Source: a bacterium
Lineage (GTDB): Bacteria > Patescibacteriota > Minisyncoccia > Sungbacterales > GWA2-42-14
Assembly (NCBI GenBank): GCA_030649305.1
Contig: JAUSFV010000026.1
Span: forward strand, 1-38,941
Length of the DNA stretch: 38,941 nucleotides
Reading direction: 5' to 3'
Shown here: positions 1-38,941 of the stretch, one piece after another
Position numbering within the stretch: position 1 is the stretch's first letter
How the letters are laid out: every line of letters begins with the position of its first letter
Translations under genes and position numbers: made by a program
The notes under the pieces: model-generated
Seen by the model: only the letters and a program-made list of their open reading frames with translations
Database searches by the model: none
Told to the model about the DNA's origin: nothing

Positions 1-597
1 GGGCGGTTCTGTCTTTTTGCCGTAGAGGCGGTCTCCCGCAATGGGATGTCCGAGCGCTAAAAAGTGCACTCGAATTTGATGCGTGCGCCCGGTTTTTGGT
101 GTTGCTTCAACCAGCGTGAAATCGGGAAAATATTCAAGTACGCGGTATTCGGTGCGCGCTTCGCGTTCGTTTTTGATGCGCTGTTTACCCCGAGCGAAGT
201 CGAGGGGGTTTTCGGTGCCCCGCAATGCAGGTTTTTTTATCAGGCGCCCGATTTTTAAATTAATCACACCACGCTTCTTTGCAATGTGCCCCGACACCAA
301 TGCTAAATACGTTTTCTCTATGCGCCGATTTTTAAAAAGATGTTTTAGGTATTCAAACGCATGCTGGGTGCGCGCGATAACCATAACGCCCGACGTATCT
401 TTATCAAGGCGATGTACGAGGCCCGGGCGCGTGATGGGGTCGTCACCCACCTTTTGTATTTCGGGAAATTGTTTGATAAGCCAATCCGTGAGCGTTGGTC
501 CCGAAATATTTTTTCCCCCGTGCACCGAAATGCCGGGGGGCTTGTTAATCACGAAAAAGTCGTCGTGCGTATAAATTATTTCAGGTTTTTGGTTCAT
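1..597 (-). CDS. RluA-family 23S rRNA/tRNA pseudouridine synthase, 3' end cut off by window
   Basis: Reading the minus strand from the ATG at 597 gives about 199 residues that run off the window start, so the C-terminus is missing. The catalytic motif HRLDKDTSGV is present (Asp in RLD is the catalytic residue of this family), followed by KTYLALV and later GRTHQIRVH, both typical of RluA/RluD enzymes. There is no clear S4 domain at the N-terminus. The enzyme should isomerise uridines in ribosomal or transfer RNA in the cytoplasm; which site cannot be told. Between the core motifs an in-frame stretch reading ENPLDFARG comes from a small palindromic DNA unit (about 184-204, CCCCGAGCGAAGTCGAGGGG) that looks like an inserted repeat. 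The tRNA-Val gene lies 3 bp upstream on the same strand. Confidence 0.9.
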   Translation of the reverse strand, partial: MNQKPEIIYTHDDFFVINKPPGISVHGGKNISGPTLTDWLIKQFPEIQKVGDDPITRPGLVHRLDKDTSGVMVIARTQHAFEYLKHLFKNRRIEKTYLALVSGHIAKKRGVINLKIGRLIKKPALRGTENPLDFARGKQRIKNEREARTEYRVLEYFPDFTLVEATPKTGRTHQIRVHFLALGHPIAGDRLYGKKTEPP

Positions 598-600
598 GAA

Positions 601-672
601 TGCGCGCTGAGGGAATCGAACCCCCAGCCTACTCTACGTCAAAGAGTCGCTCTACCATTGAGCTAAGCGCGC
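601..672 (-). tRNA. tRNA-Val(GAC)
   Basis: The minus strand folds as a complete cloverleaf: acceptor GCGCGCT pairs with AGCGCGC, D stem GCTC/GAGC, anticodon stem ACTCT/AGAGT with loop TTGACGT, and T arm with loop TTCGATT. The anticodon is GAC, reading valine codons GUC and GUU. The discriminator base is A and CCA is not encoded. The base after the anticodon is G, where A is more common. Confidence 0.93.
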
Positions 673-685
673 TTATTATTATTTT

Positions 686-714
686 ATCGTATTCAAAAAA
701 TATCATTTTTGCAA
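686..714 (-). promoter_or_regulatory. probable promoter of tRNA-Val
   Basis: Minus strand shows TTGCAA (709-714), 17 bp, then TACGAT (686-691). Transcription would start about 7 nt before the tRNA. Four of six bases match consensus in each box. Confidence 0.5.
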
Positions 715-717
715 GGA

Positions 718-821
718 TACCCTTTTATTTATTTTTTTATAGTCGGGTACGAGCATGCCCCGTACCTTGCTGGTCCTGATTTATAAACTTCTTGTGCTAG
801 ACATTATATAAATATATAAAG
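718..821 (-). repeat. dispersed 100-bp repeat, copy 1
   Basis: Nearly identical to 836-934 and clearly related to 25821-25927. Shared parts are an AT-rich end (TACCCTTTTATTTATTTTTT), a hairpin built on GGTACG...CGTACC, a middle block (in copies 1 and 2 GGTCCTGATTTATAAACTTC) and the end block ATATAAATATATAAAG. On the minus strand the last block contains TATAAT, so the unit may be transcribed as minus-strand RNA. It lies upstream of tRNA-Val. Confidence 0.85.
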
Positions 822-835
822 CGACATACCCCCCG

Positions 836-934
836 AATTTATTTTTTCCATGGTCGGGTACGAGCATGCCCCGTACCTTGCTGGTCCTGATTTATAAACT
901 TCTTGTGCCAGACATTATATAAATATATAAAGTG
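836..934 (-). repeat. dispersed 100-bp repeat, copy 2
   Basis: Second copy, in the same orientation as copy 1 and 14 bp from it. The stretch from the hairpin to ATATATAAAG differs from copy 1 at only one or two bases; the AT-rich edge is shorter. It lies just beyond the terminator of the secreted-protein gene. Confidence 0.85.
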
Positions 935-939
935 GGAAA

Positions 940-966
940 AAGAAATGAGCTCTCCTGTGAGAGCTC
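940..966 (-). terminator. rho-independent terminator of the secreted-protein gene
   Basis: Perfect 8-bp stem GAGCTCTC/GAGAGCTC with a 4-nt loop. On the minus strand it is followed by ATTTCTTTTT. It is placed 32 bp after the stop codon of the gene ending at 998. Confidence 0.8.
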
Positions 967-997
967 ATTGTTGCGCGAAATTGTCGTTTGGAAATTC

Positions 998-1462
998 TCA
1001 GATATTTTGCTCCCCGAAGTGCCGGAGGAGCTTCTGGGCCTGTTCGCTTTTTGTTATTGCCTCCTCGGAGGTGATTGGTACTTCCGTTATTGGCAAAGCC
1101 AATGTTCCGTTGTTTTCGGAAGCGAGGATGGCCCAGTGGACTGCCTTCTTTGCCATGAGGCGCCAGTGGTAAATTAGAAAAGAGCCATCTTTTTGCTTGC
1201 GATATTCGTCCAATTGCAGATAGAACCCATCCTCGGATGACATAACGGCGTAGGCGACATAGTTATTTTTGAATGCCTCTCCGACCGACACCTCTTTGAA
1301 AAAGTTTTCGCCGTCTGATTGAACCGGCGCTTTTTCAAGGAGTTTTGCGAATCGCGCCATGAATGCGTCATCCGGAAGATAGGCGGCATGCGCCTTCTCT
1401 ATTGTGCAGATTGCCGCTACTACGAGGCAAATCACGAAACATACCACTCCAAGGCGTTTCAT
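998..1462 (-). CDS. small secreted protein of unknown function
   Basis: 154 residues. The N-terminus is a classical signal peptide: MKR, then a hydrophobic stretch (about residues 5-19), then a likely cleavage site after AHA (about residue 26). The mature part of about 128 residues is soluble, charged and has no Cys; I recognise no family. The start at 1462 is fixed by an AGGAGG site 8 bp upstream, rare in this window. The gene stands alone with a perfect consensus promoter upstream and a strong terminator downstream, so it is probably well expressed. It should be exported by Sec and act at or outside the membrane. Function unknown. Confidence 0.8.
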   Translation of the reverse strand: MKRLGVVCFVICLVVAAICTIEKAHAAYLPDDAFMARFAKLLEKAPVQSDGENFFKEVSVGEAFKNNYVAYAVMSSEDGFYLQLDEYRKQKDGSFLIYHWRLMAKKAVHWAILASENNGTLALPITEVPITSEEAITKSEQAQKLLRHFGEQNI

Positions 1463-1497
1463 TGTTCATACCTCCTGATGTTATTTTGTTTAATTTA

Positions 1498-1526
1498 ATT
1501 ATACATTAAATTAATAATAATGTCAA
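1498..1526 (-). promoter_or_regulatory. perfect sigma70-type promoter for the secreted-protein gene
   Basis: Minus strand TTGACA (1521-1526), exactly 17 bp, then TATAAT (1498-1503). Every base of both boxes matches consensus. The transcript would have a leader of about 30 nt with an AGGAGG ribosome site. Confidence 0.9.
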
Positions 1527-1539
1527 GTATTTTTGCAAG

Positions 1540-1565
1540 AAAAAACCTCGTGAAAAATTCACGGG
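1540..1565 (-). terminator. rho-independent terminator for the two-gene membrane operon
   Basis: Minus strand stem CGTGAA/TTCACG with extra CC/GG pairs, then TTTTTT (1540-1545). It lies about 90 bp after the 52-residue membrane protein gene and just before the next promoter. Confidence 0.75.
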
Positions 1566-1591
1566 CATATCTATGTTCATAAGCGATTCTT

Positions 1592-1629
1592 ACAACATTC
1601 TAACATTCTGCAGAATGTTAGAATGTTGT
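1592..1629. repeat. 38-bp perfect palindrome
   Basis: The left half ACAACATTCTAACATTCTG is followed directly by its exact reverse complement. Each half contains ACATTCT twice, so it is also internally repeated. No T run follows on either strand, so it is not an ordinary terminator. It lies between the membrane operon and its terminator. It could be a protein-binding site, an RNA processing hairpin or a repeat; this cannot be decided here. Confidence 0.85.
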
Positions 1630-1651
1630 TTTGAAACTTTGGCCTGCTTTG

Positions 1652-1810
1652 TTATGGGCGGTTGGTTCTAAAATCAGCCCAGAGTGATAAGACGCCAAGC
1701 GCCAAAAAGAGCCCCGCCTCAAGCCAGTTTTGTTTTTGAACGGCTTCAATAAGCGCGATGCCGAAAAAGATTATAAAGACCGCGAGATTTGTAAATTTTA
1801 TGTTTTTCAT
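1652..1810 (-). CDS. small membrane protein, 52 residues
   Basis: Translation from the ATG at 1810 begins MKNIKFTNLAVFIIFFGIAL and ends FRTNRP. It has two hydrophobic segments (about 8-22 and 31-44) separated by a short charged turn with QKQNW, suggesting a two-pass membrane hairpin. It starts 4 bp after the stop of the 96-residue membrane protein upstream, so the two are probably co-transcribed and may interact. No family recognised. Confidence rests on frame, coupling and hydrophobic pattern. Confidence 0.65.
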   Translation of the reverse strand: MKNIKFTNLAVFIIFFGIALIEAVQKQNWLEAGLFLALGVLSLWADFRTNRP

Positions 1811-1814
1811 ATGT

Positions 1815-2105
1815 TTAAAGTTTGAAATAGAAAACGGGGGCGATGACTAAAAGCGCCGCGACAATTTGAATTGCCAAAATTATGAGCGCTTGTTTTGGTG
1901 CCTGCGGCAGCCATTTGATTGCGAAGAACGGCACTATGAATACTTCCAGAACGAGCCACAGTTGAAAGAGGTGGGCGAGCGTTCCTTCATCGGCTTCGCG
2001 GACGGGAGGGCCGAACATCACAAAGCGATATAGCATTATCGCAAAAAATGCCAGCGGTATCGCTATTGGAATCCAGGCGCTTGGTTTTTTGAGGAGGGAG
2101 AGCAT
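1815..2105 (-). CDS. three-helix membrane protein, unknown
   Basis: 96 residues with three predicted transmembrane segments (about 11-30, 47-64 and 72-93) joined by short loops; the first loop contains GPPVREADEG. First gene of a two-gene operon with the 52-residue membrane protein. A promoter lies about 65 bp upstream. The first ten codons are duplicated as a broken remnant at 3055-3087, beyond the DUF2975/XRE cassette. I do not recognise a function. Confidence 0.75.
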   Translation of the reverse strand: MLSLLKKPSAWIPIAIPLAFFAIMLYRFVMFGPPVREADEGTLAHLFQLWLVLEVFIVPFFAIKWLPQAPKQALIILAIQIVAALLVIAPVFYFKL

Positions 2106-2168
2106 ATTGGTGGTGATGTCCCGAAATTAGAACCGGTACGGATATTTTCGTTCCATCGCGTTGATAAA

Positions 2169-2197
2169 ATTGTAACGCATTTATGCCGAATTTACAA
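2169..2197 (-). promoter_or_regulatory. promoter for the small membrane-protein operon
   Basis: Minus strand TTGTAA (2192-2197), 17 bp, TACAAT (2169-2174). The predicted leader is about 57 nt. It is divergent from the promoter at 2238-2266, with about 40 bp between them. Confidence 0.6.
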
Positions 2198-2237
2198 GGA
2201 AAATGGAGTTTTATCCACAGATAACGATAAATACATA

Positions 2238-2266
2238 TTGACAAACGATAAGCAATAAATTAAGAT
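2238..2266 (+). promoter_or_regulatory. promoter of the DUF2975/XRE pair, likely leaderless
   Basis: TTGACA (2238-2243), 17 bp, TAAGAT (2261-2266). Only 6 bp separate the -10 box from the ATG at 2273, so the transcript would begin at or within a base of the start codon. No Shine-Dalgarno site is present. Confidence 0.65.
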
Positions 2267-2272
2267 GAAAAT

Positions 2273-2770
2273 ATGAAAAAAAGCTCAACAATATTTCTTC
2301 AAATAGTTATTGTGCTCATCGGCATCGTGGCGCTCGCCATCATGATTCGGTTCCCTTTGACCGAGGGAAGGGCCGTAAATTTAGACCTGTTTCATATTTA
2401 CGCTGATCCGTTCCTGGTGTATGGGTACCTCGTGTCCATTGCGTTTTTTGTTGCCCTGTATCAGGCGTTCAAATTACTCGGGCTTATCGGGCAAAATAAA
2501 GTATTTTCGCTAAGCTCCGTGAAGGCCTTAAGGACTATAAAATATTGTGCGATTATATTAAGCGTCTCAATTGTAATGGCAGCACTATACATAAGGATAT
2601 CTTGTTGCACAGTAGCTGAAGTAGATGGTGGAGACGATCCGGCGGGTTTTATTGCCGTGTCTATTGTGGCTACCCTTATTTCTATCGTAGTCGCCACCGC
2701 GGCTGGTGTTTTTGAAAAACTTTTACAAAAAGCTGTAGATATAAAATCTGAGAACGATTTAACCGTGTAA
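2273..2770 (+). CDS. DUF2975 family membrane protein
   Basis: 165 residues with four hydrophobic segments (about 8-24, 47-66, 91-108 and 122-146), matching the size and four-helix layout of DUF2975 proteins. The next gene, 10 bp downstream, is a short XRE-type regulator; this pairing is common for DUF2975 and supports the call. The biochemical role of the family is not established; a membrane partner of the regulator is the usual inference. The promoter places transcription start at the ATG. The cassette of both genes lies on the opposite strand to its neighbours and is flanked by imperfect direct repeats at 2078-2110 and 3057-3092, hinting at acquisition as a unit. Confidence 0.8.
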   Translation: MKKSSTIFLQIVIVLIGIVALAIMIRFPLTEGRAVNLDLFHIYADPFLVYGYLVSIAFFVALYQAFKLLGLIGQNKVFSLSSVKALRTIKYCAIILSVSIVMAALYIRISCCTVAEVDGGDDPAGFIAVSIVATLISIVVATAAGVFEKLLQKAVDIKSENDLTV

Positions 2771-2780
2771 TGAAACCAAT

Positions 2781-2984
<204 letters not shown>

Positions 2985-3007
2985 AAAAATTAAGGTTTTG
3001 CTACAAA

Positions 3008-3035
3008 AACAGCCCCGTAGTTCGGGGTTGTTTTT
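3008..3035 (+). terminator. rho-independent terminator after the XRE gene
   Basis: Stem AACAGCCCCG with CGGGGTTGTT, 5-nt loop, followed by TTTTT. It lies 24 bp after the XRE stop codon. Confidence 0.88.
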
Positions 3036-3054
3036 GATTGCGGCGCGAACCGGT

Positions 3055-3092
3055 TCACGCACTCAGTTTTTTGAGGAGGGAAATCATATTGG
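3055..3092 (-). pseudogene. truncated duplicate of the start of the 96-residue membrane protein gene
   Basis: The minus strand reads MISLLKKLSA then stop, against MLSLLKKPSAW at the start of the gene at 2105. About 29 of 36 bases match, including the segment upstream of the ATG. Only the first ten codons survive. It is the distal member of a direct repeat flanking the DUF2975/XRE cassette. Confidence 0.6.
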
Positions 3093-3112
3093 CGTGTGAG
3101 TCGGTCTAGCCC

Positions 3113-3832
3113 CTATTTTAACATTTGAATAAGCTCGGATATAATTCTTCGAATTTTCAATTTATTATCATCTATATCTTCTTGTGGCGTTATATAGCTT
3201 CGACTATGCGCAGCGTTATCGCCGATATCTTTTATTAACTGCATACTTTTGGGAGCGCCCCTACTTAAGTTTATATCCGGGTCATTAGTGATTATTGTTA
3301 AAAGTTTGTCCAAAGATTTAAAAGTCGTATCATTTTTAATTTTAGGCGCCTGTTTTTTTTCAATATATATTTCAATAATCAGAGTTTCTAAAAGACGACG
3401 TAAAATCACAGCTGACGCATCATAAAAACCGCCATCATAGCAGCCATTAATTTGTTTTGCCATTTGTTGAAAATGAATTTTTGTCACGCTGACAAGATCT
3501 AGGGGTATAACCGAAGATGACGAACTTGTCGGAACATAGCTAACTATCGGCGAATATTTTTCAGTTAACGCTCTAAAAAAACGGGGGTTAATTCTTAGCG
3601 AATCCTTGCCTCCGCCCCGTATAGTTCGTCTATCTTTTCGTAACGTATGTATAAAACGGCTAATGTTTGGCTTAGAAAATCCATCATCAAATAAATCCTG
3701 TGCTAACTCGATTGCCGTACGCTCATCGTATACCTGTTTAATTTTATAGAACCATAAAAGAGCCACCCCCTGTTCGGCTTGAGTGGCTCCTTCTTCAGTC
3801 AGGGTCTGTAAAAGTTTTTTTCGGTCTTCCAT
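3113..3832 (-). CDS. winged-helix protein with DUF4145-like C-terminal domain
   Basis: 239 residues. The N-terminal part (about 1-90) looks like a helix-turn-helix with GFSKPNISRFIHTLR and then a strand segment DSLRINPRFFRAL. The C-terminal part (about 115-239) has the all-helical DUF4145/HEPN-like pattern, including AVILRRLLETLIIEIYI and KDIGDNAAHSRSY. DUF4145 domains occur in restriction and defence proteins, but I see no catalytic domain here. The ATG lies 1 bp after the stop of the upstream gene, so they are one operon. The two proteins share the PNIS-centred winged-helix segment, so they may be partners or relatives. Function not established; a regulatory or defence role is inference. 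Confidence 0.7.
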   Translation of the reverse strand: MEDRKKLLQTLTEEGATQAEQGVALLWFYKIKQVYDERTAIELAQDLFDDGFSKPNISRFIHTLRKDRRTIRGGGKDSLRINPRFFRALTEKYSPIVSYVPTSSSSSVIPLDLVSVTKIHFQQMAKQINGCYDGGFYDASAVILRRLLETLIIEIYIEKKQAPKIKNDTTFKSLDKLLTIITNDPDINLSRGAPKSMQLIKDIGDNAAHSRSYITPQEDIDDNKLKIRRIISELIQMLK

Positions 3833-3833
3833 T

Positions 3834-4355
3834 TTATTCCAATAGCGACGAAATATATTTTTCGCCCCTCAGGGCTATAGTGTATTGTCCACTTTCGCCA
3901 CGTTTTCGTCGATTGTGCGGAATAACGTACTTTGACCCAGCCTTAGCTAGGGTCTTGGAAATATTCGGCATAGACATGTTGACCCCTAATTGTTTTAGAA
4001 CTTGATATACGTCGCCCGAAGTCATTTTGATGTCTCCGAAATATTTCTTTGCGATGTATAACGGCAGGAGAACTCGATCAACTTGACTGGATTGTTCAAG
4101 AATATTCGATTCAATTTTTTCTGACTGGTCTCCATTTCTTATTTCTTGAACAATTTTAATTACCACATCTTCTGGGGATTCTGATTTAACATTCCCCTTT
4201 TTTTCTGTATGGTGACGGCCTTTTTTGCCACGGTTATCCTCCGAATGACGTGTGCCGTTATCAGAATATAAACTCAGAATATTTTTTATTTCTTCCGGTG
4301 CACCGCTTATTTCAATAAGCGTTCCATCGGGACGTTTAATAGTTGTTTTTGCCAT
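3834..4355 (-). CDS. winged-helix protein, partner of the DUF4145-like gene
   Basis: 173 residues. The N-terminus (about 1-30) has the short motif IKRPDGTLIEISGAPEEI, then a charged linker rich in Lys, Glu and His (about 33-60), then a helical C-terminal domain (about 90-173) with TSGDVYQVLKQLGVNMSMPN and a final strand pair YTIALRGEKYISSLL. This end resembles a winged helix and matches the N-terminal part of the next protein in outline. The promoter (4363-4391) puts the transcription start within 1-2 nt of the ATG, so this mRNA is probably leaderless. First gene of a two-gene operon of unknown role. Confidence 0.7.
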   Translation of the reverse strand: MAKTTIKRPDGTLIEISGAPEEIKNILSLYSDNGTRHSEDNRGKKGRHHTEKKGNVKSESPEDVVIKIVQEIRNGDQSEKIESNILEQSSQVDRVLLPLYIAKKYFGDIKMTSGDVYQVLKQLGVNMSMPNISKTLAKAGSKYVIPHNRRKRGESGQYTIALRGEKYISSLLE

Positions 4356-4362
4356 GAGAACA

Positions 4363-4391
4363 ATTTAACATTTATTATTTAAAAATGTCAA
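4363..4391 (-). promoter_or_regulatory. promoter of the winged-helix operon, likely leaderless
   Basis: Minus strand TTGACA (4386-4391), 17 bp, TTAAAT (4363-4368), then 7 bp to the ATG at 4355. No ribosome site fits in that space. Confidence 0.65.
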
Positions 4392-4463
4392 ATAAAAATC
4401 GGCCGTATTTCAGTCGCATAGTTGTTCCAGATAGAGCAATCTCTTAATAGAAAATATTGTCAT

Positions 4464-4550
<87 letters not shown>

Positions 4551-4594
4551 ATTTTCGTAGCGTAACATTTTTTTCTTCTTTTTTCCAGTCCACT

Positions 4595-4630
4595 CCACAT
4601 GTTCTCATTCGCGCGAATGAGAACATGTGG
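4595..4630. repeat. 36-bp perfect palindrome
   Basis: The left half CCACATGTTCTCATTCGC is followed by its exact complement. No T run follows on either side. It sits between tRNA-Ser and the comF-like gene and could act as a transcription end point or a protein site. It is a different sequence from the palindrome at 1592. Confidence 0.85.
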
Positions 4631-4703
4631 AAATTATAAAATTGTAAAAATAAATTTTATTCTCAGCCGCTATTTCTACATTCCACTTTCTATATTCTAT
4701 TTT

Positions 4704-5417
4704 CTATCCGCGGGCGATAACCACTCCCCACACACTTTTCACTCCCGCCTCTTTTAGAACGCGCGCGGCCTCATCCATGGTTGAACGGCTGGTTGCGATG
4801 TCGTCAACGAGCATGATTGTTTTGTGGCGAATCTCCGGCGCCTCGCGCGCGGAAAAAACACCCGAAATATTTTTTCTGCGCTCGCGGAAGTCCGCGCATT
4901 CCACCTGGCTTTGGGTATAGGAAGTTCGCTCTAAAACATCATCGCGATACAAAAGCCCAACGGCCTCGGCAAATTGCTTTCCGATTTCTTCCGACTGGTT
5001 GAATCCGCGTTCGCGCCTGCGCGCGCGGTGCAGGGGAATCGGAACAACAATCATGGTTCGTGAAAACGGCACGCGCCAGTTTTGAACGTGCGCCGTCAAA
5101 AATTCTGTCAGCATCGGCCCCATTTCCCGCACCCGGTTATACTTATATATATGCAGAAGCTCGCGCGCGGCCTTTTCCTGATACGGAAATACGGCAACAA
5201 GACGGCTTAATGCCGTTTTTTTTCTGCACGGCTTGCAGACCGCCCCTGTTCCGTTGCGGAAAGAGCAAACAGGACACACAGGAGTCAGGGTCCGCGTCAA
5301 AAGCCCGGTTTTGCAGGTTTCGCACAAAAATAAGCCCTCGGTTTCGCAACCAACGCAGAATTTGGGGAATAAGAGGTCCAGAAGCCATTCTTTGGTTGTT
5401 TTATGAATTTTATACAC
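4704..5417 (-). CDS. comF: ComF-family phosphoribosyltransferase-like protein
   Basis: 237 residues. The N-terminal zinc-ribbon-like part has four CxxC pairs (CVGC, CETC, CPVC, CKPC). The PRTase part has the conserved PIPLHRARRRERGFNQSEEI block and the PRPP-binding loop IMLVDDIATSRSTMDEAARV. Length and order match ComF, a cytoplasmic protein needed for DNA uptake during transformation, possibly in single-strand handling. The start is a GTG at 5417 inside the left arm of the inverted repeat at 5414-5488. It is divergent from the pilus cluster, whose pili could take up the DNA. No terminator with a T run is seen, only the palindrome at 4595-4630. Confidence 0.92.
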   Translation of the reverse strand: MYKIHKTTKEWLLDLLFPKFCVGCETEGLFLCETCKTGLLTRTLTPVCPVCSFRNGTGAVCKPCRKKTALSRLVAVFPYQEKAARELLHIYKYNRVREMGPMLTEFLTAHVQNWRVPFSRTMIVVPIPLHRARRRERGFNQSEEIGKQFAEAVGLLYRDDVLERTSYTQSQVECADFRERRKNISGVFSAREAPEIRHKTIMLVDDIATSRSTMDEAARVLKEAGVKSVWGVVIARG

Positions 5418-5488
5418 GAACAGTCGCTAACAGATAGCGAACAGGCGCTAACAACTGCTGTTCGCGGCTGTTCGTTCGCTGTTCGTGT
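5414..5488. repeat. intergenic inverted repeat between comF and pilM
   Basis: Outer arms ACACGAACAG and CTGTTCGTGT pair perfectly; inside are further partly paired copies of GCGAACAG and CTGTTCG. It overlaps the GTG start of comF. It is built on a different word from the repeats of the pilus cluster but has the same style: imperfect, internally repetitive arms. Confidence 0.8.
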
Positions 5489-5538
5489 CTGTTTGCGCGC
5501 TTGTGGATAACAAAACCGCATGTTTCATGCGTCTATGC

Positions 5539-5549
5539 TATACTATAAT
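5539..5549 (+). promoter_or_regulatory. candidate -10 region for the pilus operon
   Basis: Overlapping TATACT and TATAAT boxes lie about 40 bp before pilM. I cannot find a good -35 box at the right spacing, so this is tentative. Confidence 0.35.
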
Positions 5550-5587
5550 TAAGGTAGGTTGTCTGCTGTTTTCGGTCAACCATTAAT

Positions 5588-6700
5588 GTGGTCACCATTC
5601 CTTTTTTCAAAAAACTTACGTTTCCGAAATTTGATTTCAAGCTTGGCGGGAGAGACACAAGCGTTGTTGGCATTGATATTGGAGCATCATCCGTCAAGGT
5701 GGTAGAATTAAAGGAGGAAGGGGGGCGCGCAATCCTCAAGACCTACGGGGAGCTGAAAACCGCGGGGTATCTGAAGAAGGTTGACCACGAGCGGGCTATG
5801 GGCGGGGGTTTTTTACGGTTTTTGGATACGGATATCGGGAAAATGGTTGAAGATGTGATTCGCGAGGCGGGGGTTGAGACGAAGCAGGCGGTTTTTTCCA
5901 TTCCTTCCGTTTCAAGTTTTGTTACCCTTATTGACCTGCCGCGCTTGAAAGAGCATGAGATCGCGGAGGCCATTCCCTTTGAGGCAAAGAAATATATTCC
6001 GATTCCGACAGCAGAGGTGTTACTCGGGTGGGAGGTGATTGACGAGGGAGACCCCGCGATCATAAAAGTGCTTTTGGTCGCGGTACCCCATGAAATAATT
6101 GAAAAATATAAACGCATTGCCGACTACGCGAAGCTGGAATTACGCGCTTTGGAGATTGAACACTTTGCCATGATTCGAGCACTCGTCCCGAAAGAAAAAC
6201 GTTCCTCCGTCCTTCTGAACATCGGGGACCATTCAACGAATATTGCGATTGTGCGCGAAGGGGTTTTACGCCTTACGCATACCATTGACCGCGGAGCCGC
6301 GGAAATTACCAAAGTTATCGCGCAGGGTTTGGGTGTCGCGGAAGAACGGGCGGAGCATTTTAAAAAAACCATCGGGCTTTCAGACCGGCCGGAAGAAAAA
6401 GAAGTATCTGATATTATTTCGCCTCTGGTGGACGCGCTTTTGCACGAAACCGCACGCATCATCAATGTATATAATCGTTCAAGTAAAGACCATGTTGATA
6501 AGCTGGTGCTCGGAGGAGGCGGGGCCAACTTGCGGGGGCTTCTGGATTACGCGGTGAAATTGTTCGGGTTTGAAGTGGTGCTTGGCAATCCGTTCGCGCG
6601 AGTCGTGTATCCCGCGTTTATGCAGCCGATGCTGAAGGAACTCGGTCCGTCGTTTTCGGTGGTAGTGGGACTCGCGTTGCGCGAGATTACATCTCGCTAG
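5588..6700 (+). CDS. pilM: type IV pilus assembly protein PilM
   Basis: 370 residues with the actin-like fold of PilM/FtsA. The first phosphate motif is VVGIDIGASSVKVVEL (about 26-41), then FSIPSVSSFVTLIDLP, VLLNIGDHSTNIAIV (about 209-223) and the adenosine motif LVLGGGGANLRGL near residue 310. PilM is a cytoplasmic ATP-binding protein that binds the N-terminus of PilN and links the pilus alignment complex to the ATPases. The start is GTG at 5588; no ATG in frame lies nearby. It is the first gene of a long plus-strand cluster. Gene order pilM-N-O then pilB fits the call. Confidence 0.93.
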   Translation: MVTIPFFKKLTFPKFDFKLGGRDTSVVGIDIGASSVKVVELKEEGGRAILKTYGELKTAGYLKKVDHERAMGGGFLRFLDTDIGKMVEDVIREAGVETKQAVFSIPSVSSFVTLIDLPRLKEHEIAEAIPFEAKKYIPIPTAEVLLGWEVIDEGDPAIIKVLLVAVPHEIIEKYKRIADYAKLELRALEIEHFAMIRALVPKEKRSSVLLNIGDHSTNIAIVREGVLRLTHTIDRGAAEITKVIAQGLGVAEERAEHFKKTIGLSDRPEEKEVSDIISPLVDALLHETARIINVYNRSSKDHVDKLVLGGGGANLRGLLDYAVKLFGFEVVLGNPFARVVYPAFMQPMLKELGPSFSVVVGLALREITSR

Positions 6701-6702
6701 AA

Positions 6703-6808
6703 AAATTCAAAACTCTAAATACTAAATTCTAAACAAATTCAAAATAACAAAATCCGAAATTCCAAACGTTTTAGAGTTTAGAGTTTAGAGTTTAGGATTT
6801 AGAATTTC
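6703..6808. repeat. intergenic inverted repeat between pilM and pilN
   Basis: Left part holds AACTCTAAATACTAAATTCT; right part holds TTTAGAGTTTAGAGTTTAGA and ends TTTAGAATTT. The arms are imperfect complements made of short tandem words. It fills the whole junction and ends just before pilN. Confidence 0.8.
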
Positions 6809-6816
6809 GTTATTGT

Positions 6817-7470
6817 ATGGTTGATCAACCTCTTATTTTAAAAGCAGATACCACCACGCGGTCTTCGCGGATCCGCTTTTCTTCCCGTGTAAGCGATACG
6901 TTTTTTCTGATTTCCCTTATTTTCTTTTTTCTCGCTGTCTTCGGAGCCGGCGGGGTTTTTGTGTTTCAGTATGTAGCGAAACAAAGAATCGAAGGGCTTG
7001 ATGCGGAGCGCGAAAAATTGGAAGGAGAACTTCGTCCGAATCTCATTGACCAGGTGCTTTTGCTTTCGCGCCGTCTTGAAGCGGCACGCATGGTTCTCGG
7101 GAAACACGTTTTTTCCTCCAATGTGTTTGAATTTCTTGAGTCCGCAACACTTCCGCAGGTTCGTTTTACGTCTTTTGGATATTCGTTTGACGCGCGCAGG
7201 ATTGATTTAAACGCGGAGGCCGCAAGTTACGCGACACTTTCCCGTCAGATTCAGATTTTGGAGGCGCGCAAAGAAGTTGAAAAAGTTGATTTTGGGGGTT
7301 TGTCGCTCGGTCAGGGGGGACTGGTGAATTTCAAAATATCAGTTATTTTCCATGAAGATTTGTTCCATCGGAGACCGCAATCGTCCCAGTCGTCTCCCGC
7401 TCTTCCGTCATCTCCCGCTGCCCCTTCGTCGCCAACGGGTCCGTCTCTGCCTTCGCAATCGGAGTTGTAA
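6817..7470 (+). CDS. pilN: PilN-like pilus alignment protein
   Basis: 217 residues: short basic cytoplasmic N-terminus with RSSRIRFSSRV, one transmembrane helix (about 30-52), then a coiled-coil-like stretch with LDAEREKLEGEL and a small alpha/beta domain. This is the PilN layout; sequence conservation in the family is low, so the call leans on position between pilM and a PilO-like gene. The protein should sit in the inner membrane with its tail bound by PilM. The last 30 residues are a Ser/Pro/Ala-rich tail (SSPALPSSPAAPSSP) unusual for PilN, probably disordered. Confidence 0.8.
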   Translation: MVDQPLILKADTTTRSSRIRFSSRVSDTFFLISLIFFFLAVFGAGGVFVFQYVAKQRIEGLDAEREKLEGELRPNLIDQVLLLSRRLEAARMVLGKHVFSSNVFEFLESATLPQVRFTSFGYSFDARRIDLNAEAASYATLSRQIQILEARKEVEKVDFGGLSLGQGGLVNFKISVIFHEDLFHRRPQSSQSSPALPSSPAAPSSPTGPSLPSQSEL

Positions 7471-7474
7471 TATG

Positions 7475-7565
7475 TAGAAGCAAAATTAAACGCCACATAT
7501 CACGCAAAATTATACGCAAATAGCGTTTATGATTGCGTTACGGTCTGCGTTTATTATTGCTTCTA
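7475..7565. repeat. family B inverted repeat, copy 1 (pilN/pilO junction)
   Basis: Begins TAGAAGC and ends GCTTCTA, with internal words AACGCCA, TAGCGTTTAT and GCGTTTATTATTGCTTCTA. It is the most diverged of five family B copies in the pilus cluster. Confidence 0.8.
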
Positions 7566-7571
7566 AGATGC

Positions 7572-8156
7572 ATGTCTCGTTTTTCTCTCATGATTCTATC
7601 CGCGGTTATCGGCCTTCTTTTGATTGGCTTTGTTGCGGTACCCGGCGTTCGGAATATTTTTGCGCTTCTTAAAACTCAAACTGACTTGGAGGGGAACATC
7701 GCGGAATTGCATGACATTATGACCTCTCGAGACCGGCTTCAAGCGGAGTACCGGGCGATTCCGGAAGCGGATATAACGAAATTGAATCAGATTCTTCCCG
7801 AAGGGCCCGAGATCGGAAATCTTCTTTCTGTGTATGAAGCGCTTGCGAAGCGAAACGGTCTTGCGCTCATATCCATTGATTTTAGCGGCGGCGCGCAGGT
7901 GCGCGCCGGAGGAGCGCAGGCCGCGCGACCGACAAGCGCTTCGAATCAAAAAATCGTGAAAGCGCCTTCCGGTGACGCCACGCTACTTCCCGTGGTGCAG
8001 AACTTGCAGGGATCATACGATGCGTTTCGGCGGTATCTTCGTGATATAGAATTTTTGTTGAATGTTACTGATATTACGGATATTTCGTTCAGTCCATCGG
8101 ATTTGCAGAACGCGAGTTTTTCCATCCGGGGGGCGACATACTACTTTCAGAAATAG
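7572..8156 (+). CDS. pilO: PilO-like pilus alignment protein
   Basis: 194 residues from the ATG at 7572 (an upstream extension would read through the repeat). One transmembrane helix (about 5-25), then a coiled coil with LKTQTDLEGNIAELHDI, then a ferredoxin-like domain with LLSVYEALAKRNGLALISID and YDAFRRYLRDIEFLLNVTDI, both typical of PilO. It should pair with PilN on the outer face of the membrane. An Ala/Gly/Arg-rich loop (about 108-125) lies mid-domain. Its TAG stop codon is the first three bases of the next family B repeat. Confidence 0.85.
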   Translation: MSRFSLMILSAVIGLLLIGFVAVPGVRNIFALLKTQTDLEGNIAELHDIMTSRDRLQAEYRAIPEADITKLNQILPEGPEIGNLLSVYEALAKRNGLALISIDFSGGAQVRAGGAQAARPTSASNQKIVKAPSGDATLLPVVQNLQGSYDAFRRYLRDIEFLLNVTDITDISFSPSDLQNASFSIRGATYYFQK

Positions 8157-8241
8157 AAGCTAATAATACGCCAACGGCTACGCCAGTATGACGCCAATAG
8201 CGTTTATCATGGCGTATCATCTGGCGTTTGTGTGGCTTCTA
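8154..8241. repeat. family B inverted repeat, copy 2 (pilO/pilP-like junction)
   Basis: TAGAAGC...GCTTCTA arms, with ACGCCAACGGCTACGCC on the left and GGCGTATCATCTGGCGTTT on the right. The first TAG is the pilO stop codon. Confidence 0.85.
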
Positions 8242-8247
8242 CGTTAT

Positions 8248-8514
8248 ATGAACCGACAAACAATTTTTACCATCATTCTTGTGATAGTACTCGCGGCACT
8301 CGGGGCGCTTTGGTATGTGTATTTTTCCGGGCGCTCCGCGGAAGACACGGATGGTCCTGCGGGTGTTGATGTGGGCGTGTATCAGCGCGTCAAAGATCTT
8401 CGGCTTGATGTGGCGCTGTTTGACGACCCGGTTTTTCGGGAATTGAAACAAGAAACGATTCCGCCGCCCGTATCACAGAGTGTCGGGAGGAGCAATCCGT
8501 TCCTACCGTTTTAA
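8248..8514 (+). CDS. short PilP-like membrane-anchored protein
   Basis: 88 residues from the ATG at 8248; an apparent longer frame starts inside the repeat and is not used. One transmembrane helix (about 6-26) followed by a short extracytoplasmic tail ending SVGRSNPFLPF. A GR-x-PF ending after pilO is reminiscent of the PilP region that contacts PilN/PilO, but the protein lacks the PilP beta domain. Best read as a small pilus-associated subunit; the name PilP is not secure. Confidence 0.65.
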   Translation: MNRQTIFTIILVIVLAALGALWYVYFSGRSAEDTDGPAGVDVGVYQRVKDLRLDVALFDDPVFRELKQETIPPPVSQSVGRSNPFLPF

Positions 8515-8573
8515 AGGGCTTGGCCTGCAATTTTGAGCGATATCGTGAAAAAATTTTGGTAACAAAACCTTTA

Positions 8574-8701
8574 CCCCGTGAGATAGAGCTCGCAAGCTCG
8601 CTCATCTCATGGGGTGCTCAATGTTGTAGTGAAATTTACTGCGCATTGAGCCTTCCCCGTTAGATGAACAGAGTTCTATCTAACGGGGCGAGTAAATTTC
8701 A
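8574..8701 (+). promoter_or_regulatory. structured leader upstream of pilB with crossing helices
   Basis: Four pairings are visible. H1: CCCCGTGAGAT (8574-8584) with ATCTCATGGGG (8604-8614). H2: GCTCAATG (8616-8623) with CATTGAGC (8644-8651). H3: CCCCGTTAGAT (8655-8665) with ATCTAACGGGG (8678-8688). H4: TGAAATTTACT (8630-8640) with AGTAAATTTCA (8691-8701). H4 crosses H2, giving a possible pseudoknot or switch; H1 and H3 are related to each other and could swap arms. It ends 11 bp before pilB. It may be another repeat rather than a regulator. Confidence 0.6.
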
Positions 8702-8712
8702 ACACCATTGGC

Positions 8713-10434
8713 ATGGCTCGTTCTGTCATAGACATTCTTTCAGAAAAAGGCCTCCTCTCCAAAGAGGCGGCTCTTGAGGTACGCAAGAAAATAAAAGACT
8801 CGGGCGCGTCGCTTGATGATGTTCTTGCAAAACAGGGCATGAGAGAGGAGGTAGTTGTGGAGGCAAAGAGCGAATTAACGGGGCTTCCGGTAGTACAGCT
8901 TCTTGGAAAAAAGGTGCAATTTGAAGTTTTGAAACAGATTCCGGAAGAATCCGCGCGGTTTTATCGGTTTGTGCCGATAGATAAAAAAGAAGGAGTGCTC
9001 GAAATCGGGATGGTGAATCCGGAGGATGTGAAGGCGCAGGACGCGCTTAAATTTATCGCGAATCGCTTGGGCCTGACGTTTAAAATTTTTTTGATTTCTC
9101 CAAACGATTTTTCCGCGGTTCTTTCTGAATACAAAAGTTTGGGGGGCGAGGTGACGAAAGCTCTTTCGGAGTTTGAAAAAGAAGCGAGTGTTGAGGAGCA
9201 GGTTCGTCGGGCCGGGCGCGGCAAAGAGGCCGCGGGAAGCACGTTTGTGGAAGAGGCGCCCATCACAAAAATGGTGACAGTTATTTTGCGCCATGCCGTG
9301 GAGGGAAGGGCCTCTGACGTGCACATTGAGCCGACACTAACCGAGTTGCGGGTGCGGTTTCGGGTGGACGGGGTGCTCTATACGAGTTTAATTCTTCCGC
9401 ATGATGTCCATGATGCGGTGGTGACGCGCATTAAGGTTATGACGAATCTTCTGATCGATGAAAAGCGGGTACCTCAGGACGGCCGGTTTCACGCGCGTAT
9501 CAACGAAAAAGAAATTGATTTTCGCGTATCCACGTTTCCTACGAGCATGGGCGAGAAGGTTGTGCTTCGTATTCTTGACCCGGAATCCGGCATTGCAACG
9601 CTTGAGGGTCTTGGTTTGAACGGGCGCAATTTGAAAGTGGTGCTTGAAAATATCAAAAAGCCCTACGGCATGATTTTGGTCACCGGCCCCACGGGTTCGG
9701 GGAAATCAACAACGCTCTATGCTATTTTGCAGATTTTGAATCAGGAGTCGCGTAACATTGTAAGTTTGGAGGATCCGGTAGAATATTATGTATCAGGGGT
9801 GAATCAATCGCAGGTGCGCCCCGAAATCGGTTATACGTTTGCGACAGGGCTTCGTCATATTTTGCGGCAAGACCCCGATGTCATTATGGTGGGCGAGATT
9901 CGCGACAAAGAAACGGCTGAACTCGCGGTTCATGCATCACTTACGGGACACCTCGTTCTTTCAACGCTTCATACCAATAACGCGATTGGGGCGATTCCCC
10001 GTTTGATTGATATGGGGGTTGAGCCCTTTTTGATTCCTTCGACGATCGCGTGTGTCATGGGCCAGCGCCTTGTTCGGCGCCTTTGCGATGATTCCAAGAA
10101 AGAAGTTATAATGGAGGGGAGAATTCGGGAGATAGTTGAGAAGGAAATTCAGTCGCTTCCTGCGGGATACGAGGATTTAAAAAAGAAGCCGCCCCAAAAA
10201 ATTTTTGAAGGGGTAATTTCACCAACCTGCCCCAAGGGCTCAAAGGGGCGCATCGGCGTATTTGAAGCGCTTGAGATGACGCCCGACCTTGAACATATCA
10301 TTTTGGACGAGCCGACGGAATTGAAAATTATCGGAGAGGCAAAGCGCCAAGGGTTGATTACCATGCGCCAAGACGGTATTTTGAAGGTGGCGAAGGGCGA
10401 GATTGGCCTGGGCGAGTTGTTGGAAGTCATTTAA
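8713..10434 (+). CDS. pilB: type IV pilus extension ATPase PilB/GspE
   Basis: 573 residues. The N-terminal MshEN-like domain is followed by the AAA core: Walker A GPTGSGKSTTLYA (about 324), Asp box IVSLEDPVEYYV, Walker B DPDVIMVGEIRD, His box LSTLHTNNA. VEGRASDVHIEP and RVRFRVDGVLY are classic. It should be the cytoplasmic hexamer that powers pilus assembly. The zinc tetracysteine of most GspE proteins is reduced: near the C-terminal end only single Cys remain (RRLCDDS and SPTCPKGSKGRIGVFEAL), so zinc binding is doubtful. A structured leader precedes it. Confidence 0.95.
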   Translation: MARSVIDILSEKGLLSKEAALEVRKKIKDSGASLDDVLAKQGMREEVVVEAKSELTGLPVVQLLGKKVQFEVLKQIPEESARFYRFVPIDKKEGVLEIGMVNPEDVKAQDALKFIANRLGLTFKIFLISPNDFSAVLSEYKSLGGEVTKALSEFEKEASVEEQVRRAGRGKEAAGSTFVEEAPITKMVTVILRHAVEGRASDVHIEPTLTELRVRFRVDGVLYTSLILPHDVHDAVVTRIKVMTNLLIDEKRVPQDGRFHARINEKEIDFRVSTFPTSMGEKVVLRILDPESGIATLEGLGLNGRNLKVVLENIKKPYGMILVTGPTGSGKSTTLYAILQILNQESRNIVSLEDPVEYYVSGVNQSQVRPEIGYTFATGLRHILRQDPDVIMVGEIRDKETAELAVHASLTGHLVLSTLHTNNAIGAIPRLIDMGVEPFLIPSTIACVMGQRLVRRLCDDSKKEVIMEGRIREIVEKEIQSLPAGYEDLKKKPPQKIFEGVISPTCPKGSKGRIGVFEALEMTPDLEHIILDEPTELKIIGEAKRQGLITMRQDGILKVAKGEIGLGELLEVI

Positions 10435-10438
10435 TAAA

Positions 10439-10552
10439 ATTTCTAATTACTAATTTCTAATTGGTCTAATAAAATCCCAAACTTTGAAATGACCAGTGAC
10501 TAAATAGATTTTAGACATTAGACATTTTGACATTAGGTATTTATTAGAAATT
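10439..10552. repeat. family A inverted repeat, copy 1 (pilB/pilin junction)
   Basis: Begins AAATTTCTAATTACTAATTT and ends TATTTATTAGAAATTT. The interior carries CCCAAACTTTGAAATGACCA, which recurs at 18520-18669 and, reversed, at 24186-24317. Confidence 0.85.
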
Positions 10553-10569
10553 TGGGGAAGAACTATACA

Positions 10570-11007
10570 ATGGATTTAATACCGATTAACAATAAAAAAT
10601 GGCAGAGTGGAGGATTCACTATTATTGAATTGTTGGTGGTGACGGCAATTATTGCTTTGCTCGCGTCCGCTATTTTTGTAACGCTTTCATCAGCCCGCGC
10701 CAAGGGACGGGATGCCACGCGCGAACAGCACATCAAGACGCTGCAAAGCGCTCTTGAATCGTTTTATACGAATGCGCGCCGCTATCCCATATGCGATCCC
10801 GGAGAGTTTGTCACCGGCTCCGATTGTTTGTCCGTTGATCTTGTCAATGCCGAAGCGATCGCGGCCTCTCCTCTTGATCCGCTGAACCAAGGAAACAACC
10901 GTTATTTTTATGAATCGGTTGATGGCGTTGATTATGTGATTACCTATTATTTGGAAACTGACGGTATACCGGCAAAATCAGCCGGGGAGAATCAGGCCAC
11001 ACCCTAG
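10570..11007 (+). CDS. type IV pilin-like protein
   Basis: 145 residues from the ATG at 10570. Prepilin motif SGGFTIIELLVVTAIIALLA with cleavage expected between Gly and Phe after a leader of about 15 residues, and Glu at +5. The hydrophobic N-terminal helix is followed by a charged segment AKGRDATREQHIKTLQSALE and a small C-terminal domain with two Cys (CDPGEFVTGSDC) that may form a disulfide. It should be a pilin or pseudopilin. Its TAG stop starts the next family B repeat. Confidence 0.88.
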   Translation: MDLIPINNKKWQSGGFTIIELLVVTAIIALLASAIFVTLSSARAKGRDATREQHIKTLQSALESFYTNARRYPICDPGEFVTGSDCLSVDLVNAEAIAASPLDPLNQGNNRYFYESVDGVDYVITYYLETDGIPAKSAGENQATP

Positions 11008-11094
11008 AAGCCAATATATACGCCACCGGTTACGCCAATAAAACGCCAGTAGCGTTTATCATAGCGTATCATTTGGCGTTTATTGTAGCTTCTA
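11005..11094. repeat. family B inverted repeat, copy 3 (pilin/response regulator junction)
   Basis: TAGAAGCCAATATATACGCC at the left; GGCGTTTATTGTAGCTTCTA at the right. The first TAG is the pilin stop codon; the right arm ends 5 bp before the regulator's ATG. Confidence 0.88.
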
Positions 11095-11099
11095 CGTTT

Positions 11100-11465
11100 A
11101 TGAAAATCCTCATTGTAGACGACGACAGCTTAATTCAAGATATGTACGCGCTTAAACTGAAAGAGGCGGGGTTTGAGGTGTTTACCGCGCATGAGGGAAA
11201 AACCGCGATTGCAACCGTGGCAAAAGAAAAACCCGACGCGGTGCTGCTTGATGTTATTCTTCCGCAGATGGACGGGTTTGAAATTTTGCAGGAATTGAAA
11301 ACGCAAGGACTCCTTGCCGCGACGCGAGTGATTATGCTGACAAACGTCGGTGAACGAAAGGATGTGGAGCGTGGGATGGAGCTCGGGGCGTCCGATTATA
11401 TCATTAAAGCAAACTTTACCCCCTCGCAGGTGGTGGAGAAAGTTAAAAAAATTCTCAAAAAATAG
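11100..11465 (+). CDS. single-domain response regulator (PilG/PilH/CheY-like)
   Basis: 121 residues, one receiver domain and no output domain. The acidic pocket is D7-D9 in ILIVDDDS, the phospho-acceptor is Asp51 in VLLDVILPQMDGFEIL, the conserved Thr is in VIMLTNVGE and the Lys in DYIIKANFTPSQ. The start is the ATG at 11100; an earlier ATG belongs to the repeat. Lying between a pilin and pilT, it probably switches pilus motor activity after phosphorylation by a histidine kinase not in this window. Its stop TAG is the first codon of the next repeat. Confidence 0.92.
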   Translation: MKILIVDDDSLIQDMYALKLKEAGFEVFTAHEGKTAIATVAKEKPDAVLLDVILPQMDGFEILQELKTQGLLAATRVIMLTNVGERKDVERGMELGASDYIIKANFTPSQVVEKVKKILKK

Positions 11466-11553
11466 AAGCCAATATATACGCTACCGGCTACGCTATATAA
11501 AACGCTAATAGCGTTTATCATGGCGTATCATTTGGCGTTTATTGTTGCTTCTA
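11463..11553. repeat. family B inverted repeat, copy 4 (response regulator/pilT junction)
   Basis: TAGAAGCCAATATATACGCT at the left and GGCGTTTATTGTTGCTTCTA at the right, very close to copy 3, but with GCC changed to GCT at several places on the left arm. It provides the regulator's stop codon. Confidence 0.88.
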
Positions 11554-11558
11554 CGCAC

Positions 11559-12626
11559 ATGAGCCAAAAAGAAGATTTTGAAGACCTTATTCAAACGGTT
11601 CTGAAGCAAAACGCATCAGACCTGCATATTACCGTCGGAAGGCGGCCGACACTTCGTATTGACGGAGGGCTCGTGGAGCTCGTGAAGCGTCCGATTGTGA
11701 CCGAAGAGCTTGCGGAGGAATATGTCAATATTTTACTTTCTTCCGAAGAGAAAGAAACGTTTCTCCGTAATAAGGAAATTGACCTCTCCTACGCGTATAA
11801 GGATATCGTGCGTTTTCGCGTTAATGTATTTTTTCAACGCGGCTTTATGGGGGCGGCACTTCGTCTTATTCCTACAAAAATTCGGACGGTTGAAGAATTG
11901 CATCTTCCTCCGATTCTTATTGATTTGGTTCAGCGTCCGCAGGGGTTTTTTCTCGTGGTGGGACCGACGGGGCACGGGAAAACAACAACACTTGCGGCTC
12001 TTGTTGATTATATAAATCATACGCGGAATGAACACATTATCACGATTGAGGACCCGATTGAGTATTTATTCTCGTCTGACCGTGCTATCGTGGACCAGCG
12101 TGAAGTTGGGATTGACACACGAGATTTTCAGGCGGCTTTGCGTTCGCTTTTTCGCGAAGATGTTGATGTGGGGATGGTCGGAGAGATGCGCGATGTTGAG
12201 ACTATGGGAACCGCGGTGACTGCTGCCGAAACCGGTCACTTGATTCTTTCCACGCTTCATACCAATAACGCGGCGCAGACCATTGACCGTATTATTGATA
12301 GTTTCCGCGCGGACCAGCAAGCACAAATCAGGACGCAACTGGCATCCACGCTGATTGGTATCGTTTCGCAACGCCTCATCCCCCGTATTCAGGGGGGGTT
12401 GATTCCCGCGGCAGAAATTATGATCGCGAATCCCGCGGTACGCAATCTTATCCGTGAAAATAAAATTCACGAAATTGACCTTGTGATTGAGACAAGTTCG
12501 GAGCAGGGGATGGTGAGCTTAAACCGCGCGCTCGTTGATTTGGTTCGCAGGGGTGAAATTACCATTGAGAATGCGGTAAATTACTCCCTGCATCCGGGAG
12601 AGTTGCAGTCGTTACTGAAGCGATAG
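11559..12626 (+). CDS. pilT: twitching motility retraction ATPase PilT
   Basis: 355 residues from the ATG at 11559. An extended reading frame (MAYHLAFIVAST) comes from the repeat and is rejected. Motifs: ASDLHITVGRRPTLRIDG, Walker A VVGPTGHGKTTTLAAL, Asp box ITIEDPIEYLF, Walker B VGMVGEMRDVETMGTAV, His box LSTLHTNNAAQTIDRIID, then AAEIMIANPAVRNLIRENKI. The order and length match PilT. It should depolymerise the pilus in the cytoplasm, opposing PilB. Confidence 0.95.
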   Translation: MSQKEDFEDLIQTVLKQNASDLHITVGRRPTLRIDGGLVELVKRPIVTEELAEEYVNILLSSEEKETFLRNKEIDLSYAYKDIVRFRVNVFFQRGFMGAALRLIPTKIRTVEELHLPPILIDLVQRPQGFFLVVGPTGHGKTTTLAALVDYINHTRNEHIITIEDPIEYLFSSDRAIVDQREVGIDTRDFQAALRSLFREDVDVGMVGEMRDVETMGTAVTAAETGHLILSTLHTNNAAQTIDRIIDSFRADQQAQIRTQLASTLIGIVSQRLIPRIQGGLIPAAEIMIANPAVRNLIRENKIHEIDLVIETSSEQGMVSLNRALVDLVRRGEITIENAVNYSLHPGELQSLLKR

Positions 12627-12740
12627 CAATGATGCCAATGTGATGCGAATAAAATGCGAATCTACAAATTGCGAATCGCGTCAATAGCGTCATTCGCAAT
12701 TCGCCATATTGGCATTTCATTTGTAGATTTGCATCATTGC
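12626..12740. repeat. family C-like inverted repeat (pilT/pilC junction)
   Basis: Outer arms GCAATGATGC and GCATCATTGC pair perfectly, with internal words ATGCGAATCTACAAATTGCG against CGCAATTCGCC and TTTGTAGATTTGC. It overlaps the last base of pilT's stop and ends 2 bp before pilC. Confidence 0.85.
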
Positions 12741-12742
12741 AC

Positions 12743-13945
12743 ATGAGATTTAAATACCAAGCCCGCACCCCCGAGGGAGAACAGCGCTCCGGCATTGTGG
12801 AGGCGGTCAATCAGGATTCTGCCGTTGAGATTTTACAGAAAAACGCTCTGGTGGTTGTTGGAATTCAGGAAGAAAAAACTCCTTTTTGGCAGATACGCCT
12901 CAAATTTTTTGACCGCGTCAAGATGCGGGACGTCGTTATTTTTTCTCGGCAACTCTCAACGCTTTTTGAGGCAAAAGTTCCTGTGGTGGAGGCATTGAAA
13001 ACGCTTGTTTCCGAATCGTTCAATGTGACTCTTAAAAACGCGGTTTCAGAAGTTCTTGATGATATTTCAGGGGGTTCCAATCTTTCGCAGGCAATGACGC
13101 GCCACCCGGAAGTTTTTTCTTCCTTTTATATCAACATGGTGAAGGCCGGAGAAGAATCGGGAAAATTACATGAGGTGTTCAATTACTTGGCGGATTATCT
13201 TGAGCGCTCCTACGCCATTACGTCCAAGGCAAAAAATGCCATGATTTATCCGGTATTCGTCTTTTTCGCGTTTATCGGGGTTATGGTCGTGATGCTTGTG
13301 GTGGTCGTACCGCGCCTCACGTCTATTTTTGAAGAATCGGGGCAGGCAGTTCCGCTGTATACCAGGATTGTGATGGGACTTTCCTCGTTTCTCCAACATT
13401 GGGGGATTTATTTTCTTGTACTTCTTTCGATTTGTGCGGTGATTTTTTGGCGTTTTTTTCAGACTGAGCGCGGGAAAGAATTTTTGGATGAATTCAAAAT
13501 TCGCATACCGCTCTTCGGGGGGCTTTTCAAAAAATTGTATTTAGCCCGCATTGCAGATAATTTGGGGACGTTGATTGCGTCAGGAGTGCCGATTTTGCGG
13601 GGACTTCAGATTTCATCGGATGTTGTGGGAAATCGGGTATACCGGCATATTATTTTGGACGCGGCAGAATCAGTAAAGGCGGGCAATACTATTAGTTATT
13701 CTCTTCAAAAATACAAAGAAATTCCTCCGCTCATCTCCCAGATGATTAAAATCGGCGAGGAATCAGGACGGCTCGAATTCATTTTACAGGCGTTAGCGCG
13801 GTTTTATCAGCGCGATGTGGACAACGCGCTTGAGAACTTGGTAGGATTGATTGAGCCTGCTCTTATTATTTTTCTCGGTGTCGGGGTCGGGGGATTGGTG
13901 GCAGCCATTTTGGTGCCGTTGTACAATATATCCTCAGTATTATAG
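12743..13945 (+). CDS. pilC: type IV pilus inner-membrane platform protein PilC
   Basis: 400 residues from the ATG at 12743. Two GspF domains with three to four transmembrane helices: the first cytoplasmic domain has FSRQLSTLFEAKVPVVEALK, then membrane segments at about 165-190 and 215-238, a second domain with IADNLGTLIASGVPILRGLQ, and a final helix with FLGVGVGGLVAAILVPLYNI. This repeated-domain layout is diagnostic. It is the membrane platform on which PilB and PilT act. Confidence 0.95.
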   Translation: MRFKYQARTPEGEQRSGIVEAVNQDSAVEILQKNALVVVGIQEEKTPFWQIRLKFFDRVKMRDVVIFSRQLSTLFEAKVPVVEALKTLVSESFNVTLKNAVSEVLDDISGGSNLSQAMTRHPEVFSSFYINMVKAGEESGKLHEVFNYLADYLERSYAITSKAKNAMIYPVFVFFAFIGVMVVMLVVVVPRLTSIFEESGQAVPLYTRIVMGLSSFLQHWGIYFLVLLSICAVIFWRFFQTERGKEFLDEFKIRIPLFGGLFKKLYLARIADNLGTLIASGVPILRGLQISSDVVGNRVYRHIILDAAESVKAGNTISYSLQKYKEIPPLISQMIKIGEESGRLEFILQALARFYQRDVDNALENLVGLIEPALIIFLGVGVGGLVAAILVPLYNISSVL

Positions 13946-13950
13946 GAATA

Positions 13951-14065
13951 TAGAAGCCAATTAATGCCATGCGCCTGCGGGCGCGATACGCTATTGAAAC
14001 GCTATACGGATATTTTTGGTTGGCGTTTATCATGGCGTATCTTCTGGCGTTTCGTGTGGCTTCTA
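13951..14065. repeat. family B inverted repeat, copy 5 (after pilC)
   Basis: TAGAAGCCAATTAATGCC on the left, GGCGTTTCGTGTGGCTTCTA on the right, with an extra GC-rich CGCCTGCGGGCG hairpin on the left side. It is the longest copy. Confidence 0.85.
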
Positions 14066-14085
14066 CGTCCTGTGGATAAGTACTT

Positions 14086-14114
14086 TTGCCCTATTTTCTG
14101 GCTTTATATATAAT
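14086..14114 (+). promoter_or_regulatory. internal promoter for the probable major pilin
   Basis: TTGCCC (14086-14091), 17 bp, TATAAT (14109-14114). The leader to the ATG at 14204 is about 83 nt and contains the inverted repeat at 14130-14196. It is the best promoter inside the pilus cluster. Confidence 0.65.
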
Positions 14115-14129
14115 AAAAAGGTCGCTTAT

Positions 14130-14196
14130 TAACTACCAACTACTCACTACCAACTACCAACATCGTGTTGTTGGGGGCAGGTAATTGGTTGTAGTT
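14130..14196. repeat. inverted repeat in the pilin leader
   Basis: AACTACCAACTACTCACTAC on the left faces GGTAATTGGTTGTAGTTTTT on the right; the turn is built from CAACATCGTGTTGTTG. It uses the same CTACCA word that appears in inserts within ligA. Confidence 0.7.
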
Positions 14197-14203
14197 TTTA
14201 GTA

Positions 14204-14716
14204 ATGTTAAAATATTTTTTAAGAAAAGAAGGCGTAAAAACAGGTGGGTTCACCCTCATCGAGCTTTTGGTCGTTATCGCGATTATCGGTATTTTGGCGT
14301 CTATCGTGCTCGCATCATTGAATACGGCGCGCCGAAAATCGCGTGATGCGCGAAGAATCGCCGATATCAAACAGATTCAATTGGCGCTTGAGCTCTCATT
14401 TGACCAGGATCAGGAATATCCTTTGCTGTTGGCCGATCTTGCTACCGATAATTTTATTCCCCAAGTTCCTACAGATCCTTCAACGGGTCTGTCGTATGCG
14501 TATTTCCCTTTAGAAGATAGTGACGGTGCCGCCTGTGTGGCCGCAGAGACTTGTCTCTATTATCACCTTGGGGCAGAGCTTGAGGAAGTAACTAATCCGG
14601 CGCTTGATGGCAGCAGTAATTTAGAGCCGGCCGCCGATTTTGGTTTTGACGGTGATAATGACATATGTGGGGCTGATGGCGCTAATCCGGATCAATGTTA
14701 TGATGTTGCTCCCTAG
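14204..14716 (+). CDS. type IV pilin, probable major pilin
   Basis: 170 residues. Leader of 15 residues ending KTGG, then [20 protein letters not shown], the consensus pilin helix with Glu at +5. [19 protein letters not shown] follows as in many CPR and Gram-positive pilins. The C-terminal part is acidic and has Cys pairs (CVAAETC and [11 protein letters not shown]). It has its own promoter, which supports a role as the main pilus subunit. After cleavage by the prepilin peptidase it would be assembled by PilB and PilC. Confidence 0.9.
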
Positions 14717-14722
14717 TCGCGA

Positions 14723-15097
14723 ATGAATGCAGCTGTTTTTTTGAGTGGAGGTATCGGACTTGCAGTAGGAAGTTTTTTGAATGTTGTGATGTATCGCTAC
14801 GACCCCGCCTTTTCGGAAACGATGAGGCGGGCCGCCCCGACTTCGGTCGGGGCGAGCCTCGCCCGGAGAGGGCGGGGTCGTTTTAAATACGGCGGGCGTT
14901 CGTTCTGTTTCTCCTGTAAAAAAGAACTTTCGTGGTTTGAGTTGATTCCGCTGGTCAGCTTCATTATCCAGAAGCGGAAATGCAGAGGATGCGGAGCACT
15001 GATTTCGTGGCAATATCCAGCCGTTGAATTGGGGACTGCGACAGCATTTGCCCTTATCGCTTATCAGTATTTTGCCGGAACACTTTTGTTTCTGTGA
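14723..15097 (+). CDS. pilD: prepilin peptidase PilD, N-terminal half
   Basis: 124 residues. GGIGLAVGSFLNVVMYR is the A24 N-terminal motif, followed by a zinc-type pair of CxxC motifs (CFSC and CRGC) and LSWFELIPLVSFI and ISWQYPAVELGTA. In intact enzymes this cytoplasmic and first-helix region precedes the catalytic helices on one chain. Here it ends with TGA at 15097 and the catalytic part is a separate frame at 15241, separated by a family A repeat. A GC-rich palindrome at 14801-14879 is translated in frame between the YR and the first Cys pair. Either the two halves work as a two-chain enzyme or the gene is broken. Confidence 0.85.
   Translation: MNAAVFLSGGIGLAVGSFLNVVMYRYDPAFSETMRRAAPTSVGASLARRGRGRFKYGGRSFCFSCKKELSWFELIPLVSFIIQKRKCRGCGALISWQYPAVELGTATAFALIAYQYFAGTLLFL
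14801..14879. repeat. GC-rich palindromic insert inside the pilD N-terminal half
   Basis: Outer arms GACCCCGCC and GGCGGGGTC; inside is a second hairpin CCCCGACTTCGGTCGGGG. It is read in frame and adds about 26 residues (including RRAAPTSVGASLARRGRGR) at a point where related enzymes have only a few residues. Confidence 0.75.
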
Positions 15098-15106
15098 GTG
15101 AATATA

Positions 15107-15239
15107 AAATTTCTAATTGACCTAATTGACCTAATTTCTAATAAATTTCCAATGTCCGAATGCCTAATGTCGAAGAAGTTTTCGGGGCATTGAAGCTTGG
15201 GGTTTGATTAGATCAATTAGAAATTAGAAATTAGAAATT
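15107..15239. repeat. family A inverted repeat, copy 2, splitting pilD
   Basis: Left arm AAATTTCTAATTGACCTAAT and right arm ATTAGAAATTAGAAATTT, with a short GAAGAAGTTTTC/GGGGCATTGAAGCTTGGGG centre. It sits exactly between the two halves of the prepilin peptidase gene and carries stop codons. Confidence 0.88.
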
Positions 15240-15240
15240 T

Positions 15241-15747
15241 TTGTTCGCCTTCGATATTTTCGGTCTTCTCTACTACTTCGCCTTCGCATCACTCCTGATT
15301 GTCATTTTCGTCTACGATCTGAAACATAAACTCATTCCCGATTTCGCCACGTTCGGCATTCTTATTCTCGGCCTGGTTCGATTCGCCCCTATTTTCTACA
15401 AGCTACAAGCTACAAGCTACAAGCTCATTGCCGTTGATTTCCTTGCTACCTTTGTCGCCTTTGTCTTCTTCGGTTCCCTTTGGTACTTTTCCGGAGGCCG
15501 TGCTATGGGTTTCGGTGATGTAAAACTTGCTCCGGCACTCGTTTTGTTTCTCGGAGCGTCAAAAGGCGTTCTTGCAATGTTTCTATCTTTCTGGATCGGA
15601 GCGATTGTCGGAATTGTTTTGATGCTCGGAAAAAAAGCCGGTTGGAAATCGGAAATCCCATTTGGTCCGTTTCTTGCTTTGGGGGCGTTTGTCGCGCTAT
15701 TGTGGGGCGAGCAATTGATTGAGATTTATCTTAACCTGATGTCATAG
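15241..15747 (+). CDS. pilD: prepilin peptidase PilD, C-terminal catalytic half
   Basis: 168 residues starting at TTG (15241), the first codon after the repeat. Both catalytic aspartates of the A24 family are present: IVIFVYDLKHKLIPD and GRAMGFGDVKLAPAL (GxGD motif). Five or six hydrophobic helices. Between helices the sequence [12 protein letters not shown] is encoded by a CTACAAG repeat (15396-15426) read in frame. The frame differs from that of the N-terminal half. It should cleave prepilin leaders in the membrane if made. Confidence 0.87.
   Translation: MFAFDIFGLLYYFAFASLLIVIFVYDLKHKLIPDFATFGILILGLVRFAPIFYKLQATSYKLIAVDFLATFVAFVFFGSLWYFSGGRAMGFGDVKLAPALVLFLGASKGVLAMFLSFWIGAIVGIVLMLGKKAGWKSEIPFGPFLALGAFVALLWGEQLIEIYLNLMS
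15396..15426. repeat. CTACAAG tandem unit inside pilD
   Basis: Three and a half copies of CTACAAG, giving [10 protein letters not shown] in frame. The same unit occurs in ligA (21583-21619) and gatA (23722-23760). Confidence 0.8.
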
Positions 15748-15831
15748 TATCAATGCTAATATACAAATTCTACTAATGATGCGAATAACGGATTAGTATA
15801 ATTAGCATCATTCGTATATTGGTATCGATAC
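15747..15831. repeat. family C inverted repeat (after pilD)
   Basis: Left GTATCAATGCTAATATAC, right GTATATTGGTATCGATAC, with ACTAATGATGCGAAT facing ATTAGCATCATTCG. Very similar to 22218-22308. Confidence 0.88.
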
Positions 15832-15838
15832 ACATTTT

Positions 15839-16249
15839 ATGGAAACACATTCAAAATATTATTGGGTCATTGTCGGCGTAGCGGCCCTCGCGGTTCTTGG
15901 CACCATTTTTGTCTTGAGTGATTATCTTGCGAAGGACGCGGCAATTTCTCCCGATCAGGTTAAAAAGGCAGAAGAAAAAGCCCGCCTCCTCATTGATTTC
16001 GGCGACGGCAAAAAACGCGCGTTTCGCGGCGAGGTAACGGAGAATATGACCGTGTATGGCGCGCTGGTGGCTGTTCGGGAAGCCGCGGGGCTTTCGTTTT
16101 CTTTGAAGGGAGACGCGGTAGAGGAAATTGATGGCGTTAAGAACAATTCTCATGAATGGCACTATTACGTGAATGGAGAGCCGGTAAAGACATCTCCCCA
16201 ATTTGAAGAGGTAGATCCCGGAGATGAAATCACGTTTAAATTTGAATAA
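15839..16249 (+). CDS. membrane-anchored DUF4430 (transcobalamin-like) domain protein
   Basis: 136 residues: one N-terminal transmembrane helix (about 8-28), a linker with VKKAEEKARL, then a DUF4430-type beta-grasp domain. Diagnostic parts are VYGALVAVREAAGLSF, KNNSHEWHYYVNGEPV and VDPGDEITFKFE. Related domains bind cobalamin in animal proteins, but bacterial copies are generally extracellular domains of unknown ligand. It lies within the pilus cluster, between the peptidase and the pseudopilins, and is followed by a terminator, so it may be a surface accessory. Confidence 0.85.
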   Translation: METHSKYYWVIVGVAALAVLGTIFVLSDYLAKDAAISPDQVKKAEEKARLLIDFGDGKKRAFRGEVTENMTVYGALVAVREAAGLSFSLKGDAVEEIDGVKNNSHEWHYYVNGEPVKTSPQFEEVDPGDEITFKFE

Positions 16250-16269
16250 ATACGGGGTTTTTCTTGGGT

Positions 16270-16297
16270 CTCGCGTGTTCGCATGCGGGGCCTTTTT
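16270..16297 (+). terminator. rho-independent terminator with TTCG loop
   Basis: Stem CTCGCGTG/CATGCGGG with two G-T pairs closes a TTCG loop; GCCTTTTT follows. It ends the DUF4430 unit and separates it from the pseudopilin genes. Confidence 0.75.
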
Positions 16298-16377
16298 GGT
16301 TTATACTATAGATAGGGTATCGGGGAATAGATTTTTTTAGTTCGTTTTTATTGGTTAGTTCCCGCTTTTTTTGATAT

Positions 16378-16549
16378 ATGAAGCACGAAGCACGAAGCAC
16401 GAAATCCGAAACAAATTCTAAAAATAAAAAAAATATACTTCAAGCCGAAAGCGGCGTTTCAGGTTTTGGTATTTGGAATTTAGATATTGTTTCGAATTTC
16501 GGATTTAGAATTTCGAATTTCCATCGTAAATCCTTTGGATTTACGATGG
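16378..16549. repeat. family E inverted repeat, copy 1, translated as a prepilin leader
   Basis: Three GAAGCAC units, then arm 16400-16422 (starts CGAAATCCGAAAC) pairs with arm 16479-16501 (ends GTTTCGAATTTCG), 20 of 23 positions. It is followed by a separate perfect hairpin CCATCGTAAATCC/GGATTTACGATGG at 16521-16549 that spans the peptidase site codons. Confidence 0.85.
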
Positions 16550-17085
16550 TAGAAATTGTCATCATGCTCGGCATTATCACGATGGTATCACTCGTGGTTT
16601 TGGTTAATTTTCCCGCGGTGACGGAAACAATTTTTATCCAACGTTCCGGCCAGGAGATTACGGGGCTCTTGCGGCGAGCTCAAAGCATGTCGCTTGCGGT
16701 GCGTTCAGTAAAAGATCCTTCCACGGGTCTTATTCGTATTCCGCGCGGGGTGGGGGTTCGGTTTATACACGATACGGCAACCATGGTGCTCTTTGGCGAT
16801 TTAGACAACAATAATTTTTATGATGTGGGCACGGATGCGGTTATTGCGACATACGCGCTTGAGCGGAATTTGAAAACCGCGCTTGCAACGCCCACGCGCG
16901 ATCCTATTACCGAGCTGCATGTGGTGTTCGCGTCTCCCGATGCCTCCGTCAGTATTTTGGGGGAGACGCCGACGGATGACGTGGGACAGACGGAAGGCCG
17001 CGCTTCTATAAAAATTATTACGCCCGCTCTTTCGCTTGACCGCGTGGTGGAGGTTGCGATTACGGGGCAAATATCCGTCAAATAA
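16378..17085 (+). CDS. GspH/FimT-like pseudopilin with repeat-derived leader
   Basis: 235 residues. The cleavage site is SFG^FTMVEIVIMLGI with Glu at +5. The preceding 54 residues (starting MKHEARSTKSETN) are encoded by an inverted repeat, far longer than the usual 6-30 residue leader. No ATG, GTG or TTG lies in frame between 16378 and the cleavage site, so this start is the only ordinary one. The mature domain has RRAQSMSLAVRSV and GVGVRFIHDTATMVLFGD, as in GspH/FimT. It should be a minor component of the pilus tip complex. No ribosome site is visible. Confidence 0.82.
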   Translation: MKHEARSTKSETNSKNKKNILQAESGVSGFGIWNLDIVSNFGFRISNFHRKSFGFTMVEIVIMLGIITMVSLVVLVNFPAVTETIFIQRSGQEITGLLRRAQSMSLAVRSVKDPSTGLIRIPRGVGVRFIHDTATMVLFGDLDNNNFYDVGTDAVIATYALERNLKTALATPTRDPITELHVVFASPDASVSILGETPTDDVGQTEGRASIKIITPALSLDRVVEVAITGQISVK

Positions 17086-17089
17086 ACAT

Positions 17090-17260
17090 ATGAAGCACGA
17101 AGCACGAAGCACGAAATCCGAAACAAATTTTAAAAAAAATAAATTCCAAACCGGAAGCGGCGTTTTGAATTTTGGTATTTTGAATTTTGATATTGTTTCG
17201 AATTTCGGATTTAGAATTTCGAATTTTCAGAAGCGTAAAGCTTTGGGATTTACTCTTCTG
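17090..17260. repeat. family E inverted repeat, copy 2, translated as a prepilin leader
   Basis: It starts with the same 25 bases as copy 1 (ATGAAGCACGAAGC...) and shares GATATTGTTTCGAATTTCGG. It ends with hairpin CAGAAGCGTAAA/TTTACTCTTCTG (11 of 12) at 17228-17260 over the cleavage-site codons. The middles of the two copies differ. Confidence 0.85.
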
Positions 17261-17806
17261 GAGACCGTTGTCGCTCTTGCCATTCTTACCGCCGCGATTG
17301 TCGGTCCTATGTCTTTGGTTAGCCGCGGTATCGCAGGTGCCCGTACTTCTAAAAATAGAGTTATCGGGTCTTATTTAGCGCAGGAAGGTATGGAGGTTGT
17401 TCGCGGGATTAAAGAAAATAATGCTCTTGCCGGCAAGACCGCTAATGCGGGCGTATGCAATGATTCTGACCAGTGGGATTTCGGATTGTGTCCCGGGTCG
17501 GGGCCTCTGGCATGGCGCGCAAACATCTTGAACCTTACTCTTGAGCCGGGCGGAGACTCACCCGTTCTTTTGGATTATGATTCATCATCGGGCAATCCGG
17601 GTCTTTATAATTATCAATCTGGAAATCAAACTATCTTTACTCGGACGGTTGAGATTTTTGTTCCTTCCGGCCCGGAAGTTGACGCCGAATCGGGTTTTTC
17701 CATTCCCCCTGAAGATATACTTGATGTTGTTATCACGGTGTTTTGGCGCGAGGGGTTGAGCACGCGCGAAGTAGAGCTCGTAGAGCGGTTTTATAATTGG
17801 CAGTAG
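17090..17806 (+). CDS. GspI-like pseudopilin with repeat-derived leader
   Basis: 238 residues from the ATG at 17090, 5 bp after the previous stop. The cleavage site is ALG^FTLLETVVALAILTAAIV with Glu at +5, after a 53-residue leader coded by a second copy of the same repeat (MKHEARSTKSETNF...). The mature part has IGSYLAQEGMEVVRGIKEN, common in CPR pseudopilins, and a Cys pair. The final part (EVELVERFYNW) is a beta-rich end. It should join the minor pilin complex. An alternative start further upstream would overlap the preceding gene and is not favoured. Confidence 0.83.
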   Translation: MKHEARSTKSETNFKKNKFQTGSGVLNFGILNFDIVSNFGFRISNFQKRKALGFTLLETVVALAILTAAIVGPMSLVSRGIAGARTSKNRVIGSYLAQEGMEVVRGIKENNALAGKTANAGVCNDSDQWDFGLCPGSGPLAWRANILNLTLEPGGDSPVLLDYDSSSGNPGLYNYQSGNQTIFTRTVEIFVPSGPEVDAESGFSIPPEDILDVVITVFWREGLSTREVELVERFYNWQ

Positions 17807-17814
17807 GGGCGAAT

Positions 17815-17917
17815 TTCTAATTATTCTAATTTCTAATTGACCTAATAAAATCTCAATGTCTAAATTCAACCGTTTGGTCATTGATTAGAAATTAGGTTAA
17901 TTAGGAATTAGAAATTT
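17815..17917. repeat. family A inverted repeat, copy 3
   Basis: AATTTCTAATTATTCTAATT on the left, AATTAGGAATTAGAAATTT on the right; the centre contains CAATGTCTAAATTCAACCG. It fills the gap between two pseudopilin genes. Confidence 0.88.
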
Positions 17918-17921
17918 GAGA

Positions 17922-18512
17922 ATGAAACGTATGTGGAAAACAAAAGTAAATAAACATTGCATTGAAATGAGAATGAGCGGTTTTACTCTGATGGAAATGG
18001 TTGTCGCTCTCGGTATTTTTTCGGCTATTATGTTGATGTCCATCGGAGCCCTTGTTTCGGTCCAAAGTGCGCAGATTCGTTCAAGCGACGTGCAGGTTGT
18101 GCAGGATAATATTCGTTTCGCATTGGAATTGATGACCAAGGAAATCCGGCAAGGAAGCGAGTATGTGGGGGATCAGCTTGATTGTTCGTTGGGTTGTAGC
18201 GAGTTGCGATTTACGAAAGCGACATCGTCGGGTGACGCGCAAATCGGCTATTGTCTTGACGCGGGGGAGCTCGTCCGTTTTAACGTGACGGACGGCCAAT
18301 CGTGTTCCGCTGCGTCTGCCGCGGTTCTCACCGCAGAAGAGGTAGTTGTTGAGGGACTTTTGTTTTATATTCTCGGACAAGACCCCCTGCCTATTGACGG
18401 TCAGGCGCGAGTGACCATTTCGATGCGTGTGAAGGCGCAGAGTCCTTCGCAGAAAGTGGAGACCGTAATGGATTTACAAACGACGATTGTTCAAAGATTA
18501 CGGGAAGGATAA
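17922..18512 (+). CDS. GspJ-like pseudopilin
   Basis: 196 residues from the ATG at 17922. Leader of about 20 residues with KRMWKTKVNKHC, then SG^FTLMEMVVALGIFSAIM with Glu at +5. The mature part SVQSAQIRSSDVQVVQDNIR and FALELMTKEIRQGSEYVG is typical of GspJ/PilW-type minor pilins. Four Cys in the middle may form disulfides. Together with the two preceding genes and the following PilX-like gene it forms an H-I-J-K/X type set that usually primes assembly at the pilus tip. Confidence 0.85.
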   Translation: MKRMWKTKVNKHCIEMRMSGFTLMEMVVALGIFSAIMLMSIGALVSVQSAQIRSSDVQVVQDNIRFALELMTKEIRQGSEYVGDQLDCSLGCSELRFTKATSSGDAQIGYCLDAGELVRFNVTDGQSCSAASAAVLTAEEVVVEGLLFYILGQDPLPIDGQARVTISMRVKAQSPSQKVETVMDLQTTIVQRLREG

Positions 18513-18519
18513 TACGCGA

Positions 18520-18669
18520 AAATTTCTAATTACTAATTTCTCATTGGTCTAATAAAATCCCAATTTTTGAAATGACCAAAACGACAAACAGGTATTAGGT
18601 ATTGCATCATTATATTTTTGTCATTCGACATTGATTAGAAATTAGGTCAATTAGATATTAGAAATTTTG
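18520..18669. repeat. family A inverted repeat, copy 4
   Basis: AAATTTCTAATTACTAATTT on the left and AATTAGATATTAGAAATTTT on the right. The centre has CCCAATTTTTGAAATGACCA, shared with 10439-10552 and reversed in 24186-24317. Confidence 0.88.
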
Positions 18670-18672
18670 TCC

Positions 18673-19650
18673 ATGTCTTCCTTTATGAAAGACAGAAATT
18701 CTCAAAAAACAGGAATGATCTTGGTTATGGTGGTGCTTATCACTTCCGCAATTCTTGCGGTTGGTCTTGGTATTTTTTCAAGTGTTTTTAATCAATTGCG
18801 TTCGGCAAGCGAAACGAAATATTCATTTAACGCGTTTTATGCCGCGGATCATGGTATGGAACGGACGCTCTATTTGGACCGCATCGCGGGACCCCTCTGC
18901 GAGGGCGTTAACACCGGTCCCGAGGCCGACGTTAATTGTTATACGCTTGCGGATTTTGCTGTGGGTAATAACGCGTGTGTAACCGTGCGGGTGAGCAAAG
19001 ATATTAAATGCAATGAAACGGAGGAGGCCGGTTGGACCCGTGTCCGGTCCACGGGCCTGTATCAATGCAGTTCGGGAGAACTCGGCGTCAAGCGCGCGTT
19101 TTGCCTGAATTATCAGGCGGCGGCTGCGCAATCAGCTTCATTTCAGGAATCGGGCGGATTGGTACAGGGAGAAACGGAGGATTTTGATTCAAACATTTCG
19201 CAGGGGGCGCCTCAGCATGATTGGATGCCGGATACATTTGTCGCTGGCTATTCTGGTAGCCGCTATATGCTAGCCTCTCCTGAGAACAATACGAATCAAA
19301 ATACAGGATATGCCATCAATAGTCCGTATCTTACCTATAGCATAGATTTTTCCACCGTGGGCACCTATTATGTATGGATTAGGATGAATGGCCCAGATGG
19401 TGGGGGAGATTCTTTGCATGCGGGAATTGACGGCGTGGAAGATCCTGCTTCGGATCGGATAGCTGGCGCAATCGGGTCATGGGGTTGGACAAATAGCACT
19501 ATGGACGGCGTTCCGGCGACCATTAATATTCCTGTTCCTGGTATTTATGATTTATATCTTTGGATGCGGGAAGACGGGAATAGGATTGACCAGTGGCTTT
19601 TGACGACGGATAGCGGACTTGTATGTCCGGACGGTATTAATTGTTTATAG
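18673..19650 (+). CDS. PilX-like minor pilin with C-terminal carbohydrate-binding-like domain
   Basis: 325 residues from the ATG at 18673 (18685 also possible). The N-terminus KTGMILVMVVLITSAILAVG is a PilX/GspK-type helix without the usual G^F motif, followed by FNAFYAADHGMERTLYLDR. Residues of about 160-325 form a separate domain with TYSIDFSTVGTYYVWIRMNG and IPVPGIYDLYLWMREDGNRI, which resembles beta-sandwich carbohydrate-binding modules such as those at the ends of glycosyl hydrolases. This is inference from pattern. As a tip-exposed minor pilin with a sugar-binding-like end it is a candidate adhesin. ligA follows after 6 bp. Confidence 0.78.
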   Translation: MSSFMKDRNSQKTGMILVMVVLITSAILAVGLGIFSSVFNQLRSASETKYSFNAFYAADHGMERTLYLDRIAGPLCEGVNTGPEADVNCYTLADFAVGNNACVTVRVSKDIKCNETEEAGWTRVRSTGLYQCSSGELGVKRAFCLNYQAAAAQSASFQESGGLVQGETEDFDSNISQGAPQHDWMPDTFVAGYSGSRYMLASPENNTNQNTGYAINSPYLTYSIDFSTVGTYYVWIRMNGPDGGGDSLHAGIDGVEDPASDRIAGAIGSWGWTNSTMDGVPATINIPVPGIYDLYLWMREDGNRIDQWLLTTDSGLVCPDGINCL

Positions 19651-21834
<2,184 letters not shown>

Positions 21835-21837
21835 ACT

Positions 21838-21923
21838 CGCCACAAATACACGAATGAGCACGAATGACACCAATGAGAATCGTTATTCGTGACATTCGTG
21901 AAAATTTGTGTATTGGTGTCGGG
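21838..21923. repeat. intergenic inverted repeat between ligA and gatC
   Basis: CACAAATACACGAATGAG and CGAATGACACCAATGAG on the left; TTATTCGTGACATTCGTG and AATTTGTGTATTGGTGTC on the right. The arms are imperfect complements built on the word CACGAATGA. Confidence 0.85.
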
Positions 21924-21926
21924 CTT

Positions 21927-22217
21927 ATGATTACAAAAAAAGACGTTCATCATATTGCGGAGCTCGCGCGAATTTCGTTGACCTCCGCTGAGGAAGAAAA
22001 ATACGAAAAAGAACTTTCGTTAACTTTGCATTTCGTGGATAAACTCGCGGAAGTGAATACGGATGAAACAGCACCCCTTACGGGCGGAACGGATTTGGTA
22101 AACATTACGCGAGATGATAATGAAGAAAAGCAGGAAGCGGAGGATACGGCTGAGCTTCTAAAAGCGGCGCCCGAGCATGAGCGGGGATATATAAAAGTTA
22201 AAAAAGTTTTTGAGTAG
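21927..22217 (+). CDS. gatC: Asp/Glu-tRNA amidotransferase subunit GatC
   Basis: 96 residues from the ATG at 21927; a longer frame reads through the repeat and is not used. MITKKDVHHIAELARISLTS and the LTLHFVDKLAEVNTDETAPL helix are typical of GatC, the small subunit that wraps GatA and GatB. It helps convert Glu-tRNA(Gln) or Asp-tRNA(Asn) to the amide form. gatA follows, but a minus-strand gene lies between them; gatB is not in this window. Confidence 0.93.
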   Translation: MITKKDVHHIAELARISLTSAEEEKYEKELSLTLHFVDKLAEVNTDETAPLTGGTDLVNITRDDNEEKQEAEDTAELLKAAPEHERGYIKVKKVFE

Positions 22218-22308
22218 GTAGCGATGCTAATATACGAATTCATACTAATGATGCAAATGACAAATCGGATTAGTATAATTAGTACCATTCGTATATTGGT
22301 ATCGATAC
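22218..22308. repeat. family C inverted repeat (after gatC)
   Basis: GTAGCGATGCTAATATACGA on the left and TCGTATATTGGTATCGATAC on the right, near-identical to 15747-15831, with ACTAATGATGC facing TTAGTACCATT. Confidence 0.88.
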
Positions 22309-22324
22309 TTGCGTAGCGAGAAAT

Positions 22325-22349
22325 AAAAAACTCGGGCGGAGTTCCCGAG
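22325..22349 (-). terminator. terminator of the minus-strand orphan gene
   Basis: Minus strand CTCGGG, 7-nt loop, CCCGAG, then TTTTTTATTT. It lies 20 bp after the stop of the gene ending at 22370. Confidence 0.8.
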
Positions 22350-22369
22350 CTGATATGGATGAAAATGTG

Positions 22370-22693
22370 TTACGCCCTCTTCGTTTTGGAGGGACCGCGC
22401 CAGGGGAGGACGGTACGGTATAATTTTGTTTTTTCTGGAACAAAATCAAGAAAACAGACACAGATGATAAAGTGACTATCCGGCGATTTTATTTCATAAT
22501 AACCTTCTTTTCGCCAGGATTTTTGGGGGCCTCGACGTCTTGTCGACCAGCGAACTCGGTATGGTCCGTCAGGAATCATGTCGGAAAATCTGAGTACGTT
22601 TGCGTCAAAAATCGTTGATCGACTACCGCTACCGGTTTCCAATCTTCCTTCATACGTAGGTCGGATTCGTTTGGTTACCTCTATGGTTTTCAA
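22370..22693 (-). CDS. orphan protein between gatC and gatA, opposite strand
   Basis: 107 residues from a TTG start at 22693 (M then KTIEVTKRIRPTYEGRLE), chosen because an AGGAGG site lies 7 bp before it. The protein is basic and soluble, with YRVRWSTRRRGPQKSWRKEG in the middle and no recognised family. That it is a real gene is supported by a ribosome site, a promoter at 22737-22765 and a terminator at 22325-22349 on the same strand. Its promoter overlaps the start of gatA. Function unknown. A longer frame to the ATG at 22717 is less likely. Confidence 0.65.
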   Translation of the reverse strand: MKTIEVTKRIRPTYEGRLETGSGSRSTIFDANVLRFSDMIPDGPYRVRWSTRRRGPQKSWRKEGYYEIKSPDSHFIICVCFLDFVPEKTKLYRTVLPWRGPSKTKRA

Positions 22694-22736
22694 TGTTCTT
22701 CCTCCTTTTTCAAGCATTTTTCAGTATTGTGTAATT

Positions 22737-22765
22737 AATTTATCATATTTATTAAAATGAGTCAA
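22737..22765 (-). promoter_or_regulatory. promoter of the orphan gene, overlapping the gatA start
   Basis: Minus strand TTGACT (22760-22765), 17 bp, TAAATT (22737-22742). The -35 box lies within the first codons of gatA (ATG at 22757), so transcription of one may hinder the other. Confidence 0.55.
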
Positions 22766-24187
22766 GAGCTGAACAATTTAACCATCGCGGAAGCACGCGA
22801 GGGTCTTTCGCAAAAAAAGTTCTCCTCGCGTGAGCTTGTTGAAGCGTGCTTCGCCGAAATTCATAAGCGCGAACCGGAATTGCACGCGTTTCTTGAGCCG
22901 TTTTTTCACACGAAGCATCAAGCCGAGGAGAAAGAATTTAACGAGGGGGCACTTAGCGGAATTCCTTTTGCCATTAAGGACAATATTTTAATAAAAGGGC
23001 AGGTTGCCTCCGCGGGTTCAAAAATTCTTGAAAATTATAAAGCAAGTTATGACGCAACGGTCACAAAAAAAATGTGGGATGCGGGGGCACTCTTTATCGG
23101 GCGTACCAACATGGATGAATTTGCCATGGGCTCTTCCACGGAAAATTCCGCGTACGGCCCTACGAAAAATCCGTATGATGTATCGCGCGTTCCGGGGGGG
23201 TCATCCGGCGGTTCTGCCGCGGCGGTTGCCTCCGGCATGTGTTTGGGAGCGCTGGGTTCCGATACGGGTGGCTCCATTCGCCAACCCGCCTCATTTTGCG
23301 GAGTCGTCGGATTGAAGCCGACCTACGGCGCGGTTTCGCGTTTGGGCCTGATTGCGATGGCATCATCCCTTGATGTGATTGGTCCGATTACAAAAACCGT
23401 TGAGGATGCAGAGATTTTATTCAATGTGATTCGGGGCCGTGATTCGTTTGATTCGACGACAGCTGATTCTAGAATTACGAATAAGGAATTAGGAATTAAG
23501 GGATTGAAAATTGGTGTGCCGAAAGAATATTTTGGAGAAGGATTACATCCGGAAGTGAAAAAAGTTATTGAAAGCGCGATTAAAAAAATGGAGGAGGCGG
23601 GCGCTATCATTAAAGAAATTTCTTTGCCCCATTCAAAATACGCGCTTGAGGTGTATTATATTATTATGCCTGCGGAAGTATCGGCAAATCTCGCCCGCTT
23701 CGACGGCATCCGCTACGGGTCTAGCGTAGCTACAAGCTACAAGCTACAAGCCACAAGCTTATATGACGTATACGCAAAAACCCGCGCCGAAGGATTTGGG
23801 CACGAAGTGAAGCGGCGCGTGATGCTCGGCACGTATACGCTTTCGCACGGCTATTACGACGCGTATTATCTGAAAGCGCAAAAAGTGCGGCGGCTGATTC
23901 GGGATGATTTTGTAAAAGCATTTGAAGAAGTGGATATTATCGCGGGGCCGACCACTCCCGATGTCGCGTTTCGCTTCGGCGAGAAGGCAAATGACCCCGT
24001 GTCCATGTATCTTTCGGATATTTATACTGTGGCTATTAATCTTGCGGGACTTCCCGCGCTTTCTATGCCCGCGGGGTTTGTTGAGCGCGACGGCAAAAAA
24101 CTCCCGGTCGGGTTGCAGCTTGTCGGAAAATGGTTTGAGGAAGATGTCATACTATCAATAGGGAAGGAACTCGAAGAAATATTGTAA
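22757..24187 (+). CDS. gatA: Asp/Glu-tRNA amidotransferase subunit GatA
   Basis: 476 residues of the amidase signature family. The catalytic triad is Lys74 in PFAIKDNI, Ser149 in GGSSGGSAAAVASG and Ser173 in GSDTGGSIRQPASF. It hydrolyses glutamine and passes ammonia to GatB. The loop after ARFDGIRYG contains [15 protein letters not shown], coded by a CTACAAG repeat (23722-23760) where related proteins have a short variable loop before the conserved TRAEGFGHEVKRR. The catalytic core is intact. No good ribosome site is seen. It lies downstream of gatC across an antisense gene. Confidence 0.95.
   Translation: MSQELNNLTIAEAREGLSQKKFSSRELVEACFAEIHKREPELHAFLEPFFHTKHQAEEKEFNEGALSGIPFAIKDNILIKGQVASAGSKILENYKASYDATVTKKMWDAGALFIGRTNMDEFAMGSSTENSAYGPTKNPYDVSRVPGGSSGGSAAAVASGMCLGALGSDTGGSIRQPASFCGVVGLKPTYGAVSRLGLIAMASSLDVIGPITKTVEDAEILFNVIRGRDSFDSTTADSRITNKELGIKGLKIGVPKEYFGEGLHPEVKKVIESAIKKMEEAGAIIKEISLPHSKYALEVYYIIMPAEVSANLARFDGIRYGSSVATSYKLQATSLYDVYAKTRAEGFGHEVKRRVMLGTYTLSHGYYDAYYLKAQKVRRLIRDDFVKAFEEVDIIAGPTTPDVAFRFGEKANDPVSMYLSDIYTVAINLAGLPALSMPAGFVERDGKKLPVGLQLVGKWFEEDVILSIGKELEEIL
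23722..23760. repeat. CTACAAG insert in gatA
   Basis: Tandem GCTACAAG units read in frame as [10 protein letters not shown] in a surface loop position. Confidence 0.82.
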
Positions 24188-24317
24188 ATTTCTAATTGAC
24201 CTAATTTCTAATCAATGTCTAATGCAAAAATGTCTAATGTCTAAAATTTATTTAATTATTGGTCATTTCAAAAATTGGGGTTTGATTAGGAATTAGAAAT
24301 TAGATATTAGAAATTTA
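24186..24317. repeat. family A inverted repeat, copy 5 (after gatA)
   Basis: AAATTTCTAATTGACCTAAT on the left, ATTAGATATTAGAAATTTAT on the right. The centre TTGGTCATTTCAAAAATTGG is the reverse of that in copies at 10439 and 18520. Confidence 0.88.
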
Positions 24318-24323
24318 TTGTAT

Positions 24324-25040
24324 ATGGCTGATCAACCAAAAGATTTTAAGTCAAAAGAATTTAAACCAAGGCCGAAAACGCCCGAAAGCGGGGGGGATTT
24401 TCCTGAGTTTGAGCGCCTGATCTTTTTCATCGCGGCTATTATTCTTCTCTTTTTGATAATCTCCGGTCTTGCGGGTTTTTTCTCCGGCGTTTCTTTTTTC
24501 CGGACGCTCGCGCGCTATCCGTGGCAAACCATTCTTTTGTTTGTGAAAATAGGGGCGGTAGGGCTTGCGATTGCGGGCGGGTACGGTATCATGAAGCTTG
24601 TGCAAAAATTAATGGTCTTGCGTCTGCAATTAACAGCGCCTCCTGTAGTTGAGTTGATGACCAAAGAAGAAGTGCTGTCCGCGGAGAAAGAGGCAGTACG
24701 TGAGTCATGGCTTCGTATAGAGGCGAAGCTTGATTTACAGAATGTCTCCGATTGGAAGTTGGCGGTACTGGAAGCGGATGCGCTTATGGATGATGTCCTG
24801 CAAAAACGAGGACTTGAAGGAACGACGATGGGTGAGCGCTTGAAATCACTCGGTGTTGCGGAGCGCCTTCGCTCGTATGAGCAATTATGGGACGCACATA
24901 AATTACGGAATGAAATTGTGCATGACGCGATGCGCGAGGTATCATACGAAGAAGTGAAACGAGCCCTTGGTTATTTTCGCGAGGCGTTTGGCGAATTGGG
25001 GTTTTCCGTAGCGCCGTACCTTGAGGATGCCGACGAATAA
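24324..25040 (+). CDS. membrane protein with HEPN-like C-terminal domain
   Basis: 238 residues from the ATG at 24324. Cytoplasmic charged N-terminus, two transmembrane helices (about 29-53 and 70-92), then a helical cytoplasmic domain. The end contains WDAHKLRNEIVHDAMREVSY; RNEIVH fits the Rx4H pattern of HEPN domains, many of which are RNases, though others only bind. LKLAVLEADALM-like helix packing (KLAVLEADALMDDVLQKRG) precedes it. Similar two-helix plus HEPN-like proteins are common in CPR genomes, with unknown role. It has a strong terminator just downstream. Confidence 0.75.
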   Translation: MADQPKDFKSKEFKPRPKTPESGGDFPEFERLIFFIAAIILLFLIISGLAGFFSGVSFFRTLARYPWQTILLFVKIGAVGLAIAGGYGIMKLVQKLMVLRLQLTAPPVVELMTKEEVLSAEKEAVRESWLRIEAKLDLQNVSDWKLAVLEADALMDDVLQKRGLEGTTMGERLKSLGVAERLRSYEQLWDAHKLRNEIVHDAMREVSYEEVKRALGYFREAFGELGFSVAPYLEDADE

Positions 25041-25075
25041 AAAATCACCCCGACAGTATGTCAGGGTGATTTTTT
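25041..25075 (+). terminator. strong bidirectional terminator
   Basis: AATCACCC and GACA pair with TGTC and GGGTGATT around a GTA loop, flanked by A and T runs. It ends the HEPN-like gene (plus) and could also stop minus-strand transcription from the sortase gene. Confidence 0.9.
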
Positions 25076-25146
25076 ATTGGAGGTTTGCAAGTGCGTTTGG
25101 CTAAACGCTAAGCCCTGCTTAGCGTCGCCCGAACGCTGAAAGCGTT

Positions 25147-25821
25147 TTAGGGAGAGATCAATCGTGCGCGTATTAAAACGCGTTTTGCGGAGTTTCCCGT
25201 CGGCCAGCAGGTAATGAGTGCGAGTTCCGATTCGGCACCAAGGGGTCCGTTCAGAATCGCATCCGTCGCCTGGGGGCTTATAATGTTTCGTTCAAAGACT
25301 TCGTAGAGATACTCTTTACCTCCTTCGGTGATGGAGATGCGATCTCCCACCGCAGTTGTTTCAAGAAGGGTGAACGCGTATGGCCGTGCCGAGTGGCCAA
25401 GAATGATGGTTCGTCCGGGGTAGCCGGGCAGGCTTGACGCGGGGTAGAGCCCCACTCCCTTTTTCAAGCTTGCGAGAACATCTTGGCGCTCGGTACTTTT
25501 GGGTATCGCGACGGTTGTTGCAATGCCAATCCGGGAAATCGTAAGTTTGTAGGTTTGTGCGTGCGGGGTAGTCGCGGCAATGTATTTCGGAGATGCAAGC
25601 GGTTTTGCGCTTTCAAGCGCCGATATCGTATTGTTCATTGCCGCCTCTTCCGTGATAACAGGAGGTGTGCCCGTTACAACAGGAGATGCGGGGATAAGAA
25701 GATATTGGAGCATTTGCGCATAGGCACCCCCATTGCCGATAATGAGTGCGAGAAACAGCGCCCCCGAAAGGACGAAGAAAAAGTATCCGGTTTCTTTGGT
25801 TATATCAAGAGACGTTTTCAT
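25147..25821 (-). CDS. sortase (class D/E-like)
   Basis: 224 residues: N-terminal membrane anchor (about 12-32), linker, then the sortase domain. Catalytic residues are His143 in TIILGHSARPYAF, Cys205 in LALITCWPTG and Arg214 in SAKRVLIRARL. The enzyme joins the C-terminus of a surface protein to a cell-envelope acceptor. The 1038-residue surface protein lies directly upstream on the same strand, the obvious substrate. The AT-rich edge of the dispersed repeat forms the 5' flank and includes the sequence just before the ATG. Confidence 0.92.
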   Translation of the reverse strand: MKTSLDITKETGYFFFVLSGALFLALIIGNGGAYAQMLQYLLIPASPVVTGTPPVITEEAAMNNTISALESAKPLASPKYIAATTPHAQTYKLTISRIGIATTVAIPKSTERQDVLASLKKGVGLYPASSLPGYPGRTIILGHSARPYAFTLLETTAVGDRISITEGGKEYLYEVFERNIISPQATDAILNGPLGAESELALITCWPTGNSAKRVLIRARLISP

Positions 25822-25927
25822 ACCCTTTTATTTATTTTTTCACAGTCGGGTACGAGCATGCCTCGCACCTTGTTAACTCTGATGTATACGTTGCTTGTGC
25901 CAGACAGTATATAAATATATAAAGTGG
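25821..25927 (-). repeat. dispersed 100-bp repeat, copy 3
   Basis: Same orientation as copies 1 and 2. It lies between the surface protein and sortase genes and ends at the sortase ATG. The hairpin GGTACGAG...CTCGCACC differs from copies 1 and 2 at positions that keep pairing only in minus-strand RNA (G-U pairs). Confidence 0.85.
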
Positions 25928-25949
25928 CATGGTGCCTGGTAGGTACGGG

Positions 25950-28900
25950 TTAGAACTCTATGTTGTCGCCTCGTTTGATGCGCCAGATTTTGAATTGCAG
26001 GCGTGCGTCGGAGAATGCCGAAGCCAGCGAAAGCTTTCCTTGGTAGCGGCGCATGAATGAGACGAGATAGATTGCGAGTGCTCCTATGAATCCGAATGCA
26101 ATGAGCCATTGCGTTGGAATATCCGGCCCCGTCGGAATTACTGTCGCGATACCCAAGACCTGTCCGCCGATCTGCACGGTAGCACCCGTGCTGTTAAAGG
26201 TTTGATTGTTGACCCGTATGGTCGCGGTATTGATAATTGTTTTCTGCAGAGCACCACTTGCCACAATCGCGCGGAATTGGATGAGTCGCTCCTCATTCGG
26301 CCCGAGGGTAAGTGAAAGTCCTCCGCCGACAATTCCATCGGGCATGACGGACAGATTGCTTCTGGTACTTCCGGTTACATAGAAGAGTTCGGGAGGAAGC
26401 GTGTCGCTCACAAATACGTTCCAGGTTTGATTGGATGAGAGATTTTTAATGCGGATGTTAAATTCAACCGTGTTAAGATTTTGAGCCGTGATAAATGAAG
26501 AAAACGTCGTTTGATTTGTGGTAATATTTCGAACTGTTTTGATGGCTTCAATAATGTTGATGGGGTTTGGGCTTGTTACGCTTACCGTTACAAAATTTGT
26601 CGCGGAGCCGCCATTGATGCCGTAGCAAACAATATCATACGTTGTCGTGACACTTGGCGTCACAATGTCCGACCCCGATATGGTTTTTGACCCAAACCAG
26701 CCTCCTGATGCCGAACACGATGTTGCGTTAGACGATGTCCAGGTGAGCACCGAAGAATTTCCTTGCGTGATGCTCTGCGGGCTTGCGATGATCGTTACGG
26801 TTGGGGTGCTCGTTTGCTGTTGGGGTGAGACAAATACGGTTGCCGATGTTTGGGCTTGTCCCGAGTTGTTGGTGCAGACAATAGTATATATTGTTGTTTG
26901 ATTCGGCTGTACGATTTGGCTTCCGGAAAGCGCCTGTGTTCCCGACCATCCGCCTGATGCGGTGCAGTAGTCGGCGTTTGCTGACGACCAGGTAAGAATA
27001 GAGGTATTTCCCTGGAAGATGGATGAAGGATTCGCAACAATGCTTACCGTCGGCGGAATTTGCTGTTGCGGTTGCGGTGTTACCGTAACCGTGGTTGATT
27101 GCTGTGCCTGTCCAGAATTATTGGAACACGTAATCGTGTATCCCGTGGTTTGAAACGGGGTTACAACCTGGGAGCCGGAAAGATTTTTTGTTCCCGACCA
27201 TCCACCTGACGCGATACAAGAATCAGCGTTCGCTGAACTCCATGAAAGAATTGAGGAATTGCCTTGAATGATGGATGAGGGATTCGCAACGATGTTGACC
27301 GTCGGAAGGGGGGATTGCTGCTCTTCTTCGGGCGATACGCTGACCGTTGTACTATCCGAGGCGCTTCCCGTTGAATTTGAACAGGTAATCGTATAGGTTT
27401 TGGTTTGCGCGGGTGTTACCACTTGGGAGCCGGAAAGATTTTTTGTACCCGACCATCCGTTGGACGCGGTACACGAAGTTGCGTTGGATGAACTCCAGCT
27501 TAAAATAGATGAATTGCCCTCAATGATGTTGCCGGGATTTGCGATAATATCAACGGTTGGAAGTTGTGGCTGCTGGACGGGCGTTACCGAAACTGTCGTA
27601 CTGTCCGAGGCACTTCCCGCGGAATTGGAGCAGGTGATTATATAGCTTGTGGTTTGATTCGGTGTTACGGTTTGTGAACCCGACAACGATTTGTTACCCG
27701 ACCATCCGTTGGACGCGGTACAGGAAGTTGCGTTGGATGAACTCCAACTTAAAACAGAAGAGTCGCCCGCAATGATGGAGTTTGGGCTTGCGGAGATAGT
27801 TACGGTCGGGGGTTGCGGCTGTTGGACGGGAGTTACCGTGATTGTCGCGCTGTCCGAGTCACTCCCCGCCGAATTGGAACAGGTAATCGTATAGGTCGTA
27901 GTTTGGTTTGGTGTTACGGTTTGTGAACCCGATAATGATTTGCCGCCGGACCACCCCACTGATGCGGTACAGATATCGGCGTTATTTGAGCTCCAGCTCA
28001 ACACGGAAGAGTTCCCCTGAATGATGGATGAGGGGTTTGCCGCGATATCAGCTGTCGGAGGTTGTGGTGCTGGCGCGGAAAGAGCGTTGAACGCTATACA
28101 TTGATACGTCGCGCCGTTTTGGGGATTATCAATATAATCATAGTTGTCATAAATGAGCACGTCTTGGTTGCAATACATTTCAGCGCTCACGCTGGTTCCC
28201 GAAGACGCTCCGGAGAATGGTATATATCCGGATTTCAGGACTTCGCGAACCCAAATTCTTGAAATGCTGGCAAGGGGAACGTTTACCGATGTTATACCTC
28301 CTGTATTCGTTGGCCCAAACGTATGCCATCCGCTTCCCGCTTCGCCAATAAAGGAACCGCTCGGTTCGAAAACAGATTGGTCGCCCCACTGGAATTTCCA
28401 ATTTGGTTCAAGATGACAATTCGGATGGCTTGCGAGAAAATTTGAAGCGGTAGAAGAAGTTACATTCGGTCCGCCCCCTCCCCAGTTTGGGAGGTCGGAT
28501 TCTGCGTTACAGACAATCTTTGTTGCGACGATTGTCGCGGTGGATGGGGGTTGTGGCGCGTCCGCGGTAAATTCAACGCGAATCGCAAAGTCATTGTGAT
28601 CATTGTCGGTCCAATCTTCCCAACAAGAAAAAGAAACTAGCCCCGATGCTGAGGTAATTAATCCGCTGACATCAAATGGGTTTTCATTAGACCCTCCGGT
28701 CCAGCATTGGTTGCTGTTATTCTGTGTTATTACTCTACCACCGCGATTCGTGCTATATCGAATTAAACCCCAAGCGCTTGAATTAACAATGATATCAACT
28801 TGATCTCCCAAATTTACATTTATCGGGCTAGATAGCGTTTGACCAAAACTGTTCGGCAGGAGAGTTCCGATAGGATAAGAAACGCTGTTGACCTCAACCG

Positions 28901-29066
28901 TGATGTTGTTTGATGCGGCCGTATAGCCCTCTTGAGCGGTAAAGATGTATATCCCATTTGAGGGAGCTACCAAATCAGGTGTTGCGGCATACAAAACAAA
29001 CGGCAATAGCAATACACCGGCACTTGAAAGAATGGTTACGGCAACAATGATTTTTTTGGCATTCAT
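25950..29066 (-). CDS. large surface protein with six Ig-like repeats
   Basis: 1038 residues. Signal peptide (about 1-28, ending LYAA), a unique N-terminal region (about 29-330), six tandem Ig-like repeats of about 83 residues (coded by 26568-28061), a DUF11-like domain (ITTNQTTFSSFITAQNLNTV... SDTLPPELFYVTGSTRSNL), then a C-terminal transmembrane helix and basic tail. Each repeat has SSxLSWSSxNAxxCxAS and YTITCSN, with two Cys that could form a disulfide. Before the C-terminal helix is VIPTGPDIPTQ, which may be a sorting signal of the neighbouring sortase, though not LPXTG. Likely cell-surface attachment or structural protein. Confidence 0.85.
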   Translation of the reverse strand: MNAKKIIVAVTILSSAGVLLLPFVLYAATPDLVAPSNGIYIFTAQEGYTAASNNITVEVNSVSYPIGTLLPNSFGQTLSSPINVNLGDQVDIIVNSSAWGLIRYSTNRGGRVITQNNSNQCWTGGSNENPFDVSGLITSASGLVSFSCWEDWTDNDHNDFAIRVEFTADAPQPPSTATIVATKIVCNAESDLPNWGGGGPNVTSSTASNFLASHPNCHLEPNWKFQWGDQSVFEPSGSFIGEAGSGWHTFGPTNTGGITSVNVPLASISRIWVREVLKSGYIPFSGASSGTSVSAEMYCNQDVLIYDNYDYIDNPQNGATYQCIAFNALSAPAPQPPTADIAANPSSIIQGNSSVLSWSSNNADICTASVGWSGGKSLSGSQTVTPNQTTTYTITCSNSAGSDSDSATITVTPVQQPQPPTVTISASPNSIIAGDSSVLSWSSSNATSCTASNGWSGNKSLSGSQTVTPNQTTSYIITCSNSAGSASDSTTVSVTPVQQPQLPTVDIIANPGNIIEGNSSILSWSSSNATSCTASNGWSGTKNLSGSQVVTPAQTKTYTITCSNSTGSASDSTTVSVSPEEEQQSPLPTVNIVANPSSIIQGNSSILSWSSANADSCIASGGWSGTKNLSGSQVVTPFQTTGYTITCSNNSGQAQQSTTVTVTPQPQQQIPPTVSIVANPSSIFQGNTSILTWSSANADYCTASGGWSGTQALSGSQIVQPNQTTIYTIVCTNNSGQAQTSATVFVSPQQQTSTPTVTIIASPQSITQGNSSVLTWTSSNATSCSASGGWFGSKTISGSDIVTPSVTTTYDIVCYGINGGSATNFVTVSVTSPNPINIIEAIKTVRNITTNQTTFSSFITAQNLNTVEFNIRIKNLSSNQTWNVFVSDTLPPELFYVTGSTRSNLSVMPDGIVGGGLSLTLGPNEERLIQFRAIVASGALQKTIINTATIRVNNQTFNSTGATVQIGGQVLGIATVIPTGPDIPTQWLIAFGFIGALAIYLVSFMRRYQGKLSLASAFSDARLQFKIWRIKRGDNIEF
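26568..28061 (-). repeat. six tandem repeats of about 250 bp in the surface protein gene
   Basis: Each unit codes one Ig-like domain starting P-T-V-x-I-x-A-x-P and ending T-V-x-V-x-P. Units 2-3 and 4-5 are most alike (GCGTTGGATGAACTCCA and GACCATCCGTTGGACGCGGT recur), suggesting expansion by unequal recombination. Repeat number may vary between cells. Confidence 0.88.
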
Positions 29067-29186
29067 ATATTTTGTGTATGTGTTTATTGTTTAGAAATAA
29101 CGCCTATTTTGTTTAGTTTCTTATGGAATATAGTATAGGCAAGACGGAGTATAGGTGAGAATTAACGTTATTACAATACTTAATTA

Positions 29187-29215
29187 AGTATAGCATATTT
29201 TATACAAAAAGTCAA
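29187..29215 (-). promoter_or_regulatory. promoter of the surface protein with overlapping palindrome
   Basis: Minus strand TTGACT (29210-29215), 17 bp, TATACT (29187-29192). The 14-bp palindrome TACTTAATTAAGTA (29177-29190) overlaps the -10 box and could be an operator. The leader to the ATG is about 110 nt and contains CCTATACT twice. Confidence 0.7.
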
Positions 29216-29229
29216 TACCTTGTAATAAA

Positions 29230-29261
29230 CGAAAACAGCCGAGATAGGGGCTGTTTTCGTA
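29230..29261 (-). terminator. terminator after the initiator tRNA
   Basis: Minus strand ACGAAAACAGCC pairs with GGCTGTTTTCGT around GGGGAT-like loop, and TTTATT follows. It lies directly after the tRNA 3' end at 29266. Confidence 0.8.
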
Positions 29262-29265
29262 ACGG

Positions 29266-29582
29266 TTGCGGGGGCCGGAATTGCACCGGCGTCTCAAGGT
29301 TCTTTTTCGCCTTCTATTTCTAGAAAGAATGGACTATCCCATCATCCCGGAAGGATGCTTCCATTATAGTCTCTGAACCTTCTTCGAATGAATCGAAGCT
29401 TGGCTGCTGATTGCCGAATCTTTTCTTTTTTAAAGCGTTCGCGTCTATCCTTGCGGATTCCGTTGTCGCAAGAAAAGCTCTTACGGGTTTCCAGCAATTT
29501 CGGAAGTTTTTCCACATAATGTTGCCATCACGGGTCACAGTTTTTCTATGAGCCTCGCGAGGTACTGCTCCTCCACCCCGCG
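29266..29582 (-). tRNA. initiator tRNA-fMet(CAT) split by a group I intron
   Basis: Exon 1 is 29582-29548 and exon 2 is 29301-29266; joined they form a 71-nt cloverleaf. Acceptor CGCGGGG faces CCCCGCA, with the C1-A72 mismatch that marks bacterial initiators. D stem GAGG/CCTC has A11-U24, another initiator mark. Anticodon stem CGAGG/CCTTG with loop CTCATAA, anticodon CAT. T stem GCCGG/CCGGC. The intron lies between U36 and A37. CCA is not encoded. Unusual: the T loop is TGCAATT (G in place of U55) and the D loop is only seven bases, AGCAGTA. Confidence 0.9.
29302..29547 (-). ncRNA. group I self-splicing intron (246 nt) in tRNA-fMet
   Basis: The 5' exon end GGCTCAT pairs with GTGACCC (29538-29532) to make P1 with a U-G pair at the splice site; the intron ends in G at 29302. 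P/Q elements AAATTGCTGGAAACC (29500-29486) and AATCAGCAGCC (29412-29402) form P4 (TGCTG/CAGCA). R and S elements TTCAGAGACTATAATGG (29377-29361) and GGGATAGTCC (29340-29331) form P7 (GACTAT/ATAGTC). P8 is CATCC/GGATG, P2 GGAA/TTCC and P9 CTTTCTA/TAGAAGG with a GAAA loop. No homing endonuclease is encoded. It should splice with a guanosine cofactor. Confidence 0.88.
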
Positions 29583-29587
29583 CAGAC

Positions 29588-29616
29588 AGTATATCATCGT
29601 CTTTTTACTTTGTAAA
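29588..29616 (-). promoter_or_regulatory. promoter of the initiator tRNA
   Basis: Minus strand TTTACA (29611-29616), 17 bp, TATACT (29588-29593). Only 5 bp separate the -10 box from the tRNA's first base, so transcription should begin at or within a base or two of the mature 5' end. Confidence 0.65.
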
Positions 29617-29685
29617 TATGCACTTTTTTGAAAGAAATTTTGCCTCATTTTTATTATAGCGTCTGACACTACCTCGTCAACATTG

Positions 29686-29949
29686 TCAGCGTCTGTCTGT
29701 ATCGGCGTGTGCGCCGTAATTTTCCGCCGTAATGCCATACGCGGCTTCTGCTCTGCCTGATAAATGCCTGATACGCTCGTAACTCATTCCTTGCTCTTTG
29801 GCGATAGTTCGCAAAGAACGACCAAGAACCCGGTGTTGGTAAAAGCAAAATACCGCTCTGCTTTTTTCTATGGCTAATTCCGCCTCCCGAAAACTGCGGA
29901 ATGGCTCGCCAAGTGTTCGCGGGTCTTTGTGTCGTTGCGTATCCGGCAT
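29686..29949 (-). CDS. small HTH protein resembling sigma factor region 4
   Basis: 87 residues. RVLGRSLRTIAKEQGMSYER followed by IRHLSGRAEAAYG resembles the sigma region 4 HTH (which reads like EIGEEFGVSRERIRQIEAKA). A helical segment FREAELAIEKSRAVFCFYQH precedes it. It starts 12 bp after the stop of the recombinase gene, so it is probably the last gene of the same operon. It could be a small transcription regulator or a recombination directionality factor; neither is shown. Confidence 0.65.
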   Translation of the reverse strand: MPDTQRHKDPRTLGEPFRSFREAELAIEKSRAVFCFYQHRVLGRSLRTIAKEQGMSYERIRHLSGRAEAAYGITAENYGAHADTDRR

Positions 29950-29961
29950 AGAGCGTGTTTA

Positions 29962-31053
29962 TTAGTTAGCGGGTAAAAGTAACGCGACCGGCTGTGATTG
30001 TTGGGGAAGACCTTTGTAATCATTTCCGTTGTCAAAGGGGTTGAAGCGGATGTACGCTTCTTTGGCGTGTTTTTGGGTAACCGCTAAATAATACTTTCGG
30101 GTTGTTTTTGGGTTTGAATGTCCGAGTAATCGCGCAATATAATCCAGTGGACAGCCGTTAGCCATGAAGAGCGTTCCGAATGTATGGCGAAGCGTGTGCA
30201 ACACGATTTTTCTCTTGGTGCCGGATTCTTGTATCAGATGATGAAAGTCGCCTTCCATAGTTCGGAGCGTTAATGCTCGTATTTTTTCTTTTCCATTACT
30301 GATAACAAAGAGCGCCGGATGGCTGTCATTCCTTTTGGAAAGGTATTGGTCAAGCCAGTGATAGACGCGTTCGGTGAGGTACACGGATCGTTTCTTCTTG
30401 CCTTTCCCGATTATCTCTATTTCCTCCGGTCGAGATGCCAATTCTGCTCTGGTGAGATTTAGGGCTTCTGAGGGTCGCATCCCCGTGTTGAGCATGAGTT
30501 CAATAAACGCGCGCAGGCGAACATCGCGGATTTTGGTATAATCCAGCAGAGTAAAGAGTGTCTCTTGTTCGGCTATTTCCAGAAATTCTACAGTTTCCGG
30601 AGCGGGAACTATGGGGATGCGGATGTCCCATTGGAAAAGAGCAATCTTTTTTTCTTCCTCTATAAACTTGTGGAAGTGTTTCAGCGCCCACAGATGGTCT
30701 GCTATTGTGCCGGTGGCAAGGTTTCTCTTTCGGAGCGTGAATACCCAGTCGTTCACGCTGTCTCGGGTGAGTTCGTCCAAATTCAAAATCGCCTTCTCTT
30801 TGGAGAATTGCCGCAGGTCTTTGAGGTATTTTTTGAATGTGGCGGGCGCTAATCCTTTTCGGAATAGATATTCCCCAAATTCAATAATGAGTTGCTTCAT
30901 GTCGGGCAAAACCCGCCGAGACGAATCGTCAGATTTATACCCTTGAATACCCATATCTTCGCCAATAATCGGCAGGTGGTCAAGCTGGCGCAAAATCTCC
31001 GCCGTTTCGCGGGTGTTTGGAAAGTGATTGGGTTTTAAGAGATTATTTCGCAT
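29962..31053 (-). CDS. tyrosine recombinase (integrase, XerC/D-like)
   Basis: 363 residues. N-terminal SAM-like core-binding domain (about 50-150, FRKGLAPATFKKYLKDLRQF), then the catalytic domain with Arg193 (LNTGMRPSEALNL), Lys near 217-221, His286-x-x-Arg289 (LHTLRHTFGTLF), His312 (LLGHSNPKTTRKYY) and Tyr321 or 322. All catalytic residues are present. It overlaps the upstream PrimPol gene by 11 bp. Its place in a replication operon beside a tRNA suggests a mobile-element integrase rather than the chromosomal XerC/D. N-terminal extension of about 50 residues is longer than in XerC. Confidence 0.9.
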   Translation of the reverse strand: MRNNLLKPNHFPNTRETAEILRQLDHLPIIGEDMGIQGYKSDDSSRRVLPDMKQLIIEFGEYLFRKGLAPATFKKYLKDLRQFSKEKAILNLDELTRDSVNDWVFTLRKRNLATGTIADHLWALKHFHKFIEEEKKIALFQWDIRIPIVPAPETVEFLEIAEQETLFTLLDYTKIRDVRLRAFIELMLNTGMRPSEALNLTRAELASRPEEIEIIGKGKKKRSVYLTERVYHWLDQYLSKRNDSHPALFVISNGKEKIRALTLRTMEGDFHHLIQESGTKRKIVLHTLRHTFGTLFMANGCPLDYIARLLGHSNPKTTRKYYLAVTQKHAKEAYIRFNPFDNGNDYKGLPQQSQPVALLLPAN

Positions 31054-32875
31054 AAGATTCAGTTTTAATATCTTCCTGTTTTCCTGCCCCTATATATGGT
31101 TGGAAAGCAGGAAGTTCATTCGATTCGTCATTGTCGGTATTAATGGGATTAGAAGATGTCCCGGGAATTTGGTAATGTGTTTTACGTTCCCCCTTGGGTA
31201 ATTCTTTTTTGGGGACTCTTTCGATGTCGCCAGTTTCTTCAGCCAGCTTTATTCCCCCATCTATGACATCTCTGCCATAGTCATCGCCAAGAAGTTCAAG
31301 AATTTCTGGGCGATTCTTCATCCCTTCCGCAAGCAGCAGCTTCATAGCTTCAGCGACTTCTTCGGTCTTTTTCTTTTTTTCATCATGACCACCGGCATAT
31401 TCAAATCCTGACGGTCCTAATGCGCCTTGAGTAATACTGATTTCAAATGGCGGCAGTAGTTCGCCTTGACGTAATTTTGTTTGACGGAGAATAAGGCGGT
31501 CTTCTTCTTCATTTTTTTTCTCAATAGTAATATGACAATCTACCGCTGCTAAAATGTCGGATGAGCCTCGCATATTTTGTCCGGGGTTATTTGCTTTCTG
31601 CCAGTTTTGTTTTCTATGATGATGCGTGAAGAGAATAGATGCCCCCGCAGTTATTATTTTTTGAAGACCACTAAATACTTTCGCCATGCCCCCCGCATCA
31701 TTTTCTTCTTGCTGGTGGACTCGCACAAGAGAATCAAGTATGACGAGTTTTATATTTTTCTCCTTAACAATCTCTAAGATCATGTTGCGGACCGATTCTA
31801 TGTCTACCTTGATACCGTTTTGGGAGAGATAATAGATATTGTCTGCCTCTTTTGCCCCAAGTAATCCAAGGCGTTTTTTCAAAAGCCGCAAATGGTCTTC
31901 CTCGTCTATAATCAGCACACTGCCTTGTGTTGTTTTGAATGTACCGAATACAGGGAGACTGCGTGATATACAGAGTGCGATATGAATAGTTACCCAAGTT
32001 TTAAAGTCGCCAGGATTCCCAGAGAGTGCCGTTAGTCCTTGTTTTGGAATTAACGACTCAACAAGCCACTCCTCCTCGCCGAAGTCATGCGTTAGGATTT
32101 CGCCGATGGTCCATAGGCGGGGTCTATTGGTGGGAGTCCAGTTAGCTTCTGGTTCTCTTTCATCAGCGTGATATTTTTTTATGCTTTCCCAAACACCTCG
32201 AAGTTCTGTTTCCGAAAGAGGTGGTATGTTTTTGGTATTCCAAACTTTAAATTGTTCCCAGCCTATGCTTTCTAATAGTTCCGGTGCAGTAGAACTAATG
32301 ATTTTCCCCGCAATAGATGCTGCGGTGTCGTTCCTGGAGCCCTCGGAAGCGCCATCTTTACCAGATAGCCATTTCTTGTCGTTCTCTTTGGAAAGCTTCG
32401 CTTTAGTAATCCATTCTGGCATCTGGGAAAAAGCAGAATCATTTAGTGAAGTAGTCCACTCATATGTTCCTTTATCGCTTATAGACGGTGGGGCGAGTAC
32501 ATATCCGCCATCTCCTCTTATGTCGGTTAATGCTCTGACTCTTGCGCCATTCGGCACTTCATAACCAGGATGTTTATAATAGAGGTGGATCCCGCCCCCG
32601 CCACTTTTTGCTGTAACTGTTGGTAGATAACCATCGCTATTTCCTCCTTTTTCAATATCCACAACAACTATGCCGGATATTTTTCCAGTTACTATTCCTA
32701 TGTTCATATTCGGATAGTTTTTAAACCATTCCTCTATTTCTTTAGAAGATGCTTTTCGTTGTTGATACGCCCCCCACGCAATCAGAGGCTTCTTATCTGC
32801 CCCGACTGGGATGATTGAAAACCCCTTTGATTGATAATCTAACGCCACTTCTAATTTTAAGTTTTTGTTTTCCAT
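31043..32875 (-). CDS. PrimPol-AAA replication protein of a mobile element
   Basis: 610 residues from the ATG at 32875, chosen because a longer frame overlaps the previous gene. The N-terminal bifunctional primase-polymerase domain has Asp73 and Glu75 in VVVDIEKGG, His97 in GGGGIHLYYKHPG and Asp118 in DIRGDGGYVLAPPS. After a linker comes a RepA-like AAA domain: LTALSGNPGDFKTWVTIHIA, ILIIDEEDHLRLLKKRLGLL-type strand, Walker B VILDSLVRVHQQEENDAGGM and ILFTHHHRKQNW. Such fusions start replication of plasmids and integrative elements. The Walker A is unusual, with GDFKT in place of GxGKT. Confidence 0.9.
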   Translation of the reverse strand: MENKNLKLEVALDYQSKGFSIIPVGADKKPLIAWGAYQQRKASSKEIEEWFKNYPNMNIGIVTGKISGIVVVDIEKGGNSDGYLPTVTAKSGGGGIHLYYKHPGYEVPNGARVRALTDIRGDGGYVLAPPSISDKGTYEWTTSLNDSAFSQMPEWITKAKLSKENDKKWLSGKDGASEGSRNDTAASIAGKIISSTAPELLESIGWEQFKVWNTKNIPPLSETELRGVWESIKKYHADEREPEANWTPTNRPRLWTIGEILTHDFGEEEWLVESLIPKQGLTALSGNPGDFKTWVTIHIALCISRSLPVFGTFKTTQGSVLIIDEEDHLRLLKKRLGLLGAKEADNIYYLSQNGIKVDIESVRNMILEIVKEKNIKLVILDSLVRVHQQEENDAGGMAKVFSGLQKIITAGASILFTHHHRKQNWQKANNPGQNMRGSSDILAAVDCHITIEKKNEEEDRLILRQTKLRQGELLPPFEISITQGALGPSGFEYAGGHDEKKKKTEEVAEAMKLLLAEGMKNRPEILELLGDDYGRDVIDGGIKLAEETGDIERVPKKELPKGERKTHYQIPGTSSNPINTDNDESNELPAFQPYIGAGKQEDIKTESYAK

Positions 32876-32888
32876 ATTTTTATGTGTT

Positions 32889-33164
32889 TTATATGTCGAA
32901 CTTTCCCCAATCATCTCCTAAAACCCATCTTATGGTTTCAAGCCGACCATTTAACATTCCACATTTAAAAATCGAATATGGACCAAGGTTCTTTTTCCCG
33001 TATTTCTTCTCCATGTCCTTGGCAGCCATAAGGACTCTTTTGATGTCTTTCTTTACTACCGGATCTTTTTCCTTCATTCGTTTTATAACCGGCAGATATC
33101 GGTGGTACCACATCTTATCCGTGGTGATGTTTTCTTCTTTTTTGATTTCTTTGATTTTTCTCAT
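32889..33164 (-). CDS. small basic hypothetical protein of the element
   Basis: 91 residues, rich in Lys and Glu. Ends MLNGRLETIRWVLGDDWGKF, a segment with aromatic and acidic residues. Thirteen bp separate its stop from the PrimPol start, so it is co-transcribed. No family recognised; plausible as a small element-encoded accessory protein. Confidence 0.65.
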   Translation of the reverse strand: MRKIKEIKKEENITTDKMWYHRYLPVIKRMKEKDPVVKKDIKRVLMAAKDMEKKYGKKNLGPYSIFKCGMLNGRLETIRWVLGDDWGKFDI

Positions 33165-33266
33165 AATGTTTTTAATTTTAGTTAGTTTTTTAATGATAAT
33201 CTGGTTGAGATGAGGGATAACTCGTCTTTCTATTATTACCCGCCTAAAACACCCCCTCTATACCCC

Positions 33267-33593
33267 CTAAACACTACTCCCAGCTGGCGACTCTAAGTCC
33301 CTTTGAGGGTTATTCGGATCTTCAATTGCCCTAAAGAGCGTTCTTACCTCTTTTGAGGTGTTTTCGATAATGCTTACCATTTCCTTTAAGGTCTTATCTT
33401 TGCCATCGGCAAGATTTTTTCTCGTCATATGGGTTACAACCTCTTCGAAGCATTCTCCAATCGTCAGAAAATAAGTATGATAACCCCTCACAATTGTTTG
33501 TTTTTTGTTTTCCCTAATCACCAAGACATACTGTCTATCATCTGCAAATAGGGATATTGTGGGTGTTATATGCGCGATTAGTTTTTGGTTCAT
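33267..33593 (-). CDS. hypothetical element protein
   Basis: 108 residues. Contains strands and helices in IAHITPTISLFADDRQYVLV and a helical end with MVSIIENTSKEVRTLFRAIE. No recognised family. It lies 102 bp upstream of the 91-residue gene and 119 bp downstream of the regulator, same strand. Confidence 0.6.
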   Translation of the reverse strand: MNQKLIAHITPTISLFADDRQYVLVIRENKKQTIVRGYHTYFLTIGECFEEVVTHMTRKNLADGKDKTLKEMVSIIENTSKEVRTLFRAIEDPNNPQRDLESPAGSSV

Positions 33594-33712
33594 ATGGTTT
33601 AAGAATTATTTTTATAAAGGTCTTTTTTTCGACCAAATTAAAAAGACTTAGGGCTTGTTACCCTAAGTCTATATGCCACATGGGGACTCTCTTTTGTCTC
33701 CTCGTTGTCTCC

Positions 33713-34534
33713 TTATGGTCTCCCTATTTTTTTACTTATTGTGTATCGGTTGTTTTTTCTTTCGATCATGGTTTCGGATGTATGATATTCTTTTTTAACC
33801 CTTTCATTTATACGGTCTCTTGTGTCACCTATAAAACGCTTATCTTCTTCCTGTGTTTTGCCATGCCTCTCCATTTTTTCTGCAATCTCATCCCATTCTA
33901 ATCCTTGATGTGGTTCTTGCTCACTTATAATCCTTAAAAGTTTGCATTCATCACTTTCTGGTCTAAATTTGATTTCAACATCACCAATTTTTAATACACA
34001 TGTTTCATAATCAAGCACCACATTCGAATCTTTAATCAAAACCCCTGCCGTCTTGTTTTGTGCAGAGTTTTTAGAATTTAATTCATCAATCAGTTCTCTA
34101 ATTTTTGTTTTGATAGCTTCAATGCTTTCGCCTTTAATTGTGGCGGGTGGGACCAGTAAAAATCCTGAAAATCGCAGATTACCAGTTTTTTGAAGTTTTC
34201 TAATTTTTGGTTTAATGCTTTTGCCCTTAACTGTTGCGGATGGGATTGATAAAAATGGATTAATAGCTTCTTGCCTCTCAAGATTCATATAATCCAGCTC
34301 AACACGAGGATAGTGGAAATCCAGCCCCTTGGTCCAAAGGTATTTTTCTATAGAGTCTATATCCTCCGTTACTCTTAGACTAGAAAGACTAATATCATTA
34401 GAGTTGATTTCAAGAGATTTATTTTTTTTCACTTTTTCTGACTCATAATTATAGAATTCAGCAATGTCACAACAATATTCTAGTTGCTTCAGTATTCCTA
34501 AAACTTCTTGTTCAAATAAAGTTAGATTTTCCAT
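33713..34534 (-). CDS. winged-helix regulator-like protein with duplicated linker
   Basis: 273 residues. The C-terminal part (about 165-273) resembles an OmpR/PhoB-type winged helix: VCLKIGDVEIKF-type strands (read CVLKIGDVEIKFRPESDECK), WDEIAEKMERHGKT and IERKNNRYTISKK. There is no receiver domain. The middle holds a repeated unit (PSATVKGKSIKPKIRKL and PPATIKGESIEAIKTKIREL), a short internal duplication. First gene of the element's minus-strand run, and likely its regulator. Confidence 0.68.
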   Translation of the reverse strand: MENLTLFEQEVLGILKQLEYCCDIAEFYNYESEKVKKNKSLEINSNDISLSSLRVTEDIDSIEKYLWTKGLDFHYPRVELDYMNLERQEAINPFLSIPSATVKGKSIKPKIRKLQKTGNLRFSGFLLVPPATIKGESIEAIKTKIRELIDELNSKNSAQNKTAGVLIKDSNVVLDYETCVLKIGDVEIKFRPESDECKLLRIISEQEPHQGLEWDEIAEKMERHGKTQEEDKRFIGDTRDRINERVKKEYHTSETMIERKNNRYTISKKIGRP

Positions 34535-34760
34535 TGGTTTTGCGTTATGGCCGGAACGGGCTTATTGCCAATTCAGCCATATTTTATAGAAATCTCTCGT
34601 TACTTTGATTAAGTTATAGCAGATCTTACTTCACTGCGCTACTCTTATTATGAAGTCCTATCCTGGGGGCTGGATTTTTAGAAAGTTGGGTGGTAGTATC
34701 AAAATATACAATTTAGTGACCTAACCCTTTCGGCTTCGGCTGGGAGGTATGGTTAAAAAT
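34535..34760. other. intergenic region without a gene
   Basis: No open frame or promoter that I trust. A weak hairpin around 34720-34750 (ACCTAACCC with GGGAGGT) may be part of the RNA that follows. The region separates divergent operons, so it should hold the start signals for both. Confidence 0.5.
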
Positions 34761-34860
34761 CGCGAGAAGCATAAAAAACCCATCATCGGGGTCGCTTCTC
34801 GCGTTATGTGGGGAAACCCGCATATGAGCCGTAAGGCTCTACCTGGTGATGGGCTTTTTG
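34761..34860 (+). ncRNA. structured RNA candidate with pseudoknot and terminator
   Basis: Plus-strand pairings: S1 CGCGAGAAGC (34761-34770) with GCTTCTCGCG (34794-34803); S2 CCCATCATC (34779-34787) with GGTGATGGG (34845-34853); S3 ATGTGGG-GAAA-CCCGCAT (34806-34823); S4 GAGCC-GTAA-GGCTC (34826-34839). S2's left strand lies in the S1 loop, so S1 and S2 form a pseudoknot or exclude each other. Both hairpin loops are GNRA only on the plus strand, and two G-T pairs hold only there, so the RNA is plus-strand. TTTTT follows S2, like a terminator. I recognise no named family. It could be a small RNA or an attenuator. Confidence 0.65.
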
Positions 34861-34932
34861 TTTAATAAAGCTTGCTTCATGATGTTATTTAATTTAAAAA
34901 AGGTCGCTCTTATTAATAATAATCTAAAAAAC

Positions 34933-35100
34933 ATGAATCATATTTCAATTAAATGGGTGTCTTTAGTCGTAATAATCATTGGTGCTGTTTTTGCTTTCTA
35001 CTGGTTTAGCGTGCGCCCCGCACAAATTCAAAAGAAATGTTATCAGAATCCATATCCAAGCTATAACGAATGCCTAGTCGGAAATGGACTAGCGATATAG
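34933..35100 (+). CDS. small single-pass membrane protein
   Basis: 55 residues from the ATG at 34933 (MNHISIKWVSL). One transmembrane helix (about 8-26), then a short extracytoplasmic tail with two Cys (KKCYQNPYPSYNEC). A longer frame extends into the structured RNA and is not favoured. No ribosome site is visible. It lies 72 bp after the RNA and may be controlled by it. Function unknown. Confidence 0.55.
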   Translation: MNHISIKWVSLVVIIIGAVFAFYWFSVRPAQIQKKCYQNPYPSYNECLVGNGLAI

Positions 35101-35202
35101 ACCAAAAAAGTTAGTGCGTTGTGCGCTTGGCTTAGCTGAAGGGGGCTTTGTGTTTGTCGGCAAGATTCTGTCCGGTGGGTTTATTAATTAATTTATACTT
35201 AT

Positions 35203-36273
35203 ATGCAAAATAGAAAGAAGCCAAGTTGGCTTGATAAACACATCACAATAACTGATGATATCGCTCCTCTCCAAAAGCAACCAGATGCGGAAACTAAACC
35301 GAAGAGGGGCGATAGTCAAATTATTGCTGATCCAAGTGGCCCAAAAACTTTTTGGGGGGTTATGAATGTAGACTTATCAAAAATCACTACTACTAACTGG
35401 TGGCGAATTTTTGGTGTTTTGGTAGGTATCGCTTTGGGGGCTCTGTTTATGTATCTGGGTATACAATTTTGGGACAACTATAGAGCACAGCAGAAAGAGG
35501 TGGAACAAAAGCAGGAACAAGAAAAATTGCTTTTGCAAAAGCAATTGGAACAGCAGCAAGCAGATGCAAAATCGCAGGGTGCAACATTAGACAAACTAAA
35601 GCAACAAGTGACTGATTTAAAGAATAGACCGCCTGAAGTAAGGACTGTAACGAATATTAATCTTCCTGCAATAGTTAAACAGTGGCGACCCCGAATAGCA
35701 TACATTGAGTGTGATTTTTATTATACAAACGGGAAGTTTATTGAGAGTAAGGCGGGATCCGGAGTATGGATAGATTATAAAAGTAATTCACGAATAGTGA
35801 CAAATAGACATATAGTCAGCCGCCAAGACGAATACGGCGTAGGGCCGTTTGGATCATGCCGAAGCAAATTTCCTGACAATAATAATATTTTTACATCCAC
35901 GATGGATAGTATAAGGTTCTCCATCGCTATGCGGTATGATTACGGTTATATAACAATCAGTCCAGATGAACACATAAAAAATCTTCCCCCAGTTACATAT
36001 TGTGCTATGAAAGCCGTTATCGGAGATTCCGTAATTATTTTTGGTTACCCCGGAATTGGTTCCCAAACGGATATTACAGTCACGGAAGGTATTATTTCAG
36101 GTTATGATGGTGATTATTACATTACTTCTGCAAAGATTGAACGCGGCAATTCTGGTGGAGCGGCCATATTAGTAAGACCATATGCTAATTGTTATTTGGG
36201 TCCTCCGTCCTTTGTGCAGATTGGGGCCGTAGAGTCATTGGCTAGAATTCTGGATTTTCATGCCATACCGTAG
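35203..36273 (+). CDS. membrane-anchored trypsin-like serine protease
   Basis: 356 residues: cytoplasmic N-terminus (1-69), one transmembrane helix (about 70-90), a Gln/Glu-rich coiled coil (about 95-140), then a trypsin-like domain. Catalytic residues are His203 in VTNRHIVS, Asp246 in MRYDYGYITIS and Ser317 in ERGNSGGAAIL. It should act outside the membrane in protein quality control or processing. No PDZ domain. Four Cys in the protease domain. Its N-terminal location and following zinc-ribbon genes suggest a membrane stress island. Confidence 0.87.
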   Translation: MQNRKKPSWLDKHITITDDIAPLQKQPDAETKPKRGDSQIIADPSGPKTFWGVMNVDLSKITTTNWWRIFGVLVGIALGALFMYLGIQFWDNYRAQQKEVEQKQEQEKLLLQKQLEQQQADAKSQGATLDKLKQQVTDLKNRPPEVRTVTNINLPAIVKQWRPRIAYIECDFYYTNGKFIESKAGSGVWIDYKSNSRIVTNRHIVSRQDEYGVGPFGSCRSKFPDNNNIFTSTMDSIRFSIAMRYDYGYITISPDEHIKNLPPVTYCAMKAVIGDSVIIFGYPGIGSQTDITVTEGIISGYDGDYYITSAKIERGNSGGAAILVRPYANCYLGPPSFVQIGAVESLARILDFHAIP

Positions 36274-36354
36274 TTACCTTCGATAATCTATTAATATGGC
36301 CAGTAATAAAATAAAATTATCTAAATAAAAGGCTTATATCCTACTATAAAAAAT

Positions 36355-36804
36355 ATGAATACTTTATCAGAGCAGTTTTCAAAAAAAATAGGACGAGGCA
36401 CTTTCGCGCTCCGTTATACCCCCATGGCAATTATTGCATCTCTTTTAACTTTTGGATTATCAGATTCCGTCGTCTCCCCACTGGAGGGTCTCATTCTTAT
36501 TGTTATGGCCCCCTACGCACTATTGCTCATTATTCAAAGATTGAATGATTTAGAATTATCCCGATGGTATGCGCTTTTAACCCTGATACCTCTTGTGAAT
36601 CTTGTATTGGGAGTAACTTTGCTTATCAGAAAGAAAGGAACGGCACCGATATCACTTTGGTCTTATGCCCCGATAATTGATAAGTCAGACGAGAAAATAA
36701 ACACAACCGGAGAGCGTAGCGGGATAAAATATTGTAAGCAATGCGGAACAAAACATACGGAAGACGCAAGGTTTTGTGCTTCGTGCGGAAAGCCGTTCGT
36801 CTAG
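36355..36804 (+). CDS. DUF805-like membrane protein with zinc ribbon
   Basis: 149 residues. Three or four membrane segments in the DUF805 style (IIQRLNDLELSRWYALLTLI and PLVNLVLGVTLLI) followed by a C-terminal zinc ribbon CKQCGTKHTEDARFCASCGK. DUF805 proteins are integral membrane proteins of unknown role. The ribbon probably faces the cytoplasm. It precedes another zinc-ribbon membrane protein by 45 bp. Confidence 0.85.
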   Translation: MNTLSEQFSKKIGRGTFALRYTPMAIIASLLTFGLSDSVVSPLEGLILIVMAPYALLLIIQRLNDLELSRWYALLTLIPLVNLVLGVTLLIRKKGTAPISLWSYAPIIDKSDEKINTTGERSGIKYCKQCGTKHTEDARFCASCGKPFV

Positions 36805-36848
36805 GACGGCGGTATTGGAGCGGCCAGCTTAATAAAAAATATAATTTT

Positions 36849-37796
36849 ATGAAATATTGCTCAAATTGTAAGAATAAAATAGAAGAGGGAGATGGATTTT
36901 GTGAGAGCTGTGGTTATAAGATCGATACTTCTTCAGTGGTGTCTTCGGCGTCGGTAATTTCAAAAAAGGAAAAGGTGGGACAGCTGGTAGGGGTACCTTT
37001 TTATAAGAAAGAGTGGTTTTCTCCCGCAGTAGCCGCTTTTTTTGTGATAGGTCTTGTCGGTATCGGCATAGCGGTGTATAAGTCATCGGGTACTCCAATC
37101 CAAACACCCACGCCATCAATTTCTAATCTCGATACTCTTTCTGTGCTACCGCCACAAATACCAACCCCTACACCCTCTCCTGCGTCACCACCATCGCCTT
37201 CAATTTCTAACCCCGACTATCTGAAAGATCCCTCCGCGTATTTAGTGGACTATGATAATAAAATTTCCCTTCAAATACAAACCGGAAAGGCGTTGTGGGT
37301 AGAAAAAATTAAGAACTCGGTAACGCTAAAGGTTTCTTATTCAATCGTGAGGGCGGGACAAAACATTATTGTTTTTCACGACCTACAGATACCCGGACTA
37401 TCTACGCTCATATACTGGGGAGCTGTTGATAAAGACGAACCTAACCAATGTCAAGAAAAAGCAGCGATAGATTTTCTTACTAAAAATTTATTACATACGG
37501 AGGTATATCTTGCGTATGAAGGAATACAGAATGACACCACAACATGGAGGTTACTAATGCCCGCATCAAACGGAAAAGATACCGCGGATGTTGCCGCATT
37601 CATTGTCTGGAATGGTTACGGAAAGCATCCATTTAATGAACCTTTCTATATGTTTTCTAAAACAGGAGAGGGTAGTTTTTTGAAGTATCCCACCCCATAC
37701 ACTTTGCGTCCGGAATCTACTCCGGCGAGTGAATTGACAGATGCGCAAGTCGTAGCTTCACTTGCAAAACGGGGATTTTGGGGAACATGCAAATAA
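36849..37796 (+). CDS. zinc-ribbon membrane protein with Pro/Ser-rich linker
   Basis: 315 residues from the ATG at 36849 (MKYCSNCKNKIEEGDGFCES); an earlier in-frame start overlaps the previous gene. N-terminal zinc ribbon (CSNC and CESC), a membrane segment (about 56-76), a Thr/Pro/Ser-rich linker (PTPSPASPPSPSIS), then a soluble C-terminal domain of about 190 residues with a nuclease-like or TNase-like feel (VYLAYEGIQNDTTTWRLLMP), not assigned. Organisation is like signalling or stress proteins of the envelope. The next gene overlaps its stop. Confidence 0.75.
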   Translation: MKYCSNCKNKIEEGDGFCESCGYKIDTSSVVSSASVISKKEKVGQLVGVPFYKKEWFSPAVAAFFVIGLVGIGIAVYKSSGTPIQTPTPSISNLDTLSVLPPQIPTPTPSPASPPSPSISNPDYLKDPSAYLVDYDNKISLQIQTGKALWVEKIKNSVTLKVSYSIVRAGQNIIVFHDLQIPGLSTLIYWGAVDKDEPNQCQEKAAIDFLTKNLLHTEVYLAYEGIQNDTTTWRLLMPASNGKDTADVAAFIVWNGYGKHPFNEPFYMFSKTGEGSFLKYPTPYTLRPESTPASELTDAQVVASLAKRGFWGTCK

Positions 37797-38707
37797 AAAT
37801 GAAAAATAACCTGCAAAAAATAAATGAATTGTGGATTCGGTGCGAGAAATGGGCTAAAGTTAGTATTTCGGGTTATCTTGTTGTTGGTACGATAAAAGTT
37901 GCTTTGTGTGCGGTTGTATTTCTTCTGATTTTTTATGGGTTTTTTATAGTAGGTCCTTTCCGTGATAAAACCAATCTTTCTCAAGAATCTTCTGATGCTA
38001 TAAATGATACCTGCACGGTTACAGGTATTAATTTGCACGGAACGATAACGACATATATTCCGGAGCATGCCGAAAACGATTCCTATTTTGACTATGATGT
38101 AACAGCAAGCGAGGAGGTCGTTTGGGCAATTAAAAATGCGAATGAAGATGAAAAAATAAAGGCAATCTTGGTTGAAGTAGATTCAGCGGGTGGCTATCCT
38201 GTAGCCGGAGAGGAGATTGCGAATGCTATAAAAAATAGCGGAAAACCAATTGTGGGATTTATAAGACAGACAGGATCTTCGGCTGCGTATTGGGCACTAA
38301 GCAGTGCTGACAAAATATTTGCATCAAGAAATTCTGATGTGGGAAGTATAGGAGTGACTCAGTCTTATTTAAGTAATGTAGAAAAAAACAAAAAGGACGG
38401 ATATTTGTATGAACAATTAAGTGCGGGTACATATAAAGATTCCGGGAGTATTAATAAGCCATTAACTGCTGAAGAAAAAACCTTGTTTTTAAGGGATATC
38501 AATATTGTGTATGAGAACTTTGTTAAAGATGTGTCACAGAACCGTAAAATCCCGATAGAGAAAGTTAGGAGTTTTGCCGACGGATCAACCGTTTTAGGAG
38601 AGAAAGCGAAAGAGCTGGGTTTGGTTGATGAAATTGGCGGAATGAATGAAGTGGAAAGGTATCTAGAAGAAACAACGGGGGAGAAACCGGAAATTTGTTG
38701 GCAGTAA
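37787..38707 (+). CDS. sppA: SppA-like signal peptide peptidase (S49)
   Basis: 306 residues from the ATG at 37787, overlapping the previous stop; 37799 is an alternative. One transmembrane helix (about 30-55), then a single S49 domain: KAILVEVDSAGGYPVAGEEI, the nucleophile Ser in FIRQTGSSAAYWALSSADKI, and the Lys in LSAGTYKDSGSINKPLT. VGSIGV and KELGLVDEIGG are typical. Single-domain SppA degrades cleaved signal peptides and membrane fragments. It is translationally coupled to the zinc-ribbon gene. Confidence 0.9.
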   Translation: MQIKMKNNLQKINELWIRCEKWAKVSISGYLVVGTIKVALCAVVFLLIFYGFFIVGPFRDKTNLSQESSDAINDTCTVTGINLHGTITTYIPEHAENDSYFDYDVTASEEVVWAIKNANEDEKIKAILVEVDSAGGYPVAGEEIANAIKNSGKPIVGFIRQTGSSAAYWALSSADKIFASRNSDVGSIGVTQSYLSNVEKNKKDGYLYEQLSAGTYKDSGSINKPLTAEEKTLFLRDINIVYENFVKDVSQNRKIPIEKVRSFADGSTVLGEKAKELGLVDEIGGMNEVERYLEETTGEKPEICWQ

Positions 38708-38799
38708 GAAAATGACGGGAAGGTGGATTCTATAACCACGAAACGAGAAAATAGTGATGTGCGGGAAGCAATAGACAACTCCACGCCATAAGTTGTAAT

Positions 38800-38826
38800 C
38801 CGCAGGGGGCTTCCTTTGCGGGTTTT
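38800..38826 (+). terminator. rho-independent terminator after the SppA-like gene
   Basis: CCGCA pairs with TGCGG around a partly paired loop and TTTT follows. It lies 93 bp after the stop codon; no gene is seen between. Confidence 0.7.
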
Positions 38827-38858
38827 ACTTTGTTGATAAGATGTGGTAATTTGATTTT

Positions 38859-38941
38859 ATGGAAAAACGGCGCCAGAAGAAGGAGCTACCGAATATTTTG
38901 ACACTGCGTCAGGCGGCGCAGATTCTTAATTGTCATCCGAA
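38859..38941 (+). CDS. start of an excisionase/MerR-like HTH protein, cut off by window
   Basis: The ATG at 38859 opens a frame to the window end: MEKRRQKKELPNILTLRQAA then QILNCHP. LTLRQAAQILN-CHP matches the start of the excisionase-family HTH (HTH_17). Only 27 codons are visible. If it is a recombination directionality factor it could belong to the same mobile element as the tyrosine recombinase, but many such domains act elsewhere. Confidence 0.6.
   Translation, partial: MEKRRQKKELPNILTLRQAAQILNCHP

Follow-up and report, generated by a model that had tools for sequence, protein, structure and literature searches.

Rickettsia palindromic elements are repeats of about 100-150 bp that lie both in intergenic regions and in frame within unrelated conserved genes, where they are apparently tolerated (PMC10969869, PMC2229807). 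Enterobacterial RU elements also fuse in frame with genes, and the signal peptide of YPO1552 is formed partly by a MITE (PMC2229807, PMC2759123). Prepilins carry leaders of 6-7 residues (type IVa) or 15-30 residues (type IVb), Geobacter producing forms with 10 and 29 residues (PMC6201914). The glycine at position -1 decides prepilin cleavage and the leader remains in the cytoplasm (PMC6497953).

The locus described here combines features of these systems. Its repeat is, like the Rickettsia elements, palindromic, dispersed and in frame within unrelated conserved genes. Unlike them, with their one conserved peptide per family, it shows no conserved peptide, two or more of its frames being used, and it contributes a putative cleavable leader whose start codon lies at the edge of the repeat. 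As in the enterobacterial RU/ERIC/YPAL-type MITEs, a small mobile repeat supplies coding sequence. YPO1552, however, is a putative exported protein of unknown function with a predicted signal peptide, whereas a class III leader on conserved pilus subunits is concerned here, in two adjacent genes and in a pattern that recurs across a class. The leaders resemble the long ones of type IVb prepilins and Geobacter PilA, which are cut by PilD, in being hydrophilic and ending in Gly-1 (PMC6201914), but they differ in their 53-54 residues and in their derivation from a repeat. REP/BIME sequences with their RAYT transposases are likewise small palindromic dispersed repeats, and three Y1_Tnp genes are present in this genome, but no GTAG-tagged REP structure was seen. 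Searches of the open-access literature turned up no description of prepilin leaders made by repeats, of GFTPLE inserts or of GIY-YIG elements with inverted repeats in this group. That small palindromic mobile repeats can fuse in frame with genes is already known; class III leaders of 53-54 residues made by a repeat are a new variation on it.

Two adjacent pilin genes open with the same repeat

In the window, the whole 38,941-nt stretch of DNA that was analysed, two minor-pseudopilin genes are adjacent: pil1 (ORF 16378-17085, + strand) and pil2 (ORF 17090-17806, + strand). They comprise the following features.

16378..16380, + strand: ATG of pil1, whose G is base 1 of the first GAAGCAC unit; no Shine-Dalgarno motif
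16378..16539, + strand: pil1 leader, MKHEARSTKSETNSKNKKNILQAESGVSGFGIWNLDIVSNFGFRISNFHRKSFG, 54 codons, with no ATG/GTG/TTG inside
16380..16520, + strand: repeat copy 1, 141 nt, palindromic element with arms of 7-nt units
16540..17085, + strand: mature GspH/EpsH-type minor pseudopilin (pil1; F+1, E+5), by AlphaFold and fold match
17090..17248, + strand: pil2 leader, 53 codons counted from the ATG
17092..17226, + strand: repeat copy 2, 135 nt, nearest relative of copy 1
17165..17182, + strand: alternative TTG codons of pil2, 17165-17167 and 17180-17182 (leaders of 28 and 23 residues)
17249..17806, + strand: mature GspI/PilV-type minor pseudopilin (pil2)

The preliminary description had placed one palindromic repeat at the start of both genes, and this was borne out. 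Both ORFs open with ATGAAGCACGAAGCACGAAGCACGAAATCCGAAACAAATT (MKHEARSTKSETN), their first 40 nt being identical, and the repeat is self-complementary, with arms (16393-16411/16497-16515 in copy 1) built from the 7-nt units GAAGCAC, GAAATCC and GAATTTC. Its DNA fold beats all 200 shuffles (z = -5.2 for copy 1 and -2.8 for copy 2). Leader lengths of 53-54 residues before the G^F cleavage site were also confirmed, with 54 in pil1 (F codon at 16540) and 53 in pil2 (F codon at 17249). Both leaders are hydrophilic and positively charged (GRAVY -0.7/-0.6; 9-10 K+R versus 3-4 D+E), and a search inside them for a second G-F with Glu at +5 returned none. The leader frame was also open in 6-8% of dinucleotide shuffles for each leader; the open frame alone is weaker evidence than the repeat itself.

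Copies 1 and 2 share 88% identity over a 99-nt block and 95% over a 56-nt block, against 70% for the sole other long copy, which indicates that one pilin repeat was copied from the other. Since they are near-duplicates, the two leaders were not counted as independent cases, and the pil2 leader was ruled out as independent evidence. Their codons differ by 12 nonsynonymous and 1 synonymous changes, plus indels, so that the leader bears no sign of amino-acid constraint. The earlier suggestion that frame and length were kept in both genes, in the sense of selection on the leader, is not supported by near-duplicates that differ in this way. Misassembly of a metagenome contig might also have placed one repeat twice: the assembly is apparently a draft, with 54 contigs, and 706-712 nt separate the near-identical copies. 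We find this scarcely credible, as the copies differ at 13 codons plus indels and have different genes as flanks, in an order that relatives maintain.

The repeat is dispersed and read in frame in unrelated genes

The 7-mer pattern GAAGCACGAAGCACGAA was found 7 times in the window (at most 3 mismatches) compared to 0.06 expected by chance, which argues that the repeat is real. Searches with the two copies yielded a dispersed family, whose other copies are more diverged. Six of the 14 copies examined lie wholly or almost wholly inside ORFs of at least 150 aa, those of pil1, pil2, TrmD, MurD, PolX and a PHP-type protein, and all six are in frame. The repeat-coded peptides of TrmD (ILRNSKSKTLNSKQILNSKFKK) and MurD are unaligned or poorly matching stretches in comparison with solved structures. 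The repeat is read in at least two frames (pil1 and the PHP protein versus TrmD) and, because reading frames vary among host genes, the family conserves no peptide. Several intergenic copies are closed in the frame that the pilins use, so that an open frame, though common, does not follow automatically. No Rfam family was found at the repeat. With regard to MITE criteria, its arms are self-complementary, its ends vary among copies and, by inspection, no target-site duplication was recognised.

Other repeats and RNAs were noted in passing. The TrmD gene (L008 1263-1991) contains two distinct in-frame repeat families, ILRNSKSKTLNSKQILNSKFKK and QATSYKLQT. A second intergenic inverted-repeat family, of about 91-100 bp, lies between pilus genes, and another repeat family occupies gaps between pilus genes. 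Matches to a Group I intron and LOOT RNA, at 29310-29557 (- strand) and 34718-34840 (+ strand), exceeded Rfam gathering scores.

7475-7565, 8186-8251, 11005-11103, 11463-11562 and 14009-14074: TAGAAGC...GCTTCTA family
10436-10555, 15101-15240, 17812-17917, 18519-18667 and 24178-24302: AATTTCTAATTGACC-type repeats

Judging from sequence comparison, we consider it likely that the two leaders of this bacterium, which has a tiny genome and whose nearest named relatives place it in the Patescibacteria, are translated copies of this dispersed palindromic repeat, a non-autonomous element that would have landed between start and G^F and that the prepilin peptidase would remove.

Start codons and leaders in relatives

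In pil1, the ATG at 16378 is the sole standard start ahead of G^F, whereas pil2 has in-frame TTG codons at 17165, 17180 and 17243, corresponding to leaders of 28, 23 and 2 residues. The statement that neither gene has an alternative start before the cleavage site consequently stands for pil1, devoid of ATG, GTG and TTG, and falls for pil2. The missing Shine-Dalgarno before both ATGs is uninformative, since a Shine-Dalgarno-like motif precedes only 2 of the 23 starts in the window. The repeat had also been credited with its own ATG. This codon is found at the repeat edge in the two pilin copies only; in other genomic copies the alignment to the query begins at position 6 or 10, and the ATG is therefore not a feature of the repeat family. 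It is either the old start of the gene, with the element inserted right behind it, or a product of the junction.

Orthologues of pil1 and pil2 were gathered from 113 relatives, giving 131 usable pilins. An in-frame ATG, GTG or TTG was present upstream of the cleavage site in all 131, with no stop met first, and the median nearest start was 10 codons ahead of F. If non-standard starts were in use, some such genes should hit a stop before any start; none does, and such starts are thus disfavoured. Comparison with orthologues lacking the repeat, as the preliminary description had proposed, revealed short leaders, with possible starts 4-15 codons ahead of F in the same family. Obligate leaders of 35-54 residues, defined by the absence of a start within 33 codons (starts less than 4 codons before F being ignored), occurred in 7/131 pilins, that of pil1 being the longest.

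These data bear on the alternative that the repeat is a 5' UTR, translation starting at a non-standard codon (for example the ATT in the shared RISNF, with a leader of about 10 residues) or, in pil2, at TTG 17165 or 17180. Short leaders are indeed the norm, the pil2 TTGs would yield 28 or 23 residues, and the leader codons are free of amino-acid constraint. However, a standard start is in frame in every pilin of the set, including those with none within 33 codons, pil1 would require a rare non-standard start, and in neither copy does a stop interrupt the frame after the ATG. We regard this alternative as unlikely. The proposal that the repeat ATG serves as start and the repeat as leader appears, as far as sequences can tell, well supported by the comparison with the 131 orthologous pilins.

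Repeat-made leaders recur in relatives. The leaders of L069, L060 and L036 have 7, 12 and 67 matches in their own genomes (the leader itself counted) and so match dispersed repeats there, which indicates that such leaders arose several times, from unrelated repeats, probably because the leader is cut off anyway. In a PilC/T2SSF control, an N-terminal extension was found in 0/28 relatives (28 of 30 loci being usable); the contrast with 7/131 pilins is not statistically strong and too small to prove pilin-specific targeting. A PilB scan of contigs retrieved no named close relative covering the pilins, the nearest (69%) lying on a contig of 3.5 kb. Nor did we find a genome of the same genus that lacks the insertion, hence no empty site was seen. 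Separately, the pilin leaders of several genomes (L083, L108, L120 and L135) include GC-rich palindromes that, immediately ahead of G^F, encode peptides resembling PAGGQG/PTGRQ/PIGRQG.

A hairpin covers the cleavage codons

In both genes a hairpin stands over the G^F codons, downstream of the repeat proper.

16521..16549, + strand: perfect 13-bp hairpin of pil1, CCATCGTAAATCC-TTT-GGATTTACGATGG, spanning the G^F codons
17228..17260, + strand: imperfect hairpin of pil2 over the G^F codons, with 14-nt arms, 12 paired

The pil1 stem is the longest centred on G^F among the 131 pilins. A description of the two hairpins as ending at G^F was ruled out, their stems being centred on it and reaching +10 or +12. 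The long leader, or an mRNA stem at G^F, might be functional and tune translation, folding or delivery of the minor pilins. The perfect stem of pil1, strongest of the 131, and the imperfect one at the same place in pil2 could be so interpreted, as could the inverted repeats that end precisely at G^F in relatives (see below), and the two prepilin leader isoforms of Geobacter differ in role (PMC6201914). Such a function nevertheless seems improbable to us in view of the 12 nonsynonymous versus 1 synonymous differences between the copies, of the short leaders and absence of a stem in most orthologues, and of leader sequences that are unrelated across genomes.

Mature pilins and prepilin peptidase

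Downstream of the leaders, the cleavage-site motifs are GFTMVE in pil1 and GFTLLE in pil2, and each mature part is an uninterrupted ORF that retains the conserved motifs. In the pil1 family, conservation begins exactly at F+1 and Glu+5 is invariant (19 sequences aligned); the alignment was made on mature parts of orthologues only, and the leaders, listed separately, share nothing among them. AlphaFold modelled the pil1 leader as disordered (pLDDT about 50), followed by a helix (residues 53-107) and a beta domain, both mostly above 90. The best PDB fold match of this model was EpsH of Vibrio cholerae, with probability 1.00 but an E-value of only 0.006. For pil2, N_methyl scored above the Pfam cut-off and PilV/GspI weakly, below it. 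Nearby genes encode GspE/PilB, GspF/PilC, a GspG/GspH-like pilin and the prepilin peptidase, which is split.

14723..15097, + strand: N-terminal (A24_N) half of the prepilin peptidase, in its own ORF
15241..15747, + strand: catalytic half of the prepilin peptidase, with both Asp motifs (VYDLKHKLIPD, GFGD)

The gap between the halves (15098-15240) is filled with repeats. In seven further genomes of the order the peptidase is a single ORF. The ORF of the catalytic half opens with TTG (15241), no ATG lying nearby, and a repeat peptide of 12 residues is read in frame within it.

The split peptidase, together with the position of the repeat where the short leaders of orthologues start, could be taken to mean that insertion removed the proper start and that the pilins are decaying, as pseudogenes or uncleaved proteins. 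This is highly unlikely, given the intact mature ORFs and the high-confidence model of pil1, and given that the split form with both catalytic Asp motifs is kept in four genomes of the family (this one, L321, L322 and L330).

Inverted-repeat elements at the cleavage site in relatives

In order to locate inverted repeats relative to the cleavage codons, their right-arm ends were counted per offset from -60 to +60 around G^F in the 131 pilins. Ends at G^F (offsets -1 and 0) were found in 8/131, and away from this peak typically 0-2, and at most 5, per offset. One type consists of perfect or near-perfect hairpins ending GG-TTY (L036, L060, L087). The other shows the twin motif K-G-F-T-P-L-E...F-L-T-G-F-T (L061, L086, L074), with variants in L033, L038 and L121 and an out-of-frame case in L068. 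This GFTPLE...FLTGFT motif corresponds to an element whose termini are inverted repeats, CCCCGTTAGA...TCTAACGGGG or variants. The sequence GGTTYACCCCGTTAGA (at most 1 mismatch) was present in 84/286 genomes, and the reversed control in almost none.

Outside pilins, a perfect 4-bp duplication flanked 8/20 copies of the CCCCGTTAGA element, compared to 1.3 expected from re-paired flanks, the duplicated 4-mers being TTTA, TTCA, TTGA, TCAA and TGAA; the element thus has the terminal inverted repeats and target-site duplication of a MITE. In pilins it is inserted at the TTYA of GG-TTYA-C, the Gly-Phe-Thr codons, and its GGGG followed by the duplicated TTYA rebuilds G^F-T at its right end. GFTPLE inserts were in frame and open in 6/7 cases of the ortholog set, and the out-of-frame inserts (L068, L239, L240) contain an internal ATG in the pilin frame, which makes ribosomal bypass over the inserts, also considered, unnecessary.

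Single-domain GIY-YIG ORFs with the same or similar flanking inverted repeats were found in L300, L305, L307, L312, L314 and L318. The element spans about 275-292 bp (276-292 at these six loci), and the short elements probably have their full-length counterpart in these units. In L215, each of two adjacent pilins contains a 275-bp insert of this type and, in one of them, the GIY-YIG ORF is in frame within the leader (Pfam PF01541, E = 1.1e-14). The pil1 and pil2 genes share their outcome with the GIY-YIG-type inserts but carry a different element. We put forward only tentatively, as a possibility we lean against, that small mobile elements, among them the GIY-YIG element and its short derivatives, insert preferentially at the Gly-Phe-Thr cleavage codons of prepilin genes in this class of bacteria, and that what they encode becomes a cleaved leader, pil1 and pil2 being a looser instance.

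Discussion

We directly observe an element, its dispersal, its in-frame fusion with conserved mature pilins and the recurrence of this arrangement in relatives. We propose that, in one minor-pseudopilin gene, the repeat was inserted behind the start codon and ahead of the G^F codons, presumably by transposition, and that a near-identical copy then spread to the adjacent pilin gene. The arms being poor in stop codons, the frame would have remained open, with initiation at the ATG on the 5' edge of the element, whether old or junction-made. The product would be a cytoplasmic leader of 53-54 residues, cut after Gly-1 by the prepilin peptidase. Extra hydrophilic residues should be harmless, because the leader is cytoplasmic and its last Gly decides cleavage. 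The mature pilin being unchanged, the insertion would be close to neutral, tolerated rather than visibly selected, and we read the cleavage site as permissive. Counted against the repeat-made leader are the 6-8% chance of an open frame in shuffles, the possible TTG start of pil2, the split peptidase, a leader length exceeding the cited ranges and the lack of a same-genus genome without the insertion among those found.

Insertion into a part that is removed before the protein works would offer selfish repeats a route to become protein harmlessly, and a mechanism for very long prepilin leaders. In genomes of this kind, both gene callers and the IVa/IVb classes based on leader length can be misleading. 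A testable claim also follows, concerning the length of leader that a prepilin peptidase will accept. If the Gly-Phe-Thr codons are indeed a preferred landing site, the insert would be removed at the protein level, as splicing removes introns and inteins. With confirmation, the related element of the sister genomes would stand as a case of a mobile insertion that a protease undoes.
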